64,000 nt of DNA, from contig CP073749.1 in assembly GCA_024398055.1 (NCBI GenBank), positions 4,712,594 through 4,776,593 of the forward strand, written 5' to 3'. Source of the stretch: a bacterium SCSIO 12741. GTDB taxonomy: Bacteria > Bacteroidota > Bacteroidia > Flavobacteriales_G > Salibacteraceae. Positions 1-64,000 of this stretch are shown piece after piece (within the stretch, counting starts at the first letter, position 1; the number at the start of each line of letters is the position of its first letter). Under the pieces are notes generated by a model, which saw only the letters and a program-made list of their open reading frames with translations, was not told where the DNA came from and did not search any database. The position numbers were made by a program, and so were the translations under genes.

Positions 1-160
1 TGTATTCAATCTTGAATCTTGAATCTTCAATCTTCAAATTCAATCTTCAATGCTACGAACATCAGAAACGAGATTCGAGAAGCGAGAAGCGACCCCGATG
101 ACTATCGGGAGAGAAACGAGATTCGAGATTCGAGATTGAATTTGAAGATTGAAGATTCTG
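1..160. repeat. Intergenic inverted-repeat element
   Basis: Low-complexity sequence made of short words such as AATCTTCAATCTT and GATTCGAGATT. Positions 22-46 and 133-157 are a perfect 25-bp inverted repeat, and the 86-bp centre holds a smaller hairpin with CCCGAT and ATCGGG arms around 95-110. The word ACGAGATTCGAGATTGAA reappears, in a shorter form, in the intergenic region before 8708. It is therefore probably one copy of a dispersed intergenic repeat and not coding. The small open frames here look like by-products of the repeat. Confidence 0.6.
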
Positions 161-169
161 AAGCTTTGC

Positions 170-787
170 TCAACGATCGAGTACCTCTTGTAGGGCCTGC
201 TGTTGCTCTTGATTGAGGTAGGGTAGCCAGATGCGGAAGGCAAATCGGGCGTAGTGATCGGCTTCGGTCATGCCTCTTCGAGGCCGGGAGCGGTATTCGG
301 AGGCATTGAGCCAGGTGGTAGCGGTGAAGACGAATTGCTCGGCCAGGTTGTACAATTGAGCGTCTGTCGTTTGCTCGCTGATGTAACCGGCTTTCTGATA
401 AGATTCAATCAATCGATCGATTCGGTCTTGCAAGCGATTGAATATCTCAATCATCTTTTCCCGCATTTCGGGCAGACGTCTCCACACCACTTCGTTGTCT
501 TTGAACAGAAAACGGTAGGCATACATACGATCAAAAGCATCGCGTACTGAAATCAATACTTCGCGGTGATCCAATGGATCGATGTCCTTTTCGTCCCCTT
601 CTCTGCTTACCTGAGCAAACTGATTAAACAAAGCCTCGATAAGGGCATTGCGCGATGGGTAGTGATAATGTAAATTCCCCTGACTTATCGACAATGCGTG
701 AGCAATGTGTCGGGTTGTAACCAATTCCACACCTAGGGTATTGAACTGGCAAAGGGCTTCCTGCAAGATTTTTTCCTTCGTTCCCAT
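170..787 (-). CDS. TetR/AcrR family transcriptional regulator
   Basis: A DNA-binding one-component repressor of about 205 residues, the usual length for the family. The N-terminal helix-turn-helix region covers about residues 5-55: the helix containing FNTLGVELVTTRHIA is followed by the recognition region SISQGNLHYHYPSR, the typical G-x-x-Y-x-H-F/Y-x-S/N pattern of TetR proteins. The rest is helical and would bind a ligand that cannot be predicted. I chose the ATG at 787 (MGTKEKIL) because the longer frame begins with TTG and adds only five residues. It is the last gene on the minus strand before the repeat element at the window start, and no obvious target operon is adjacent. A self-regulating role is normal for the family but is inference here. 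Confidence 0.85.
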   Translation of the reverse strand: MGTKEKILQEALCQFNTLGVELVTTRHIAHALSISQGNLHYHYPSRNALIEALFNQFAQVSREGDEKDIDPLDHREVLISVRDAFDRMYAYRFLFKDNEVVWRRLPEMREKMIEIFNRLQDRIDRLIESYQKAGYISEQTTDAQLYNLAEQFVFTATTWLNASEYRSRPRRGMTEADHYARFAFRIWLPYLNQEQQQALQEVLDR

Positions 788-1032
788 AAATTGATTTAAC
801 AATTCCTGATTGGTTGTCTATCAAAATCTTAGGGTGCAGCGAATATAGGGAGGGAAAATTTAATGGTCAATTTTAAATTTTTAATGATGAATGAATGGGC
901 AACGAATAGGCATGGGTGAAGACCTATAAAATTGGGCACAACAAGGCCCTGGCAGCTATACTCGCCTTGGTCAACGAAAAAATCTAAAACTCTCGGTACT
1001 CTGTATGTTGCCCGTATTGGGGGAATGCCCCG

Positions 1033-1668
1033 CTACGACTTTTTGACGCCCAGTTCGAAGGCAAGTTTCATCACTGCACCGCGGTTGTTCACTCCCAAGC
1101 GGGTGTAGAGCCTTCTTACATGGGTTTTAATCGTGTTGTAACTCACGCCCAGTTCTTCGGCTATTTGATGATTTTCTTTGTTGTCGGCAATCAACTCGAA
1201 AACCCGCAGCTGGTGCTCGGTCAAGTTGAAATCTTCTACTGCGGTTTTGGCTTCTTCGGCTACAGAATCGTATTGAGGCAGACTGAAAAATTGAGGTTGA
1301 AGTTTACCCACTACATTTTTGAGGGTTTGTTCAAACTCATCCATGCTCATCTTCATTTCCATAAAAGCGTCGAACACTTCCAGATTGGGAAACATTCTTT
1401 CCGTTTTGGTGCGGTCGTACATGGAAAAGGCGATGGTTTTGATACGTGGGTTCCGGGCTTTCACCTGGTTGACTATCCACTTGCCTCCTTTGGGCTTAAT
1501 ATCAATTCCGGTAATGAGTACGTCGATCTGATCCCAATCGGTAGCCCGAAGCGCTTCTTCGGCGTCTTCTCCACTACATACCAGCTCTACCTGGTTCATC
1601 GATTTAATGTAGTAGATCAGCGCATCTGCAAACAGTCTGTACTCGTGTACTAACGCTACCCGGATCAT
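1033..1668 (-). CDS. LuxR-type response regulator with degenerate receiver
   Basis: A 211-residue protein with an N-terminal receiver-like domain (about 1-120) and a C-terminal LuxR/GerE helix-turn-helix (about 148-211) with the classic stretch NHQIAEELGVSYNTIKTHV. The receiver is unusual. The acidic pair after the first strand is H8-E9, not two aspartates, and the usual phosphoacceptor position in DVLITGIDIKP falls on G54 or, with a one-residue shift, D56. Phosphorylation may therefore be lost or altered. Its ATG overlaps the stop of the upstream sensor gene by four bases (ATGA), so the two are translationally coupled and surely partners. DNA binding should be intact. The target genes are unknown. 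Confidence 0.85.
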   Translation of the reverse strand: MIRVALVHEYRLFADALIYYIKSMNQVELVCSGEDAEEALRATDWDQIDVLITGIDIKPKGGKWIVNQVKARNPRIKTIAFSMYDRTKTERMFPNLEVFDAFMEMKMSMDEFEQTLKNVVGKLQPQFFSLPQYDSVAEEAKTAVEDFNLTEHQLRVFELIADNKENHQIAEELGVSYNTIKTHVRRLYTRLGVNNRGAVMKLAFELGVKKS

Positions 1669-3092
1669 TTAATAAAAAGGTTAATTGTATTCTTGTTTAC
1701 TGAAATTTTCCCTGCCCCAATCACACGTGGTTCTAATATGGCCTTAATCACTTCAGCTTCACGCTCCAAAGATACAGTTATTTGAGTTCGATCAGTATGG
1801 CTCAAATGTATTTTTATTTTTTCATGTTTCACAACAGCCCCTAATAAATCCCGCAATATAGTATAGATTTTGACCTCATTGTGAACGTGTTGCAAATTAC
1901 GGATTCCGTCAAACTTCAATTCTATTTCGGTTTGGTGAACCTCCCGATGATTCTCGACCAACCCTTCGAGGATAACCTTCAACCCTGAGCCTTCAAGCCC
2001 CATGTTGTATAGATGATCAGACATGGTGTTGAGCATTTCCAGCCCTTCATCGGCTACTTCGAGCAACTGATCGTTTCGGCTTTGGTACATAAACCGCATG
2101 GCCATCACCCGCTGCCCTAATTCATGGATCAACCAACCTGCAATTTTCTGTGATTCATTTTCCCAGCGATCGGCAAAAACCTTGACCATACGTAGTCGTT
2201 TGTTCTCCCGGTAAGAGTACAGCAGATACACACCCAGAATAATGACTAACACCAAGCCCACGCTCCCCCAAATGGTAGCTTTGAGGCGAAAGGATTTCTG
2301 GCGGTTTTCCAGCTTCAAAATTTTGTTTTCGTAGGCTTGCTCTTGTTCGGCCAGCTGCTTCTGCACCGATTCTCCGGTTAATTCATTGGTGAGCTCTTCC
2401 CAGGCCAGGTGGTAGTGGTAGGCAGAGTCTATGTTTTTTTGTTTGAGGTTTAGGATGAAGAGGTTGTAGTAAACGTTTTCCTTGAAACTGGGATAATTCT
2501 TCTCCTTTTCGAATTTATTAAGAAGAAACTTAAATATGGAATCAGACTTCTTAAAGGAGTCCATCTCCATGTAAATTTCAGCCTTGTTAAATATAGTGGT
2601 TATGTAATTCGCTGAATCATTCAGATCCTGAAAAACATCTTGCACCTCTTCCAAAAGATTTAAAGCCTGGTCATAATTCTCTTGTTCAATTTCAATGACA
2701 ATTTTATTGTTGAGAGCTATTGCCTTTACATTTTCGTCATTTGCAGTTGAAATAGCCGAATCATAGTATTGATTCGCACGATCATAATCACCTGAGAAGT
2801 AATAAACTAAACCAATATTTGAAAGTGTAACACTTTGAAAATCATACTTAAGTGATAAATCATAGTACTTCAGTGCTTTATCAAATTCATTCAATTTGGA
2901 AAATGTATTCCCAAGATGTTTACAAGCAACTCCTTTTAAGCTATCACTCTTTGCGGTATCGAGAATTTCAAATGCCACTTCAGACAACCTTTCATACTTA
3001 CCACTCTCAAATAATAGCGAAAGGCTATCCACATTCGCGGACAGCCTTCCTGCACTAAAAATTATGATAGTAGTTAATAAAAGGGTTCTCAT
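1665..3092 (-). CDS. TPR-containing sensor histidine kinase-like protein, catalytic parts degenerate
   Basis: A 475-residue membrane protein. A signal peptide (about 1-19) is followed by a periplasmic array of tetratricopeptide-like helices (about 25-240), a coiled segment, one transmembrane helix (about 268-292) and a cytoplasmic C-terminal region. That region resembles a HisKA_3 dimerisation helix (IAGWLIHELGQR) but with I where the phosphorylated histidine normally sits and H one residue later. The following domain lacks a recognisable N-box and the DxGxG ATP-binding loops. This layout is common in Bacteroidota TPR sensors paired with LuxR regulators, but here both partners look altered. 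It is translated with the regulator through a 4-base overlap. It could signal by protein contact, without phosphotransfer. Confidence 0.75.
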   Translation of the reverse strand: MRTLLLTTIIIFSAGRLSANVDSLSLLFESGKYERLSEVAFEILDTAKSDSLKGVACKHLGNTFSKLNEFDKALKYYDLSLKYDFQSVTLSNIGLVYYFSGDYDRANQYYDSAISTANDENVKAIALNNKIVIEIEQENYDQALNLLEEVQDVFQDLNDSANYITTIFNKAEIYMEMDSFKKSDSIFKFLLNKFEKEKNYPSFKENVYYNLFILNLKQKNIDSAYHYHLAWEELTNELTGESVQKQLAEQEQAYENKILKLENRQKSFRLKATIWGSVGLVLVIILGVYLLYSYRENKRLRMVKVFADRWENESQKIAGWLIHELGQRVMAMRFMYQSRNDQLLEVADEGLEMLNTMSDHLYNMGLEGSGLKVILEGLVENHREVHQTEIELKFDGIRNLQHVHNEVKIYTILRDLLGAVVKHEKIKIHLSHTDRTQITVSLEREAEVIKAILEPRVIGAGKISVNKNTINLFIK

Positions 3093-3123
3093 TTAAGCCT
3101 TTGATTTGTACAAAGGAATAAAT

Positions 3124-3414
3124 CTAACCATAGGAAACTTGCTTCCGTCCCTTTATTTGTCCACCTTCTTTTATTAATATCAGTAAATCAACCTCGCCCT
3201 CTGCTCGGTCGTTAAAACTGGTTGTTACGTTAACAGATGGATTTCCCTGAGTGGGATCACCCACAATTTCAAAGATGATTTGCCCTTCGGGAGCTCCGGG
3301 AATCCGGTCGGTAAATTGTAGATTTTTTTCTGCACCTACATTGCAGTCAAATGATAAATCTGCACCAGTAGCACCCACTGGTGTCAACGTAACATTGTAA
3401 GGATCACATTGCAT
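3124..3414 (-). CDS. Hypothetical 96-residue beta-rich protein
   Basis: Not recognised. The predicted protein begins MQCDPYNVTLTPVGATGADL, has no signal peptide or membrane helix, and alternates hydrophobic and polar residues as in a small beta-sandwich. It ends in a lysine-rich strand (IKEGGQIKGRKQ). It lies 31 bases upstream of the TPR sensor gene on the same strand and could be co-transcribed with it. The long region upstream (3415-4011) contains a terminator-like hairpin facing the same direction, which could act as a leader attenuator. The composition is plausible for a real gene, but no family can be assigned. Confidence 0.55.
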   Translation of the reverse strand: MQCDPYNVTLTPVGATGADLSFDCNVGAEKNLQFTDRIPGAPEGQIIFEIVGDPTQGNPSVNVTTSFNDRAEGEVDLLILIKEGGQIKGRKQVSYG

Positions 3415-3544
3415 AAGCCTTAAGTTTAAAGTTTGGTATGCCAGTCATAGTCATGACTTTTGCCCCAATACCAAAATCGTGAATAATTAGATGAATTGTA
3501 GAAAAGATACGTTTTTTCGGTCTCTGAGGTTACACCAAGTGTAT

Positions 3545-3576
3545 AAAAAAGAAGATGCCCCGAGCGGGGCATCTTC
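3545..3576 (-). terminator. Rho-independent terminator or attenuator, minus strand
   Basis: A perfect 11-bp stem (3551-3561 with 3566-3576) with a 4-base loop. Read on the minus strand it is followed by six T at 3550-3545. There is no recognisable protein gene immediately upstream on that strand, so it ends either a small RNA or the leader of the gene at 3414. Confidence 0.7.
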
Positions 3577-3981
3577 CATCAACCAACCTTAAACTAAACT
3601 GTTGCCGCTGTAAAGCGGGCTTGCAGTGAGACAAAAGAAGACAATTAATTCCGATCCGCTTTCATCCTCCAGGGTGAAGCCCCCGTTAAATTTGTTAAAA
3701 TAGTAATCACCTGCCCTTTTTGTAAGAAGGGGCTTTGCACGTTAAGAACAGGTTATAAAATTGATAAACAAGTAGTTATTACAAGCACCTCATCCATTAC
3801 AAACGAAATCACCCTCATCCAAAAAAATCAATTTTTTTTTCAAAAAAAACTTCATTTTTTGTTCAATCGCTTTGAAAAGGGTCCAAAATCCCTTCGATTT
3901 TCACAACTGTATTAAGTCGATTTTGGAAAACACCTTCACCCTCACTTATCAAGTGGTGGATCGATCGGTTCTTCTAATCCG

Positions 3982-3989
3982 TACATTAG
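3982..3989 (+). promoter_or_regulatory. Candidate -7 element (TACATTAG)
   Basis: Matches the Bacteroidota TAnnTTnG -7 pattern and lies 22 bases before the ATG at 4012. No convincing -33 element was identified, so this rests on one motif and its position. Confidence 0.4.
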
Positions 3990-4011
3990 CGCCGAGAAAA
4001 CCAAAACTGGA

Positions 4012-7000
4012 ATGAAACGACTGATACCCGCACTCCTTTTACTCTTTATAGGCCAATCTGTTTTCGCTCAAATGCAGGGAAACTACCTGGTGGGAAATGG
4101 AGCAACTGACGATTTTTCCTGCCTCACCTGTCCGGGTGGTGCCTTCCGTGCCCTGGACTCTATAGGTATGAGTGGTGATGTTACTTTTTTAATACGTACG
4201 GATCTACTGAAAGAAACGGGAGCCTATAATCTGGAAGCTTTTCCGGCTCCCCACGAACTTCGCATTGCACCGGCAGCTGCGGCAATGGTTAGGATTCAGC
4301 AGACGAGTAGTACACCTCGGGAATTAATTGATATAAAAGGAGCGGATCGGGTAACGATTGATGGAAGTTTTCAGGGAATGGGTCGTTATTTGACCTTTCG
4401 TTCGGGACAAAACTTTCCTGTGATTCAATACAAATTGGATTGTGAAGACAATGTTTTGGAGAATTGCGTCATCGAATCAAACAACAGCTCTACCCTATCC
4501 GCAACAGGTGGTGCGGTACTGGTAAAGTCAACCTCGGGTACGGGGAGCGATCGACTGAGTATTCAAAACAACCTGATTCAATCGATCAATTCTTCGAGAG
4601 ACCTAATGATTGGTATCTATGTGCAAGCTCCTTCTTTGGCGAATGAACACATGGATCGCTTGCGAATCGTGGACAATCAATTGGAAAATGTGCAATACCG
4701 CACCATCTACCTGGCCGATCAGTCGGGTACGGTTAACGCAGCGGTGATCGAAGGCAACCGGATAATGGCCCCAGCGGGTATGATGGGAAATACGGCCGGC
4801 GGTACGCTGAGTATGATCTACGTGAACACGGGTACGGGTCACCGGATTTCGAAAAACCATTTGGGTGGAGGTATACTTCAAAAAATGCAGGTTAGCTTGC
4901 CAGCGGCCAGCTCTACTTGTCACTTTATTCGATTGGGACGTGGCGTATCAGGAAATCTACCGGTGCATATTGACAGCAACATTATTCGAGACGTATCCAT
5001 TGCAGGGCCCACTACCCAAGCTATGGAGGTAAGTTTATTTCGGGTGGAGCCTTTGGTAGACAATCCAATTGAACTGCACTTTAATGAAGTAGGCCGAGAC
5101 AACATTCAAATTCTGACGCCCAATCAGGCTTCTTTGTTGGTACACGAAGGATTTAACAGCGCCGACAACCGCTTTAGGGTGATGGACCTGGAACCGGAAC
5201 AAACGGTGCGGGTGAGCCTTAACAACATCGGTGGAATTCTGATGGAGAAAACGGCAAACCCATTGGGAACTAAAGTAAAGCTAATCGAAATCAATGAAGC
5301 GAGCCAAGTCTGGTTCAACAACAACACCATTGGTCGATTGGCCCACAACATTGTGAAGAACAGCGATGGCGATTTGATTATGATTCAGTCTAACTGCCCC
5401 ATCTCCATTCTTCACAACCACTTTTCAGGAGTAACTTGTAAGGATGATTTTTCCAGTGACTTTAAAGCCGTATTCACCTACCCTCTTTCGGGTTCTGTTA
5501 AGGTGATTAACAATGCCTTTGGTTTGCGCAACAAGGACATTAGTGCAGACTACTTCATGGAGTTTAACAACTCCGGCAGCGCCCAGTCTAACGTTCGAAT
5601 GATTGAAGTATCGGGTACTCAGGTAGACTCAGTGATTGTTCGTAATAATATAATAGCCTCAGCCCGGACCCAAAGTAGCAGCTTAAATGAACGTACCGAT
5701 TTTCAGGGAATTTATGTGCACGTTGCCGTAGATGAATGGCTTCAGGTAAATGCCAATCGGGTGAGTTTTGATGAATACAAAGGAATCAAGCTGGCTGCCC
5801 CTGGCGACTTTCATGGAATTCTTTTGGAAAATATGGCTTGTCCGAAAGTAATGGTGGACAGCAACGAAATGGGAATTATCAGCCTGGACGCCATGAACCA
5901 GGCTTCGTTTCGCGGAATTGAACTCGAAGAGGCCACAAATGGAGGGAGCCACTGCCAGGTGAATTACAACGAAATTGGCCAAAGCCTTACCTCGCATGCC
6001 ATTACCCTACAGGGAACGCAAAAAACGAGCAACCCGGTAAGCCGGGGAATTTACCTGCACGGAGATATGTCTACAGCCCGAATCCTGTTTAATCAGATTA
6101 GTGGTATCACGACCTCTTCTGCCGACACCACGGATGTGCCTCTAAGTGCGATTGAAGTACTGGGCACTACCGATTCGCTGGAAATCACCCGAAACCAAGT
6201 GGGTGAATTTGGTGGCTACTCAACCCTGAATATGACCTCCAGTTTCTATGACCGCGGTTTGCTCTATGCCAATCCAGCGGCTACCTGCAGCGATGTGGGC
6301 ATTAGAAGCAATACCTTTAAAGGCATTCGATACAAGCTGAATAAGCAGGCCACCGTGAGTGTACTTAAAGTTAAAGCGGCCTCACCTGTACCGGTAGATC
6401 TACATGGCAACATCGTGAAGGATGTGGAACTGGAAGGAAGTATTGGAACCGTGGAAGTAAACGGAATTAACCTGGATGCGGGCAACACTGAAATCCTGAA
6501 TAATGAAGTGAATGACTGGTTGCTGGAGGGCAATAACTATACGATAAGGTTTAATGGAATGAGCCTGGAGAGTGACTCGGGTTCTCATGTACTGTCCAAC
6601 AACCGGGTTTATGATATTCAATCATCCAGTTCGCAGGGCAAGCTAAAAGCATCTACCCGAGGCTTTTTGATCTCAGGTGGAAACGCTACGGTCGATTTTT
6701 CCCGCAACCGGGTATACGATTACCGATTTGACAATACCTCCTTTGAATCCTCTTTCCGCGGCATTCATGTGAGTTCTACCGAAGAAGGACAGTTTTACAA
6801 CAATGTGGTGCTCTATAACCAAGGCACGGGTCAGGATGTGGAGGCTTATGGTTTGTACGATCAATTGAAAACGGGTGAAATACGCTGGACACACAACACG
6901 ATTTATCTAAAAGGTGAACAGGATAGTGTTGTCGGAAGAACAGCCTGCTACTTTGGACAAAACCGAGGTGACCGTTACTTGTACAACAACTTTTTCTGCA

Positions 7001-7596
7001 ATGAAATTCAAGGCGGTCCAAATCCCCATTACTGCCTGTTCTTTACCGAGTCTAATATTCCCAGGGAAAGCGACTTTAACGCCCTCCATACCGTGGATGA
7101 CATCACTGAAACGATCTACCGCAATGGAACGAGTTTCCCACTTAAGTTCTGGTGGGGCCAAGGTTTTGATGAGCATTCCATCAACCCCTACCCTCAAGCT
7201 TTGCTGGATACTGCTACAGGAAAACCGCTTACCAAACTTGGTCTGGACAAAGGATCCTCGGCCACCGGAATCAACACGGATATTGATGGACAAGTTCGCC
7301 CACTCTACGCCGGGCCAGACCTGGGTGCCTATGAAAGCGACAGCACCGGATTGCAAGAAGGAATTCTTTCTATAAAGCACCAATCCCACGCACAAAAAGG
7401 TTGGAAATGCTACCCGAATCCTACCAGCGGCATGATCTACCTGGGTGAAACCGTGGATGTGGAAATACTGGATCTGCATGGCCGGGTATTGAAGACCGTA
7501 CACCAAAGCGATCGCCTGGATTTAAGCGATTTGTCCGCCGGGGTTTACCTCCTGAAAAAGGAAGAAGCTGTTTTTCGGGTGGAGAAACGGGATTAG
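4012..7596 (+). CDS. Right-handed beta-helix protein with T9SS type A sorting domain
   Basis: A 1194-residue secreted protein. A signal peptide (about 1-20, MKRLIPALLLLFIGQSVFAQ) is followed by a very long series of parallel beta-helix type coils. These are marked by frequent N-x-I/V-x-x-N patterns such as RNNIIASA, NNRVYDI and YNNFFCN, as in pectate-lyase or polysaccharide-binding folds. The C-terminal 75 residues carry a type A sorting domain (CYPNPTSGMIYLGE, then DLSDLSAGVYLLK). The protein is predicted to pass the inner membrane by Sec and the outer membrane by the T9SS. No catalytic residues can be assigned, so adhesion or glycan binding is as likely as lyase activity. It stands alone, with its own promoter candidate. 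Confidence 0.85.
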   Translation: MKRLIPALLLLFIGQSVFAQMQGNYLVGNGATDDFSCLTCPGGAFRALDSIGMSGDVTFLIRTDLLKETGAYNLEAFPAPHELRIAPAAAAMVRIQQTSSTPRELIDIKGADRVTIDGSFQGMGRYLTFRSGQNFPVIQYKLDCEDNVLENCVIESNNSSTLSATGGAVLVKSTSGTGSDRLSIQNNLIQSINSSRDLMIGIYVQAPSLANEHMDRLRIVDNQLENVQYRTIYLADQSGTVNAAVIEGNRIMAPAGMMGNTAGGTLSMIYVNTGTGHRISKNHLGGGILQKMQVSLPAASSTCHFIRLGRGVSGNLPVHIDSNIIRDVSIAGPTTQAMEVSLFRVEPLVDNPIELHFNEVGRDNIQILTPNQASLLVHEGFNSADNRFRVMDLEPEQTVRVSLNNIGGILMEKTANPLGTKVKLIEINEASQVWFNNNTIGRLAHNIVKNSDGDLIMIQSNCPISILHNHFSGVTCKDDFSSDFKAVFTYPLSGSVKVINNAFGLRNKDISADYFMEFNNSGSAQSNVRMIEVSGTQVDSVIVRNNIIASARTQSSSLNERTDFQGIYVHVAVDEWLQVNANRVSFDEYKGIKLAAPGDFHGILLENMACPKVMVDSNEMGIISLDAMNQASFRGIELEEATNGGSHCQVNYNEIGQSLTSHAITLQGTQKTSNPVSRGIYLHGDMSTARILFNQISGITTSSADTTDVPLSAIEVLGTTDSLEITRNQVGEFGGYSTLNMTSSFYDRGLLYANPAATCSDVGIRSNTFKGIRYKLNKQATVSVLKVKAASPVPVDLHGNIVKDVELEGSIGTVEVNGINLDAGNTEILNNEVNDWLLEGNNYTIRFNGMSLESDSGSHVLSNNRVYDIQSSSSQGKLKASTRGFLISGGNATVDFSRNRVYDYRFDNTSFESSFRGIHVSSTEEGQFYNNVVLYNQGTGQDVEAYGLYDQLKTGEIRWTHNTIYLKGEQDSVVGRTACYFGQNRGDRYLYNNFFCNEIQGGPNPHYCLFFTESNIPRESDFNALHTVDDITETIYRNGTSFPLKFWWGQGFDEHSINPYPQALLDTATGKPLTKLGLDKGSSATGINTDIDGQVRPLYAGPDLGAYESDSTGLQEGILSIKHQSHAQKGWKCYPNPTSGMIYLGETVDVEILDLHGRVLKTVHQSDRLDLSDLSAGVYLLKKEEAVFRVEKRD

Positions 7597-7603
7597 AATT
7601 TTA

Positions 7604-7693
7604 AATTTTCAAACTAAACGCTCAATTTTCAGGTGCGCTGAACCCGATCATTACCTTCGGTGATCCCTTCGTTCGGAGTTTAAAATTATCCAC
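7604..7693. repeat. Intergenic repeat element, second copy
   Basis: AT-rich arms with imperfect inverted symmetry (AATTTTCAAACT and AGTTTAAAATT) surround a centre that, on the minus strand at 7650-7665, reads GATCACCGAAGGTAAT. The same 16-mer with one mismatch occurs on the plus strand at 8614-8629. It appears to be a relative of the elements at 1-160 and 8573-8690. Confidence 0.45.
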
Positions 7694-7780
7694 CTCACCT
7701 TCTAATCATTTTTCTCGTCGTTCTATTTAACAGCTGGTCGTTTCCTGGAAATGGCCCTTTTAACCGATTGAATAGTAAGT

Positions 7781-8572
7781 ATGAGTTTCTGGAAATCCTG
7801 GTTTGGCCGCAAGTCAGTTGACCTTGTTGATTCTGGTAAAAAGCCTCCTTATTTGGAAGCGAAAATTGAGGAATGGGTGGATCGATTGAAACCCTTGGCC
7901 CGCGATGCCTGGTTGCCTGAAACAGTGGTCCATCAAGCCGAACACTCTTCCCACACCAAATTCGGAGGACTGCCCTACCTTACTCAGGAATCTCCCTGGC
8001 CGCAATGCCCCAACTGTGGAGATCACATGCAGCTTTTTCTTCAATTCAATCTTCAGGACCACCCTACCAAGCCAGAAGAAGGGATCATTCAATTGTTTTA
8101 TTGCACCCATAGCGATCCACATTGTGAATCTGATTTGGAAGCCTTTTTCCCGTTTTCTGCCGCGGTGGTTTGCCGGCGAGTGGAATACAAGGGAGAATCG
8201 CTACAAGTGACTCCACAAATTGAGGAACTCTTTGAAGAAAAACGACTCAATCGCTGGGAGCACATATTGGACTACCCTACCGCCGAGGAATATGATGACC
8301 TGGGTTTAGAGCAGATGGATGACGAGGTTGGCGAATGGCTTTACGAAAACGGATATGCTGCTACCTCTGGTGACAAGCTGGGCGGATGGCCCCTCTGGAT
8401 TCAAGGTGTAGAATATCCCCATAACCCTCAAACGGGTGAAGTGATGCAACTCCTTTTTCAATTGGATTCGGAGGTCAATTTACCATTCATGTTTGGCGAT
8501 TCTGGCGTGGGACATCTAACCGTTAGCCCTAATGATGAGAAGTTGATGGCTTTTGGATGGGCTTGTTATTGA
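7781..8572 (+). CDS. DUF1963 (YwqG-like) domain protein
   Basis: A 263-residue soluble protein without signal peptide. The segment with KFGGLPYLTQESPWPQCPNC, followed by MQLFLQFNL, and the C-terminal LLFQLDSEVNLPFMFGDSG are hallmarks of the DUF1963/YwqG family, whose biochemical role is unknown. A CPNCGDH motif could bind a metal, but that is inference. The protein is acidic and cytoplasmic, and its length is normal for the family. It is flanked on both sides by intergenic repeat elements and does not appear to be in an operon. Confidence 0.8.
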   Translation: MSFWKSWFGRKSVDLVDSGKKPPYLEAKIEEWVDRLKPLARDAWLPETVVHQAEHSSHTKFGGLPYLTQESPWPQCPNCGDHMQLFLQFNLQDHPTKPEEGIIQLFYCTHSDPHCESDLEAFFPFSAAVVCRRVEYKGESLQVTPQIEELFEEKRLNRWEHILDYPTAEEYDDLGLEQMDDEVGEWLYENGYAATSGDKLGGWPLWIQGVEYPHNPQTGEVMQLLFQLDSEVNLPFMFGDSGVGHLTVSPNDEKLMAFGWACY

Positions 8573-8690
8573 ACTTTCAATTTCCAATCTTCAATCTTCA
8601 ACTTTGGCGTAGCGATCACCGTAGGTAATCTTCAGGATTCGAGAGACGAGATTCGAGATTGAAGTTTCGAGATTCAAAATAACTTCCAAT
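8573..8690. repeat. Intergenic repeat element, third copy
   Basis: Contains AATCTTCAATCTTCAA on the left, the centre GATCACCGTAGGTAAT at 8614-8629 (one mismatch from the reverse complement of 7650-7665), and ACGAGATTCGAGATTGAA at 8646-8663, which is also found near 116-140. The arms are loosely inverted. The shared words tie it to the elements at 1-160 and 7604-7693. Confidence 0.5.
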
Positions 8691-8695
8691 TCTTC

Positions 8696-8703
8696 TATCT
8701 TCG
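8696..8703 (+). promoter_or_regulatory. Candidate -7 element (TATCTTCG)
   Basis: Fits TAnnTTnG. It lies only a few bases before the ATG codons at 8708 and 8714, implying an almost leaderless transcript if it is used. It could also be a chance match. Confidence 0.3.
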
Positions 8704-8707
8704 CTTG

Positions 8708-9568
8708 ATGCGAATGAGTGCGTTTTCCATAGGCTTTCTGCTTCTTTTAATGGCTTTTGTTTCAAGTTCTGTTTCTGCGCAGGATACTTTGAATGAAGAT
8801 GAGTTGTTGGCGCTTATTGAGCGTTTTGCCACGGTAAAAGACATGCCTTATATCTGTGAGCAGCCGGGTCGTAGTCCGCGTGGGTGCGGTGATCCGGTGA
8901 TTTGGGAAGCGGTACAACAAAAGGAGGCCATTATTCCTTATCTGCTGGATCATTTGGACGATACCACCACTACTCCTGCACCGGTTCCCTACTTTGGGTC
9001 AAACTATACCGTAGCCGATATTTCTTATGCTGTTTTCTCCACCATCGTTTGGGACCTTCCTACCCTGGATATGGCTGAGGATCCGGAAAAGCCGGAAAAG
9101 CGAAATGGTATTTGGGGCTATTGGAATTATACCCGTCGGAGCCTGCAAAACCGAAAAGACTTTAAGCAAAGGGTTATTGATTGGTACAAAGAGCATGAGG
9201 ATAGCTTGGTTTGGATCAACAGTCCGGATATCAATATTTGCGAATGCTTGTTTGACCATCCTAACAAAGGACACTATGAAGTTCAGAAATACCTGACCCA
9301 GTTTAAAGCCCGGGTAGTTGAATCGGCGAAACATGAGGATTTACCGAATCACCGCTTGGTTAAATTGGAAGTGCTATCCGTTATTCAATACGATCCTGCA
9401 GAAGGAGAAAACGCCCGCCTGTTGAATCAAAAGAGGCAATTCATTTGGGTGGTAGAAACCGGTACACCGGTCTTGTTTGAAGGTGGTGAATACCGGGTAA
9501 GAATACCCTCCATGGAGGGCGAATATTACCGGGTGGACCCGAAAGAAGTTCGCAACCTCGGCTCTTAA
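8708..9568 (+). CDS. Hypothetical secreted protein
   Basis: Not recognised. The 286-residue product starts with a signal peptide ending near VSSSVSAQD. The mature part contains CEQPGRSPRGCGDPVIW, a DISYAVFSTIVWD segment and a basic, aromatic stretch (GYWNYTRRSLQNRKDFKQR). Two further cysteines lie in ICECLFDH, so disulfides are likely. I took the ATG at 8708; the ATG at 8714 is an alternative and fits better if the promoter candidate just upstream is real. Its stop overlaps the stop of the convergent Rieske/TPP gene: both TAA codons share the same TTAA at 9565-9568. Confidence 0.7.
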   Translation: MRMSAFSIGFLLLLMAFVSSSVSAQDTLNEDELLALIERFATVKDMPYICEQPGRSPRGCGDPVIWEAVQQKEAIIPYLLDHLDDTTTTPAPVPYFGSNYTVADISYAVFSTIVWDLPTLDMAEDPEKPEKRNGIWGYWNYTRRSLQNRKDFKQRVIDWYKEHEDSLVWINSPDINICECLFDHPNKGHYEVQKYLTQFKARVVESAKHEDLPNHRLVKLEVLSVIQYDPAEGENARLLNQKRQFIWVVETGTPVLFEGGEYRVRIPSMEGEYYRVDPKEVRNLGS

Positions 9569-11508
9569 ATCAAAGCCACATCTGTGATCACCTCGAGCAG
9601 AGCTGGCCCCGGATGACTCAATACTCTTTGCAGTGCACTTTCCAGGTCGTCTCGATCACTTACTCTTATTCCTAATGCACCACAGCCCTGGGCGTAATCG
9701 GCAAAATGCGGATTGCTAAGATCGGTAGCCCAAACGTCGAAATGCCCCGCTCGTTGCTCCTTGGATATTTTACCCAATTCGTTATTGTTCAATATAATCG
9801 CCTTGATACCCATGTTGTATTTGACAGCTGTGGTAATCTCCGCCAGGTATTGGCAAAAGCCACCATCACCCGCCACGGCGATTACCGGTCTCTCCCCTTC
9901 TGTAGCTGCCCAGGCACCCAAAGCTGCCGGATAGGCAAACCCGATAGATCCGAGGTATCCTGACATCAAAAAGGAATGTTGCTTGCACTCAAAATACCGG
10001 CCGAAGGAATAGGCATTGTTTCCCACATCTACACACATAACGGCATTTTCCGGAGCCCATCGGCTCAAAGCATCGAACACGGCAATGGAACTAATACCCG
10101 AGCCGCGATCATCTTGCAATCGTTTTTGTTTTTCGGCCTTCCAGATGGCTTTTCGTTCCGCAATTTCCGGCAGTTGATCCACCTTATCCCATTGGGTAAT
10201 TTGCTCCTGCAGTAAGGAAACAGTCACTGATATTTCACCCCAAACGGCTGCATCAATGGCATGAAACTTACTCAAGGCCAAAGGGTCAAAATCGATTTGT
10301 ATGGTTTTCTTCTTGGGTGTAATGCCGGTGTGGTTAGAAAACGAAGCTCCTATTACGATAAGTAGATCTGACTCATTCATAAACCAGGAGGCTATCGGTG
10401 TACCGCTTCGTCCTAAAACTCCACATCCTTGAGGGTGATCATCGGCAATTTGCCCCTTTCCTTTGAAAGTGGTCAACACGGGGCATTTGAGCCTTTCGGC
10501 CAGAGCAATAACATCCTCCGTATGAAAACGGGCACCATGTCCCATGATGATAACGGGGCGCTTAGATTCCTCGATCAATTGGAGGGCTTGCTCCAAGCTT
10601 TCTTTAGGGGGTGCAATAGTCATCGGGGTAATTCTGCCAGCCGCCGTTCCCGGTTGACTGTTCGTAGCGGGTAGCTCTTGAACTTCATCCGGAAAAGTAA
10701 GATGTGAAACATCGCGATTAAGTAAGGCGTGCTTAACGGCCAAACTCATCAATTCGCTGTGTTTGCTGCGGTGTTGCACCCGGTGATTAAACTGCGCTAC
10801 CGAGTGAAAGGCATTTACCAAGTCGATTTCCTGAAAATTTCCCGTGCCCACTACTTGGGTGGCGACTTGCCCGGTTAGCGCCAAAAGCGGGGCCCGATCA
10901 ACCTTGGCATCCCACATACCCGTATACATATTGGTGGAACCCGGCCCGGCAATAGCAAAACAGGCCGCAGGTTTTCCCGTAAGTTTACCATAAGCCGAAG
11001 CGGCAAAAGAAGCAGCTCCCTCGTGTCGAATTCCGTAGAACTTTAAGTTTCCTTTTTCTTCCTGCCTTCTCATGGCATCTGCCAACCCGAGATTGGAGTG
11101 CCCAACCATTCCAAAAACCCGATTCACTCCCCAGTTGATCATCGTCTCCACCATCACATCCGATACGGTTTGTTCATGTGGCGCTTCTTCTTCAATGCCT
11201 ACCCAAAGCGCTTCATCTTCCCATTTGACCTCATAAGTCGGTACACCATCGTCGTAGCCACCAGGAGGTTTTCCGGTACATGGATTAAAATCCCATCCGT
11301 GCCAGGGACAACGCAACAAACCGTTTTCAATACTCCCTTCTCCCAAGGGACCACCTTGATGCGGGCAGCGGTTGTTTAAGGCGTGAAATTCGCCATCAAC
11401 GTGGGTAAGACAAATGCCGGTGTGGCCAGCCGTAACGCTCATAACCCGGCCTTCGGGTAAGTCGGCTTTGTTTTCCAAAACGCGGTGCCAGACGATCTTC
11501 TTTTCCAT
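9565..11508 (-). CDS. Rieske [2Fe-2S] domain fused to a thiamine-pyrophosphate enzyme (pyruvate oxidase/acetolactate synthase-like)
   Basis: A 647-residue fusion. Residues about 5-105 form a complete Rieske domain with cluster ligands C48-x-H50 and C67-x2-H70 (RCPHQGG and RCPWHGW). From about 115 onward is a full three-part TPP enzyme. The catalytic glutamate is E163 in GIRHEGAASFA, followed by AGPGSTNMYTG and the TPP/Mg motif beginning GDGGF near residue 547 and ending in NNN. The nearest family by motif is the PoxB/acetolactate synthase group; GNFQEIDLVNAF resembles pyruvate oxidases. The Rieske part could pass electrons from the TPP adduct to an acceptor in place of a quinone site, but that is inference. 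It lacks a signal peptide and is monocistronic. The substrate (pyruvate, oxalyl-type or other 2-oxo acid) cannot be fixed. Confidence 0.85.
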   Translation of the reverse strand: MEKKIVWHRVLENKADLPEGRVMSVTAGHTGICLTHVDGEFHALNNRCPHQGGPLGEGSIENGLLRCPWHGWDFNPCTGKPPGGYDDGVPTYEVKWEDEALWVGIEEEAPHEQTVSDVMVETMINWGVNRVFGMVGHSNLGLADAMRRQEEKGNLKFYGIRHEGAASFAASAYGKLTGKPAACFAIAGPGSTNMYTGMWDAKVDRAPLLALTGQVATQVVGTGNFQEIDLVNAFHSVAQFNHRVQHRSKHSELMSLAVKHALLNRDVSHLTFPDEVQELPATNSQPGTAAGRITPMTIAPPKESLEQALQLIEESKRPVIIMGHGARFHTEDVIALAERLKCPVLTTFKGKGQIADDHPQGCGVLGRSGTPIASWFMNESDLLIVIGASFSNHTGITPKKKTIQIDFDPLALSKFHAIDAAVWGEISVTVSLLQEQITQWDKVDQLPEIAERKAIWKAEKQKRLQDDRGSGISSIAVFDALSRWAPENAVMCVDVGNNAYSFGRYFECKQHSFLMSGYLGSIGFAYPAALGAWAATEGERPVIAVAGDGGFCQYLAEITTAVKYNMGIKAIILNNNELGKISKEQRAGHFDVWATDLSNPHFADYAQGCGALGIRVSDRDDLESALQRVLSHPGPALLEVITDVALI

Positions 11509-11790
11509 GGTAGAGAATTTGAACCAATCTAGGAAGTTTTAGGCAGAATTAAAACAGATCATACGAGGAAATCCGGCAATGGCAGTCTGGTCGACAAATG
11601 CTTGTAATAAGTGCCCCACACATTCATTCCATTTTATTTGTCAATAGGTATCAGACTGGCCCACAATAAAAAATTTGGAAGAACGTTGCGCAAACCGTCG
11701 CATATTGAACCTTGTAAGGTAGTTAGACCAAATAAGTAATTAACCTTATTGAAGAACCACCAAAGCCTGTTCTTCCTCGGACATCTAACT

Positions 11791-13263
11791 ATGCAAAACC
11801 GGCTTCTACACATCCTTCCCTACCTGCTATTGGCACTTTTACTGGCCGTTCCCTTTTTCGGACACCTGGATACCCTTTGTTTTCGAACGTGGGATGAATC
11901 TCGCCTGGCGATGAATGCTTTTGAAATGGCCGAGCACGGAAATCCTTTTGTAACCCACTACAAGGGCGCTCCCGATATGTGGAATACCAAACCTCCGTTG
12001 ATGATCTGGCTTCAGGTCTTCTGGATTAAAGTGATCGGTGCAAACGAGATTGCTACTCGCCTGCCTTCCATTCTGGCTTCCTTGTTTACCTGTGTTTTGC
12101 TGCTCTTGTTTAGCCACCGTTACCTGAAAAAGCCCTGGTTTGGTTTCATCGCTGTAATGGTATTGATGACCAGCTATGGTTATGTGATCGATCACGGCAT
12201 CCGATTTGGCGAATATGATTCCCTACTCGCCCTATTTACCACGATCTATTGCCTCAGTTTTTACTTGTGGCATGAAAAGGCCAAGCCCTTTTATCTCTAT
12301 GTTTTTTTCGTGGGATTAACGCTGGCCGTTTTAAGCAAGAGCATTGCCGGATTGTTTCTCCTTCCCGGACTTTTTCTGTACACCCTCTGGAACCGAAAGC
12401 TGCTTGTTTTGCTCAGGCAAAAGGGACTTTATATAGGCCTATTAGGCTTTCTTATCGCCGTTGCTGGCTTTTACCTCATTCGTGAATCTCAGAATCCGGG
12501 TTATCTCCTTGCCGTTTGGAAAAATGAATTGGGCGGTCGCTACAACACCGTCATCGAGGGGCATCAGGGAGAGTTTGATCTTTACTACAACTACCTGCAG
12601 GATTACGGGTTTCAGCATTGGTTTGTGGTTATTCCGGTTGGAGCCATTATCGGTTGGGTACATCGCCATGCCCGCTTCAATCGACTGGCCACCTTTTCGA
12701 GCCTACTGGTACTGAGTTTTATACTCATTCTATCTCTGGCAGAAACCAAGATCAGGTGGTACCTCATTCCGATTTACCCCTTCTTGAGTTTACTGGTGGC
12801 CATTGCCATCTATCACCTCTTTGACTTATTGAAAGAAAGCCGAAAATTGAGGTATCAGGTATTACCCTTTATGGGCTTGTTTGTGATTTTTGCCACGCCT
12901 TATCAGACTTTGTGGGACCAGACCTACATTCCCAAAGACAAAGGTTTTGACGCTGTTTACTACGAAACCAATTACCTGCTGCGCGACGCCCTTCGGGGCA
13001 AAGCGGATTTAGATGGCTATTACGTCCTGTATGATGGCTATCGAGCAGATACGGAATGCTACTTTTTTATGTTGAACCAAAAGGGCGTTCAGGTCGAATT
13101 TAAAGATTGGAAGAAGTTAGCATTTGGCGATCGCGTCATTGTGCAACAACCCAAGCTTAAAACCTACCTGGACGAGCATTACCACTACCAAATATTAAGT
13201 CAATCCAAACACCTCCTAACAGCCAAAATCTATGGACAAAAAAACCAACATCCGGACGCCTGA
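11791..13263 (+). CDS. Glycosyltransferase family 39 (ArnT-like) membrane protein
   Basis: A 490-residue integral membrane protein with about a dozen hydrophobic helices. The first periplasmic loop has the GT39/PMT acidic motif TWDESRLAMNAFEMAEHG and the NTKPPLMIWLQ segment typical of ArnT-type enzymes, which transfer a sugar from a polyprenyl phosphate carrier to lipid A or another surface acceptor. The ATG at 11791 (MQNRLLHILPYL) is preferred over a TTG 42 bases upstream because it starts just before the first helix. The 3' end overlaps the following GT2 gene by 32 bases, so the pair is co-translated. The GT2 probably makes the polyprenyl-phosphate sugar used by this enzyme. Confidence 0.85.
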   Translation: MQNRLLHILPYLLLALLLAVPFFGHLDTLCFRTWDESRLAMNAFEMAEHGNPFVTHYKGAPDMWNTKPPLMIWLQVFWIKVIGANEIATRLPSILASLFTCVLLLLFSHRYLKKPWFGFIAVMVLMTSYGYVIDHGIRFGEYDSLLALFTTIYCLSFYLWHEKAKPFYLYVFFVGLTLAVLSKSIAGLFLLPGLFLYTLWNRKLLVLLRQKGLYIGLLGFLIAVAGFYLIRESQNPGYLLAVWKNELGGRYNTVIEGHQGEFDLYYNYLQDYGFQHWFVVIPVGAIIGWVHRHARFNRLATFSSLLVLSFILILSLAETKIRWYLIPIYPFLSLLVAIAIYHLFDLLKESRKLRYQVLPFMGLFVIFATPYQTLWDQTYIPKDKGFDAVYYETNYLLRDALRGKADLDGYYVLYDGYRADTECYFFMLNQKGVQVEFKDWKKLAFGDRVIVQQPKLKTYLDEHYHYQILSQSKHLLTAKIYGQKNQHPDA

Positions 13264-14203
13264 TCTATCCGTTGTGATTCCCATCTACAATGAGCAGGAT
13301 TCACTTTTTGAACTTCACAACCGCCTGAAGCATACCCTTGAAAATCTAAAAGTCAGCTGGGAAATTCTCTTAGTGAATGACGGAAGTAAGGACCGGTCGA
13401 TTGAAATCATTCGAATACTAAGCCAACGGGACGAACGCATCAAATACCTGCACTTTAACCGCAATTTTGGTCACCAAATAGCCGTGGCGGCCGGGTTGGA
13501 TCATGCTCAAGGTAAAGCCATAGTCATTATGGATGGAGACTTGCAAGATCCTCCTGAACTCATTCCCAAACTCTACGCTGCTCACCGCTCTGGTCATGAC
13601 ATAGTGGGTGCGCGAAGAAAGATGCGTAAAGGTGAAACGGCGTTCAAAACATCCACTGCCCGCTTGTTTTACCGCCTGCTCAATCAAATCACTTCGGTAG
13701 ACATTCCATTAGACACAGGCGACTTTAGACTCATTAGCAGACGAGTGGTGAATACACTAAGGCAGATGCCCGAAAAGACGAAATTTTTTCGGGGGCAAAT
13801 AGCCTGGACCGGATTTCCGTCTACCGAAGTACTATTTGATCGAGATGAGCGGAAATATGGAAAAACGGGTTACCCACTGTGGAAGATGATGCGTTTTGCG
13901 ATGGACGGGGTTACTGGATTTTCCACCGCTCCACTTCGCCTTGTGACTCAAATGGGCTTTTTGTTTTCCTTCCTTTCGTTCCTCATAATTCTTTACGCCG
14001 GCTACTCCCACTTCATTTTGGAAAGGACCATTGCTGGCTGGACATCCATTGTGGTGAGCACCATGTTTATTGGTGGTGTGCAGTTGATTTCGATTGGCAT
14101 TTTGGGTAATTATTTGAGCCGGATTCATCGCAACGTGCAGGGGCGGCCGCTTTATGTGATTACTGAACAATCGGAGAGGTTTGTTTTGAATTCTGAATTT
14201 TGA
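13232..14203 (+). CDS. Glycosyltransferase family 2, polyprenyl-phosphate sugar synthase (DPM1/GtrB/ArnC-like)
   Basis: A 323-residue protein. The GT-A domain is at about 10-230: LSVVIPIYNEQDSL, the nucleotide-binding LLVNDGSKD, the metal-binding DGD (D101, D103) and QDPPE at 105-109, all diagnostic of the dolichol-phosphate mannosyltransferase-like branch. Two transmembrane helices at about 235-305 anchor it in the inner membrane. It should load a sugar from a nucleotide donor onto undecaprenyl phosphate. The overlap with the GT39 gene supports a two-step pathway: GT2 charges the carrier and GT39 transfers the sugar outside the membrane. The sugar itself cannot be read from the sequence. Confidence 0.88.
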   Translation: MDKKTNIRTPDLSVVIPIYNEQDSLFELHNRLKHTLENLKVSWEILLVNDGSKDRSIEIIRILSQRDERIKYLHFNRNFGHQIAVAAGLDHAQGKAIVIMDGDLQDPPELIPKLYAAHRSGHDIVGARRKMRKGETAFKTSTARLFYRLLNQITSVDIPLDTGDFRLISRRVVNTLRQMPEKTKFFRGQIAWTGFPSTEVLFDRDERKYGKTGYPLWKMMRFAMDGVTGFSTAPLRLVTQMGFLFSFLSFLIILYAGYSHFILERTIAGWTSIVVSTMFIGGVQLISIGILGNYLSRIHRNVQGRPLYVITEQSERFVLNSEF

Positions 14204-14230
14204 ATTCTGATGTTTTGGGGTTAATGCTTT

Positions 14231-16063
14231 TTACTTTGTCTTGAAGCTGTAGATCGTTAATCCAATGGAACCTGTGATTAGATAGTCTAAGCGGTTTCGG
14301 GTGATTCCCGTACCGAAGTCTATGCCTTGGTAGAAATGGACTCCAAAGGTTGGCAATAACTTTCCGGAGACTTGCTTTTTGAATCCAGGTTCGGCCGACA
14401 CACCTATACCGAGATTAGATAAAGCGTATTTTTCCTCATCAAATTGAACATACTTGGAGTAATAGTCCACATCGAGGTAGAAGTTGTAGTTGTTTTTAAA
14501 TAACCCGCCCTTGTTATAACTCGAAAAAGAGGCCAACCATAAACCCAATCCGAACTTGAAGTTGGGAGCCAAATCCTGGTATAAGCTGCTGTATTTAGAC
14601 GTGCTCAACTCCAAGCCTGCGGTAAATCGAAACAAGCTAAAACGATAAGCCAAACGGTAGTCAATGGCCAAAAAAGTGTTATCAAACTTCCAGGTGGAAT
14701 CAATCGTAAAGCTCTCGTACCCCACTGCCAATCCGGCATAGAGCGATGCGGCACCAATTCGCACATGATCAATATCGATAATGCTCGGGTCGTAGTTCAG
14801 GTGGTCGTTGCTTCCATTAAGAATCAAACGGTAATGTCCGACTGGAAGAGCCTTGTTAAAATGAAGAATGAGCGATGAATCCTGCCAATTCAGTTCGGCG
14901 CACAGGTCATTGGTTTCCTTGATTAACTTGAAACGATTACGACCAACCGAGTTGCTATCCAAGGTAAGTTCAAATTTCATGGGATGGCTCGTATCCTTGG
15001 AATCTTGAAGTTGATAAAACCCAGCATCAAGGTTAAAGTTACCAGACGTTGGATTGGGCTTGATCTTTAGCTTTACCGTACTTCCAAAAGTATTTAGCCC
15101 TTGTCGACCAAAATCTCCGTAGCTCACAATGCCCAGGTTTCTGGGAGAATGAACCTCCGTTTCTTCACGTTCCAATATGATTTGACCTCGTTTTCTGGAT
15201 CGAATGGTGGGAAAGGTAAAATGAGCGCTATCGATTCCGTCAAATACACTGACCAATACCTGGTAGTCTTGTTCGGGTAAATCTGCCATTTCAAACAGTC
15301 CCTTTTGACCTTTAACCTTCACGGTATCAGAATCCGTTCGAAAAGTCCAATGGTACCACAGATCGGAACTGTCAGAATCGAAGTCAGAAACATTTGCTCT
15401 GAGCTTAAAGGGTTTACCCGATTCTACCCATACCTCCTGGCCACCTGCATTATTGGGCACCCAGGAATCATTGATGTAAAGCTGAGCATCGGGAGGTCGA
15501 TTAGCCTCTGGAAAAACCTGCTTAAGCGTGTATTCCAAGCGAGTTTTGTAGTCCTTTTTTCGCGGATCGATGAACAAGCTCGATGATTCATACTTGATGG
15601 GGTCCAGCACATAGAGTCCCTTGTCATTCTGAATACGCTTGTACCGCCAGAATTGGATCTCCACCAATTCCTGAAATGTAGCAACGTGAATGACCAAAAA
15701 GGAAGTGTAGCCCCGTTGTAGAAACTTGGATATGCGATCTCGGTGATCTTTTAAAGCTTTGGGATTGGCTTGTTTTCCGCTGCTTCGGGTATAGCGATCG
15801 AAGATACCGTACTGAATTTTGAAATTTTCGTCGAAGGAATTGAAGTTAACTACTGTATCGAATAGAATGCTATCGTTTCGGGTCAGTTTGCGAAGCTGGG
15901 ATTCAATAGTCGGAATCACATATTGGTGGCTGTCGGCTGAATGCACATAATACATCAAAGCCCGAACCGAACTTGTTTGTTTGGTCTTAGTCTTGGGCTC
16001 GTCCTTCGCAAAACCGGTCACTCCCAGAATCAACCCGAGAAAAAGAATCAATCCGACTTTCAT
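14231..16063 (-). CDS. Unrecognised secreted protein with probable C-terminal outer-membrane barrel
   Basis: A 610-residue protein with a signal peptide (about 1-19, MKVGLILFLGLILGVTGFA). An N-terminal alpha/beta-looking region (about 30-200) contains SSVRALMYYVHSADSHQY and a hydrophobic strand SFLVIHVATFQEL. A beta-sandwich-like middle (about 205-290, with ANVSDFDSDSSDLWYHWTF) resembles PKD/Ig modules. The last 180 residues alternate aromatic and polar residues, end in LTIYSF, and look like an outer-membrane beta-barrel. I do not recognise the family. Its start overlaps the stop of the upstream membrane gene (ATGA), so the two form an operon and probably work together across the envelope. 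Confidence 0.7.
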   Translation of the reverse strand: MKVGLILFLGLILGVTGFAKDEPKTKTKQTSSVRALMYYVHSADSHQYVIPTIESQLRKLTRNDSILFDTVVNFNSFDENFKIQYGIFDRYTRSSGKQANPKALKDHRDRISKFLQRGYTSFLVIHVATFQELVEIQFWRYKRIQNDKGLYVLDPIKYESSSLFIDPRKKDYKTRLEYTLKQVFPEANRPPDAQLYINDSWVPNNAGGQEVWVESGKPFKLRANVSDFDSDSSDLWYHWTFRTDSDTVKVKGQKGLFEMADLPEQDYQVLVSVFDGIDSAHFTFPTIRSRKRGQIILEREETEVHSPRNLGIVSYGDFGRQGLNTFGSTVKLKIKPNPTSGNFNLDAGFYQLQDSKDTSHPMKFELTLDSNSVGRNRFKLIKETNDLCAELNWQDSSLILHFNKALPVGHYRLILNGSNDHLNYDPSIIDIDHVRIGAASLYAGLAVGYESFTIDSTWKFDNTFLAIDYRLAYRFSLFRFTAGLELSTSKYSSLYQDLAPNFKFGLGLWLASFSSYNKGGLFKNNYNFYLDVDYYSKYVQFDEEKYALSNLGIGVSAEPGFKKQVSGKLLPTFGVHFYQGIDFGTGITRNRLDYLITGSIGLTIYSFKTK

Positions 16064-16887
16064 TGGATACTTGGTTTTAGAAGGGGAAGAATGAGCGTAG
16101 ATAATGAATCCTGAATGTTATCTCGTTCCAAATAGTTGGAAACTCCTGAATGAATGTTTGCCATTATTTGGGCCTTGGAAACATCGATACCCGATGTGGC
16201 AGGAATACATCCTCCAGGTGACTTAAAGCACCTTCGGTTGTTAACTTTAATGCTAAATCCACCTCCGGAGTAGCGAAATCTGCCTGGTAAATCTCCTGGG
16301 TTAACCTGTCCCCCATTTTCCAGTTTGATCAGGTTTTTACTTCCCGATTTGTATTCCACTTCGGCCTCCGGAAGCGACGCCTGAATTAAATCGCCCAGGG
16401 CTTCGGCACCCGGACCAACAATAGACACCGAATAAGTGGTATCTCGGGGAACTTCACTTTGGATAGGAGTTATAGTCGGATCTGTGTCACCAGCAGTTGG
16501 TCCCGCCACGGCCGAAGATGGATGAATAGATTCAAAGAGATGCGGTTGATCAAACAGAGCTGCACTCATTAGGGTAAACATCACTCCAACCACCAAAACC
16601 GATACCGACCAAAAGAAAAACAACCCAATGATTCGTACATCTTTATCCGGTTCTACCCCATTTTTAATTTCCTTCGGGCTTCGGGTCATACTGGCGATTA
16701 AGATGATAATGACTGCCCCCGCCACCATAAAAAGAAAACCCAGAGCGACCACCATCCAGGGGATGTTCTCATTCTTTATCCAGCCATACACAATGACAAT
16801 GAGACCTATGACGGCTGCCACAGCCAGGAAATACTTGAGTTGGGGGACCTTCTTAGCCGCCGACTTATAGATATCAATGGGATTCAT
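16060..16887 (-). CDS. Unrecognised inner-membrane protein with periplasmic domain
   Basis: A 275-residue protein starting at the ATG at 16887 (MNPIDIYKSAAKK). A longer frame begins at a TTG 60 bases upstream and adds only polar residues. There are three transmembrane helices at about 19-37, 43-66 and 86-112. A soluble domain at about 130-275 has two close cysteines (RRCFKSPGGC), a GPGAEALGDLIQASLPEAEV helix and a C-terminal amphipathic segment. No catalytic motif was seen. It is translationally coupled to the 610-residue outer-membrane-type protein downstream, suggesting a two-protein envelope complex. The function is unknown. Confidence 0.65.
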   Translation of the reverse strand: MNPIDIYKSAAKKVPQLKYFLAVAAVIGLIVIVYGWIKNENIPWMVVALGFLFMVAGAVIIILIASMTRSPKEIKNGVEPDKDVRIIGLFFFWSVSVLVVGVMFTLMSAALFDQPHLFESIHPSSAVAGPTAGDTDPTITPIQSEVPRDTTYSVSIVGPGAEALGDLIQASLPEAEVEYKSGSKNLIKLENGGQVNPGDLPGRFRYSGGGFSIKVNNRRCFKSPGGCIPATSGIDVSKAQIMANIHSGVSNYLERDNIQDSLSTLILPLLKPSIQ

Positions 16888-17156
16888 ACGAATAAGGTTG
16901 ATAGCAATTTCTAAATCGAAGCTATCGTTCCTATCCCCATTTTCCAATAGGTATTTTTACGTGAATTGATTGGTAGCCAATGTTTTCGATGAGTGGGATT
17001 TTGGGGTCGAAAACGATATAACAAATCAGTCATTCAAAGACTTTTCCCATCGACATTTATTCCTCTAACCTCGTACCAATCAGATCATTTGAGAAAGCAT
17101 CCAAAAGAAGTGATCATAAATTATGATTATCATGCCTAAAATTCTATTGAAAAATT

Positions 17157-17164
17157 TATATTTG
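17157..17164 (+). promoter_or_regulatory. tRNA promoter -7 element (TATATTTG)
   Basis: An exact TAnnTTTG match, 44 bases before the tRNA. It is the only good candidate in the 321-base gap between 16887 and the tRNA, which otherwise holds nothing recognisable. Confidence 0.5.
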
Positions 17165-17208
17165 CACCCCGAATTTTGATCCTCAATTCGAGAGCAAAAT
17201 TCAAATTT

Positions 17209-17282
17209 GGCGAGGTAGCTCAGTTGGTTAGAGCGTCGGATTCATAACCCGGAGGCCGAGAGTTCAAATCTCTCTCTCGCTA
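17209..17282 (+). tRNA. tRNA-Met (anticodon CAT)
   Basis: A full cloverleaf: acceptor GGCGAGG with TCTCGCT (G-U at both ends), D-stem GCTC/GAGC, anticodon stem TCGGA/CCCGG with loop TTCATAA (CAT at 17243-17245), T-stem GAGAG/CTCTC with loop TTCAAAT, and discriminator A. CCA is not encoded. It lacks the three G-C pairs and the 1-72 mismatch of an initiator, so it is an elongator tRNA-Met or the tRNA-Ile that is modified at CAT. A terminator follows directly. Its last five bases and that terminator form the left copy of a 48-bp direct repeat. Confidence 0.93.
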
Positions 17283-17325
17283 CAAAAGAAAGTCGATCTG
17301 GAAACGGGTCGACTTTTTTTATGCC
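17278..17325 (+). repeat. 48-bp direct repeat, left copy (candidate attL)
   Basis: Exactly identical to 19818-19865. It covers the last five bases of the tRNA and the whole tRNA terminator. The core has inverted-repeat symmetry (AAAGTCGA and TCGACTTT), like many tyrosine-recombinase crossover sites. Confidence 0.85.
17287..17320 (+). terminator. tRNA Rho-independent terminator
   Basis: Stem AAAGTCGA/TCGACTTT with a 12-base loop followed by a T run (17314-17320). It sits directly after the tRNA. Confidence 0.8.
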
Positions 17326-17393
17326 TTCTATCTCCCTTGAATTTCATTGGATTTTGTGTTAGGTTTGAGTAACCCTTATTCTAAACTGTTAGT

Positions 17394-18311
17394 ATGCGAT
17401 TCCTTTACCGTGTTCTGACCAGATTCGTTGTACCCTGGAAAAAGGCAGTCTCCGGAACTCTGGCCCTATCTCTTATCATGCTGATATTGACGGCTACTAA
17501 ATGTGGTAGTCCGCCTGAAATTGTAAAAGACAACAACTCTTTAATCACCTTCGGCGAAGCCTTGGTTGTGGTTGGGATGAAAGATACCCTGCGCGATTAT
17601 GCCGTGGTTCAAATTGGTCAACAAGCCAAAATATCCATAGAGCTACAAACCAACGGGAACAGTCATCACGGTAATAATTACCTCCGAATATTCTGCTATG
17701 AAAACGATAATCGGAACGGAGGGTTTTATTCTCAGGAATCTCAAAACATCGAATTGGACACCTTGGTTCGAATGGGTGCGCTAAAAGAGGATCAGACTTT
17801 AGACATTCCCTTTCAGTGGATGGGCTCAAAAAACTGTGATCGGTTAAAATTTCGCATTGAGGTATATCAAATTGAGGACACCAAAAAGAAGGCAGATTCC
17901 AAAGTTGTGATCGTGGATATTGAAGGTGACACTCCCCTTCCAACTTCCGTATTCAGCACTAATGTGGAGTACTGTGGACCGACTGAGGGACGAATTGCCA
18001 CTGGAATTCCTATCAAACTGATGATGCGATTTCAAAATGAGGAAAAAAGCCAAGGAAGCTTTCTCTATGTTGAATTGGTTCCACGTGACCAGATTAAGAT
18101 TCTTAGCAGAAATATGATTGCTCTACCCGATTTTAAACCCGGAGACTCAGCCCATATTACCGATCAATTTGAAATAATGCTCTTACCAAGTTCCGATAAG
18201 GAATACACCTACTCCCTAAAGATTATACACAGAATAACAGGGGAGTTGATTTCTGAAAAAGAATACACTATTAAACTTGGAGACGATCTCCACAAATGCA
18301 CCATTCCATGA
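17394..18311 (+). CDS. Unrecognised membrane-anchored beta-sandwich protein (cassette gene 1)
   Basis: A 305-residue protein. A basic N-terminus and one hydrophobic helix (about 20-36, SGTLALSLIMLILTATKC) are followed by two beta-rich regions (about 45-180 and 190-300). Cysteines lie in RIFCYEND, SKNCDRLKF and VEYCGPTEG. The C after the helix is preceded by TATK, a poor lipobox, so an uncleaved anchor or an atypical lipoprotein are both possible. The protein should sit on the periplasmic face. The first gene of a tight three-gene operon, its stop overlaps the start of gene 2 by four bases. No family was recognised. Confidence 0.65.
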   Translation: MRFLYRVLTRFVVPWKKAVSGTLALSLIMLILTATKCGSPPEIVKDNNSLITFGEALVVVGMKDTLRDYAVVQIGQQAKISIELQTNGNSHHGNNYLRIFCYENDNRNGGFYSQESQNIELDTLVRMGALKEDQTLDIPFQWMGSKNCDRLKFRIEVYQIEDTKKKADSKVVIVDIEGDTPLPTSVFSTNVEYCGPTEGRIATGIPIKLMMRFQNEEKSQGSFLYVELVPRDQIKILSRNMIALPDFKPGDSAHITDQFEIMLLPSSDKEYTYSLKIIHRITGELISEKEYTIKLGDDLHKCTIP

Positions 18312-18835
18312 AACGAAACTTCAAAATAATTCCAGCGATTGTCATTCCGATATTGATCGCTGTTATGGTTGGCTTCTTCTTCCTCATCCTAAGAAACCAA
18401 CAAAGTGTAAAAGGATGGGATGATGAGATTACGATGATTGATGATGAAATATTTGATCTGGAAGTGGAGCATGAAATGCTTCTCAATGTGGGTGTTGATC
18501 TGGATAAAAATGTCATTGTTCACCGAAATACACTGATTCAAAAAACTGAAAGAATCAGACAACTGAACATAGAGATAAAAAAACTCTTCGTTCAACTCAA
18601 ATCTGAAGAAGACAACACCCATAAAAAACAGAAGATTCTAAGAGATTTAAAACGCAAACTCAAACTGCTTGAAGCCGAATTGGATCAAGAATCGGAAAAG
18701 GTAAGGTTGGCATCGAAGGAGACCATTTTTCTTAAAGATCTCAAAGTGGACCTGAAGACCTTGCAGGAAAAAAAAGAACAATATCAGGAATTGAAGAAAA
18801 TCTATCAAGCCTATTTAAGGAAGTGTAATAATTAA
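18308..18835 (+). CDS. Membrane-anchored coiled-coil protein (cassette gene 2)
   Basis: A 175-residue protein starting at the ATG at 18308, chosen because it overlaps the upstream stop as ATGA; an upstream start adds only four residues. One transmembrane helix (about 8-28, IIPAIVIPILIAVMVGFFFL) is followed almost entirely by charged heptad-like sequence (about 35-170) rich in K, E and L, typical of a long parallel coiled coil such as LKRKLKLLEAELDQ. Topology, with helix first and rod outside the membrane, matches gene 3. It may form a heteromeric rod with gene 3. No enzymatic motif was seen. Confidence 0.65.
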   Translation: MKRNFKIIPAIVIPILIAVMVGFFFLILRNQQSVKGWDDEITMIDDEIFDLEVEHEMLLNVGVDLDKNVIVHRNTLIQKTERIRQLNIEIKKLFVQLKSEEDNTHKKQKILRDLKRKLKLLEAELDQESEKVRLASKETIFLKDLKVDLKTLQEKKEQYQELKKIYQAYLRKCNN

Positions 18836-18844
18836 GCAAAAAAG

Positions 18845-19717
18845 ATGGAATCGAAATCAAACAATAATACGCTGAGCATTGCCTTTGTCATCGTTTTGAT
18901 GCTGGTAATAGGCTTTGAAATAGCCTTATTTTTAATGCAAGAACAGTGGGCGTCATCCAGTCGTAGAGAGTTAACCAGCAACCGGATGAACCACTTAAAA
19001 ATCCTCGAGCGCATATCGGATATCAAGGCGGAGAATCGAACTACTCTTTCGTTAATTACCCATCAAGGAGAACTTATCGAAGAACGAAACTTGGAGATAG
19101 AAAAAGTTAAGGTTGAAATCTTCGTGCTGGAAGAGAAAATAAAAAAGGAAAGAGAAAATACGGCAGAGTACCAAAAGGATATTCTCAGACTCAAAAAGCT
19201 ATTGCACAGCCTGGATAGTAGCCGGCAAGCTGTCACCAATCGCTACCAACAATTGGTGAGTGAAGCGGAATCAAGTCCAGAGTACAGACAAGCTCAAACT
19301 ATAGATCGAGATATGGATGCCATGAAACGGGCTATAGATGAAGTGAAGGACAACAAATACGACTTCAAGTTGGAGCGCTACTCACCGCGAAACAAAAAAG
19401 GCGATGAAACCTATAATCCCCGTCGGGTGGACAAAATCATAGTATCGTATTATATCGAAGGCTGCATCACCACAAATGAGACCTTATATGCTCAACTTTT
19501 TGATCCTAATGGTCAAGCTATAGCCACCTCAGCTGAAGACCCTTTAGTATTGGACAATGGAGATGTTATGGCCTTGAAATTCGAAGTGGAAAAATCAGGT
19601 AGAGGACAATTCAGATTCACTGATTTACGATTGGTACAAAAAGGAACATATAGTGTCCAGGTTCGGAATTCAAAAGGAATAAGTAAAGGGAATATGATAG
19701 TCGAAATAGGTAAATAG
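18845..19717 (+). CDS. Membrane-anchored coiled-coil plus beta-sandwich protein (cassette gene 3)
   Basis: A 290-residue protein. One transmembrane helix (about 10-31, LSIAFVIVLMLVIGFEIALF) is followed by a coiled coil (about 45-165, with VKVEIFVLEEKIKKERE and ILRLKKLLHSLD) and a C-terminal beta-sandwich-like domain (about 190-290, with DKIIVSYYIEGC and KGTYSVQVRNSKG). It starts nine bases after gene 2 and ends about 100 bases before the right 48-bp repeat, whose hairpin would serve as the operon terminator. The parallel architecture of genes 2 and 3 suggests they assemble together, perhaps with the beta-domains of genes 1 and 3 as the exposed part. This is inference; the family is not recognised. 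Confidence 0.65.
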   Translation: MESKSNNNTLSIAFVIVLMLVIGFEIALFLMQEQWASSSRRELTSNRMNHLKILERISDIKAENRTTLSLITHQGELIEERNLEIEKVKVEIFVLEEKIKKERENTAEYQKDILRLKKLLHSLDSSRQAVTNRYQQLVSEAESSPEYRQAQTIDRDMDAMKRAIDEVKDNKYDFKLERYSPRNKKGDETYNPRRVDKIIVSYYIEGCITTNETLYAQLFDPNGQAIATSAEDPLVLDNGDVMALKFEVEKSGRGQFRFTDLRLVQKGTYSVQVRNSKGISKGNMIVEIGK

Positions 19718-19817
19718 AACCAGTCTACTTTCCTCTAATCCTGAATACCCTCTTCCCTTTTCAGAGATTCAGGGAGTTTTCAAAATGTTCAAATCTGAAC
19801 TCCTATTAAAACTTTTC

Positions 19818-19865
19818 CGCTACAAAAGAAAGTCGATCTGGAAACGGGTCGACTTTTTTTATGCC
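19818..19865 (+). repeat. 48-bp direct repeat, right copy (candidate attR)
   Basis: Identical to 17278-17325. It contains the same terminator hairpin (19827-19860), here placed to end transcription of the three-gene cassette. Identity stops sharply on both sides. Confidence 0.85.
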
Positions 19866-19996
19866 GCCAAAAGCAGCCGCAAATTCATTCGTCTTAGGCT
19901 ATAGCTTTTATGGAAATGGCTCATTGTCATGGGCAACTCAATTCGAAATACCTCGTCAGTATAGTAGTAACCGTAAGAACTAAGACGCCCTATTTT

Positions 19997-21298
19997 ATGA
20001 AACCACAATCCATTCTAATTCTCCTCTCCTCCTTTTTTGCCACCCTACTACAAGCTCAAAAAGCAGATACCAGCTACTTCATGAATCTAAACCCAACATC
20101 GGGGAATTTGGACACCATTGAAATGACCATTACTGAATTGGACAACCATTGCCAGGTACTCTCCAAAACCGAGTTAAGTCATCGATTGAATGGTCAGGTG
20201 GTTAAAGATTGGGTTTATGATTCCAAAATCGTTTTCACCTATGACCAAAATGATTCTCTGATTGGCACCTTCCATTATGACTACTTAGATAAAATGGATG
20301 CCAACAGCACAAATCCCACCTGGGAGTTTATTCTCGATAGGGACAATCAGGGGCGAATAATAAGGCGGAGCACTTTTTCCTTACAAGGTAGCCGCAAAGA
20401 AATCAGTAAAATCGAATACCAATTTACCGGCAAGCATCTTACCCAAAAAAGCTATTTCAACGGATCAGGATCCCTTCTAAGAAAGACTGAAGATGTCAGT
20501 TTCACATTTCAACAGGATCAAAAAATAGAGCGCAACCGGATTGTTTATGATTCAACTGGTATGAAGGTTTGGGAAACTCGCCAAGAATATAAATGGGCTG
20601 GCCAGTTGCTGGACAGCGTACTTTATTACAGCCCAAATAGCCAGACTCAAAAACTGGAACTAAAGGCCATGAACCTTTATGATTACCTTCCTGATAGTTC
20701 TCAGATTTTCGAATATGCTGTGAATGTGGATGCCCATTTTTCGATCGTTGACACCTCTTCAATTACGGAAATGAGGTATCACAATGGCTCCTTGCTTTAT
20801 GAGCGGATTTCCAGTAAAAATCAGGGTGGTTGGAAAATTGACGAAACCCAAAATCACTATTCTCAGCAAAGGCTGGATTCAAGTGTTTCTCAGATCGATG
20901 AAAACTTCGGCGGCGTCACCCAAAAAAGATTGATCCGTAACCATTATACCTACGATTTCGACCAACTGGTTAAAACTGAGCGAATCGGATTTCTTAATGG
21001 TCAACTTAGTTCCCATAGTCAGACCGAATTTTCAGTTTGCATGATCGTTCAATCTACTACCGATGCTTCCAAGGCAACCAGCGGAATCCGTGTATACCCC
21101 AATCCATTTGAAAATGATTTAAATGTGTCCGTTCAATCAGCCACTTCGTTTAAACTATTGGATTTCACCGGTAAAGAAGTTTTAAGTGGTCATTTAGGGC
21201 CAGAGAACACGCACCTTTCTATTGACGACATTCCTTCTGGCGTATACTTTCTTCAGCTCATGGAACTCGGTGAAGCGATCAGGCTGATACGCCAATAG
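19997..21298 (+). CDS. YD-repeat-like protein with T9SS type A sorting domain
   Basis: A 433-residue secreted protein starting at the ATG at 19997 (MKPQSILILLSSFF), directly before its signal peptide; the longer frame has 29 residues unlike a signal. The body (about 60-350) has repeated Y-D-x-x-G/N-x-L-x-x-x-x-x-Y strands, such as FTYDQNDSLIGTFHYDY and IVYDSTGMKVWE, reminiscent of RHS/YD-type antiparallel repeats. The C-terminal 70 residues are a type A sorting domain (RVYPNPFENDLNV, IPSGVYFLQL). It should be surface-attached or released by the T9SS. It lies immediately outside the right repeat of the cassette and ends four bases from the convergent GT39 gene. Confidence 0.8.
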   Translation: MKPQSILILLSSFFATLLQAQKADTSYFMNLNPTSGNLDTIEMTITELDNHCQVLSKTELSHRLNGQVVKDWVYDSKIVFTYDQNDSLIGTFHYDYLDKMDANSTNPTWEFILDRDNQGRIIRRSTFSLQGSRKEISKIEYQFTGKHLTQKSYFNGSGSLLRKTEDVSFTFQQDQKIERNRIVYDSTGMKVWETRQEYKWAGQLLDSVLYYSPNSQTQKLELKAMNLYDYLPDSSQIFEYAVNVDAHFSIVDTSSITEMRYHNGSLLYERISSKNQGGWKIDETQNHYSQQRLDSSVSQIDENFGGVTQKRLIRNHYTYDFDQLVKTERIGFLNGQLSSHSQTEFSVCMIVQSTTDASKATSGIRVYPNPFENDLNVSVQSATSFKLLDFTGKEVLSGHLGPENTHLSIDDIPSGVYFLQLMELGEAIRLIRQ

Positions 21299-21302
21299 AG
21301 GA

Positions 21303-22748
21303 TCAGGATTCTACTTTTTCTTTGACTCTATACACCTCGATCCGATCCAGCTCTTCCTTAGAAAAGGTCCATGGAGCTTTCCAGAAGTAAGAATTGTAGA
21401 ATCGGGCAAAACCGTGAGTCGCGTAGAAGGTAGCCCAAGTGGGTTTACGACTTACATCAAACTGCCATTCAAGTTGGTTTCGTAAAGAATCGGGTACATA
21501 TTGACCAGCCACATCTTTGGGAATGACAAAGTATTCACCGGGCTTTACCTCACTTAGGTTGGTTTCATAGAACTGCATCCCCTCTTGAGTCGCATACCAT
21601 TGCCAGCCCCAATGTCCTACAGTCCAAGTAGTGGAATTTTGGGGAATTTTTTGACTGACTTCTGGAGCGGTTTGCCGGTAAAAATTGGCGTAGTGCCAAT
21701 CTGAAATGGAAAGCAGTAGGCCAAGAATGAGCGTGAGAGTGAGAGTAAGGTTTCGCTCTGTTTTTGTGGTTTTGTTTAGAAAGGGAGCTGCTAAGAGCAA
21801 CAGAGGCGGCAAGATCAACAAAACGTGTCTGGTAGCCATAAAGGGTGCCAAGGGCACCATGAAAATAATCATACACCACGCCCAAGCAAATAGAATGACT
21901 CTTTGGTGGAAGCTTTCGGGCAGAAGGCCAGAGCGAAATCTCACAAAGGGCCACATGGCTAAACCCACCATAATCAGTCCCATAAAGGTGAACAAGCGCC
22001 TCATCCACAATTCTCCATCGACTCCAATTCCGTAAATCCAGGCGACGATAGGAAGACCAACCATTAGGGCCAGGGCCACTATCCAGAATGCAAGTTTTAG
22101 CACTTTTTTCCCGGAAAAGAATCCGGAAACAAAGACCAAAACGAAGGGTGAAATAGCTCCCAGAATGATCAAAAAGGCTTGAAATTCGCGAACCACCCAC
22201 TCCATCGTAGTTGGCTCATAGACAGGATTATTCAAATGAATTCCACCAAAATCCCACCAATTAAAGGCTGAATACAATCCGAGAATAGCTGCCGGGATGA
22301 ATAAGGTCCAAAGCAAGATAAAGCGTCGCTGTACCAATATGGATAAACCAATTAGCCCAATCATGGGCAAGGAGGAGTACTTGATGAGCATGCTCAATCC
22401 AAAGAAAGTAGCCGCCAAAGCGTAGCGCTTCCAATTGAACTCACCCGGTTTGAGCAGGACATACATCATAGCCAACTGTAGGCTGAGCAAGGGAATATCG
22501 AGCATTAGATTTTGGTTGACCAGAAAGGCCGGCGAGAGGGTGAACAGAGCCGTTAAAAGCAAAGCCCTATTCGCAGCAAACAGCTGAGCCAACAGGTAAA
22601 ACAGGAAAATATCCAAAAAGGTAAATAGCGCCTGAAAGAGATGCATAGAAACCTCACCATAGCCGAACAATTTCCCCATAAAAGCTATCCCGTAATAATG
22701 CAATGGGGGTTGTTCTCTACGTAGATGGGCCTTGCGGTATTTTCCCAA
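21303..22748 (-). CDS. Glycosyltransferase family 39-like membrane protein, main fragment of a frameshifted gene
   Basis: This 481-residue frame holds most of a polytopic GT39-like glycosyltransferase. After a few out-of-frame residues it continues with QPPLHYYGIAFMGKLFGYGE, the segment that in this family follows the acidic first loop. About ten hydrophobic helices and a soluble C-terminal periplasmic domain follow. The true N-terminus is encoded in another frame at 22685-22912. The two join if the run of five G at 22705-22709 (plus strand) had six, which restores ENNPPLHYY and a protein of about 536 residues. It is either an assembly error or a broken gene. The sugar and acceptor are unknown. 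Confidence 0.75.
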   Translation of the reverse strand: MGKYRKAHLRREQPPLHYYGIAFMGKLFGYGEVSMHLFQALFTFLDIFLFYLLAQLFAANRALLLTALFTLSPAFLVNQNLMLDIPLLSLQLAMMYVLLKPGEFNWKRYALAATFFGLSMLIKYSSLPMIGLIGLSILVQRRFILLWTLFIPAAILGLYSAFNWWDFGGIHLNNPVYEPTTMEWVVREFQAFLIILGAISPFVLVFVSGFFSGKKVLKLAFWIVALALMVGLPIVAWIYGIGVDGELWMRRLFTFMGLIMVGLAMWPFVRFRSGLLPESFHQRVILFAWAWCMIIFMVPLAPFMATRHVLLILPPLLLLAAPFLNKTTKTERNLTLTLTLILGLLLSISDWHYANFYRQTAPEVSQKIPQNSTTWTVGHWGWQWYATQEGMQFYETNLSEVKPGEYFVIPKDVAGQYVPDSLRNQLEWQFDVSRKPTWATFYATHGFARFYNSYFWKAPWTFSKEELDRIEVYRVKEKVES

Positions 22749-22912
22749 TTTACCACCGCCGAAAAAGGATGCAAAGGATTATGCTCGATCCACTGAGCGG
22801 CCTCCAAATAGAAGGTATCGTCAATATGAAAAGCCTTATTCACGTTGATCAGAGTGGCCAGTATGCCGATAAGCAACAGGAAGATCAGGTCTTTTCTTGG
22901 GATTGTATTCAT
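22685..22912 (-). CDS. N-terminal fragment of the frameshifted GT39-like gene
   Basis: A 75-residue frame starting MNTIPRKDLIFLLLIGILA, a first transmembrane helix, followed by the GT39 acidic loop HIDDTFYLEAAQWIEHNP that the downstream frame lacks. Reading leaves the correct frame after ENNP, at the run of five G (22705-22709), and stops soon after. The fit of both pieces into one family architecture is strong evidence that this is one gene. Confidence 0.75.
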   Translation of the reverse strand: MNTIPRKDLIFLLLIGILATLINVNKAFHIDDTFYLEAAQWIEHNPLHPFSAVVNWENTARPIYVENNPHCIITG

Positions 22913-22966
22913 GGTGCGGTTGGCAAATGTACGTGGACGGGTTTAATTTTCAATGATGAAAGTATT

Positions 22967-22992
22967 CAGGTACGCGTTTAAACGCGCACCTG
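22967..22992. repeat. 26-bp near-palindrome, left copy
   Basis: CGCGTTTAAACGCG at the core with CAGGT/ACCTG arms. It is the exact reverse complement of 23169-23194; the two differ only at one swapped base pair. It flanks a duplicated gene tail. Confidence 0.7.
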
Positions 22993-23011
22993 AGCACTTC
23001 GTCCCCTGGCA

Positions 23012-23094
23012 GGATCCTGCCTTAGCAACTCCACCAATCCTCGATAAACCCTCGGAAAGCGTTCCTCGAATTCAACGGGTTGCTCAAAGAATAC
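23012..23094 (-). pseudogene. Duplicated 3' fragment of the MtfA-like peptidase gene
   Basis: 83 bases matching 23214-23296 with one difference (23068 against 23270), in the same orientation. The second copy is the coding end of the peptidase gene, so this one is a detached, non-functional tail fragment. Both copies lie beside a 26-bp near-palindrome, so duplication of a palindrome-plus-tail unit is likely. Confidence 0.75.
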
Positions 23095-23108
23095 TCCGAA
23101 AGCCAGAG

Positions 23109-23160
23109 TCGCGGATTTCAAATCCGCAGCTCTCCACATCCGGATTGCAAATCCGGATGA
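23109..23160. repeat. Two short palindromes between the duplicated segments
   Basis: GCGGATTTCAAATCCGC at 23111-23127 and CCGGATTGCAAATCCGG around 23140-23156. They are compact REP-like hairpins of similar design (GGATT..AATCC). Confidence 0.65.
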
Positions 23161-23168
23161 GTGAACCT

Positions 23169-23194
23169 CAGGTGCGCGTTTAAACGCGTACCTG
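23169..23194. repeat. 26-bp near-palindrome, right copy
   Basis: The reverse complement of 22967-22992. It lies inside the end of the peptidase gene, supplying its last residues (TQVRV) and its TAA stop. Confidence 0.7.
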
Positions 23195-24058
23195 AGTATT
23201 CTGTCCCTTCGCTGGATCCTGCCTTAGCAACTCCACCAATCCTCGATAAACCCTCGGAAAGCGTTCCTCAAATTCAACGGGTTGCTCAAAGAATACCTCT
23301 ACCGCTGTGGCAAACCGCTCATGGGCATCCTTGAGCATGTTTTTTCGAAAAAACTCCTGGTCTTCTTTGGAGGCTTGCTGTATCCATTCAGCAGAGTTGG
23401 CGAGCCATACGTTGAGATCATCGACCCAATCGTAATCGCTGGGCATACTGAAGTGCCCCTGAATTTTAAGGGCATGGGCCAACTCGTGAATGGCCAGATT
23501 TACTCCATCATCTTTGACTCGAAAACCATGCTTAACGTGTTTCCATGAAAAATAGACCAGTCCACCAGAAATGGTACCTCCCTTGAGATAGGGCTTGCCC
23601 TTAAGCAGCTGAAAAATATCGGGATAGAGCACATAGGTATGAAACCGAGGTAACTCATAATCCTCCAAACCAAAAGTCAATTGAGCGGCGGCCGCTGAAA
23701 TAACCACTTTCATTTCCCGGGTAAGTTTAAGCCCTTCTTTGGCGAAATAGCGCTTTTCGCTGTAGTGATACATCATTCGGCGCTGAAACTTAATTTGATT
23801 GCGGGGAGACAGGTTTTGATAAAACGTGTTGTATCGCTTCAAAACCACTTCCATCACACCTCGGTCCAAATTACTCATGGCCTTTCTTCGCTTGATCACT
23901 TCACCTTCTCCGGTTATGGTGAAATACAAAGCATCAGCCAAATCATCGTACCAGGCGCTACGTTTGTTTTTTCCTTGAGAATCTCTCGAAAACTTAATCA
24001 GAAAGACAGCCCCTTGAACAAGTATGATAAAAAGGATAAAATGAATCTCCGCGGTCAT
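23180..24058 (-). CDS. MtfA-like (M90 family) zinc peptidase
   Basis: A 292-residue protein from the ATG at 24058 (MTAEIHFILFIILVQGAVFL), which gives an N-terminal transmembrane helix; a TTG 24 bases upstream is an alternative. The peptidase domain (about 70-285) has the zinc motif HELAH at 191-195 in NLAIHELAHALK, preceded by a GGLVYFSW strand, as in the MtfA/DUF980 family. E. coli MtfA acts on the regulator Mlc; the target here is unknown. The final residues and the stop codon lie in a 26-bp near-palindrome, so the natural C-terminus may have been replaced by repeat insertion. Confidence 0.8.
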   Translation of the reverse strand: MTAEIHFILFIILVQGAVFLIKFSRDSQGKNKRSAWYDDLADALYFTITGEGEVIKRRKAMSNLDRGVMEVVLKRYNTFYQNLSPRNQIKFQRRMMYHYSEKRYFAKEGLKLTREMKVVISAAAAQLTFGLEDYELPRFHTYVLYPDIFQLLKGKPYLKGGTISGGLVYFSWKHVKHGFRVKDDGVNLAIHELAHALKIQGHFSMPSDYDWVDDLNVWLANSAEWIQQASKEDQEFFRKNMLKDAHERFATAVEVFFEQPVEFEERFPRVYRGLVELLRQDPAKGQNTQVRV

Positions 24059-24152
24059 GATGTTGGTACAGTAGTTGAGCAATGATAGGATTTTTTAGCA
24101 AAAGACCTCAACTATGACCCTACCCGTCAGAAGTCGAAAGCTTGAAATAACT

Positions 24153-24160
24153 TAATTTCG
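24153..24160 (+). promoter_or_regulatory. Candidate -7 element (TAATTTCG)
   Basis: TAnnTTnG match 12 bases before the PAP2 gene. The same octamer occurs before the genes starting at 47711 and 55802. Confidence 0.4.
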
Positions 24161-24171
24161 CGGTTCTGAAA

Positions 24172-24840
24172 ATGATGCTGATCAAAACGCTCAAATCCCA
24201 CTCTGGATTCATTTATCCCTACCTGGCCTACTTAGTGGTTGGCGGGATCTTTTTGCTCAATGTAAACCGGGCAGAATCCCATGAGATTCTAAACCAGTTT
24301 TTTTGGGCTCCACTCCACCCATTTTTCGCCTACATCACCCATTTGGGAGATGGGTTAACCTTGGCCATTGTAGCAGCTATCCTACTGATGCTAAACTTTC
24401 GAGCCACCATTTTCATGGCCTTGTCAGGGATGCTGGCTGGAGGAATTACCCAGTTTTTAAAACACCAGTTTTTCGACGACGTCGTTCGCCCCGTATTCTA
24501 CTTTAACCATTTCCACCCAGGTGAATTTATGCCGCAAGTGGTTCCCGGAGTGCAGACCTTAATTCACAACAGTTTTCCATCGGGCCATTCTACGGCATCG
24601 TTTGCTATGTTTTGCACCTTAGCCATGATTACCCGACGTCCTTCTTTTCGAGTAATCTTCTTTTTTGCCGCTCTGATCATTGCCTATTCTCGAGTATATT
24701 TATCACAACACTTTTTTGTGGATACCTATGTGGGTTCATTCATTGGGATATCAGGTACTTTGATCATTTATCACCTGCTCCAATGGTTGGAAAACCGTTA
24801 CTCCATTCAATGGTGGTACAAATCCCTAATTAACCGGTGA
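24172..24840 (+). CDS. PAP2 family membrane phosphatase
   Basis: A 222-residue integral membrane protein with about five or six helices and all three phosphatase motifs: K97...RP at 106-107, PSGH at 136-139 with the catalytic histidine, and SR at 173-174 with H180 and D184. Family members remove phosphate from lipid pyrophosphates or phosphatidic acid; some recycle undecaprenyl pyrophosphate. It overlaps the next gene, a GT39 enzyme, by four bases (GTGA), so a role in polyprenyl carrier metabolism linked to sugar transfer is likely. A lipid A 1-phosphatase role is a possible alternative. Confidence 0.88.
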   Translation: MMLIKTLKSHSGFIYPYLAYLVVGGIFLLNVNRAESHEILNQFFWAPLHPFFAYITHLGDGLTLAIVAAILLMLNFRATIFMALSGMLAGGITQFLKHQFFDDVVRPVFYFNHFHPGEFMPQVVPGVQTLIHNSFPSGHSTASFAMFCTLAMITRRPSFRVIFFFAALIIAYSRVYLSQHFFVDTYVGSFIGISGTLIIYHLLQWLENRYSIQWWYKSLINR

Positions 24841-26462
24841 AAACGCTTCTTCAACTTTCGTCCGGCCGGGCCATGCTCGTGATTGCTGTATTTGCCGCAT
24901 TACTTTTTATTCCGGCTTTGGGCAACGTAGCTCTGTTTGATTGGGACGAAGTCAATTTTGCAGAGGCCGCTCGTGAAATGTTGGTTACGGGAAACTATTC
25001 CATGGTTCAAATAGATTACCAGCCATTTTGGGAAAAACCACCGATATTCTTTTGGATGCAGGCCTTGAGCATGAAACTCTTTGGGGTGAGTGAATATGCC
25101 GCTCGTTTTCCAAACGCAGTTTGTGGAATTTTCACCTTGATGTTGCTCTATCACCTGGGTCGACGATTCTACGACGCTCGTATGGGTTGGATTTGGTCTG
25201 GAGTATATGCCGCCTCCCTCCTACCTCAGCTTTATTTTAAAAGTGGAATCATTGATCCTTGGTTCAACCTCTTCATCTTCGCTGGAATCTATTTTGCTTA
25301 CGCCTGGTTTCACGATTTTAAAGAAGGTCATTCCAAATGGAAATGGGCAGTACTGTCTGGAGTGTCCATTGGATTAGGAGTAATGACCAAAGGTCCCGTT
25401 GCCTTTCTGATTTTTGGAATGGTTTGGGGGATTTTCTGGGCCTTTTATCGTTTTCGAAAAGCCGCCACTTTTCCTGCGTTACTCACTTTTACAGCAGCCT
25501 TTGTGTTTTCCGGTAGCTTTTGGTTTTTGTTTGAATACAGCCAGGGCCGCGGCTACATCGTCACCCAATTTATCGATTACCAGATTCGTTTGTTGCAAAC
25601 GGGTGATGCCGGTCACAGTCAACCCTTCTTTTACCATTGGTATGTTTTATTGATTGGTTGTTTCCCGCTATCGGTAGCTGCGCTCTTTTCGCTGTTTCAT
25701 CGCAATAAGGGAAATCAGGAACGCAAACTCTGGGCTCGCCTTATGGGTATTTTGTTTTGGTCTGTACTCCTGCTTTTTTCTTTGGTTAAAACGAAAATTA
25801 TTCATTACTCCAGCCTCTGTTATTTCCCTCTGAGCTATTTCGCGGCCTACACCATTTACCGCCAAGTGACTGCTGGTGAACGGATCAAATGGCCACAACT
25901 TACGCTTACCATGATCATTGGTTTTGCCCTGGTCATTCTATTTGGAGGATTGGCTTGGGTAGGGATGAATACCGAAACATTCTTGTCCTGGGGGCTCATG
26001 AATGATCCTTTTGCCGAAGCCAACTTACAGGCAGAGGCCTATTGGACATGGATGGATTATGCTCCGGCCCTGGTTCTTTTACCCGGTCTAATAATTTACG
26101 CTTTTGCTAAGACACAGGCCATCAGAAACATTGGTTTATACGGTTTTAGTCTGTTGTGTTTTCACCTTTTCATGGTATTGCACATTCCCAAAATTGAACG
26201 CTACACCCAGGGTGCTGCCATCGATTTTTACCGAACTCATGCCCGGGAAGGACATTACGTAGAAACCTATCGCTTTAAAAGCTATGCGGACCTGTTCTAC
26301 ACCCGTAAAATGCCCGTTCACGAAGGCCGGGAACCCGATTATATGGTCATGAAATTTTTTGAGCGTGAAGCCTTCGAAGCCGAAAAGCCACATTACCAGT
26401 GGATGTATGATCTGAATGGCTTTTCATTCTATGCGCACCCGGACAAGGTGAATTTTGAATGA
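24837..26462 (+). CDS. Glycosyltransferase family 39 (ArnT-like) membrane protein
   Basis: A 541-residue polytopic protein starting with GTG at 24837, which overlaps the PAP2 stop. The first periplasmic loop has FDWDEVNFAEAAREML, the acidic GT39 motif, followed by FWEKPPIFFWMQ, the lipid-carrier-binding loop seen in ArnT. About 12 helices are followed by a soluble C-terminal domain (about 440-541). It is expected to move a sugar from a polyprenyl phosphate onto lipid A or a surface glycan. It is the third GT39 gene in this window and has intact motifs. With PAP2 it forms a two-gene operon. Confidence 0.87.
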   Translation: MKTLLQLSSGRAMLVIAVFAALLFIPALGNVALFDWDEVNFAEAAREMLVTGNYSMVQIDYQPFWEKPPIFFWMQALSMKLFGVSEYAARFPNAVCGIFTLMLLYHLGRRFYDARMGWIWSGVYAASLLPQLYFKSGIIDPWFNLFIFAGIYFAYAWFHDFKEGHSKWKWAVLSGVSIGLGVMTKGPVAFLIFGMVWGIFWAFYRFRKAATFPALLTFTAAFVFSGSFWFLFEYSQGRGYIVTQFIDYQIRLLQTGDAGHSQPFFYHWYVLLIGCFPLSVAALFSLFHRNKGNQERKLWARLMGILFWSVLLLFSLVKTKIIHYSSLCYFPLSYFAAYTIYRQVTAGERIKWPQLTLTMIIGFALVILFGGLAWVGMNTETFLSWGLMNDPFAEANLQAEAYWTWMDYAPALVLLPGLIIYAFAKTQAIRNIGLYGFSLLCFHLFMVLHIPKIERYTQGAAIDFYRTHAREGHYVETYRFKSYADLFYTRKMPVHEGREPDYMVMKFFEREAFEAEKPHYQWMYDLNGFSFYAHPDKVNFE

Positions 26463-26652
26463 TCAGGTTCAATTTCCATTTATTTGAAGATTAGTTCAGA
26501 ATTCGAAATTCAGAATTCATATAGGTGATTCAACGATCCATTTTCAATCTTGATTTGTCAGATCGGAGGTTAGATATTAAAAATTGAACCTGAAATTGAC
26601 CATCGCACCTGCTATTTCGCTTAATTTGTAGCCCTTTTTTAAACCCTTTGAG

Positions 26653-29601
26653 ATGAATAAGTTGATCGGTTTCTTTTCCCTGTTTGCGGCTGTGCTGCTC
26701 ACAGGTTGTGCAGAAACCCCCAAAACAGAAGACTCCATGAATCCATTAACCGCGACGGATGGTCAGGGACGGACCTATGAATATGTTGAGAATGACCCGA
26801 TGAAAGTGCGTATTTATACGCTGCCGAATGGATTAAAGGTGTACTTAACCCAAAACAAAAACGAACCAACCATTCAAACCTTGATTCCGGTGAAGGCAGG
26901 TTCTACCTACGATCCAAGTGACAATACAGGACTGGCCCACTACCTGGAGCACTTGATGTTTAAAGGAACCGAGAAGCTGGGAACTCAGAATTGGGAAGAA
27001 GAAAAAAAATTACTCGATCAGATTTCGGAGCAATACGAATTGCACAAGGCTGAAAACGATCCGGAAAAGAAAAAAGCCATTTACCACCTCATTGATAGCC
27101 TTTCGGTAGAAGCAGCTAAATATGCCGTGCCTAATGAATACGACAAGGCCATTTCCTCTATTGGTGGTAGCTATACCAATGCCTTTACCAGCAACGAGAG
27201 AACGGTCTATATGAACACCATTCCTTCCAATGAATTGGAAAAATGGGTACGCCTGGAAAGAGAGCGTTTTGGTTCATTGGTTATGCGCTTGTTTCACACC
27301 GAATTGGAAACGGTATACGAAGAGTTTAACCGCGGACAAGACAACGACGGTCGTAAGGTATATCAGGCCATGTTCAAGAATTTGTTTACCGGTCACCCCT
27401 ATGGAGAGCAAACGACCATTGGTGAAGCTGAGCACTTGAAAAATCCATCGATGGTGAACATTCGAAACTACTTTGAGCAGTATTACGTGCCCAACAATAT
27501 GGCCATCTGCCTCTCCGGTGATTTTGAATTTGAAGAAACCATGGCCTTGATCGAAAAATACTGGAGCGATCTGGCCAAAAACGATCAGCTGAGTCACCCT
27601 TCGTTTGACAAGATTCCTGAGATTACTGAAGTAAAAGAGGTTAACATCTACGGACCTGAAAAGGAAAACGTGAGCATCGCCTGGAGATTGGGTGGAGCTA
27701 AAACCAAAGACAGCGAGTACGGAACCATTCTGGCCGAATTGCTAAGCAACGGTAAAGCTGGATTGATCGATATTGATTTGGTTCAAAAACAACAGGTGTT
27801 GGATGCCGGAGCCGGAGTTAACTTCATGAAAGACTACGGTTTTATCCGCATGATTGCCACCCTACGTGACGGACAAACCAAAGAAGAAGCCCGTGACCTG
27901 CTGCTTGCAGAAATGGAGCGTGTAAAGAAGGGTGATTTCGACGATAAAACCTTCGACGCCATCATCAACAACCTTCGCCGTAGTGCCATTGAAAAGCGTG
28001 AATCCAACTGGAGAGCTTTTGATTTGGTAGAATCCTTTGTAATGGATATTTCCTGGGATGAAATGGTAGACTACCTCGATCGATTGGATCAAATCACGAA
28101 AGAAGACTTGATCAAGTTTGCCCAGGAGCGTTTTAAAGACAACTACGTGGTGATTTACAAACAAACGGGTGAAGACCCAGGAATCATCAAGGTTGACAAG
28201 CCAGAAATCAGCAAGCTGGAATTGAACAAAGATGTACAGTCTGAGTATATGGCTGAATTCCGTGAAATCAAGTCTCCAGAGCTAAAGCCTGTATTCCTGG
28301 ATTTCCAAAAGGACATTAAACACGCAACGATCAATAGCAACATTCCATTCCTGTACATTGAGAATGAGGACAACGAGTTGTTTAAGCTGATTTACACTGC
28401 TGAAGCGGGTAAAAAACACAACAAGAAATTCTCCCTGGCTTTTGAATACCTTCCTTATATCGGTACTTCGAAGTACTCGGCAGAAGAGTTGCAAAAAGAG
28501 CTATACAACCTGGGACTTCAGTTTAATGCCATCTCCGGTCACGAAAGAACTTACGTGATCATGTCGGGTTTGAAAAAATCGACCCAGGCGGGTATTGAGT
28601 TGATGGAACACATTCTTGCTGATGCCAAGCCAGATAGCATGGCTTATCAAATGTTTGTTGAAGGTGAGCTGAAGAAGCGAATGGATAGTAAGTTGGATAA
28701 ACGAACTATTCAAGGAGGAGCCATTCCAAGTTATGTAAAGTATGGTCCAGACAATCCTTTCACCAACGTTCTGTCTGAAGAAGAGCTACGTTCGATTAAC
28801 CCGTCTGAATTAACGGACCTAATCCATGGCTTAACTTCTACTGAACACGAAATCTTCTACTATGGAGAAGACTCTCCTGAAACGATTACTGGACTGATTG
28901 AAGCTTCTCACCCCAAATTAGAGGCTTTGAATCCGTTGGCGATTGAAACTTCTTTTGAAGAGAAAGAATCGCAAAACCAGGTATTCTTTGTTCACCGCGA
29001 TCAGGTTCAAGCCGATGTGATTGTGATCTCTAAGGGCCAGGATTTCGATCCTAAAATGGTCCCTATGGTAAACTTGTACAACACCTACTACGGAAGCGGA
29101 TTGTCGTCCATTATTTTCCAGGAAATTCGGGAAGCCAAAGGATTGGCCTATACGGCTTACTCCAGGTACACCCTCCCCTATGACAAGAAGTACTCTTTCT
29201 TCCTGAATTCGTACGTAGGAACTCAGCCCGATAAACTGGCCGACGCCTTGGACGCCTTATTTGGTCTGCTCAATGAAATGCCACAAGTGGACATTCAGTT
29301 GGAAGAGTCGAAGCACTCTATCATGAAAAAGATTGCCAGCGATCGTCGGATCAAGGAGCGGAAGTACTTTACCTACAAAACGTACCAAAAACTGGGAATC
29401 GATCACGATATGAGTAAAGACATCTATGAAGGTGTTTCTAAGGCCAATATGGAAATGATGGCAGCCTTCTTTGACGAAACCGTAAAGGGTAAAAATTACA
29501 CCCTCGTTGTGATGGGTAACCGCAAGGATGTGGACATGAACATTCTTAGCAAATACGGTCAGGTTAGAGAGCTTAGTTTGGAGGAACTATTTGGCTATTA
29601 A
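26653..29601 (+). CDS. M16 family zinc metallopeptidase, lipoprotein
   Basis: A 982-residue protein with a lipoprotein signal (lipobox LTGC, C19). It has two M16 halves: the active N-terminal half carries the inverted zinc motif HYLEH at 96-100 and a downstream glutamate in ETVYEEFNRG, and the C-terminal half (about 540-980) is the inactive partner with EIREAKGLAYTAYSRY. This is the usual length for single-chain M16 enzymes of the pitrilysin type. It should be anchored in the periplasm or outer membrane and degrade peptides. The adjacent START-like gene follows on the same strand after 61 bases, and a strong terminator closes the pair. Confidence 0.9.
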   Translation: MNKLIGFFSLFAAVLLTGCAETPKTEDSMNPLTATDGQGRTYEYVENDPMKVRIYTLPNGLKVYLTQNKNEPTIQTLIPVKAGSTYDPSDNTGLAHYLEHLMFKGTEKLGTQNWEEEKKLLDQISEQYELHKAENDPEKKKAIYHLIDSLSVEAAKYAVPNEYDKAISSIGGSYTNAFTSNERTVYMNTIPSNELEKWVRLERERFGSLVMRLFHTELETVYEEFNRGQDNDGRKVYQAMFKNLFTGHPYGEQTTIGEAEHLKNPSMVNIRNYFEQYYVPNNMAICLSGDFEFEETMALIEKYWSDLAKNDQLSHPSFDKIPEITEVKEVNIYGPEKENVSIAWRLGGAKTKDSEYGTILAELLSNGKAGLIDIDLVQKQQVLDAGAGVNFMKDYGFIRMIATLRDGQTKEEARDLLLAEMERVKKGDFDDKTFDAIINNLRRSAIEKRESNWRAFDLVESFVMDISWDEMVDYLDRLDQITKEDLIKFAQERFKDNYVVIYKQTGEDPGIIKVDKPEISKLELNKDVQSEYMAEFREIKSPELKPVFLDFQKDIKHATINSNIPFLYIENEDNELFKLIYTAEAGKKHNKKFSLAFEYLPYIGTSKYSAEELQKELYNLGLQFNAISGHERTYVIMSGLKKSTQAGIELMEHILADAKPDSMAYQMFVEGELKKRMDSKLDKRTIQGGAIPSYVKYGPDNPFTNVLSEEELRSINPSELTDLIHGLTSTEHEIFYYGEDSPETITGLIEASHPKLEALNPLAIETSFEEKESQNQVFFVHRDQVQADVIVISKGQDFDPKMVPMVNLYNTYYGSGLSSIIFQEIREAKGLAYTAYSRYTLPYDKKYSFFLNSYVGTQPDKLADALDALFGLLNEMPQVDIQLEESKHSIMKKIASDRRIKERKYFTYKTYQKLGIDHDMSKDIYEGVSKANMEMMAAFFDETVKGKNYTLVVMGNRKDVDMNILSKYGQVRELSLEELFGY

Positions 29602-29662
29602 GCCTCTCCCCTGCATGTAATGCTTTTTTGTATATATTGCAGGTTGATCCAAATAATGGGCT

Positions 29663-30043
29663 ATGACTAAGGAAAAAATCGAACTGGAATACGATATCCG
29701 TTCAGCCCCCGGCATTTTGTACAATCGCCTGGTGACTCCAGGTGGACTGGCAGAATGGTTTGCTGACAATGTGAAGATTAACGACCACATCTACACCTTT
29801 GTGTGGGAAGGAAGTGAGGAAGAGGCAGAAATGCTTCAATCCATCGAAGGAGAGTCAGTTCGCTTCAAGTGGGTGGATGACGACGAGGAGGAATCCTACT
29901 TTGAGTTTAAAATCAAGATTGACAGCCTTACCGGAGACATTGCACTGATTGTCACTGATTTTGCTGAACCCGACGAGGTGAATGAAACCACCAATCTATG
30001 GGACAAACAAATCGGAAAATTAAAGTTGATTCTCGGATCCTGA
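29663..30043 (+). CDS. START-like/AHSA1-type domain protein
   Basis: A 126-residue acidic cytoplasmic protein that starts MTKEKIELEYDIRSAPGILY and contains TPGGLAEWFADNV, the pattern of the small START-like proteins conserved across Bacteroidota. The fold is a helix-grip that binds hydrophobic ligands, but no ligand is known. A stem-loop terminator follows within 20 bases. It is probably co-expressed with the upstream M16 gene or from its own promoter. Confidence 0.85.
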   Translation: MTKEKIELEYDIRSAPGILYNRLVTPGGLAEWFADNVKINDHIYTFVWEGSEEEAEMLQSIEGESVRFKWVDDDEEESYFEFKIKIDSLTGDIALIVTDFAEPDEVNETTNLWDKQIGKLKLILGS

Positions 30044-30060
30044 TTCCAAACGAATAAGAC

Positions 30061-30106
30061 AACAAAACACGGGTAAACAGCGTTTTATCCGTGTTTTGTT
30101 TTTTAA
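30061..30106 (+). terminator. Rho-independent terminator
   Basis: A 17-bp stem (30061-30077 with 30084-30100, one G-U) with a 6-base loop and a T run after it. It ends the M16/START-like unit. Confidence 0.8.
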
Positions 30107-30161
30107 GCCCAAGCACTTCTCACTTTTTGATTTTTTAATGAGTCCGGCTAAAGGCATCGTG

Positions 30162-30169
30162 TATCTTTG
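30162..30169 (+). promoter_or_regulatory. -7 element (TATCTTTG) before the LptF/G gene
   Basis: An exact TAnnTTTG match, placing the transcript start near 30175. This argues against the TTG codon at 30167 as a start and supports the TTG at 30191. Confidence 0.5.
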
Positions 30170-30190
30170 CGCCAAATTGAAGCACAGCCC

Positions 30191-31633
30191 TTGAAAAAAA
30201 TCTATTCACTCATATTCAAGACCTTCTTCGGGCCCTTTGTGATAACCTTTTTCGTGTCCCTATTCATATTGGTCATGCAATTCCTTTGGGTATACATTGA
30301 CGATATGGTGGGTAAAGGGCTGGAGATGACCGTCATTCTGGAACTTCTGTTTTTTGCTTCGGCCAACCTGGTGCCTATGGCCCTGCCTCTGGCGGTACTG
30401 CTGTCTTCGATTATGACATTCGGAAACTTGGGTGAACACTACGAGTTGGTGGCCCTCAAATCATCGGGACTATCGCTTCAGCGTATTATGTCTCCGCTGA
30501 TTGTGTTTATGGTAATGCTCTGCATTGGTGCCTTTGTTTTCTCCAATAACGTTTGGCCCGTCGCTAACCTCAAGTTTGCCTCCCTTCTCTACGACATCCG
30601 CTCCAAAAAACCGGCTCTGGATATTAAAGACAAGGCCTACTACAAAGACATTGACGGATTTGTTATCCGGGTAAAAAACCGGGACGAACAAACCGATATG
30701 CTCCACGATGTGTTGATCTATGATCATACGGACAACCGTGGAAATAACCGGGTGATTCGCGCCAAAAAAGGAAAGATGAGCATGTCTGAGGATCAGATGA
30801 CGCTCACCTTTGTGCTGGAGCAAGGAAACCTATATGATGAATTAGAGGGAGATAAGTTCCCGCTCTACCGATCGTCGTTTGAAAAGAAAACCATTCGATT
30901 TGACCTCTCCGACTTTAAGATGGCACACACGGATGAGGACTTATTTAAGAACAACTACAAGATGATGACCATCGACCAGCTATCGCGCAAAATTGATACG
31001 CTGAAAATGAAGATGGACGTCAGAACCAAAGACTTCCACAAAGGATTGATGGAAAGCTTGCTCATTGTTTCCGACTCTCTCAAGTTGGACAAGCCTTTGG
31101 CCGCAGAAACCCCAAATCTGAACCATTGGTTTGATTCCTTACCCAAGCACAAAAAGATTCAATACATCAATTGGGCGCTCAACTCCGTTCGGTCTACGAA
31201 TACCTATGCCGGAGTTTATGAAGCGGAGCACAAATCGCGGCTAAAAACCATTCGGAGGCATGAGATTGAATGGCACCGCAAGTTCACCTTATCCTTTGCC
31301 TGTTTGATTCTCTTCTTTATCGGAGCACCGCTTGGAGCGATTATTCGTAAAGGAGGATTGGGTATGCCTACGGTGATCTCCGTACTGCTGTTTATAGCCT
31401 TCCACATCGCCTCTATTTCAGGTGAGAAAATGGTGAAGCAAGGGCAGATGACTCCTTGGATCGGAATGTGGATGGCGTCACTGGCACTTACACCTGTCGG
31501 TATATTCTTAACGTATAAAGCCACAACCGACTCCGTCATCCTGGACTCTGAATTCTACCGGAAACTGGTGGGAAAACTGATCCGCTTCCGTTGGATATCA
31601 AACTGGGTAAACCGTGGAAAAAAAGAGTCCTAA
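30191..31633 (+). CDS. LptF/LptG family permease
   Basis: A protein of about 480 residues. The N-terminal block of three helices (KIYSLIFKTFFGPFVITFF, then two more) and the C-terminal block of three helices flank a large periplasmic beta-jellyroll (about 105-375), the architecture of the lipopolysaccharide export permeases LptF and LptG. It works with LptB ATPase to lift LPS from the inner membrane. No ATG is present near the start; I chose the TTG at 30191 because the -7 box lies at 30162-30169. It overlaps the following glycosyltransferase by 20 bases, linking LPS export with sugar transfer. Confidence 0.85.
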   Translation: MKKIYSLIFKTFFGPFVITFFVSLFILVMQFLWVYIDDMVGKGLEMTVILELLFFASANLVPMALPLAVLLSSIMTFGNLGEHYELVALKSSGLSLQRIMSPLIVFMVMLCIGAFVFSNNVWPVANLKFASLLYDIRSKKPALDIKDKAYYKDIDGFVIRVKNRDEQTDMLHDVLIYDHTDNRGNNRVIRAKKGKMSMSEDQMTLTFVLEQGNLYDELEGDKFPLYRSSFEKKTIRFDLSDFKMAHTDEDLFKNNYKMMTIDQLSRKIDTLKMKMDVRTKDFHKGLMESLLIVSDSLKLDKPLAAETPNLNHWFDSLPKHKKIQYINWALNSVRSTNTYAGVYEAEHKSRLKTIRRHEIEWHRKFTLSFACLILFFIGAPLGAIIRKGGLGMPTVISVLLFIAFHIASISGEKMVKQGQMTPWIGMWMASLALTPVGIFLTYKATTDSVILDSEFYRKLVGKLIRFRWISNWVNRGKKES

Positions 31634-32798
31634 ACCCAAGCTATTGGTTTTACTGTCCCGGGTGCCTTATCCCCTGGACAAAGGAGATAAGCTTCGAGCC
31701 TATCACCAGTTAAAAGGACTGCACGAGCGTTTCGAAATTATTCTCTGTTGCCTCTACGTAGGAAACATTCCCAATGAGGCTCGGGAAAAGTTAGAACCAC
31801 TGAGCGACCACCTGTACTTCATTCCCCTAAGCAAAGCGGGAATTGCCTGGCGAGTAGCTACCAATTGGTGGCACAAACGACCTTTTCAAGTAGCTTTCTT
31901 TCATAGCCCCAAGGCACAGCAGGAATTGGATAAAATCATCGAAAAGCACTTGCCACACCGGTTTTATTGCCAGCTTATTCGAGTGACGGAATATGCCCGT
32001 AAATACACCATTTTCGGCAAAACACTGGATTACATGGACGCCTTATCCATTGGTATGCAGCGGCGCTATGAGCAGAGCTCATTTTTGCTTCGACCACTCA
32101 TTCGAGAGGAGGCAAAGAGATTGGCGACTTACGAAAATCAAGTATTTCAGGATTTTGAGAAGAAGGTGATTATTTCGGAACAAGATCGCGATCATATTGC
32201 CCACCACAATACGGATGAAATTGACGTCATTCCTAATGGCATTCCCGTAGATTACTTCGAACCCCGAAAAGAAAAGCAGGATGTGGAGCTGTTGTTTACC
32301 GGAAACATGGCCTACCCACCTAACATTGAGGGAGCACAATACATCGTGAAAAAAATCATGCCCCTGGTTTGGGAAAAATACCCAGACACCAAGGTTTTAA
32401 TCAGCGGTAAATCTCCTACGATGAAGGTGAAAATGCTCGCTGGAAAAAATGTGTTGGTCAGTGGCTGGGTAGAAGACATGCGTGACTCCTACGCCCGTGC
32501 CAAAATCTTTGTGGCTCCGATGGTTTTAGGATCCGGCCTGCAAAATAAACTGCTTGAAGCGATGGCCATGGAATTGCCTTGTATCACCTCGCCTATTGCC
32601 AACCGTGCGCTGGGAGCCAAGGAAAATGAAGAAATTCTAATTGGAACCGAACCAGAAGAATATGCCCAACACATTATCGATCTAATCGAGCAACCGGAAA
32701 AGCAACAAAAACTGGCTGAATCAGGAAGGAAGTACGTATCACAATCCTTCGACTGGAATCACTGGAATCAAAGGTTAGCCAACATTATTCAGAAGTAA
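31614..32798 (+). CDS. Glycosyltransferase family 4 (GT-B fold)
   Basis: A 394-residue soluble protein starting with GTG at 31614, inside the end of the LptF/G gene. The N-terminal half has LLVLLSRVPYPLDKGDKLRAYHQL, typical of sugar transferases of the PEP-CTERM/TuaC-like group, and the C-terminal half has the donor-binding region (LLFTGNMAYPPNIEG, LVSGWVEDM, ending in the E-rich GSGLQNKLLEAMAMELP). It probably adds a sugar to a lipid-linked glycan or LPS at the cytoplasmic side. The coupling to LptF/G fits an LPS or capsule role; the exact sugar is unknown. Confidence 0.86.
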   Translation: MEKKSPKPKLLVLLSRVPYPLDKGDKLRAYHQLKGLHERFEIILCCLYVGNIPNEAREKLEPLSDHLYFIPLSKAGIAWRVATNWWHKRPFQVAFFHSPKAQQELDKIIEKHLPHRFYCQLIRVTEYARKYTIFGKTLDYMDALSIGMQRRYEQSSFLLRPLIREEAKRLATYENQVFQDFEKKVIISEQDRDHIAHHNTDEIDVIPNGIPVDYFEPRKEKQDVELLFTGNMAYPPNIEGAQYIVKKIMPLVWEKYPDTKVLISGKSPTMKVKMLAGKNVLVSGWVEDMRDSYARAKIFVAPMVLGSGLQNKLLEAMAMELPCITSPIANRALGAKENEEILIGTEPEEYAQHIIDLIEQPEKQQKLAESGRKYVSQSFDWNHWNQRLANIIQK

Positions 32799-32847
32799 GC
32801 CCAAGGCTAAGCGAGCCATTCAATCACTCCCAATTTACTAGCTACTT

Positions 32848-35628
32848 CTACTGGGCAATCTGAATTTTGTCTGTACGGCTCTCCCCGTTAATCTCATAAC
32901 GAACGAGGTACCATCCACTCTGCATTTGGCTTACATCTACAAAACCATCTTCACGGGTTTCGAAAGTATAAACCTCCTGGCCTTGCAGGTTAAAGAAATG
33001 TAGGGTTGTGGTTTCACCTTCGGGAACTTGTCTTACCTGTAGGTAATCTACCGCAGGATTGGGATAAATACTCAACCTCTCCGTTTCGCTTACCGGACTT
33101 CCCAAAGCAGGCTCCAAGGCTAATTTGAAGCGAAACAATTGAGTTCCAGTTTCTTCTTTATTGGCGGCAAAATACATATAGCCGTTCATCCATTCCATTT
33201 GTTGACGGTCTACGATCAAATTGTTCTCAACCGGACTAAACACCTGGTAAGTGGTTTGCGCTGTACCCTGAGTACTCCACCACTCTTTACCTCCTAAAAC
33301 ACTAAAGAACAGTTGATCACCAATCATTTTGCCCACCCAATCACCATAACCGTGAACCGGAATGGTTAAATAGCTCCAGCTTGCCTCGGCCGCATCGTAA
33401 ACCAAAATTGAATCCTGGCTAAAACTATAGACCATACGATCTCCGATATACCATTGTCTGCGTTTTGAATCAACTTTGGTAAAGTTTGCTTCACCCGCCT
33501 TCATGATCCAAAAGTCATGTTCTCCAGTGGCGAAAATGGCGTATTTGTTCGCTCCCAAAATTTGAGGCTGCACCCGATACTCCATGTAACCATGCATGGG
33601 GTTATCATCTACGCGGATGTTGTTGCCAGGCACCAATTCTTGAAATAGGCTTGCTCCTTTACCTTCCTGGTAAGTCCAAATCTCAGGTCCATGCTCCTCG
33701 TCCTGATCCACATAGAGGTACTGGCCACCCCAGGTGATTCCCGGAACATTTGGGTAAAAATTGTGATAACCAGAACACGACTTTCGAATTCGTCCATTTC
33801 GGTACGAATCAAAATAGTGGCAGTTGCCTTGCCCCTCTTCCCGGTAAATCCGGTGAAATAAGGGTTGATTGAAGTAAGCGCCAATGGACTTACATTGATC
33901 AAATTCCGTTTTCTCTACCAACTTATCTCCCTGTGGGTGATAAGCATAAGGCACTCCTTTGTCATTGGTAAACCAATCGGTTCCAGCAACGTTGTAATAG
34001 CCAAAATCGATGAACTGATAAGGGTAGGTTCCCTGGTAGGAGTCCTCACTTGACCAGTTCCAGGAGATTTGCTTGCTCTGAGAACCTTCCGCTCTCCAAA
34101 GCTGGTAACCGCTGTTTCCATTGTTGGCCATAAAGAACATTCCGTTCTCGGTAGGCTGGAATCGGGCTAAGTGGGAGCCTTCCTTTCCCGGACGAACGTC
34201 TGCCAATAGGGCTTCTTTTCCAATTCCGGTAGAATACCAAGGCTCGTCCCCGGTTTCCTCTTGATAGGCCTCGAAATAAAGCACATTACCTCGCTTGGAT
34301 AACTCAGCTACCTTCGAATAAGGCTGATCCAACAACTGATCGTTGATATCGCCTAAATGGCCTTGGATAGGATCAAACTCTTCAATTCTATAGTCTCTCG
34401 GAGATTGCAAAACCCGGGTAACCCAATACAAACGGTTGTTATAGGTGGCCATTTCCATTTGGTAGTTGTAGAATAGATACATGGAATAGTCGGCCACTTT
34501 TTCGGTTGAGCTGTAATAGATGCGAACCTTGTCATTGAAGAAATAAACCAATCCAATTTCATCCACTTCAACCTGGGCCGCGGCATAGTTCCCCACAATA
34601 GGCTTCACGGAGTTTTGCTCAATCACCCAGGTCGTGTAGCGTCCCGAGTTTTTACGCGAATAAAAAATGTCTTTGCTGTTTTGGTGAAAATGAGCCGTGT
34701 GGCGAAAATCCGCTTTTTTCGTAGCGTATAGGGTTTCAATGTTTTGCTCAAATCTCCTCAGGTGAATAGAGTCGTCAGCAGTAGACCACTCGTAGTAAAC
34801 GGTATCTTCTCGAGCCATGAATACCATGGGATATCGAAAGCCATTTACACCAGGTTCTACGTTTTTCTCAACAAGTGTTTGAGGTTCAATGTACTTCAAC
34901 TCATATTGAGATTGAAGCTCACTATCGGAAAAATAGATTCTGGTCTTACCCGCATCCAAATTCACCGCGTTGCTGTTTCGTTTGTTAATGGTTTTCCAGC
35001 TGGTTGGATTTCTTCGATCCATTACATCCATCCGGAATTGACCATCCGTATCAGGATGAAAAACTACCATGGCCACGGTTTCATCATTGGCCACCATTTG
35101 CATCACTTGATTGACGTTATTCAGGGTAGTGCTGAATGAAGCTGCACTTTTGCCTTCCTCCAATTCCACGTACTTAAACGTGGCACCATGAGAATAAACA
35201 AAGGCCAGGCGATCACTTAATTTATTCAAGCGAAGAACATAGGCAGGATCGCCTAATCCTAATTCTATTTCAATTACTTCTCCAGATACCAAGTGCAGCC
35301 AAGCCAACTTTTCTCCATAACCATTGGAGTAGCCGTAGCTAATTAAGGCATGATCGCCGCTTACCGCTTCCATTTTTAAATAGGGAGATGAGAATAGCGT
35401 CTTAAAGGAATCTTCCTTAAAAATTCCGATCGTTTGAATTTGCGGACCATAACCAAAGGCACTTTCAAGCCCCGAGTGGATAACCAACCCGTGCTTAGAG
35501 TCTAACACATTGGAGTGGGATTTCGTCTGTTTTCCTTCTTCAAAAAAAGTTACCTGTTCCAGCTGTTGAGCATAGAGTGGTGAAACAGACAAACAAATCA
35601 ATAGCAGTTGTAGTACGTGTCGAAGCAT
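32848..35628 (-). CDS. T9SS type A secreted protein with beta-propeller-like ELWxxDGT-type repeats
   Basis: A 926-residue protein starting at the ATG at 35628, with a signal peptide (about 1-22, MLRHVLQLLLICLSVSPLYA). The body consists of many strand-rich units with patterns such as DEPWYSTGIGKEALLADV, GYQLWRAEGSQSK and GPEIWTYQEGKGASLFQ, like the ELWxxDGT repeats of predicted propellers. The last 80 residues are the type A sorting domain (SIYPNPAVDYLQV, QSGWYLVRYEIN). It is probably surface-bound or secreted. Its 3' end is close to that of the convergent GT4 gene (49 bases). No enzyme motif was identified. Confidence 0.83.
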   Translation of the reverse strand: MLRHVLQLLLICLSVSPLYAQQLEQVTFFEEGKQTKSHSNVLDSKHGLVIHSGLESAFGYGPQIQTIGIFKEDSFKTLFSSPYLKMEAVSGDHALISYGYSNGYGEKLAWLHLVSGEVIEIELGLGDPAYVLRLNKLSDRLAFVYSHGATFKYVELEEGKSAASFSTTLNNVNQVMQMVANDETVAMVVFHPDTDGQFRMDVMDRRNPTSWKTINKRNSNAVNLDAGKTRIYFSDSELQSQYELKYIEPQTLVEKNVEPGVNGFRYPMVFMAREDTVYYEWSTADDSIHLRRFEQNIETLYATKKADFRHTAHFHQNSKDIFYSRKNSGRYTTWVIEQNSVKPIVGNYAAAQVEVDEIGLVYFFNDKVRIYYSSTEKVADYSMYLFYNYQMEMATYNNRLYWVTRVLQSPRDYRIEEFDPIQGHLGDINDQLLDQPYSKVAELSKRGNVLYFEAYQEETGDEPWYSTGIGKEALLADVRPGKEGSHLARFQPTENGMFFMANNGNSGYQLWRAEGSQSKQISWNWSSEDSYQGTYPYQFIDFGYYNVAGTDWFTNDKGVPYAYHPQGDKLVEKTEFDQCKSIGAYFNQPLFHRIYREEGQGNCHYFDSYRNGRIRKSCSGYHNFYPNVPGITWGGQYLYVDQDEEHGPEIWTYQEGKGASLFQELVPGNNIRVDDNPMHGYMEYRVQPQILGANKYAIFATGEHDFWIMKAGEANFTKVDSKRRQWYIGDRMVYSFSQDSILVYDAAEASWSYLTIPVHGYGDWVGKMIGDQLFFSVLGGKEWWSTQGTAQTTYQVFSPVENNLIVDRQQMEWMNGYMYFAANKEETGTQLFRFKLALEPALGSPVSETERLSIYPNPAVDYLQVRQVPEGETTTLHFFNLQGQEVYTFETREDGFVDVSQMQSGWYLVRYEINGESRTDKIQIAQ

Positions 35629-35642
35629 GGCCAAGGTTTTAC

Positions 35643-35650
35643 CAAATGTA
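35643..35650 (-). promoter_or_regulatory. -7 element (TACATTTG, minus strand)
   Basis: An exact TAnnTTTG on the minus strand, 14 bases upstream of the ATG at 35628. It supports that start over the TTG at 35634. Confidence 0.5.
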
Positions 35651-35681
35651 GGTATTATTTAAACGCCTAATAAATAGATCT

Positions 35682-37328
35682 TTAGCGCACAATGGTCACC
35701 CTACCTGAAGTCGATTCCTGCTGATTGGCGCAGTCGGTAAACTTAATGACGTAGAAATAATTCCCTACCGGGCACTCTTTGCCATTATGCATACCATCCC
35801 ACCATTCAGACGGATGATTGGAACGGAACACAATTTGTCCCCAACGATCCATGATAGAGATCTCAAAGTTTTCATCTTCCTGAACAAAGGTTCCCCAGGT
35901 TTCATTTAAACCATCGCCATTAGGGGTAAAGCTGGTGGGAATCATATCAAAAGGAGTTACCCCTTTCAAAATTTCCACTTCGTCAGAATTCTTGTTTCCA
36001 CACTTGTCGTAAACGGTCACTTGATAGTAACCCGGCTTTTTCACCTTTATGCTTTTGGTCGATTCTCCAGTACTCCAATCGTAGATGGAGGCATTTTCAG
36101 ACTCAGCCGTAAGCGTGTAGGATTCACCAAAACAGAAGTAATCATCTTCTCCAAGGTCCACATCTACCGAAGTAATGTAATCGACCTGGATATTATCAGA
36201 AACCTCTCCACAGAAATTGGTGATCGTTATGGCATAAGTTCCAGGCTCGGAAACGATGATAGAAGTATCGGTGCTTCCGGTACTCCACTTGTAACTTGAA
36301 TTTGGGAAGGTAGCACTCAGTTCAACCGTTTCACCTTTACACAGGATGGTGTCTTCTCCCAAGTTTACGGCTGCAAAATCAAATACCGTGACGGTCGTTG
36401 AATCTTTGGAACTACAACCGTTTCCGTCTGTTACAGTTACAGCGAATTTCCCTGAATAGTTAACCGCTACCGTATCAATAGTATCTCCAGTTGACCAGTT
36501 GTACTTTAAATAGTTACCTGCGCGAAGAACAGCTTCCTCTCCTTGGCAAATGGCCTGTGGCGAACCTAAGTCTACCGGTGTATGCTTATACTCGGTCAAG
36601 GTGGTTGTATCTACCCAGGTACAATTTCCGGAATCAACAGCTTCGAGCCAATATTTTCCTTCTTTGTAGACCTTAGCGTCACGTGTGGTCTGCCCATCAC
36701 TCCATTTGTAGGAGAAATAACGATCGGTACTACTAAAGGTAGTCGTATCGCCTTCGCAGATATAAGAGTCTGAGGTGATATTGAGTACAGGTCCGGTTTC
36801 GTATTCCAATTTCCAATAGAAGGAAATCATAAACGGTGGGTTCCAGTCAATGGCTCGTATGGCAATCACATTCCGCCCTACCTGTAAAAAGGGATACAGA
36901 TTATGAACATTCAAATTGGAATTGGTAGCAGCACCTGCCATTTGACCGTTAACGTAAATCACGTATTCGTTGTCAGCAGAAATTTCAGCCAACGTTCCCG
37001 TTCCATTAAAATTGGTTGCCTTCAGGCAGCCATTCCCCAAGGTTTTGAGGTAGAATGATTTTCTGAAATAAACCGTATCCTGATAAGGAAGCAACCACAT
37101 ACTCTGTGATCCAGGTGCAATAGGATATCCGGGAACGATGTTTGGAGAAGGTGCCGTGGAATTGGACCATCCGGCATCGTTAAATCCCACATCATTCCAT
37201 CCTGGGGTAAGGGTCGAAGAACACTTCCAGGTACCATCTCCTTTAAATTCAAACACGGTTTGAGACTGTGCTTCAAATGAAATGGCAAGTAGAAGGGTTA
37301 GAACGAGATATGAAAATAATTTCTGCAT
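35682..37328 (-). CDS. Secreted protein with Ig-like repeats and T9SS type B (gliding-motility-associated) C-terminal domain
   Basis: A 548-residue protein starting at the ATG at 37328, with a signal peptide ending near SFEAQSQ. An N-terminal jellyroll (about 25-185, with VYFRKSFYLKTL and IAIRAIDWNPPF) resembles galactose-binding-like domains. Four or more repeats of about 75 residues follow, each with a strand set such as LGEDTILCKGETVEL...YKWSTGSTDTSIIV and a conserved W-S-T/D-G. The C-terminal 85 residues are a type B sorting domain (SFTPNGDGLNETWG, MDRWGQIVF, WWDGMHNGKECPVGNYFY). It is exported by the T9SS and usually stays cell-associated. Confidence 0.87.
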   Translation of the reverse strand: MQKLFSYLVLTLLLAISFEAQSQTVFEFKGDGTWKCSSTLTPGWNDVGFNDAGWSNSTAPSPNIVPGYPIAPGSQSMWLLPYQDTVYFRKSFYLKTLGNGCLKATNFNGTGTLAEISADNEYVIYVNGQMAGAATNSNLNVHNLYPFLQVGRNVIAIRAIDWNPPFMISFYWKLEYETGPVLNITSDSYICEGDTTTFSSTDRYFSYKWSDGQTTRDAKVYKEGKYWLEAVDSGNCTWVDTTTLTEYKHTPVDLGSPQAICQGEEAVLRAGNYLKYNWSTGDTIDTVAVNYSGKFAVTVTDGNGCSSKDSTTVTVFDFAAVNLGEDTILCKGETVELSATFPNSSYKWSTGSTDTSIIVSEPGTYAITITNFCGEVSDNIQVDYITSVDVDLGEDDYFCFGESYTLTAESENASIYDWSTGESTKSIKVKKPGYYQVTVYDKCGNKNSDEVEILKGVTPFDMIPTSFTPNGDGLNETWGTFVQEDENFEISIMDRWGQIVFRSNHPSEWWDGMHNGKECPVGNYFYVIKFTDCANQQESTSGRVTIVR

Positions 37329-37338
37329 CTGAGATCTG

Positions 37339-37346
37339 CAAAAATA
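37339..37346 (-). promoter_or_regulatory. -7 element (TATTTTTG, minus strand)
   Basis: An exact TAnnTTTG on the minus strand, 10 bases upstream of the ATG at 37328, implying a short leader. Confidence 0.45.
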
Positions 37347-37361
37347 CAAAGGATCTCTATT

Positions 37362-37399
37362 AAAAAAGAAAAAGGGCTGAAGTTTACCAACAGCCCTTT
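37362..37399 (-). terminator. Terminator after clpB
   Basis: Stem AAAGGGCTG/CAGCCCTTT (37371-37379 with 37391-37399). On the minus strand it is followed by a T-rich tail to 37362. It lies about 20 bases beyond the clpB stop. Confidence 0.75.
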
Positions 37400-37417
37400 C
37401 TTAATTTGCTTTTTGAC

Positions 37418-40024
37418 TTAATGACTCACTTTTTTCGGTTTACGAAAAACGAACTGTCCGTCAAACTCATCGAGGATGATATGATCACCTTCAGAAACCC
37501 TTCCAGATAAGATCTCTTTGGACAATCCATTCATCACTTCTTTTTGAATTACCCGCTTTACCGGACGAGCCCCGTATTGCGGGTCAAAACCCACATCGGC
37601 GAGCAAGCCAATGACTTCATCAGAAGCTTCCATACGGATGTCTTTTTGGGCCAACAAGCGCTCCACTCCTTTGAGTTGAATGCGAACGATGTCTTTGATA
37701 TTATCGGCACTCAGAGGAGTGAACATGATGGTTTCATCGATTCGGTTGACGAACTCGGGCTTCAAGGATTGACGAACCAGACCTAAAACATCGTCTCGAG
37801 TGCGTTCAAAAACCATTGGGTCTTTTCCATCGGCAGCATCGTAGTTGTCACGAATGATTTCACTGCCCAAATTTGACGTCATGATGATGATCGTATTTTT
37901 AAAATTGGCCACTCTCCCTTTGTTGTCCGTCAAACGCCCGTCATCGAGCACTTGGAGGAGAATGTTGAAAGCATCCGGGTGTGCCTTTTCGATTTCATCC
38001 AGCAAAATCACGCTGTAGGGTTTGCGTCTGACGGCTTCGGTCAATTGCCCGCCTTCGTCATAACCGACATATCCTGGAGGCGCCCCTACCAAGCGAGAAA
38101 CGGCGTGGCGTTCCTGGTATTCACTCATATCAATTCGAGTAAGTGCTCCTTCATGATCAAATAAGTATTCAGCCAAGGCCTTTGCCAATTCTGTTTTACC
38201 CACACCGGTCGTTCCCAAAAACAAGAAGGATCCAATTGGTTTCTCTTGATCCTGAAGCCCTGCCCTACTCCTACGTACAGCGTCAGCAATAGCCACAATG
38301 GCTTCATCCTGACCGATGACACGCTTGTGCAACTCATCTTCCAGATGAAGCAATTTTTCGGCTTCGCTTTGCATCATCTTGCTCACAGGCACTCCGGTCC
38401 ATTTACTGATCACTTCAGAAATGTCCTCGCTATCTACTTCTTCTTTCACCATTTGCGAACCACTGGCCTGCATTTCTGCCAATTGAGCCTCAAAGGACTT
38501 CAACTGGTCCTCAGCCGCTGACATCTGGCCATAGCGTATCTCAGCTACACGTCCGTAATCGCCTTCACGCTCAGCCTGAGTAGCTTGAAGCTTCAGTTGT
38601 TCAATTTCTTCTTTTACCCGCTGGGTTCCATCAATTACTTCTTTTTCACTTTCCCATTTCGCTTTCAGCTGATCCCGTTGTTCAGTGAGGTTTGCAATTT
38701 CCTCCTTGAGCCCGGCAATTTTCTTCTTATCACCTTCCCGCTTAATGCCCTCGCGTTCAATCTCCAACTGGCGAATCTTACGTTCTACCTCATCCAGTTC
38801 TTCGGGCATAGAATTGATTTGAATGCGCAACTTTGATGCTGCTTCATCAATCAAATCAATGGCCTTGTCTGGCAAAAAACGATCGGTGATGTAGCGCTGA
38901 CTCAACTCTACGGAAGAGATGATGGCTTCATCCTGAATGCGAACTTTGTGATGGGTTTCGTACTTCTCTTTCAAACCACGGAGAATCGAGATTGCATCTT
39001 CTACCGTAGGTTCGTCCACCATTACGGTTTGGAAGCGGCGTTCCAGGGCTTTGTCTTGCTCAAAATACTTTTGGTATTCATTCAATGTGGTAGCTCCAAT
39101 GGCACGTAACTCTCCACGGGCAAGGGCAGGCTTGAGAATGTTGGCTGCGTCCATGGCACCTTGTCCTCCACCGGCACCTACCAGGGTGTGAATTTCATCA
39201 ATAAACAGGATGATTCTTCCATCGCTGCTGGTCACTTCCTTCACCACGGACTTGAGGCGTTCTTCAAATTCACCTTTGTACTTAGCTCCGGCGATTAAGG
39301 CTCCCATATCCAGGGAAAAGAGTTCCTTTTGCTTGAGGTTTTCAGGTACATCTCCCGAAACGATTCGGTGAGCCAAACCTTCCGCAATCGCTGTTTTACC
39401 TACTCCTGGTTCTCCAACCAGTATGGGGTTATTTTTTGTTCTACGCGATAAAATTTGAAGTACCCGACGTATTTCATCGTCCCGGCCAATAACGGGATCC
39501 AGTTTTCCTTTAGCCGCCTGTTTGTTTAGGTTAATGGCGTATTTATTCAGGGAATTGTAGGTATCCTCGGCAGTTTGGCTTTTTACCGTTTCGCCCTTAC
39601 GCAATTCTTTAATTGCGGCTTTTAACCCTTTCTCGTTCAACCCATTGTCTTTCATCAACTGAGCAATGGTTGACTTGGTCATCAAGAGTCCCAATAACAC
39701 ATGCTCGATGGAAACGTAATCGTCTCCAAACTCCTTTAGCAGCGAAGTGGCTTTCTGAAAAACCTGAGCTCCCTCTCTCGAAAGGTAGGCTTCTCCTCCA
39801 CTCACTTTGGGGTAGCCCTCCACGATTCGATCTAAAGCTTGGCGGAAAATATCGGTATTCACTCCCAATTTCTTGAAGAGGAAGGGAGTCACATTCTCAT
39901 CTACAGCGAACACACCTTTCAAAACGTGCCCGGTTTCGATGGACTGGTTACCCGCTTCAAAGGCCATTTGCTGGGCCATTTGAAGGGCTTCCTGTGTTTT
40001 AATGGTTAAATTATTTGTATTCAT
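37418..40024 (-). CDS. clpB: ATP-dependent disaggregase ClpB
   Basis: 868 residues, normal for ClpB. Two Clp N-repeats lie at about 1-150. AAA module 1 has Walker A GEPGVGKT near 206 and Walker B LFIDEIHTLVGAG. The middle coiled-coil domain (about 410-530), diagnostic of ClpB/Hsp104, carries the E/K-rich heptads. AAA module 2 has Walker A GTTGVGKT near 605 and the NPEFVNRIDE-like sensor (KPEFVNRIDE). It rescues aggregated proteins with DnaK after heat stress in the cytoplasm. It is monocistronic, with a terminator downstream. No CIRCE-like element was seen in the 164-base gap upstream. Confidence 0.97.
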   Translation of the reverse strand: MNTNNLTIKTQEALQMAQQMAFEAGNQSIETGHVLKGVFAVDENVTPFLFKKLGVNTDIFRQALDRIVEGYPKVSGGEAYLSREGAQVFQKATSLLKEFGDDYVSIEHVLLGLLMTKSTIAQLMKDNGLNEKGLKAAIKELRKGETVKSQTAEDTYNSLNKYAINLNKQAAKGKLDPVIGRDDEIRRVLQILSRRTKNNPILVGEPGVGKTAIAEGLAHRIVSGDVPENLKQKELFSLDMGALIAGAKYKGEFEERLKSVVKEVTSSDGRIILFIDEIHTLVGAGGGQGAMDAANILKPALARGELRAIGATTLNEYQKYFEQDKALERRFQTVMVDEPTVEDAISILRGLKEKYETHHKVRIQDEAIISSVELSQRYITDRFLPDKAIDLIDEAASKLRIQINSMPEELDEVERKIRQLEIEREGIKREGDKKKIAGLKEEIANLTEQRDQLKAKWESEKEVIDGTQRVKEEIEQLKLQATQAEREGDYGRVAEIRYGQMSAAEDQLKSFEAQLAEMQASGSQMVKEEVDSEDISEVISKWTGVPVSKMMQSEAEKLLHLEDELHKRVIGQDEAIVAIADAVRRSRAGLQDQEKPIGSFLFLGTTGVGKTELAKALAEYLFDHEGALTRIDMSEYQERHAVSRLVGAPPGYVGYDEGGQLTEAVRRKPYSVILLDEIEKAHPDAFNILLQVLDDGRLTDNKGRVANFKNTIIIMTSNLGSEIIRDNYDAADGKDPMVFERTRDDVLGLVRQSLKPEFVNRIDETIMFTPLSADNIKDIVRIQLKGVERLLAQKDIRMEASDEVIGLLADVGFDPQYGARPVKRVIQKEVMNGLSKEILSGRVSEGDHIILDEFDGQFVFRKPKKVSH

Positions 40025-40188
40025 ATTGATAATGCTCTTTTAGTCTGTTTTGCACTCAGGGCATATCAAGTACTCGGCCAAGGAAAAAGATCAGAAATTA
40101 TGGCAGCAAATGCACTATGGACAGGTCATTTAGACAGGTCTTCGAAAAAAAAGCCGCCAGAATTTCTGGAAATGAAAGAAGTGGAGGA

Positions 40189-43100
40189 TTAATTCTCCTT
40201 AACCAACTGGAAGTGTTCTATCCGGCCTCCCCAGGATACCCGAATGTGGTAAGTTCCCGATTCAAAAGTGGATAGATCCATAGACAAAGTCTTTTCATCT
40301 ACCTTGTCTTTGCGCATCACTTCCTTGCCCTGTGAATCCAGGATGACCATATCGAAGGATTGAATTCCCTCCGGAACTTCGAGCACAAACCGACCTTGGG
40401 TAGGATTAGGATAGATTTTAACCCCACCTGGTTTCGCCTCCTCGCCTATCCCCACATTCGTAAAGGTGTAGCAGGAAGAAGTATCCGTGCAGCCGAAGCG
40501 ATCCACCACCAAAGCATAAGATCCATTGGCCTGAGGCTTGAAGGTTTTACCCGTTTCTCCCGGGATGGGCAAATTTGTTGCACAATCTATCCAACGATAT
40601 TTTCCAACTCCCAAGGCCTCCAATTCACTCGAAGTTTGCTTGACTGACGAATCCGGAACAATCCGGCGCAATTCGACCTGAACCACGCTATCGCAGCCCA
40701 AAATTGATTTAAGAATAAACTTTTTGGAAGCTGTATTTGTACCGATCGTGCCATCAGGAAAAACATAGCTATCACCATAACAGATAGTATCTGCCAAGAA
40801 CGTAGAATCTGCTAGATAAACAGATAAATCAATGATTAAATATTCCACACAACCCATATTCTGTTGAGCCAAAGTATCCCGAACTGCAACAGAAGAAACC
40901 TTTCCACTGGGGAAAGTATAAGATGTACCACGACAAATGGAATCACGGGTATAATGATATACAGGAGGAAGCGATATAAAATGGGTCACCAGGGTATCCA
41001 AACAACCTTGTAAATTGGTTACAAGTGAAGTATCTGTTTTGCTCGTATCACTTTGACTTCCATTAGGAAAAGTATAGGTTTTCCCGTGACACAGTGTATC
41101 ATTTTTATGAATAACAGGAGGATGAGTAACAAATAGATTCACGATAATAACACTATCACAAGCCTGGCCCAACAATAAAGTAGTTGTATCGCTTAACGGA
41201 CCTGTTGGAGTGATGCTTCTACCATCTGCAAATTGATAACTTCCTCCCAGGCAAACCGTATCAAAAACCACCATAGGTGTAGGAGGAATAATGGAAAGTT
41301 GAGTGACTACAATGCTATCACAGCCCTTTATCGTTTTGATGGTGCTGGTTTGAGTAGTGGCTCGATAGGATGAGCTTCCATCGGGGAAATAATAAGGAGC
41401 ACCTTGACAGATAGAATCTACCACGGTATCACGCGGTGCAGGCAAAATGCTCAACGTAGTCACCCAATTCGCTGAGCAGCCTAACGAGTCTGTTACTGCT
41501 GCTGTATCCACTGTGGCCACATTAGAGCTGTCTCCATCAGGGAAATAAAAATAATTTCCACTGCAAATAGTGTCCAGAGAAGCCATCCAAGTTAGTGGAC
41601 GTTCATACAAATGAGTAACCACCAAACTATCACAAAATCCATTGGAATTTAAATGGCTGGTATCGGTTGTAGTACTCCAACCCGTATCTCCATCAGGAAA
41701 AATGAAAAATAGCCCATTACAGATGGTATCATAAAGAACCGTTTGTGGAGGGTTTGGAATCACAGTCAAATTAGTAATTATGAGGCTATCACAGTTATTT
41801 ACTGACTTAAGAATCGAGGTATCAACCTTACTAACTGTGGCCGTATCCAGATCAGGAAAATAATAGGTGCCAGATGAACTGCAAACGGTTTCATAGACCT
41901 CATTTACCTTATACTCTACCGTTAATTCAGTTAAAACGAGACTATCGCAACCATTGACTGATTGAAAGAAACTGGTATCCAAAGTAGAAACAGAGCTGGA
42001 GTCTCCATCGGGAAATACATAATATCCCGGACCACAATGAAGCACACGATTAAAATCTCCACTATAGGTTTGAGACAAATGGAGCAATACCGAATGCGGA
42101 CAGTTGGAAGCTACTTCCCGACCGGCACCTGGATCTAAATCCACATTCTTCCCATCTATATTCATATAAAGATGAACACTACTTAAAGTAGGTAACATTT
42201 GTTTGTAGGGAAGATAGGTACTACCAGGAAATGCTATCTGGCTGGCATACTGGTAGTTTAACTTATTATCAAGAGCCATGATTACATGGCCTTCACTGAA
42301 ATCAAAAGTATTATCTACTCCAGGACCTGGATCCAAATCTATTTCGAAGCCTCTAACGTATCGAGCCCATAGGAAAAGCCTATTTGATATTTTCTCCCGT
42401 TTTATTTCAACGTGGTCAGCGAAATAGCTTTTACCATCAAACTGGCGAACGATTATGGGCGTTGCATTCGGATTTAGTTTCGCTACAAATCTCCTGGATT
42501 TAGAAGCATCCAATGTATGGGTCCCTGATCCGATGTCCAAATCCAAACTAAAGTCTCTTGCGATACCCGCGACAAATACCTCTCCTGAGGCATTAACTTC
42601 CATGCTCATGGATTGAGCATCATACTTGCCTCCCCAAATAAAATTTCCAGCCGTGTCATAACGAGCAATGAAACTGTAATAAGATGAGGGGCCAAGGACG
42701 TATTGATTTGTACTGGGATCCAGGTCAATTGTGCCTGAATTAATCCCTAATAGATAAGGATTTCCAGCAGTATCGATTTCAAAATCCTCCACACCGGCAT
42801 CATAGGAACAGATCAGCTGCTTCGCCCACTCAAAGTTACCTACAGGGTCATACTTGGAAATAAACAGATCTGATTTGGTACCTACTCTATTAACCAAAGC
42901 CGTACTTGTTGCAAAATCAAGGTTAACCGGAGCATAGAGAATTCGACCAGCTAAATAAATATTCCCTTTAGTATCGCAGTGAATTCGAGCGACCCGGGCC
43001 GTGGTACCCGATAATTTATTTTTCTCATAAACCAACCACTTCAGGTTTCCATCCTTAGTATATCGAGCCAAAAACGATGATGTTCGCAAAGAGTACCCCC

Positions 43101-45189
43101 AATTGACAGCCGTACCCAGATCAAAATCCACCGAATCCTTGAACGTACCGGTCATAATGATGTCGTCATTATCGGCTAACGTAATATCTAAAACCTCAAT
43201 ATTCCCTTTGCTGCTACCGGTTCCTTCAAAAGTTCGTTTCCACAGAATCTTTCCTGCTTTATCCCTTTTTATTACATAACCTGATAAACTTTTAGCGCTT
43301 TGGCCTTTTAGAACATGGTCGTTTGAATTTCCGTTTCTCTCAAAATAAACTTTACTTCCTGCTTGAATTAGGTTGCCATCCGAGGTAGATTCAAGGCTTA
43401 CTTCCAATTTCTGAGCACTGCCCGGAACATTAAATTCGTTACGGCCTACATAGGCCAGCGAAGACTTTGGAATGCTTGATGGCTTAACCGATAAATTTGT
43501 GGTTACTGTGCTATCGCAACCTTTTGACGAGGTAAGTACAGAAGTGTTGGATTTAGCACTAACTGTTAAGCTGCTATCCGGAAAGGCGAAAACTTTTCCC
43601 TGACAAATACTCTGGGTGACCATCACATTCCGAGCAGAATCGCTTCGATAGGTCAATTCAATGATCAAAAGGCTATCACAGCCCTGTTTGGTTTGAAACC
43701 AAGAGGTATCTCTAATTGCGGTATCGCTGCTATCTCCATCAGCAAAGTAGTATACCGTTCCCTGACAAACTGAAACAGTGTCCACTTGATAGCGAGGGGT
43801 ATCTATATTAATATCTAAAATAACCAAGCTATCACACCCGAACTGATTGGTAAGTAAAGTAGTATCCAATCCCCCCTTTTTTGCTGTATCTCCGTTGGGT
43901 AAAAGATAGGGTTGACCATAACAAGCGGTAACGGAAAAGTAGTTTGTATCCGGCTTAATCACTCGCAAATCAGTGATCAATAAGGTATCGCATGAGGTCG
44001 AATTATGAATAATGGAAGTATCTACAACATCTGTGATGGACGTATCTCCATCTGGAAAAGTATAGGTGTTGCCCTCACAGATGTAGGCTAAGCGATGGGT
44101 ATAGGTAACGGTGTCCAATTTCAAATCGGTGATAATTAAACTATCGCAGCCAAATTGATTCGAAAGTGTGCTGGTGTCTACGGTGGCTATTGAAGATGTA
44201 TCTCCATCCGGAAAAGTGTAAACTCCCTGAGCGCATTTGGTAAAGGATAAATAGGTAGTATCCTGAGTACGAACTATAACATGATGGTTGGTAACCGTAT
44301 CCCGGCAAATCACCTGATTACTTGAACTCGTGTCCAAAAGAATGGTGTCCGAATAGAAGTACTTACTAAACAATTGAACACTATCTCCTGGACAGATATA
44401 GTGGTAAGCATTCTTTTGCAGTGCTGGTTTTCCGGGACTCGATTTTATCCAGGTGGCGGCATGCATATACGACGTTGAAAAGCTTCCATGGGGACCTTGT
44501 CCGGATACAACAGTGGAACTCGAAAAAATAGGACAACCTCTGCTATCAAAAAGAGCATATGCATAATGATCCGGGCAATTGATCGGAGTGGTTCCGCTTA
44601 AATGATTTATGGGGTTTACCGCAAACCAATTCATACCAGCCTGTTGGCCGTCAACCAAACTCTTTTTGTAATATGGAGGAACCCCTGGCCAGTCAGCCCC
44701 GATAGTCACGGGGTCACCACAGGCGCAAACATCGTATTCGAGGGTTTGATTTTGTTCTATTCTAAGAACTTCGGTATCAACCTTAATCGTCCCTAAAAAA
44801 AGATTCCAATTTGGTGGGGAACTACAGCCACCTAAAACTGGGCAAGCGTAAACATCCAAAAATGGATAATCCGGGTAAACATTAATACCAGCAACCATGT
44901 GCTTATGAGTCCAAACATTATAGGAGTTCGCCCAACTGTGATTGTAAGAATACGCCCCCATATTGGCCACATAAACGCCGCCATAAATATTCGGGTCCAA
45001 GGTGTCGGACAAGATAATTTCAACAGTTGCTCCTTGCCCAACGCAATTGGCTTTGGTAATCGTTCGGTAGGAAAGTATAGTAGGGAGGTTGTTTTGAGCT
45101 TGAATGGATTGACCCAATAGGAGGGCTCCCATCAGAAAGACCAAGCCCCCAAAGGGAGCAATCTTAAAAGGTAGGCTTATAAGTTTCAT
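40189..45189 (-). CDS. Giant T9SS type A protein with CDSL/FPDG two-cysteine repeats and an internal propeller-like block
   Basis: 1666 residues. A signal peptide (about 1-32) is followed by an N-terminal domain shared with three neighbours (about 35-250, NCVGQGATVEI ... DSRGCPIF). Five full repeats and one degenerate one follow (about 255-560). Each of about 50 residues has C-x-G-x-x-Y-x-F-P-D-G, then D-T-S, then G-C-D-S-L and a hydrophobic strand. An unrelated middle block (about 570-1075) has propeller-like units (GKILWKRTFEG, GNIYLAGRI, DGDLDP-type loops). Nine more repeats, a WIDC Ig-like module and a type A sorting domain (KIYPNPTQGRFVL) end the protein. It is probably a surface adhesin; no enzyme motif was seen. 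It has a clear promoter upstream. Confidence 0.85.
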   Translation of the reverse strand: MKLISLPFKIAPFGGLVFLMGALLLGQSIQAQNNLPTILSYRTITKANCVGQGATVEIILSDTLDPNIYGGVYVANMGAYSYNHSWANSYNVWTHKHMVAGINVYPDYPFLDVYACPVLGGCSSPPNWNLFLGTIKVDTEVLRIEQNQTLEYDVCACGDPVTIGADWPGVPPYYKKSLVDGQQAGMNWFAVNPINHLSGTTPINCPDHYAYALFDSRGCPIFSSSTVVSGQGPHGSFSTSYMHAATWIKSSPGKPALQKNAYHYICPGDSVQLFSKYFYSDTILLDTSSSNQVICRDTVTNHHVIVRTQDTTYLSFTKCAQGVYTFPDGDTSSIATVDTSTLSNQFGCDSLIITDLKLDTVTYTHRLAYICEGNTYTFPDGDTSITDVVDTSIIHNSTSCDTLLITDLRVIKPDTNYFSVTACYGQPYLLPNGDTAKKGGLDTTLLTNQFGCDSLVILDINIDTPRYQVDTVSVCQGTVYYFADGDSSDTAIRDTSWFQTKQGCDSLLIIELTYRSDSARNVMVTQSICQGKVFAFPDSSLTVSAKSNTSVLTSSKGCDSTVTTNLSVKPSSIPKSSLAYVGRNEFNVPGSAQKLEVSLESTSDGNLIQAGSKVYFERNGNSNDHVLKGQSAKSLSGYVIKRDKAGKILWKRTFEGTGSSKGNIEVLDITLADNDDIIMTGTFKDSVDFDLGTAVNWGYSLRTSSFLARYTKDGNLKWLVYEKNKLSGTTARVARIHCDTKGNIYLAGRILYAPVNLDFATSTALVNRVGTKSDLFISKYDPVGNFEWAKQLICSYDAGVEDFEIDTAGNPYLLGINSGTIDLDPSTNQYVLGPSSYYSFIARYDTAGNFIWGGKYDAQSMSMEVNASGEVFVAGIARDFSLDLDIGSGTHTLDASKSRRFVAKLNPNATPIIVRQFDGKSYFADHVEIKREKISNRLFLWARYVRGFEIDLDPGPGVDNTFDFSEGHVIMALDNKLNYQYASQIAFPGSTYLPYKQMLPTLSSVHLYMNIDGKNVDLDPGAGREVASNCPHSVLLHLSQTYSGDFNRVLHCGPGYYVFPDGDSSSVSTLDTSFFQSVNGCDSLVLTELTVEYKVNEVYETVCSSSGTYYFPDLDTATVSKVDTSILKSVNNCDSLIITNLTVIPNPPQTVLYDTICNGLFFIFPDGDTGWSTTTDTSHLNSNGFCDSLVVTHLYERPLTWMASLDTICSGNYFYFPDGDSSNVATVDTAAVTDSLGCSANWVTTLSILPAPRDTVVDSICQGAPYYFPDGSSSYRATTQTSTIKTIKGCDSIVVTQLSIIPPTPMVVFDTVCLGGSYQFADGRSITPTGPLSDTTTLLLGQACDSVIIVNLFVTHPPVIHKNDTLCHGKTYTFPNGSQSDTSKTDTSLVTNLQGCLDTLVTHFISLPPVYHYTRDSICRGTSYTFPSGKVSSVAVRDTLAQQNMGCVEYLIIDLSVYLADSTFLADTICYGDSYVFPDGTIGTNTASKKFILKSILGCDSVVQVELRRIVPDSSVKQTSSELEALGVGKYRWIDCATNLPIPGETGKTFKPQANGSYALVVDRFGCTDTSSCYTFTNVGIGEEAKPGGVKIYPNPTQGRFVLEVPEGIQSFDMVILDSQGKEVMRKDKVDEKTLSMDLSTFESGTYHIRVSWGGRIEHFQLVKEN

Positions 45190-45216
45190 GAATTCTGAAG
45201 CAAAGTTTCACACTTG

Positions 45217-45247
45217 CAAAATTACCCGGCCTAGTAGGTTGCTCAAA
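45217..45247 (-). promoter_or_regulatory. Bacteroidota-type promoter of the 40.2-45.2 kb gene
   Basis: Minus strand: TTTG at 45247-45244, a 19-base spacer, then TAATTTTG at 45224-45217. Both boxes and spacing match the consensus TTTG-N19-TAnnTTTG. The -7 box lies 27 bases upstream of the ATG. Confidence 0.7.
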
Positions 45248-45284
45248 ACCGAATTCAAAGCCAATCTGACCGAATTCAAAAATC

Positions 45285-47711
45285 CTAGTCTTGCTTAATG
45301 ACCCGGAAGCGAGATTGGCTTCCCCCCTGCTCTATTTGCAGAATGTACATTCCTGTGGATAATTGAGATAGGTCTAAGGTGTATTGCTGCTCCTGGATAG
45401 TCCTTTGGCTTTGGATGACCTTGCCACTCAAATCCAGCACTTGCACCTGATATGGTTCTGGACTCATGCTCCATTCCAAAAACAATTCTCCAGAAGTTGG
45501 ATTCGGGAACAACCGAATAGCATTGGAATTTAAGGTAAGATCTCTTGTACCGACCGTTTCAATCGAATAACATGCCGAGGTATCAGTGCAGCCAAAGCGG
45601 CTAACCACCACGGCATAGGAACCATTTTGAGTAAAGCCAAAGGCTCGCTGATTAGCGCCTGAAATTGCCTGGCCGGTTTCACAATTAATCCACTGATAGT
45701 GGCTTGCTGCCGGATCATGAGCCAATAGGCTATCGCTGAATCTCCAAACCGCCGTATCAATCTGATTGACGGTTAAATGCGTTATAACGGTACTATCACA
45801 TCCAAAGGCGGTTTGATAACGAACGGTGTCTTTTCCGGAAGTACTCGTTGTTGCTCCACCAGGATAAGTGTACGTTTCACCATGACAAATTGAATCATAC
45901 CGCTGAATTGTATGAGAAGGACTGACCAATAGAGAGATATGAATGATACTATCACAGCCCTTATGGGTCTGGTAATAAAAATTTCGGCTTCCGGCTACAG
46001 TGGTTACGCTTCCATCGGGAAAAGTATAGGACTCACCTTCACATATTCTGGCCAATTGATGCTTGTATGAAGTGGGATTTACCCAAAGGTGGGTTTCGAT
46101 AATGCTATCGCAGCCGCTGGAAGAATTCAGCTTGCTCATTTGGACCATGGATGTATCCGATTTTGTACCATCAGGAAAGGTATAGGTGTTTCCACCGCAA
46201 ATGGTATCGTAATCTACTCTGCGGTACTTGGGTGTCACTCCTAAAAAGGTGATAATGGTCATTACGCAACCCTGCTGATTGGTTACAATACTGGTATCTA
46301 CTGTGGCTATAGAGGATGTATCACCATCAGGAAAGGTGTGTACCTGGTCCTGGCAAGTCATCGCATTTACGAAAGTCGGCTGCCCTTGAACGGTAACTAT
46401 TAAATGTGTAATAACAAGGCTATCACAACCTCCGGCACTGGTGATCAAACTGGTATCTGTGGTGGCTATGGATGAAGAGTCGCCATCGGGAAAAACGTAA
46501 TTCTGTCCCTGGCAAATAACGGCATTCACGATCACGGGAGATGGAGGGGTTACCGTAAGTTGAGTGATGACCAAACTATCACAGCCTCCAATTCCGGTTA
46601 ATAGACTGGTATCCGTTGTTGAAATGCTGGAAGTATCTCCATCTGGGAATGTATAAACCAATCCTTGGCATTGAGATACCGAGACCTGGGTCGTTGCTAC
46701 AGGTAACCTTCGGAGGTCGGTAATGATTAAACTATCACACCCATGCTGTGATTGGAAGAGACTGGTATCTACCCGTGCTCCAGAGCTTGTATCTCCATCT
46801 GGAAAAGTGTAGAGAATGCCCGAACACAGGGTAATGATGGTATCCGATCTGAATCTTGGATAAACTTGAAGGTAGGTGGATTTTATGGTATCAATTCCTC
46901 CGGTTACCACCACGGTATCCTTGTAAATTCCAGTTGTTTTACGAAAGCCCCCTGCTGCATATAGACTATCGCCAGAGCAGAGTGTATCATAGAAGTTTAC
47001 GTAGGTCCAGGTAGAGTCACAAAGCATCTTAACATCGTTGCTATCAAGAGCCCGTTTATACACCCTAACTTCATCGATTTTTCCGTCGAAGAATTCACGG
47101 GTCAAGTAAGATCCAATAGATTGCTTGATGGTCCCGGGAGCAGCCAGTTTCCCTGTTTTGGTGCGAGTACCGATGAGCTTTCCATCCGAATAGAGGTACA
47201 TGTTTTTACCATCATAAACACCGGTAATACAATGCCAGTTTCCATCGGTATAATTGGAAGCGGTTATCGCCACATCGAGCTCCAGGTAAACGTTTCCTGA
47301 ATGAATTCCAAAGGACAATAAAGTCCCATTATGCTGGAACGCCAACAGGTAATTTGCAGGCCATGGACCTTGTCTTGTGATGTTGTAATAGGTTGATGAA
47401 GTAATATTATCTGGCTTAACCATAGCACTAATGGTGACCACATCGGTATCGCTCAAGTCCCATCCATTCGTTTGAATCTGATCATTGATCCCATCAAAAT
47501 CGTAAGCGCTATTGGCGTTGTTGTGTCGGTCTGTGGTTAATGAAACTCCCCCCATGGTTGTCCCATTTTTATTACCGATGGCATCATTGGCATTTCCCGA
47601 GAAGGGATAATAATGAATAAGATCCGTATTGATACTTTGGGAGAATACGAAGGAGGAAAGGGTGGTCAGAAAGACAATTGCAACAAGCGTCCTAAGATGG
47701 TTAAGGCTCAT
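45285..47711 (-). CDS. LamG-domain T9SS type A protein with CDSL/FPDG repeats
   Basis: 808 residues. A signal peptide (about 1-25) is followed by a concanavalin/LamG-like domain (about 28-235, DLIHYYPFSGNANDAIGNKN ... IDEVRVYKRALDSNDV), which may bind glycans. One variant unit (DTLCSGDSLYAAGGFRKTTG) and seven regular two-cysteine repeats follow (about 285-645). The Ig-like WINC module and type A sorting domain (RLFPNPTSGELFLEW, LSTGMYILQI) end the protein. It differs from its four paralogues by having a LamG domain in place of their shared N-terminal domain, as if cassettes were swapped. A -7 box lies upstream at 47735. Confidence 0.86.
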   Translation of the reverse strand: MSLNHLRTLVAIVFLTTLSSFVFSQSINTDLIHYYPFSGNANDAIGNKNGTTMGGVSLTTDRHNNANSAYDFDGINDQIQTNGWDLSDTDVVTISAMVKPDNITSSTYYNITRQGPWPANYLLAFQHNGTLLSFGIHSGNVYLELDVAITASNYTDGNWHCITGVYDGKNMYLYSDGKLIGTRTKTGKLAAPGTIKQSIGSYLTREFFDGKIDEVRVYKRALDSNDVKMLCDSTWTYVNFYDTLCSGDSLYAAGGFRKTTGIYKDTVVVTGGIDTIKSTYLQVYPRFRSDTIITLCSGILYTFPDGDTSSGARVDTSLFQSQHGCDSLIITDLRRLPVATTQVSVSQCQGLVYTFPDGDTSSISTTDTSLLTGIGGCDSLVITQLTVTPPSPVIVNAVICQGQNYVFPDGDSSSIATTDTSLITSAGGCDSLVITHLIVTVQGQPTFVNAMTCQDQVHTFPDGDTSSIATVDTSIVTNQQGCVMTIITFLGVTPKYRRVDYDTICGGNTYTFPDGTKSDTSMVQMSKLNSSSGCDSIIETHLWVNPTSYKHQLARICEGESYTFPDGSVTTVAGSRNFYYQTHKGCDSIIHISLLVSPSHTIQRYDSICHGETYTYPGGATTSTSGKDTVRYQTAFGCDSTVITHLTVNQIDTAVWRFSDSLLAHDPAASHYQWINCETGQAISGANQRAFGFTQNGSYAVVVSRFGCTDTSACYSIETVGTRDLTLNSNAIRLFPNPTSGELFLEWSMSPEPYQVQVLDLSGKVIQSQRTIQEQQYTLDLSQLSTGMYILQIEQGGSQSRFRVIKQD

Positions 47712-47734
47712 AGCTCTGAAAATTAGGGATTAGG

Positions 47735-47742
47735 CGAAATTA
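47735..47742 (-). promoter_or_regulatory. -7 element (TAATTTCG, minus strand)
   Basis: TAnnTTnG match 24 bases upstream of the ATG at 47711. The same octamer is found before 24172 and 55802. Confidence 0.45.
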
Positions 47743-47924
47743 GCTTCGCTATTCGGCAAGGACAAATAATCTTTGCAAAACACATGATCTAATTTGTAAA
47801 AGGCTCAGTTGCTCCTTTTTGATCTCAAAAAATCCAGCCTCAAACCGGTTCGTTGGAGTGCTTTCCATGGGAACTCGGCTTAGGCTGGTCTGGAGGGTTG
47901 GTCGGGACCTCCATTCTTCGATTG

Positions 47925-47978
47925 GAAAAAAAAAGTGCTACCCGAAACGACGAGCTGGTTGGTGTCGATCGGGAGCAC
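47925..47978 (-). terminator. Long-stem terminator, minus strand
   Basis: GTGCT/AGCAC and CCCGA/TCGGG arms with one bulge, then an inner CGAC/GTCG pair (47935-47978). Read on the minus strand it is followed by a run of A-complement T at 47934-47926. It ends transcription from the genes at 50539-48258, about 280 bases past their stop. Confidence 0.6.
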
Positions 47979-48257
47979 CTGGTTTAGCTACAAGCCCTTA
48001 GCGAATAAGGGGTCAATAACTCGTGTTGGTGATTGATGCTCAGTGGTTTTCATCTTTGATAGATCCAAGATACAACAGGAATGGGCAGCCCCATTTTAAC
48101 CGTAAATTCAGGAGGGCTTTTTACAAATTTCGATCGACGAAAAACAGGATTTCATGACGAGTGGGAGGCAACCCTTTTTAGGACCAATTTTAGGGTTTAC
48201 AATCAACCGAAATAACGGCGGATAAACGATGAATCTGATAGGTGAAGGGGAACTGAA

Positions 48258-50539
48258 TTAGTCTTCCTTAACGAGTCGGAAATTTTGAATGGATCCTGCT
48301 TGTTCCACCCGAATCAGATAGGTGCCATTCGGCCGGTTGCTTATATCCAAAGAGAATTGATGTGAGAATACATGGGTACGGGTTAAAACCTCCTTCCCGG
48401 AAAGGTCGGTAATAGTAACCCAAAATCCGCCTTGTCCATTAACGTTTTCCAGCAGGAAGGCCCACTGGTGGGATTGGGGTAAATGCGAATACGCTCAGTA
48501 TCCGATAAGGACGACTCCTCTCCTACTCCAACCGTATTCACAGTATAACAGGCTGAAGTATCCATGCAGCCACTTCTCTCCAAAATGAGTGCATAACTGC
48601 CGTTAGCTTTCGGCTCAAAGCTCCGTGAAGTTTCTCCGGTAACGGGTTGGTCGGTTTTACAATCTATCCAGGTATATTGAGTCGCGTTCATCTCCTTTGA
48701 CTCTAAAACACTGTTTGACAGCGCTATTTGAGTATCAAGGTAAATGACCATTAGGTGGTGTTCTTCCAGGCTATCACAGCCGTGCATGGTCAATGTGTAT
48801 TTGGATAGCGTTCGCGGAACACTGGTCGTATCCCCATTAGGAAAGGTGAACAATTCACCCTCACAGATCGTATCAAAATATTGATCATGATAAGAAGGAT
48901 TTACCCATAAGGAAGTTTTAAAAATGCTATCACAACCAACCACATTCTGGTAGGAAAGCGTGTACACACCTGTTGTATCCACCAGACTGCCATCAGGAAG
49001 TGTATGGGTTTGTCCCTGGCATATCGTATCGGCATGAGCCTGATAAAAGGAGGGTTTAACAACCAAGTGGGTTTCTATCAAACTGTCACAACCCTTGGAG
49101 GAGACTAACCGGCTCAGGTACTTTTGATTCCTAAAACCTTTCTGTCCATCGGGAAATAGGATCGTATCACCTTGACAAATGGTATCGAAGCTTGCCAAGG
49201 ACCAAACCGGATGCCTCGTGAGTTTGGTAATAATCATTTGATCGCAATAACCAATCGTTTGATGCCTGGCTGTATCAAGCCTGGATACGGTAGAGGTATC
49301 GCCATCCAAGAAGGTGTAAACCTGCCCTTCGCAGATAGATGCGTTTTGCTGAACGAATTTCGCTGGAAGGGCCTTTACGCTTACTATTAAGATCGAATCG
49401 CACCCCTTTTGGGTGGACAAGAAGGTAGTATCGAGAATGCTTTTGGATATTCTTGTAAAGGAACCGTCTGGAAAATAATAATGCTTCCCTTCACACAAAG
49501 AATCTGTGGTGGTAAAGATATAACTGGGAGCCACAGTCAAATTGGTTACAATTAAGCTATCGCAACCCAAGGTTTGAACGACTGAAGAATCCGTTTTAGA
49601 AACGGTGGCTGTATCTCCATCGCGAAAAGTATAAACTGTAGTATCGCAGTGAAGGACATTTTGCCAAAGCTCATTTCTGGTGTTGTGTAAAAAAGTCCTT
49701 TTAATAGTATCTCTGCACGAAGGCGAAACGGCCTGAACTGTATCGTAATAGTAGCCATCATTTTTCCGGTAAACCCCATAGATAAGTGAACTATCTCCCA
49801 GGCAAATCGTATCGCGAACAAAGGACTTGGGATGGTAATCGGCTCCAGTTACGGTGGTCAAAGACCATTTGTTTTCAGCATGGTAATCAAAAAACGGTTG
49901 CCCCCGGTAGTGACTTCCTGAAAAAAACGGACACCCCCGACTATCGTATACAGCAGAGTTTAATGTACCTGGACAAGAAAGTCTTGTAGCACCAATTAGG
50001 TTTGAGCTAAGGTTACTGTAATTCCAAGCACTCACTCCAGATCGTGGTGATGCAATGTAATACGGCGACACTCCGGGCCAATCATTGGAAATAGGCTCCA
50101 AGGTATCGTTGCAGGAGCAAACGGTAATACCAGACAAGGAACTTGGTCTTAGGACTTCAGTATCTATTTTTCCGGTCCCGATGGAGGCATAAATGCCAAG
50201 CGAAAAATCGAAGTACACATAAACGGTAATGAGGTCGTTTAAGGGCCAAATATCAACATTGGTAAATCGGTAGGTATTGTTTCCCATCGATGTAGGATAA
50301 AGATAGCGAGTCTGGTTGCCAGTATTGCCCATGTTTTCAATAGCGACGTATGGCATTCCTCCTGTTGGTGCGGTGGTTAGCTCTACATCAACGGTGGCAC
50401 CCTTTCCCACACAATTGGCTTTCACTACTGTAGTTACGCTTTTAACAGAGGGGTTGGTTTGAGCTTGAGCCACTAACCCGAAAAAGAATCCACCGAAAAG
50501 TGCAATATAGAATGGGATTAGCTCAATTCGAAATTTCAT
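48258..50539 (-). CDS. T9SS type A protein with CDSL/FPDG repeats; sorting domain frameshifted
   Basis: A signal peptide (about 1-27) is followed by the shared N-terminal domain (about 30-230, KANCVGKGATVDV ... DSRGCPFFSG), one variant and six regular two-cysteine repeats (about 240-600), an Ig-like WIDC module and the start of the sorting domain RIYPNPTSG. The frame then shifts and would end at 48383. One extra G or C at the GGGCC of 48457-48461 restores FLLENVNGQGGFW ... NGTYLIRVEQAG, and the natural stop at 48258. The gene starts 12 bases after the 50552 stop, so the two form an operon. As sequenced, export by the T9SS would fail. Confidence 0.75.
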
Positions 50540-50551
50540 GATTATATCAAT

Positions 50552-52900
50552 CTACCTTTTGATCAGTTTAAACTCCTCGGTAGATTGTTCTCCAACAACC
50601 TTGATCAGGTAAGTACCGGCATCTAATAAAGTCAAATCGATGGGTACGATAGGTTGTTCACTCTCCGTTCGATTTAAAACCTCTCTCCCCTGGCTATCCA
50701 TTACCCGAATATTCCAGGTACCGGTTCTTGATCCCAAATCCACCACAAAATCTCCGGAAGTTGGGTTAGGGTAAATACGAATATCCTTGCCTGAAGATGG
50801 ATTCTGGGAAAACTCGTTTAATCCAACTGCCTCGAAGACGTAACAAGCCGAAGTATCCACGCACCCGTTCTCCCCAATGACCAGGGCGTAGGAGCCATTT
50901 TGAGTCACGGTAAATTCCGATGTGTTTTGTCCGGTAATTACCTGGCCGGTTTGACAATCAATCCAGGAATAGGATTGGGCCGATTTGTTGGAAGCAATGA
51001 GTACCCCATTGTTCTTAGAAACCGCAGTATCCACACTTTTCAAGGCCAAGTGAGTCCGTACCAAACTATCGCAACCGTATTGGGATTGTAACTTACTCAC
51101 CTGGAAAGTGCTCGAATTGCCAGTGGATCCATCAGGGAAAGTATAAGTCTGGCCCTGACAGACCGTGTCGTAAACCCGAACCGAATAATCGTCATGCGTA
51201 ATTAGTGTGGTCTCAATCAAGCTATCGCATCCCTTGCTATCCGTTAAAGTACTGGTATAGACGGTATCAAAAGCAAAGGTGAATCCGTCGTGAAAAGTAA
51301 ATGGTGTTTTAATGCAGGTGTAGGCCGTGTCCTTTCTTTTGGATAGTGGGTGAACCAGCAAGGAATCAAAAATCAGGTGATCGCAAAACCCGGGTTGTGT
51401 GATCAAATTGGTATCGACCATGGACCTACTGGAGGTATCACCATCTCTAAAAGTAAACAACTGTCCTTCGCAAATGGAATGATACTGATACTGTCCGGTT
51501 GGAGGAATAATGGTCAATTCAGTGTATACGATGGAATCGCAACCCGATAGGGTGCTCAAAACACTTGTATCCTTCATAGCTACGGCTGATCTTCTTCCAT
51601 CCGGAAAAGTAAATACCTTTCCCTGGCAGATTGAATCTTTGCGGCTGGACTGAAAAGCCGGACTCACCTGTAATGTGGTCACAACCAAACTATCGCACCC
51701 AAAAACATTGTTTAACCGACTGGTATGTACAACGCTCACATCTGAGGAGTCTCCATCAGGAAAAGTGAACCATTTACCAGCACAAATGCTGGCTGAGCTC
51801 TGCGTTCCAGATAGTGGATTTACCGCCAAATGCGTAACAATATTACTATCGCATCCAAAAGAGGAAATCAAATAACTGGTGTCAATGCCGGCCGTTTGAG
51901 TCGAATTTCCATCAGGAAATTGGTACCAATCTCCTTGACAAATCGAGTCGTTCACCGTTACCCAATGATGTGGCATCACATTTAAATCCACCACCAAAAT
52001 ATCATTACAAATCCCTGTCGATAAGGCACTCGTGTCCATTTTCGAAACCGTTGCCGTATCTCCATCCAAAAAGGTGTAGGTAGTTCCCTGGCAATGATAA
52101 ATTGTGGTATCAAAAACCGACCTGGGAGTAATGGTAACCAAATGCGTAACAAGGGTATCGCAGGCGGAGGCATGTACCACAGAATCATAATAAGTACCTG
52201 CTGCTGTGACGGCTTGATTTCCAACCCATAAGGTATCACCTGCACAGATTGAGTTATTCACCGATTTACGCTTGATATTGTCGGCAATTATTAAATCTCC
52301 AATACCCGTAGGAACACTTGTAAGCAAACCCTGGTAAATAGGACATCCTCTGGCATCAGTCAAGGTACATTCAAAATCGCCGGGAGGTAAACTAATTGGT
52401 AAAGTACCGGATCCGCTTGGACCAGGTACCCATTTGGGCCAATAAGAAATGGTTATTGGCAGACTGGCTCCAGGAACGATGTAGTTTATACCGGTCGTAA
52501 AATCGCAGGAAGAATAATTTCCCCCACTTGATACCCACAGTTGATTAGAGTTTAAAATGTAGGCGTAGCCTATGGTAATTTGGACCACATTATCGTCGGC
52601 CTGCACATTTACATTATTCACATTGGAATTTGCGGAGACACCGTTGATACCTTTGAAGGTATATACATTCCCCACCCTAGACATAGAAGAGTAAAGCCAA
52701 TTGATGGTTAAGGAATATCCTGAAGGAAGAGCCCCTGACAGGGTTACCTGTAGCTCAGCACCATTGCCGTGACAATCGGGAAGCTTGGTGGTACTGTAAC
52801 CCGTTACTGATGGAAACTGGGCAAACAGGGCTGTAGCGGCCAGGCACAACAACACGGTTGTGAAGAAGATTCTGAAATTTTGGGCGGTTATCGGCAGCAT
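50552..52900 (-). CDS. T9SS type A protein with CDSL/FPDG repeats
   Basis: 782 residues. A signal peptide (about 1-28) is followed by the shared N-terminal domain in a divergent form (about 30-220), one variant unit and seven regular repeats (about 250-610), an Ig-like WIDC module and an intact type A sorting domain (RIYPNPTSGDFVVDLGSR, LDAGTYLIKV). The last four repeats and Ig-like module match those of the next upstream paralogue (53041-55802) very closely, for example PPTGQYQYH.IC and LQSQYGCDSLV, which suggests recent duplication or gene conversion. It shares an operon with the gene at 48258-50539. Confidence 0.86.
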   Translation of the reverse strand: MLPITAQNFRIFFTTVLLCLAATALFAQFPSVTGYSTTKLPDCHGNGAELQVTLSGALPSGYSLTINWLYSSMSRVGNVYTFKGINGVSANSNVNNVNVQADDNVVQITIGYAYILNSNQLWVSSGGNYSSCDFTTGINYIVPGASLPITISYWPKWVPGPSGSGTLPISLPPGDFECTLTDARGCPIYQGLLTSVPTGIGDLIIADNIKRKSVNNSICAGDTLWVGNQAVTAAGTYYDSVVHASACDTLVTHLVTITPRSVFDTTIYHCQGTTYTFLDGDTATVSKMDTSALSTGICNDILVVDLNVMPHHWVTVNDSICQGDWYQFPDGNSTQTAGIDTSYLISSFGCDSNIVTHLAVNPLSGTQSSASICAGKWFTFPDGDSSDVSVVHTSRLNNVFGCDSLVVTTLQVSPAFQSSRKDSICQGKVFTFPDGRRSAVAMKDTSVLSTLSGCDSIVYTELTIIPPTGQYQYHSICEGQLFTFRDGDTSSRSMVDTNLITQPGFCDHLIFDSLLVHPLSKRKDTAYTCIKTPFTFHDGFTFAFDTVYTSTLTDSKGCDSLIETTLITHDDYSVRVYDTVCQGQTYTFPDGSTGNSSTFQVSKLQSQYGCDSLVRTHLALKSVDTAVSKNNGVLIASNKSAQSYSWIDCQTGQVITGQNTSEFTVTQNGSYALVIGENGCVDTSACYVFEAVGLNEFSQNPSSGKDIRIYPNPTSGDFVVDLGSRTGTWNIRVMDSQGREVLNRTESEQPIVPIDLTLLDAGTYLIKVVGEQSTEEFKLIKR

Positions 52901-53040
52901 AGTAAAGGTCTTATTAAACTAATTACTAAGATAAATAAATCTTAAATGACTAATAACCAAAGTCCTATACTAATTGACCAAGACCCATTTTATCAGACCA
53001 AACGTCCCATTATGATTTATGGAATTGGGTATGGATTCGG

Positions 53041-55176
53041 CTAACGGGTTTTAACCAATCGAAAAACCTGCTCTTGTCCATCCAATTGAATCGAAATGAA
53101 GTAAGTACCTTCTGGTTCAGCGGTCAAATCGATGAATTGTTTAGAATCGGTCAAATTCCTTTGCTCCCAGACTAACTTCCCTTGAGCATCAGCAATCATT
53201 ACCTGATAAACCTTTCCCTCCTCATTCAACTCAAGCACAAATTCGCCGGATGTTGGATTGGGGTAAATGCGTACTAACTTCTCGATCGTATTTGGGTCGT
53301 AAACGCCTAATTGCAGCGAAGAAATGGTGTAGCAAGAAGAGGTGTCAACACATCCATTATCCTCAATAATCAAAGCATAACTACCGTTTTGACTGGCCGA
53401 AAACTGAGCTGTATTTTGTCCAGACACCATTTGCCCCGATTGACAATCTATCCACGTATAAGATTGAGCCGACTGATTGACAGCAGTCAATACAGATGTG
53501 TTTTGGACCACCGAGGTATCCGCCTGCTTAAAGGTTAATAAGGTGCTCACCAAACTGTCGCAACCATATTGGCTCTGGAGTTGACTGGCGTGAAAGGTAC
53601 TTGACGTAGTCGTCGAACCATCAGGAAAGGTATACACTTGACCTTGGCAAACGGTATCATAAACTCGAACGGAGTAATCCGGGTGGGTGATCAATTGGGT
53701 CTCCAAAATGCTATCGCATCCCATTTTATTGGTAAAGTAGCTACGGTATACCGTGTCGTAGGCAAAACTAAACCCATCGTAAAAAGTATGAGGTGTTCCA
53801 ACGCAGGTGTAAGCTGTATCCTTTGTTAAGGACAGCGGGAAAACGTATAAGGAATCTAAAATCAATTGGTCGCAGCTTCGAGGTTGAGTAAGCAAATTGC
53901 TATCCACCTTAGATATACTCGATGTATCTCCATCTCGAAAGGTAAAAACCTGCCCCCAGCAAATGGTGTGATATTGATATTGACCTGTCGGTGGGGCCAC
54001 TGTCAATTCCGTATAAATAACAGAATCACATCCTAAGGAAGTGGAAACTATACTTGTATCCAACTGGCTTGTACTGGAAGTAGAACCATCAGGAAAGGTG
54101 AAGATCTTTCCCTGGCAAATAGTATCCTTTCGATGAGTAATCGGAGCAGCAGTTACGGTCAATTGGCTCTCAATCTTATAATCGCAACCCTGAGCATTTA
54201 ATAAACTGGTATGAGTTTGTGCTACTTGTGATTGGGTACTATCCGGGAAAATAAATACCTGTCCTTGACAGATCGTGTCTTTTTCTTTGTACAAAGGAGC
54301 CGGTGTAACGTACAAGTGACTGACAATGACCGAATCACAACCACGACTTGATGTCAATTGACTGGTATGGGTTTTAGACACTTTGGATTGAGTCCAATCT
54401 GGGAAATAAAAGGTCATACCTTCGCAAATGGTATCGGATTGAACATTTGCGTAGTTCGGATACACCTTTAGGTCGGTAATAACCAAACTATCACAGCCAA
54501 ATTTATCCGTAAGCAATGTGGTATCAATCACATTAACTTGACTGGAGTCTCCATTCGGAAAATAATAGGTATCCCCCTGACAGATAGAAACTTTTTTCTC
54601 ATTGGTATCCAATGGCCGTATTGCCAAATAGGTTAATAACAAACTGTCGCATCCTTGGGAATTGGTAAAGAAAGTGGTGTCCCACTGCCGAGTTCTTCCA
54701 GTATCGCCATCCGGAAATATATGAAAGTCTCCCGGACAAATGAACACAGGTGAAGCAGTGGTTTTGGGCGGATCAAGTATTTTTAGATCAACAATATAGA
54801 CGCTATCGCAACCTGCTGACAAGCTCACATAGGCTGTATCCTTTCCGCTGACCCTCGAGCTATCTCCATCTTCAAAAAAGTAAGTTCTCCCATAACACAA
54901 GGTGTCTTTTCGATGCTCGATTTTTTGGGAAGCCGGGAGCACAACCAAGTTAAAAATAGAATCAGCATGAATACCCACCTTCGCGCAATTGGTATCGCGA
55001 TGGGTGCGGTACCCCTTGACATATCGGCCTCTAAACAACACTGAATCACTCGAACAAATCTTGGTGGTATCATTTACTATTATCGCTGGGTTAGGTACTG
55101 TTATGGTCCAGGAATTAAGCATATGGTAAGAAAATATGGGCTGGCCGATATACTGATCCCTGAGAACACAGGACAC
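53041..55176 (-). CDS. T9SS type A protein with CDSL/FPDG repeats, main fragment of a frameshifted gene
   Basis: This frame holds one variant unit, nine regular two-cysteine repeats (about 75-540), an Ig-like WIDC module and a complete type A sorting domain (RIYPNPTSGEFVLEL, EPEGTYFISI). It lacks a signal peptide and begins inside the shared N-terminal domain with DQYIGQPIFSYHMLNSW. The missing front is in another frame at 55101-55802. One extra G at the GGG of 55159-55161 joins VFSG to DQYIGQPIF, matching the FSGSHYRGQPFF of the paralogue at 48258-50539. The joined protein is about 920 residues. Confidence 0.78.
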   Translation of the reverse strand: MSCVLRDQYIGQPIFSYHMLNSWTITVPNPAIIVNDTTKICSSDSVLFRGRYVKGYRTHRDTNCAKVGIHADSIFNLVVLPASQKIEHRKDTLCYGRTYFFEDGDSSRVSGKDTAYVSLSAGCDSVYIVDLKILDPPKTTASPVFICPGDFHIFPDGDTGRTRQWDTTFFTNSQGCDSLLLTYLAIRPLDTNEKKVSICQGDTYYFPNGDSSQVNVIDTTLLTDKFGCDSLVITDLKVYPNYANVQSDTICEGMTFYFPDWTQSKVSKTHTSQLTSSRGCDSVIVSHLYVTPAPLYKEKDTICQGQVFIFPDSTQSQVAQTHTSLLNAQGCDYKIESQLTVTAAPITHRKDTICQGKIFTFPDGSTSSTSQLDTSIVSTSLGCDSVIYTELTVAPPTGQYQYHTICWGQVFTFRDGDTSSISKVDSNLLTQPRSCDQLILDSLYVFPLSLTKDTAYTCVGTPHTFYDGFSFAYDTVYRSYFTNKMGCDSILETQLITHPDYSVRVYDTVCQGQVYTFPDGSTTTSSTFHASQLQSQYGCDSLVSTLLTFKQADTSVVQNTSVLTAVNQSAQSYTWIDCQSGQMVSGQNTAQFSASQNGSYALIIEDNGCVDTSSCYTISSLQLGVYDPNTIEKLVRIYPNPTSGEFVLELNEEGKVYQVMIADAQGKLVWEQRNLTDSKQFIDLTAEPEGTYFISIQLDGQEQVFRLVKTR

Positions 55177-55802
55177 CCTAGCGAATCATATAGTCCTACG
55201 GTTTGGGTGGAACATACTTGGTCAGGTTTTCCACTCGGCGGACTTCCTCCATGATAACCACGCCAAGAGTAGCCTACGCAACAATTAAAAGGCACTGTTC
55301 CCACTGCGGGTCCAATATGATAGCCCGAAAGCTTTTGAGTGCCAGCCTTAAATTCAACTGTATCGCAACATCCCAAGGAACTCATTTGAAAACCAAAGGG
55401 CACTTTTGCCAAATCAATGGGGATACTCATCGTCGCAAATTGAACATAATATAAACCGTCATAAGCCTCTACTTCAATCGAGTTGGCAAATAAGGGATGA
55501 ACATCCACATTGGTAAATCGATACTTCAGGTTGCCCAAGTGAGTGCCCGTAAAACGCCAATTGTTTACCGGATTTGAATAGGTGTGGGGAGCTCTTAAAA
55601 CAATCGTACTCCAAGGCATAGGAAGAGAATCCAATTCTATTTCAACAATGGCTCCATAACCCATGCAATCTGCATTTTTGACGATGGTGGTCTTTTTAAT
55701 ACTTGGGTTATTGGGAATTTGAGCCACCTGTTCCAAAGGAATAAAGCACAAGAAAAGGAGCAACAGAAAAATCCTGTTATGCCAGGTTGAAGTCGGAATC
55801 AT
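55101..55802 (-). CDS. N-terminal fragment of the frameshifted CDSL/FPDG repeat protein
   Basis: A signal peptide (about 1-28, with IFLLLLFLCFIPLEQVAQ) and the shared N-terminal domain (KNADCMGYGAIVEIEL ... YDSLGCPVFSG) without any repeats. After VFSG the reading leaves the frame and stops. The continuation lies in the next frame from 55161 downward. A TAATTTCG -7 box lies upstream. Confidence 0.78.
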   Translation of the reverse strand: MIPTSTWHNRIFLLLLFLCFIPLEQVAQIPNNPSIKKTTIVKNADCMGYGAIVEIELDSLPMPWSTIVLRAPHTYSNPVNNWRFTGTHLGNLKYRFTNVDVHPLFANSIEVEAYDGLYYVQFATMSIPIDLAKVPFGFQMSSLGCCDTVEFKAGTQKLSGYHIGPAVGTVPFNCCVGYSWRGYHGGSPPSGKPDQVCSTQTVGLYDSLGCPVFSGISISASPYFLTICLIPGP

Positions 55803-55827
55803 GATTAGTCAATCAAATGGTGAATTC

Positions 55828-55835
55828 CGAAATTA
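55828..55835 (-). promoter_or_regulatory. -7 element (TAATTTCG, minus strand)
   Basis: TAnnTTnG match 26 bases upstream of the ATG at 55802. The same octamer is used before the LamG paralogue. Confidence 0.45.
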
Positions 55836-55929
55836 CTACAAATTCAAACATCTTCTCGCCAGATTTAACCACTCACTGACGAAATACCTGTTTTTCAGAT
55901 TACCAGACCTAAGACTGTAAAATTCAACT

Positions 55930-56286
55930 TTACCTCTGCACACTCCTCTCCAAAAATCCCTGCAACAACGAAAGGATCAAACTAAAAGCAAGGGCCCACC
56001 AGAAGCCATCTACCCAAAAGCCGTTGATTAAATAATCGGCGAGCTGAATAACGAATACATTGATAATCAGCAAAAACAATCCCAAGGTAAGGACCGTAAT
56101 TGGGATAGTAATAATGATCAATAAGGGTTTGACCCAGGCATTGAGCAAGGCAAGTACTAAGGCCACAATGATACCGGTCCAAAAACCGTCCAAATGGATT
56201 CCAGGTAAAAGCCATGCCGTGGCATACACCGAGATAGATAGAAGCAGCACCCGGCCAAAAAAGGAAATGCGTTCTTGATTTTCCAT
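55930..56286 (-). CDS. Phage holin family 4-helix membrane protein (PF04020 type)
   Basis: A 118-residue protein from the ATG at 56286 (MENQERISFFGRVLLL). Four hydrophobic helices with GIHLDGFWTGIIVALVLALL and NAWVKPLLIIITIPITVLTLG are typical of the small PF04020 membrane proteins that are called holin-like but are widespread chromosomal genes of unknown role. A longer frame adds 60 residues with no resemblance to the family. It is divergent from the DUF819 gene, with 64 bases between starts. There is no phage context. Confidence 0.85.
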   Translation of the reverse strand: MENQERISFFGRVLLLSISVYATAWLLPGIHLDGFWTGIIVALVLALLNAWVKPLLIIITIPITVLTLGLFLLIINVFVIQLADYLINGFWVDGFWWALAFSLILSLLQGFLERSVQR

Positions 56287-56324
56287 TTGATAAAAGTACC
56301 ACAAAGCGCTTTGCCATAAAAGGC

Positions 56325-56332
56325 TATTTTTG
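56325..56332 (+). promoter_or_regulatory. -7 element (TATTTTTG) before the DUF819 gene
   Basis: An exact TAnnTTTG, 18 bases before the ATG at 56351. It overlaps the TTG codon at 56330, which therefore is unlikely to be the start. Confidence 0.45.
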
Positions 56333-56350
56333 GCCGAAATCACAAAAAAT

Positions 56351-57766
56351 ATGATTGAAGAAGTAGTATCAGATATTCCATTCATTACCAATGACGCTGT
56401 CGTTTTTGGTATTCTGGTGGCCCTGTTGATGCTGGTGTTCAAAACCAGTGAAATGAAAACTTTCAAAGGGTTTTATTCGATTTTCCCAGCACTCCTCCTC
56501 TGCTACTTTCTTCCCTCGCTTTTTAGCACCTTGGGCGTTATCTCTCCTTGTTGGATAGATATGTCAGCGGCAATAAGTCATTTAACCAGCCAGGGTTATG
56601 ATCTTACGGGTATTCATGACGTTGGAGAATTCAAAAAATGGGCTTTCGCCAATGAAGTGGGCAACGACATTTTATCTCCCTTCATCAGTAAATCCAAGCT
56701 CTATTTTGTGGCTTCGCGTTACTTGCTCCCAGCGAGTTTGGTGCTGCTTACCTTGAGCATCAACTTGAAGGAAGTATTTAAACTTGGCCCCAAAGCTCTG
56801 GTTATGTTCTTTACCGCAACCATTGGTGTGGTTTTGGGTGGACCATTGGCGGTTTTGATCTTTTCTTACATCTCTCCGGAGGTTGTAGGTGGTGTAGAAC
56901 CGAACGAAGTTTGGCGGGGAATGACCACCGTGGCCGGAAGCTGGATTGGTGGTGGTGCCAACCAGGCTGCGATGTACGAAATCTTTAAAGAGGGTGACAA
57001 AAACCTCATCTCAGGAAGTATGTATTCCATCATGATTACGGTAGATATCGTAATTGCTGAGGTATGGATGTTCTTCTTACTGCTGGGTGTGGGTAAATCA
57101 AAAGCGATTGACAAATTCTTTAAGGCAGATGCCAGTTCGGTGGAAACGTTGAAAAACCACATGCATGAGTTCAGCCAGAAAATTGCCCGTATTCCAACCT
57201 TCAATGACTTGATGATTATCGTTGGTATTGGACTCGGAGTTACCGGCCTTTCTCACTTTATCGCCGGTTACATTGCCCCTTGGATTAAAGAAACCTCTCC
57301 CTTTTTGGCGGAAACGTTTAGCCTTGGATCTGGTTTCTTCTGGTTGATCGTATTGGCTACCACCTTCGGAATTGGACTGTCTTTTACCAAGGCTCGAAAC
57401 TATGAGGGAGCGGGTGCATCCAAAGTGGGAAGCGTATTCATCTACATTTTGGTAGCTACCATCGGTATGAAAATGGACATTCTGGCTATTCGTGAAAATC
57501 CAATGATCTTTTTGGTAGGACTCACTTGGATGGCCTTCCACGTCGGCTTGCTCTTTGTGGTAGGTAAAATGATTCGCGCTCCTTTCTTCTTCCTGGCTGT
57601 AGGAAGTAAGGCCAATATTGGAGGAGCTGCTTCGGCCCCTGTTGTGGCTGCTGCCTTCCACCCTTCCCTGGCTCCGGTAGGCGTTTTACTGGCCGTTTTG
57701 GGCTATGCCTTAGGAACTTATGGAGCTTGGATCTGCGGGATATTGATGTCGGGAGTGGCCCCTTAG
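56351..57766 (+). CDS. DUF819 family multi-pass membrane protein
   Basis: 471 residues from the ATG at 56351 (MIEEVVSDIPFITNDAVVFG). About eleven hydrophobic helices are present, with the family blocks LPSLFSTLGVI, GSWIGGGANQAAMYEIF and GSKANIGGAASAPVVAAAF. The DUF819 family looks like a transporter related to the bile/arsenite-type symporters, with glycine-rich crossover helices, but no substrate is established. The start was chosen on the -7 box just upstream. It stands alone and divergent from the holin-like gene. Confidence 0.88.
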   Translation: MIEEVVSDIPFITNDAVVFGILVALLMLVFKTSEMKTFKGFYSIFPALLLCYFLPSLFSTLGVISPCWIDMSAAISHLTSQGYDLTGIHDVGEFKKWAFANEVGNDILSPFISKSKLYFVASRYLLPASLVLLTLSINLKEVFKLGPKALVMFFTATIGVVLGGPLAVLIFSYISPEVVGGVEPNEVWRGMTTVAGSWIGGGANQAAMYEIFKEGDKNLISGSMYSIMITVDIVIAEVWMFFLLLGVGKSKAIDKFFKADASSVETLKNHMHEFSQKIARIPTFNDLMIIVGIGLGVTGLSHFIAGYIAPWIKETSPFLAETFSLGSGFFWLIVLATTFGIGLSFTKARNYEGAGASKVGSVFIYILVATIGMKMDILAIRENPMIFLVGLTWMAFHVGLLFVVGKMIRAPFFFLAVGSKANIGGAASAPVVAAAFHPSLAPVGVLLAVLGYALGTYGAWICGILMSGVAP

Positions 57767-57878
57767 GGTTGTCTCTTGGCTAACAACGGGTTCCCGGCGA
57801 GTTGAATAACTTTGTGAAAACGGCAAAGAATTTTACGGCGATTAGCCAACCATTTCGGGATTTCGAAGTTCTTTGTAA

Positions 57879-60800
57879 ATGAGGACCCTTTTGAAAAAAT
57901 TTGGTTACATAATCCTGCTTTTGGCAGCACTTTCGTCGTGTTGGCCAGGCATAAGCTATGCCCACGATCACGAAGGGGATCTTCATTCCTATTCCTTTGT
58001 AGAAAACCGCAACCAGTGGCCAGATCAAATCCACTACCGGGTGGAGATTCCATCAGGCAAACTCTACCTCGAAAAAAACAGACTCTTTTTTCACTTTTCA
58101 GATTGGTCGCAATTGCACTCCTGGCACATAGGTGAGGCGGAATTTGAAAATGACAATGTGGTCATAAACCACCACAGCTATGAAGTAGAATTTGTGGGGG
58201 CCAATCCGGAAGCCAAGGTAAAAGGGAATTTCCCCTCGATCTCTTACTACAATTTCTTCTTAGGAGATGATCCTGATCAATGGGTCTCGGATGTACCGGC
58301 CTATCAAGAAGTTATTTACGAAGATTTGTACCCAGGCATTGACCTAAAAATATACTCGAAAGAGGATCAGTTGAAATACGAATTCATTGTAGATCCAATG
58401 GCCGATCCCAGTCAAATTCAACTGCGCTACAAGGGTCAGGATCAGTTAAAAATTAAGGATGGACAACTCGAAATCCACACTTCTCTGGCTGAAATCCGGG
58501 AAGATCGTCCGGTACTGTTTCTGAAAAAACAGGAAGAGCTTACCCAAATTCCGGGGAGTTACCTGCTTCGTAAAAATACGGTATCCTTTCGGGTAGATGG
58601 ATCCTACAATGGGCATGACACGCTGATCATTGATCCAACCATGATCTTTTCGACCTATTCGGGATCCACTTCACCCAACTTTGGTTACACAGCTACCTTC
58701 GATTCTGAGGGATTCCTTTATTCTGGCAGTACGGTTTTCGGAAATGGTTACGACACCACCTTGGGTGCCTTCCAAACCACCTTTGCCGGAGGTTTTGGTC
58801 CAGGTGGAACGGATATCGCCATTACGAAATACGACACTACTGGTGGCTTTATGGTCTACTCTACCTACTTAGGTGGAACGGGTGATGAGCAACCGCATTC
58901 GATTGTAGTCAATAGCCGCGATCAGCTGTATATGCTGGGTACTTCGGGCTCGCTCGATTTTCCCACGGCAACCAATGGTTTACAGAGGCAACTTAAGGTA
59001 CCCAATGTGCTCAACAATGTGACCTTAGGCGGCATGGGGATTCGCTTCGACCAGGGTTGCGATATGGTTGTGGTAAAGTTTAGCAACGATGGAAAATTCA
59101 TGCTCGGAGGTACCTACATTGGAGGAAGTTCAAACGACGGCCTCAATGACTACGATTTGGGCACTCCGGTGGTACGCCGCCTGAAATACAACTATGCCGA
59201 TGAGGTTCGGGGAGAAATTGATATTGATCGCGACGACAATGTCTACATCGCCTCCACCACGATGTCTAACGACTTTCCAATTGTAGGTAATACTGTTTTT
59301 ACCAGCTACCAATTTGGTAAGCAGGATGGTATTATTGTCAAGTTAAAAAATGATTTATCCGGCATCATTTGGAGTTCCTATTGGGGCGGCATTGGACTCG
59401 ATGCCATTTACTCATTGGCTATTGACCGCAACAACAACATTGTAGTTGCTGGTGGAACTACTTCACCTAATTTCCCTGCAGGATCTCATCCCCGTTATCG
59501 ATCTCAACAAGGAGGCCGCTGTGATGGATTCATCAGCCATATCAAAAGTGATGGTACAGCGATCATCAACAGTACCTATTATGGAACACGTCAATACGAT
59601 CAGGTCTATTTTGTGGATTTAGACAAGGACGAAAACATCTTTGTCTACGGACAAACCGAAGACTCTACCAACCACTTTATAAGGCATGCAGCCTATAACA
59701 CACCTCGAAGTGGTCAATTTGTAACCAAGTTTGGGCCTCAGCTGGACACCATTCACTGGTCTACCACATTTGGTACGGCAACCGGAGTTGGACAATTGGC
59801 CAGCCCCAACATCTCGCCAACAGCGTTTTTGGTAGACTTGTGTAGCAGTATTTACCTGTCTGGTTGGGGAGGTGCTACCAATCAAAGTCCTATTGTGACT
59901 AACAATGCTGGACATACAGGAGGCATGGACACGCTTGGCATTGTTCCTGGTAACCTCGTTTCTGGTACAACAGATTCCAGTGACTTTTACCTCATGGTGC
60001 TCAAGGATGATGCATCGCAACTGGTGTTTGGTGCCTTTATTGGAGGAAGCGCTGCCGAACACGTAGATGGTGGAACGAGTAGATTTGATAAGAAGGGTAA
60101 GATCTACCAATCGGTGTGTGCTGCCTGTGTCAATACCACTGTTCAGTTTCCAACGACTCCGGGTGCTCATGCCCGAAATTCAGGATCTGCTTCGTGTAAT
60201 AATGCGGTGTTTAAGATGGACTTCCTCCCACCTACTGTGGTTTCAGAGTTTCAGATTCCTGCCGAATTGTGCATCAACGATTCTGTTCAGGCAATCAACT
60301 TGAGTAAGGAGCAAAAATCGTCGACCTATAAATGGTTTTTTGGCAAGGATTCATCCACCCAAAAGGAGCCTTTCATCACTTTTGATAGCACAGGAACTTT
60401 TAAGGTGACTCTTATTATCATCGACTCCACTTCGTGCAACATTGTGGACTCATTAACCAAGAATGTATCTGTTAGAGCGGCTAACCTAAGCTTCTTTCCC
60501 AACGATTCCCTTTGTTTGGGCGATACCATTGATATTGGTGGAAACTTTGATCCCAGCCTAACTTATTCCTGGATTCCCAATCACCGACTAACGAATCCTA
60601 ACTCCATGTTAACCGGGGCTTACCCTACACAAACGACCAATTATAGAATGCTGGTATCCGGCCCAAATCAGTTATGTACGGATACCTTCCAAATTACCTT
60701 GCAAGTGGACTCAGCCGTTGAAGCTCTTTTTAGCCTACCCGATTCTGTGTGCGAACCGTTTCAGGTTACTGCTATGAATCAGAGCACCTTGCTCAGCACA

Positions 60801-62222
60801 TCCACCTGGATCTGGGACATCACGCAGTTAGGAACCACCACCGTGGCCAATCCCCAACTTCAGATCAGTAAGAAGGGAGTATATCAATTTGAACTTCGAG
60901 TATCTGATAGCCTTTCCTGCAACAAACACGACACCCTGATTCGGGAAGTAATCGCCGAAAGTGATACCACTTTTCCACTTTTTCCGCAACTGGCTTGTAA
61001 TCGCGTAGGCGTTGAAATTGGCATTCCTGACACTTCAGGTTATACCTACCGATGGACCAGTGGCTACGAGTTGAGTGACTCCACCGTTTCGCAACCCATT
61101 GCCAATCCGGCAACAGATACGACCTATTTCTTGTTGATCGACAAAGGCATTTGTACCGATACGGCGGTGCAAGAGGTATTTATCGATTCCATTTTACTGG
61201 CAACAGATGGAGATACCAATGTATGCCTAACAAATAGCCAATCCGTGGAGATTGGTGCTACAGGTTTTGGTACTTCTTCCAAATTCCACTGGTCGAGCGA
61301 TACTTTATTTAGCGATACGTTAACGGCGCTCACGGATAGTACATTGTTGGTTACCCCAAGTGGTTTTGTAAGCACTTATTATGTTCGCGCTACCTCCTCA
61401 CGAGGTTGTTCACGAGCCGATTCTGTCATTGTTAGAATCAACGATTTTGGGATTCGCACCTCCAATGATGCCTCCATTTGCTTGGGCGATTCGGTTTGGA
61501 TGAATGTGATTAGTGATGTTCCCGGCGATACCTTGTTTGCTCGATGGACACCGTTTGAGGAAATGCACACGAGTAACGATAGCACCTCTGTTTTGGTGAC
61601 ACCTTCAGAAGATCGCTGGTATCAGGTAGAAGTGGAAAACCGAATCAAATGTTTGATCGTGGATTCCGTGTTTATTGAGGTTTCAGAATTGGACACCCTA
61701 CAGGCAGATGCCACTACTAATCGCGATACAATCTTAAAGAACCAATTTGCTCAACTGGATGTTACGCCTAAAGGTTTTGCCTATAGATGGGAACCCGAGA
61801 CGGGATTGAGTAACACCACCGCAGCCGATCCTCAGGCCAGTCCCCAGGAAACTACGACTTACGAGGTCACCGTATTTGATCCCAATAAACCGGAATGCGA
61901 AGTGAAGCGTAGTGTATTGATTCAGGTGGATGAAATAGTGTGCGGTACTCCATTCATCTATTTACCCAATAGCTTTACACCCAACGAAGACGGCAAAAAT
62001 GACAAACTCTATTTGCGTGGAAAATATGTAGACCACATGGAACTCTACATTTATAACCGCTGGGGTGAAAAAGTCTTTCAATCGAATGAACAATCCGAAG
62101 GCTGGGATGGCCAATACAAGGATGCACCGGCTCCCGGGGACGTTTATTCCTACTACCTCTATGTAAGATGTGTAGATAATCAGGAATACGAAACCAAAGG
62201 AGACATTACCCTCATTCGATAA
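57879..62222 (+). CDS. DUF7948/SBBP propeller protein with PKD-like modules and T9SS type B C-terminal domain
   Basis: 1447 residues. An N-terminal signal or lipid anchor region (about 1-27) is followed by a DUF7948 domain (about 35-245, SFVENRNQWPDQIHYRVEI), a set of SBBP propeller repeats (about 250-780, ITKYDTTGGFMVYSTYLGG), a PKD domain and several Ig-like repeats (about 785-1350), and a type B sorting domain (SFTPNEDGKNDKLYLRG, NRWGEKVF). Such proteins sit at the cell surface in gliding or T9SS-rich Bacteroidota. It is followed directly by PorP/SprF and a PorE-like gene, the standard arrangement of a type B cargo with its outer-membrane partner. Confidence 0.88.
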   Translation: MRTLLKKFGYIILLLAALSSCWPGISYAHDHEGDLHSYSFVENRNQWPDQIHYRVEIPSGKLYLEKNRLFFHFSDWSQLHSWHIGEAEFENDNVVINHHSYEVEFVGANPEAKVKGNFPSISYYNFFLGDDPDQWVSDVPAYQEVIYEDLYPGIDLKIYSKEDQLKYEFIVDPMADPSQIQLRYKGQDQLKIKDGQLEIHTSLAEIREDRPVLFLKKQEELTQIPGSYLLRKNTVSFRVDGSYNGHDTLIIDPTMIFSTYSGSTSPNFGYTATFDSEGFLYSGSTVFGNGYDTTLGAFQTTFAGGFGPGGTDIAITKYDTTGGFMVYSTYLGGTGDEQPHSIVVNSRDQLYMLGTSGSLDFPTATNGLQRQLKVPNVLNNVTLGGMGIRFDQGCDMVVVKFSNDGKFMLGGTYIGGSSNDGLNDYDLGTPVVRRLKYNYADEVRGEIDIDRDDNVYIASTTMSNDFPIVGNTVFTSYQFGKQDGIIVKLKNDLSGIIWSSYWGGIGLDAIYSLAIDRNNNIVVAGGTTSPNFPAGSHPRYRSQQGGRCDGFISHIKSDGTAIINSTYYGTRQYDQVYFVDLDKDENIFVYGQTEDSTNHFIRHAAYNTPRSGQFVTKFGPQLDTIHWSTTFGTATGVGQLASPNISPTAFLVDLCSSIYLSGWGGATNQSPIVTNNAGHTGGMDTLGIVPGNLVSGTTDSSDFYLMVLKDDASQLVFGAFIGGSAAEHVDGGTSRFDKKGKIYQSVCAACVNTTVQFPTTPGAHARNSGSASCNNAVFKMDFLPPTVVSEFQIPAELCINDSVQAINLSKEQKSSTYKWFFGKDSSTQKEPFITFDSTGTFKVTLIIIDSTSCNIVDSLTKNVSVRAANLSFFPNDSLCLGDTIDIGGNFDPSLTYSWIPNHRLTNPNSMLTGAYPTQTTNYRMLVSGPNQLCTDTFQITLQVDSAVEALFSLPDSVCEPFQVTAMNQSTLLSTSTWIWDITQLGTTTVANPQLQISKKGVYQFELRVSDSLSCNKHDTLIREVIAESDTTFPLFPQLACNRVGVEIGIPDTSGYTYRWTSGYELSDSTVSQPIANPATDTTYFLLIDKGICTDTAVQEVFIDSILLATDGDTNVCLTNSQSVEIGATGFGTSSKFHWSSDTLFSDTLTALTDSTLLVTPSGFVSTYYVRATSSRGCSRADSVIVRINDFGIRTSNDASICLGDSVWMNVISDVPGDTLFARWTPFEEMHTSNDSTSVLVTPSEDRWYQVEVENRIKCLIVDSVFIEVSELDTLQADATTNRDTILKNQFAQLDVTPKGFAYRWEPETGLSNTTAADPQASPQETTTYEVTVFDPNKPECEVKRSVLIQVDEIVCGTPFIYLPNSFTPNEDGKNDKLYLRGKYVDHMELYIYNRWGEKVFQSNEQSEGWDGQYKDAPAPGDVYSYYLYVRCVDNQEYETKGDITLIR

Positions 62223-62228
62223 GTGAGA

Positions 62229-63278
62229 ATGATTAGAAATTGGTTGACATATCTCCTACCTGGTTGTGGCCCTGTTCTACTTGTTCTATCCCTCTTGCTT
62301 TGTTTCTCTCCCAATGCGGTAAAGGCACAAGACATTCACTTCAGTCAATTTCTGTATTCTCCCATGAATCTGAACCCCGCAATGACCGGTCAATTTGATG
62401 GTCGTTACCGCCTTGTGTTCAACTACCGAAATCAGTGGAGAAGTGTTTCCCGCCCCTTCCAAACGATTTCGCTATCAGGAGATGCCAGAAGGTTTTTAAA
62501 TCTCAAACGTTTTAACCTTGGGCTTGATTTTTACTACGATCAGGCGGGCACGTCGAACTTTCAAACCATTGAATTTTCGGTACCCATTTCCTATGAATTG
62601 CCCTTAACTGCCACCGACACGCTTCACCGAATTACCTTCGGCTTACAACCCGGTTTTGGCAACCAAAGTATCAATACCGACGACCTGACTTTTGACGATC
62701 AATATAACGGGAATCGCTATGATCCGGATTTGGCTTCCAACGAATCTTTTCCCAGACAATCGGTGTTCTATCCGACTGTATCCGCTGGAATCGCTTATCA
62801 TTTTCCAGTTGGAAACAGTAGACTTCACGTAGGGGCAGCTGGGTATAATCTCAACACTCCCAATGTTACCTTCCAACTGGGAACAGAAAAAGAAATAGAA
62901 CGACGATACAACCTCCATGCTGGTGGACATGTGCCCTTAGGCACAGATTGGTTTCTCACCCCCGGTTTGGTTTATTCGCGCCAGGGAACGGCCCAGGAAT
63001 TTGTATTTGGAACAGAAATCAACTACCTCATCAATTCGAATCGTTACGTATACCAAGCCTTGTTTTTTGGATTGTGGAATCGGGGCAATGATGCCGCCAT
63101 CACCAATTTGGGCATGTACTACAAAAGCTGGCGATTTGCCTTGAGTTACGATGTCAATTACTCTACCTTAAACCCGGCGAGTAACTACCGTGGCGGCTGG
63201 GAAGTTTCCGTCATTTACATTTTGCGCGATCTATTGCCAAAACGGGTCCCTTATAAATACTGTCCGAACTATATTTGA
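62229..63278 (+). CDS. PorP/SprF family T9SS outer-membrane protein
   Basis: 349 residues from the ATG at 62229; the GTG at 62223 directly after the upstream stop is an alternative start. A signal peptide ends near KAQDIHF. The conserved motif FSQFLYSPMNLNPAMTGQFDG is diagnostic of the PorP/SprF family, a 14-strand outer-membrane barrel that attaches T9SS type B cargo to the cell surface. The final strands (SNYRGGWEVSVIYILRD) end in a short tail. Coupling to the type B protein upstream indicates a dedicated pair. Confidence 0.92.
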   Translation: MIRNWLTYLLPGCGPVLLVLSLLLCFSPNAVKAQDIHFSQFLYSPMNLNPAMTGQFDGRYRLVFNYRNQWRSVSRPFQTISLSGDARRFLNLKRFNLGLDFYYDQAGTSNFQTIEFSVPISYELPLTATDTLHRITFGLQPGFGNQSINTDDLTFDDQYNGNRYDPDLASNESFPRQSVFYPTVSAGIAYHFPVGNSRLHVGAAGYNLNTPNVTFQLGTEKEIERRYNLHAGGHVPLGTDWFLTPGLVYSRQGTAQEFVFGTEINYLINSNRYVYQALFFGLWNRGNDAAITNLGMYYKSWRFALSYDVNYSTLNPASNYRGGWEVSVIYILRDLLPKRVPYKYCPNYI

Positions 63279-63282
63279 TTCC

Positions 63283-64000
63283 ATGTCATACGCGTTTCGG
63301 TTGGTCTTGGGATTCCTCCTGTTTACAGGCGTGGCAAACGCTCAGTCGCCCCAGCAATGGGCCCGGCATGGGGATGAATCTATGCACTCAGGAGATTTTC
63401 ACGGAGCTTCCTACTACTACAGCTTAGCCGCCAAAGCCGATAGCACCGACATGCAATATTGGATGCTGTATGCCAATGCACTTCGAATGAACAACGACTA
63501 CCGTAAGGCCGCTAATACCTACCAATACGTTTTTGAATACCCCAATCGTCCGGAGCGGTTTGAAGATGCCCTTTATTACTGGGGCAAAATGCTGCAAAGC
63601 TTAGGACAATACGATAGCGCTGAATTCAACTTCAGCACCTATATGAACTACTATGCCATGCGGGGAGGATTTCTCTACAAGGATGCCAAACAGCAAGCTG
63701 AAGCCTGTAAATGGGCCGCCAATCACGTTCAGGATTCAGTACCGCATAGGCCTGAAAACCTGGGAATTGGTTCCAATTCCAATTACGCCGAATTTGGAGG
63801 TAGCCTACTCAATGACAGTACATTAATCTACTCATCTCTCCAATTTTTCAAGAAGGATAGTTCCATGGAATTGGCCAAAATTGAAGAAGCCAATCGGTTC
63901 CAGCTGATGAAGGCCATAAAGCGAGATTCGATTTGGTATTCCGAAGGCAATTTAGACAGCATGTTCAATGTGGAAGGGGCACATGTGGCCAATGCCTGTT
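63283..64000 (+). CDS. PorE-like TPR/OmpA family protein (runs off the window)
   Basis: The first 239 codons, in frame from the ATG at 63283 to the end of the window. A signal peptide (MSYAFRLVLGFLLFTGVANA) is followed by TPR helices (about 22-150; AANTYQYVFEYPNRPERFEDA, YWGKMLQSLGQYDSAEFNF). Genes directly after PorP/SprF in Bacteroidota commonly encode PorE-type proteins with TPR, a WD40-like propeller and an OmpA peptidoglycan-binding domain. The stretch ending at 64000 fits the start of the propeller. The later domains are outside the window. Confidence 0.82.
   Translation, partial: MSYAFRLVLGFLLFTGVANAQSPQQWARHGDESMHSGDFHGASYYYSLAAKADSTDMQYWMLYANALRMNNDYRKAANTYQYVFEYPNRPERFEDALYYWGKMLQSLGQYDSAEFNFSTYMNYYAMRGGFLYKDAKQQAEACKWAANHVQDSVPHRPENLGIGSNSNYAEFGGSLLNDSTLIYSSLQFFKKDSSMELAKIEEANRFQLMKAIKRDSIWYSEGNLDSMFNVEGAHVANAC

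Follow-up and report, generated by a model that had tools for sequence, protein, structure and literature searches.

How could three genes have entered a chromosome at the end of a tRNA gene when no recombinase accompanies them? The question is raised by a 2.54-kb segment within the 64-kb stretch of DNA analyzed here (the window), which belongs to a genome assembled as a single contig of 5.1 Mb (G000). The insertion target, an intact tRNA-Met (CAU), occupies 17209..17282 (+), and both ARAGORN and Infernal placed its 3' end at 17282/17283. It is apparently the sole elongator tRNA-Met of the genome; the two further CAU tRNAs were assigned by inspection as the initiator and an Ile2-like tRNA. As an earlier note on this DNA had reported, an exact 48-bp block at 17278..17325 (+), comprising the final 5 nt of the mature tRNA followed by the terminator hairpin, is repeated at 19818..19865 (+), and only three genes, all on the same strand, are enclosed. 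The repeat is the second-longest exact direct repeat in the window, and no other full copy exists in the genome. The hairpin is strong (RNA fold -21.5 kcal/mol, z -6.2), and its right-hand copy also serves to terminate the cargo operon.

The right copy has no tRNA body next to it, as the earlier note had stated, but neither is it a bare repeat. A T-loop segment of the tRNA, GTTCAAATCT (17262..17271, +), was found again at 19787..19796 (+), ahead of the right copy, so the duplication exceeds 48 bp. Within the window this 10-mer occurs only at these two positions, and 640 kb of G000 contained one further occurrence. The distance from GTTCRA to the end of the tail was 31 nt in the right copy compared to 16 nt in the real tRNA-Met, a difference of +15. 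The T-loop copy and the longer distance together indicate that a displaced 3' end of the tRNA lies on the right, with an interruption following its T-loop. The 15-nt interruption itself forms only a weak hairpin and no perfect palindrome (z -1.4).

The enclosed genes form an apparent operon, in which an ATGA overlap joins genes 1 and 2 and a gap of 9 nt separates gene 3 from gene 2. A candidate promoter, TTG-20 nt-TAGGTTTG (17337..17367, +), matches what we take to be the Bacteroidota consensus, and TAnnTTTG occurs once within the cassette, at 17360. Gene 1 (17394..18311, +) encodes an orphan protein of 305 aa with an N-terminal hydrophobic segment, probably beta-rich. Gene 2 (18308..18835, +), its start set by the ATGA overlap, encodes about 175 aa with one N-terminal transmembrane (TM) segment and a coiled coil; it showed no relative in viral contigs. 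Gene 3 (18845..19717, +) encodes 290 aa with a TM segment, a long coiled coil and a C-terminal beta domain. The homologue search proposed in the earlier note succeeded for gene 3. Its family is almost universal in Bacteroidia, with members in 311 of 345 genomes, and gene 3 represents a second, diverged copy of it. For gene 1 no relative turned up in these 345 genomes of the class, in Pfam, NCBIfam or PDB, or among plasmids and viral contigs. The housekeeping copy of the gene 3 family in G000 (G000:2141889-2142782) adjoins comF. The near-universal TM-coiled-coil-beta protein (L071:6884-7819) is divergent from comF and had no NCBIfam model above cut-off, and some genomes hold two nearby copies of the family (L072). 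Searches of Pfam, NCBIfam, PADLOC, PDB and plasmids returned nothing usable on cargo function, with a marginal coiled-coil match as the only PADLOC result bearing on the defense or envelope system suggested in the earlier note, and AF2 models of the cargo proteins were too poor in quality for use. Our guess is that the products might form an envelope-spanning complex. None of the three genes matched a recombinase or a nuclease, in agreement with the earlier claim that the cassette holds no recombinase.

To place the insertion, we compared the tRNA-Met site across the family. A tRNA resembling that of the window was present in 29 of 35 family genomes, G000 included. In five relatives (G002, G010, G017, G022 and G025) the tRNA-Met was 99-100% identical, and the PAP2 and glycosyltransferase genes that lie at 24172 and 24837 in the window were conserved beside it. 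All five showed a single tail, with neither a second tail copy nor a cassette after tRNA-Met, which supports the proposed insertion at the tRNA 3' end. The junction comparison thus yielded single-copy sites on the tRNA side in five genomes, but the right flank of the cassette had no syntenic counterpart in the relatives examined, so the empty site is demonstrated on the tRNA side only. In the relatives tRNA-Met adjoins the PAP2 gene in divergent orientation, while in the window (17209-24840) the two lie 7 kb apart, an arrangement that an inversion in G000, from about 17.2 to 24.1 kb of the window, could explain. Other relatives carried different units: the orthologous tRNA-Met of G029 and G034 bore a version with a GIY-YIG gene and a duplicated tail and terminator, in G008 a GIY-YIG gene was found 134 nt downstream of tRNA-Met, and in G030 a small interrupted unit was present. 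The states seen in the relatives and in G000 indicate that this site can stand empty, hold a nuclease gene or hold cargo.

The same anatomy was seen at other tRNAs. We scanned the 20 kb 3' of every tRNA for copies of that tRNA's own tail junction, in G000 and in two other genera of the same family (G001 and G003). Own tail-plus-terminator junctions gave 8 hits for 40 tRNAs in G000 compared to 4 in 1560 mismatched pairs, 11 hits for 42 tRNAs in G001 compared to 12 in 1722, and 4 hits for 30 tRNAs in G003 compared to 3 in 870. Seven cargo cassettes were comparable: the window cassette at Met, two at Lys and one at Leu in G000, those at Ala and Leu in G001, and one at Lys in G003. Every one of the seven, across four tRNA types and three genomes, ended in T-loop, insertion, tail and terminator, and GTTCRA stood just ahead of the displaced tail in each (background 2.5% per 45 nt). 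The extra bases numbered exactly 5 in the six cassettes at Lys, Leu and Ala tRNAs and 15 in the window; for the Ala and Leu cassettes of G001, whose extracted copies were one base short, the +5 value was corrected by hand. A strict +5 scan with exact 6-nt tails recovered just two of the six, since acceptor ends diverge, and the others were read from their tail-plus-terminator copies. Because such an anatomy occurs at other G000 tRNAs too, a chance origin of the repeats is excluded.

These cassettes varied in content. The tRNA-Lys array of G000 includes two gene cassettes, of 2.15 kb (one 560-aa protein) and about 2.8 kb (three main genes), which carry different cargo and end on the right in one and the same 28-nt sequence, absent from the rest of the genome; a search of viral contigs for this motif found nothing. 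Gene-less tail-plus-terminator units accompany the two cassettes in the array (L110:14500-19800). At one G000 tRNA-Leu (L116) a 1.4-kb cassette encodes a 198-aa membrane protein, and a second tRNA-Leu (L103) is followed by tandem 131-bp tail-plus-terminator units. On inspection, both G001 cassettes and the one in G003 carry unrelated cargo. No integrase gene was present in any cassette inspected. The earlier note had proposed the terminator hairpin as the crossover site. We dropped this proposal: terminators differ between tRNAs, and the signature that recurs in the sister cassettes is T-loop, insertion and tail. The terminator seems to have been copied along with the tail rather than to have acted as a crossover. 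As a separate observation, REP-like motifs such as GAGTGTGAGAAGCGAGAACGAG are common just behind G000 tRNAs (L086, L089, L090, L100, L107 and L116), often in a hairpin that may be a terminator.

GIY-YIG genes were found at sites of the same kind. Units of the tRNA-Asp arrays in G001 consist of tail, terminator, an 85-aa GIY-YIG protein and a palindrome-bearing tRNA 3' half, and in one unit a truncated GIY-YIG is followed by two cargo genes. G000 has two stand-alone GIY-YIG genes, one of them at L102:482-724, directly downstream of a tRNA-Leu and of the Ile2-like CAU tRNA; its remaining two PF01541 matches lie inside proteins of >470 aa. Neither stand-alone gene adjoins tRNA-Met. The tRNA-Leu unit ends in a tRNA-Leu 3' half that is broken after GGGTTC by a 29-nt hairpin. 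We used the nuclease of this unit as the single query in an unselected scan of GTDB contigs, which returned 51 GIY-YIG loci in Bacteroidota, Patescibacteria groups, Omnitrophota and others. A tRNA or tmRNA stood beside 39 of the 51 on the same strand and beside none on the opposite strand. At 26 of these 39 loci a displaced fragment of the neighboring tRNA of at least 16 nt was detected, compared to 1 of 1304 mismatched control pairs. Such fragments were often interrupted by a palindrome, as in the tRNA-Phe fragment of L204, which reads GTTC, then CCTGCCTGCCGGCAGGCAGG, then GATCC.

A mirrored type was also seen (L190, L205 and L211), with the nuclease upstream of the tRNA and a D-loop interruption in the 5' half. 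Elements with GIY-YIG upstream of the tRNA were noted at L190-L195, L198, L200, L205-L211, L216 and L225, and in most of them the displaced 5' half is interrupted by a palindrome in the D-loop or nearby. In Marinimicrobia and Peregrinibacteria, GIY-YIG genes lie 123 and 169 nt downstream of tmRNA (L212 and L219). Within the window's own family, 19 of 28 loci inspected had a tRNA-adjacent GIY-YIG gene. The open-access literature that we searched contained no description of chromosomal tRNA-linked GIY-YIG cassettes.

With a probability that we put at about 0.6, the window segment belongs, as a member with cargo but no nuclease, to a family of cassettes that split and regenerate tRNA genes and that, in their autonomous versions, carry one stand-alone GIY-YIG endonuclease gene of about 80 aa. 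Like other members, it has an intact tRNA on one side and a displaced copy of the tRNA end on the other, and the displaced fragment is interrupted at a tRNA loop. It differs in the interruption, which measures 15 bases in the window compared to 5 in the six other cargo versions and takes the form of a palindrome where a GIY-YIG gene is carried, and in having no internal GIY-YIG gene. The possibility of a decayed GIY-YIG gene inside the cassette was considered and rejected, as neither a gene nor a recognizable remnant was found; the window cassette can therefore be at most a non-autonomous member.

In the proposed mechanism, a GIY-YIG nuclease would cut a loop of an intact tRNA gene, here the T-loop, and recombinational repair would set new DNA into the break, duplicating the tail and terminator. 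On one side the tRNA would be rebuilt, complete with its own tail and terminator, and the fragment displaced to the far side would be interrupted by extra bases and followed by the second terminator copy. This interrupted copy may resist re-cutting; the palindrome could serve as that block or be a repeat element in its own right. Terminators vary from one species to another, so the identity of the two window copies suggests a local duplication. For the window cassette itself, a nuclease of this kind, encoded in this genome or in an earlier one, may have acted in trans, and we rate the movement in trans raised in the earlier note as probable.

The main rival is an integrase origin, in which a tyrosine recombinase inserted an ordinary integrative element into the 3' end of tRNA-Met, using the 48-bp block as att core, and the integrase was later lost or acted in trans, leaving a decayed or cis-mobilizable remnant. 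Such elements are classically recognized by direct repeats at the 3' end of a tRNA, and the window cassette bears these. G000 also holds one such island, a conventional 18-kb element at tRNA-Arg (G000:C1 about 4631000-4649500; L115, L119) with a 17-bp repeat at +18.2 kb and a 516-aa integrase near its far end, and the three PF00589 proteins of the genome look like XerC, XerD and this integrase. However, the tRNA-Arg repeat looks different from the 48-bp repeat, and the sole element integrase of the genome sits at that island; no integrase lies inside the window cassette and no cognate one with the same att was found elsewhere. Where a classical island leaves a contiguous displaced 3' end, the window and its six sister cassettes have extra bases between T-loop and tail, and GIY-YIG units, rather than integrases, occupy the same kind of site. 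We therefore regard an integrase origin as unlikely.

Two further explanations were considered. Without any dedicated enzyme, RecA could have integrated a circle that carried the same tail and terminator, or amplified a tandem duplication, or duplicated tRNA ends could have decayed in place. The perfect 48-bp identity is usable as homology, and the 131-bp units at tRNA-Leu (L103) resemble plain tandem duplication. This route leaves unexplained why different tRNAs and genomes show a constant +5 nt, why displaced fragments contain palindromes and why nuclease genes stand at these sites, and it appears less probable still than an integrase. That the terminator was duplicated alone, beside three genes that were always present, is in keeping with the short, hairpin-rich nature of terminators. 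It is nearly refuted: the right copy also holds the tRNA tail and T-loop, no relative of gene 1 occurs in the 345 genomes of the class, and the cassette is missing from tRNA-Met in the relatives examined. We consider it very improbable.

Elements without an integrase are established among integrative elements, where they are termed cis-mobilizable elements (CIMEs). As described for the Islander integrase-type islands, the tRNA is restored, a displaced fragment marks the far end and cargo lies between (PMC4383910). The window cassette shares these features but differs from that description in having no integrase, a repeat that runs through the terminator and a fragment interrupted after the T-loop. 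SegB of T4/T6 is described as a free-standing phage GIY-YIG homing endonuclease located among tRNA genes, and nucleases of this type are reported to cleave tRNA-containing DNA; they drive recombinational amplification and are able to work in trans (PMC2988022, PMC13096335). The cassettes here likewise pair a stand-alone GIY-YIG gene with tRNA genes, but are chromosomal rather than phage-borne, and the SegB accounts consulted in these two sources describe neither cargo cassettes nor a tRNA that is regenerated while a displaced fragment of it is left interrupted by a palindrome. In the trans, or collaborative, homing outlined in one of them, the free-standing MobE mobilizes the defunct I-TevIII intron (PMC2988022). 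There, too, an element without a working nuclease is moved by a nuclease encoded elsewhere, as may hold for the window cassette, but the passenger is an intron rather than protein genes at a split tRNA.

Integron cassettes offer another likeness, being small, with one to three orphan genes, and forming arrays bounded by hairpin sites, comparable to the two-cassette tRNA-Lys array. In contrast, no IntI is found among the three PF00589 proteins of G000, and the boundaries here are tRNA pieces and terminators. The broader proposal, that stand-alone GIY-YIG nucleases constitute a widespread class of bacterial mobile element which splits and regenerates tRNA and tmRNA genes and leaves a displaced fragment proof against re-cutting, and that nuclease-less cassettes transport ordinary genes by this route in a recombinase-independent, integron-like system, seems to us evenly balanced between right and wrong. 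Recurrence at tRNA genes of G000 and its relatives suggests a little-known, recombinase-free spread of genes via bacterial tRNA genes. tRNA genes are classical integration sites of islands, usually ascribed to integrases. If true, a nuclease-driven route that rebuilds the tRNA would account for integrase-less cassettes and scattered tRNA fragments, would assign a role to the numerous small GIY-YIG proteins that Bacteroidota and candidate phyla encode, and would provide compact natural systems for placing genes at tRNA loci.

A duplicated gene end was also noted away from the cassette. At 22966-23300 of the window, an MtfA-like gene has a second copy of its 3' end (exact over 56 + 26 bp, spacing 202). 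Palindromes around GCGTTTAAACGC (TCAGGT..ACCTGA) lie at the edges on both sides, with REP-like palindromes between them, perhaps representing a palindrome-associated 3'-end duplication at a protein gene.
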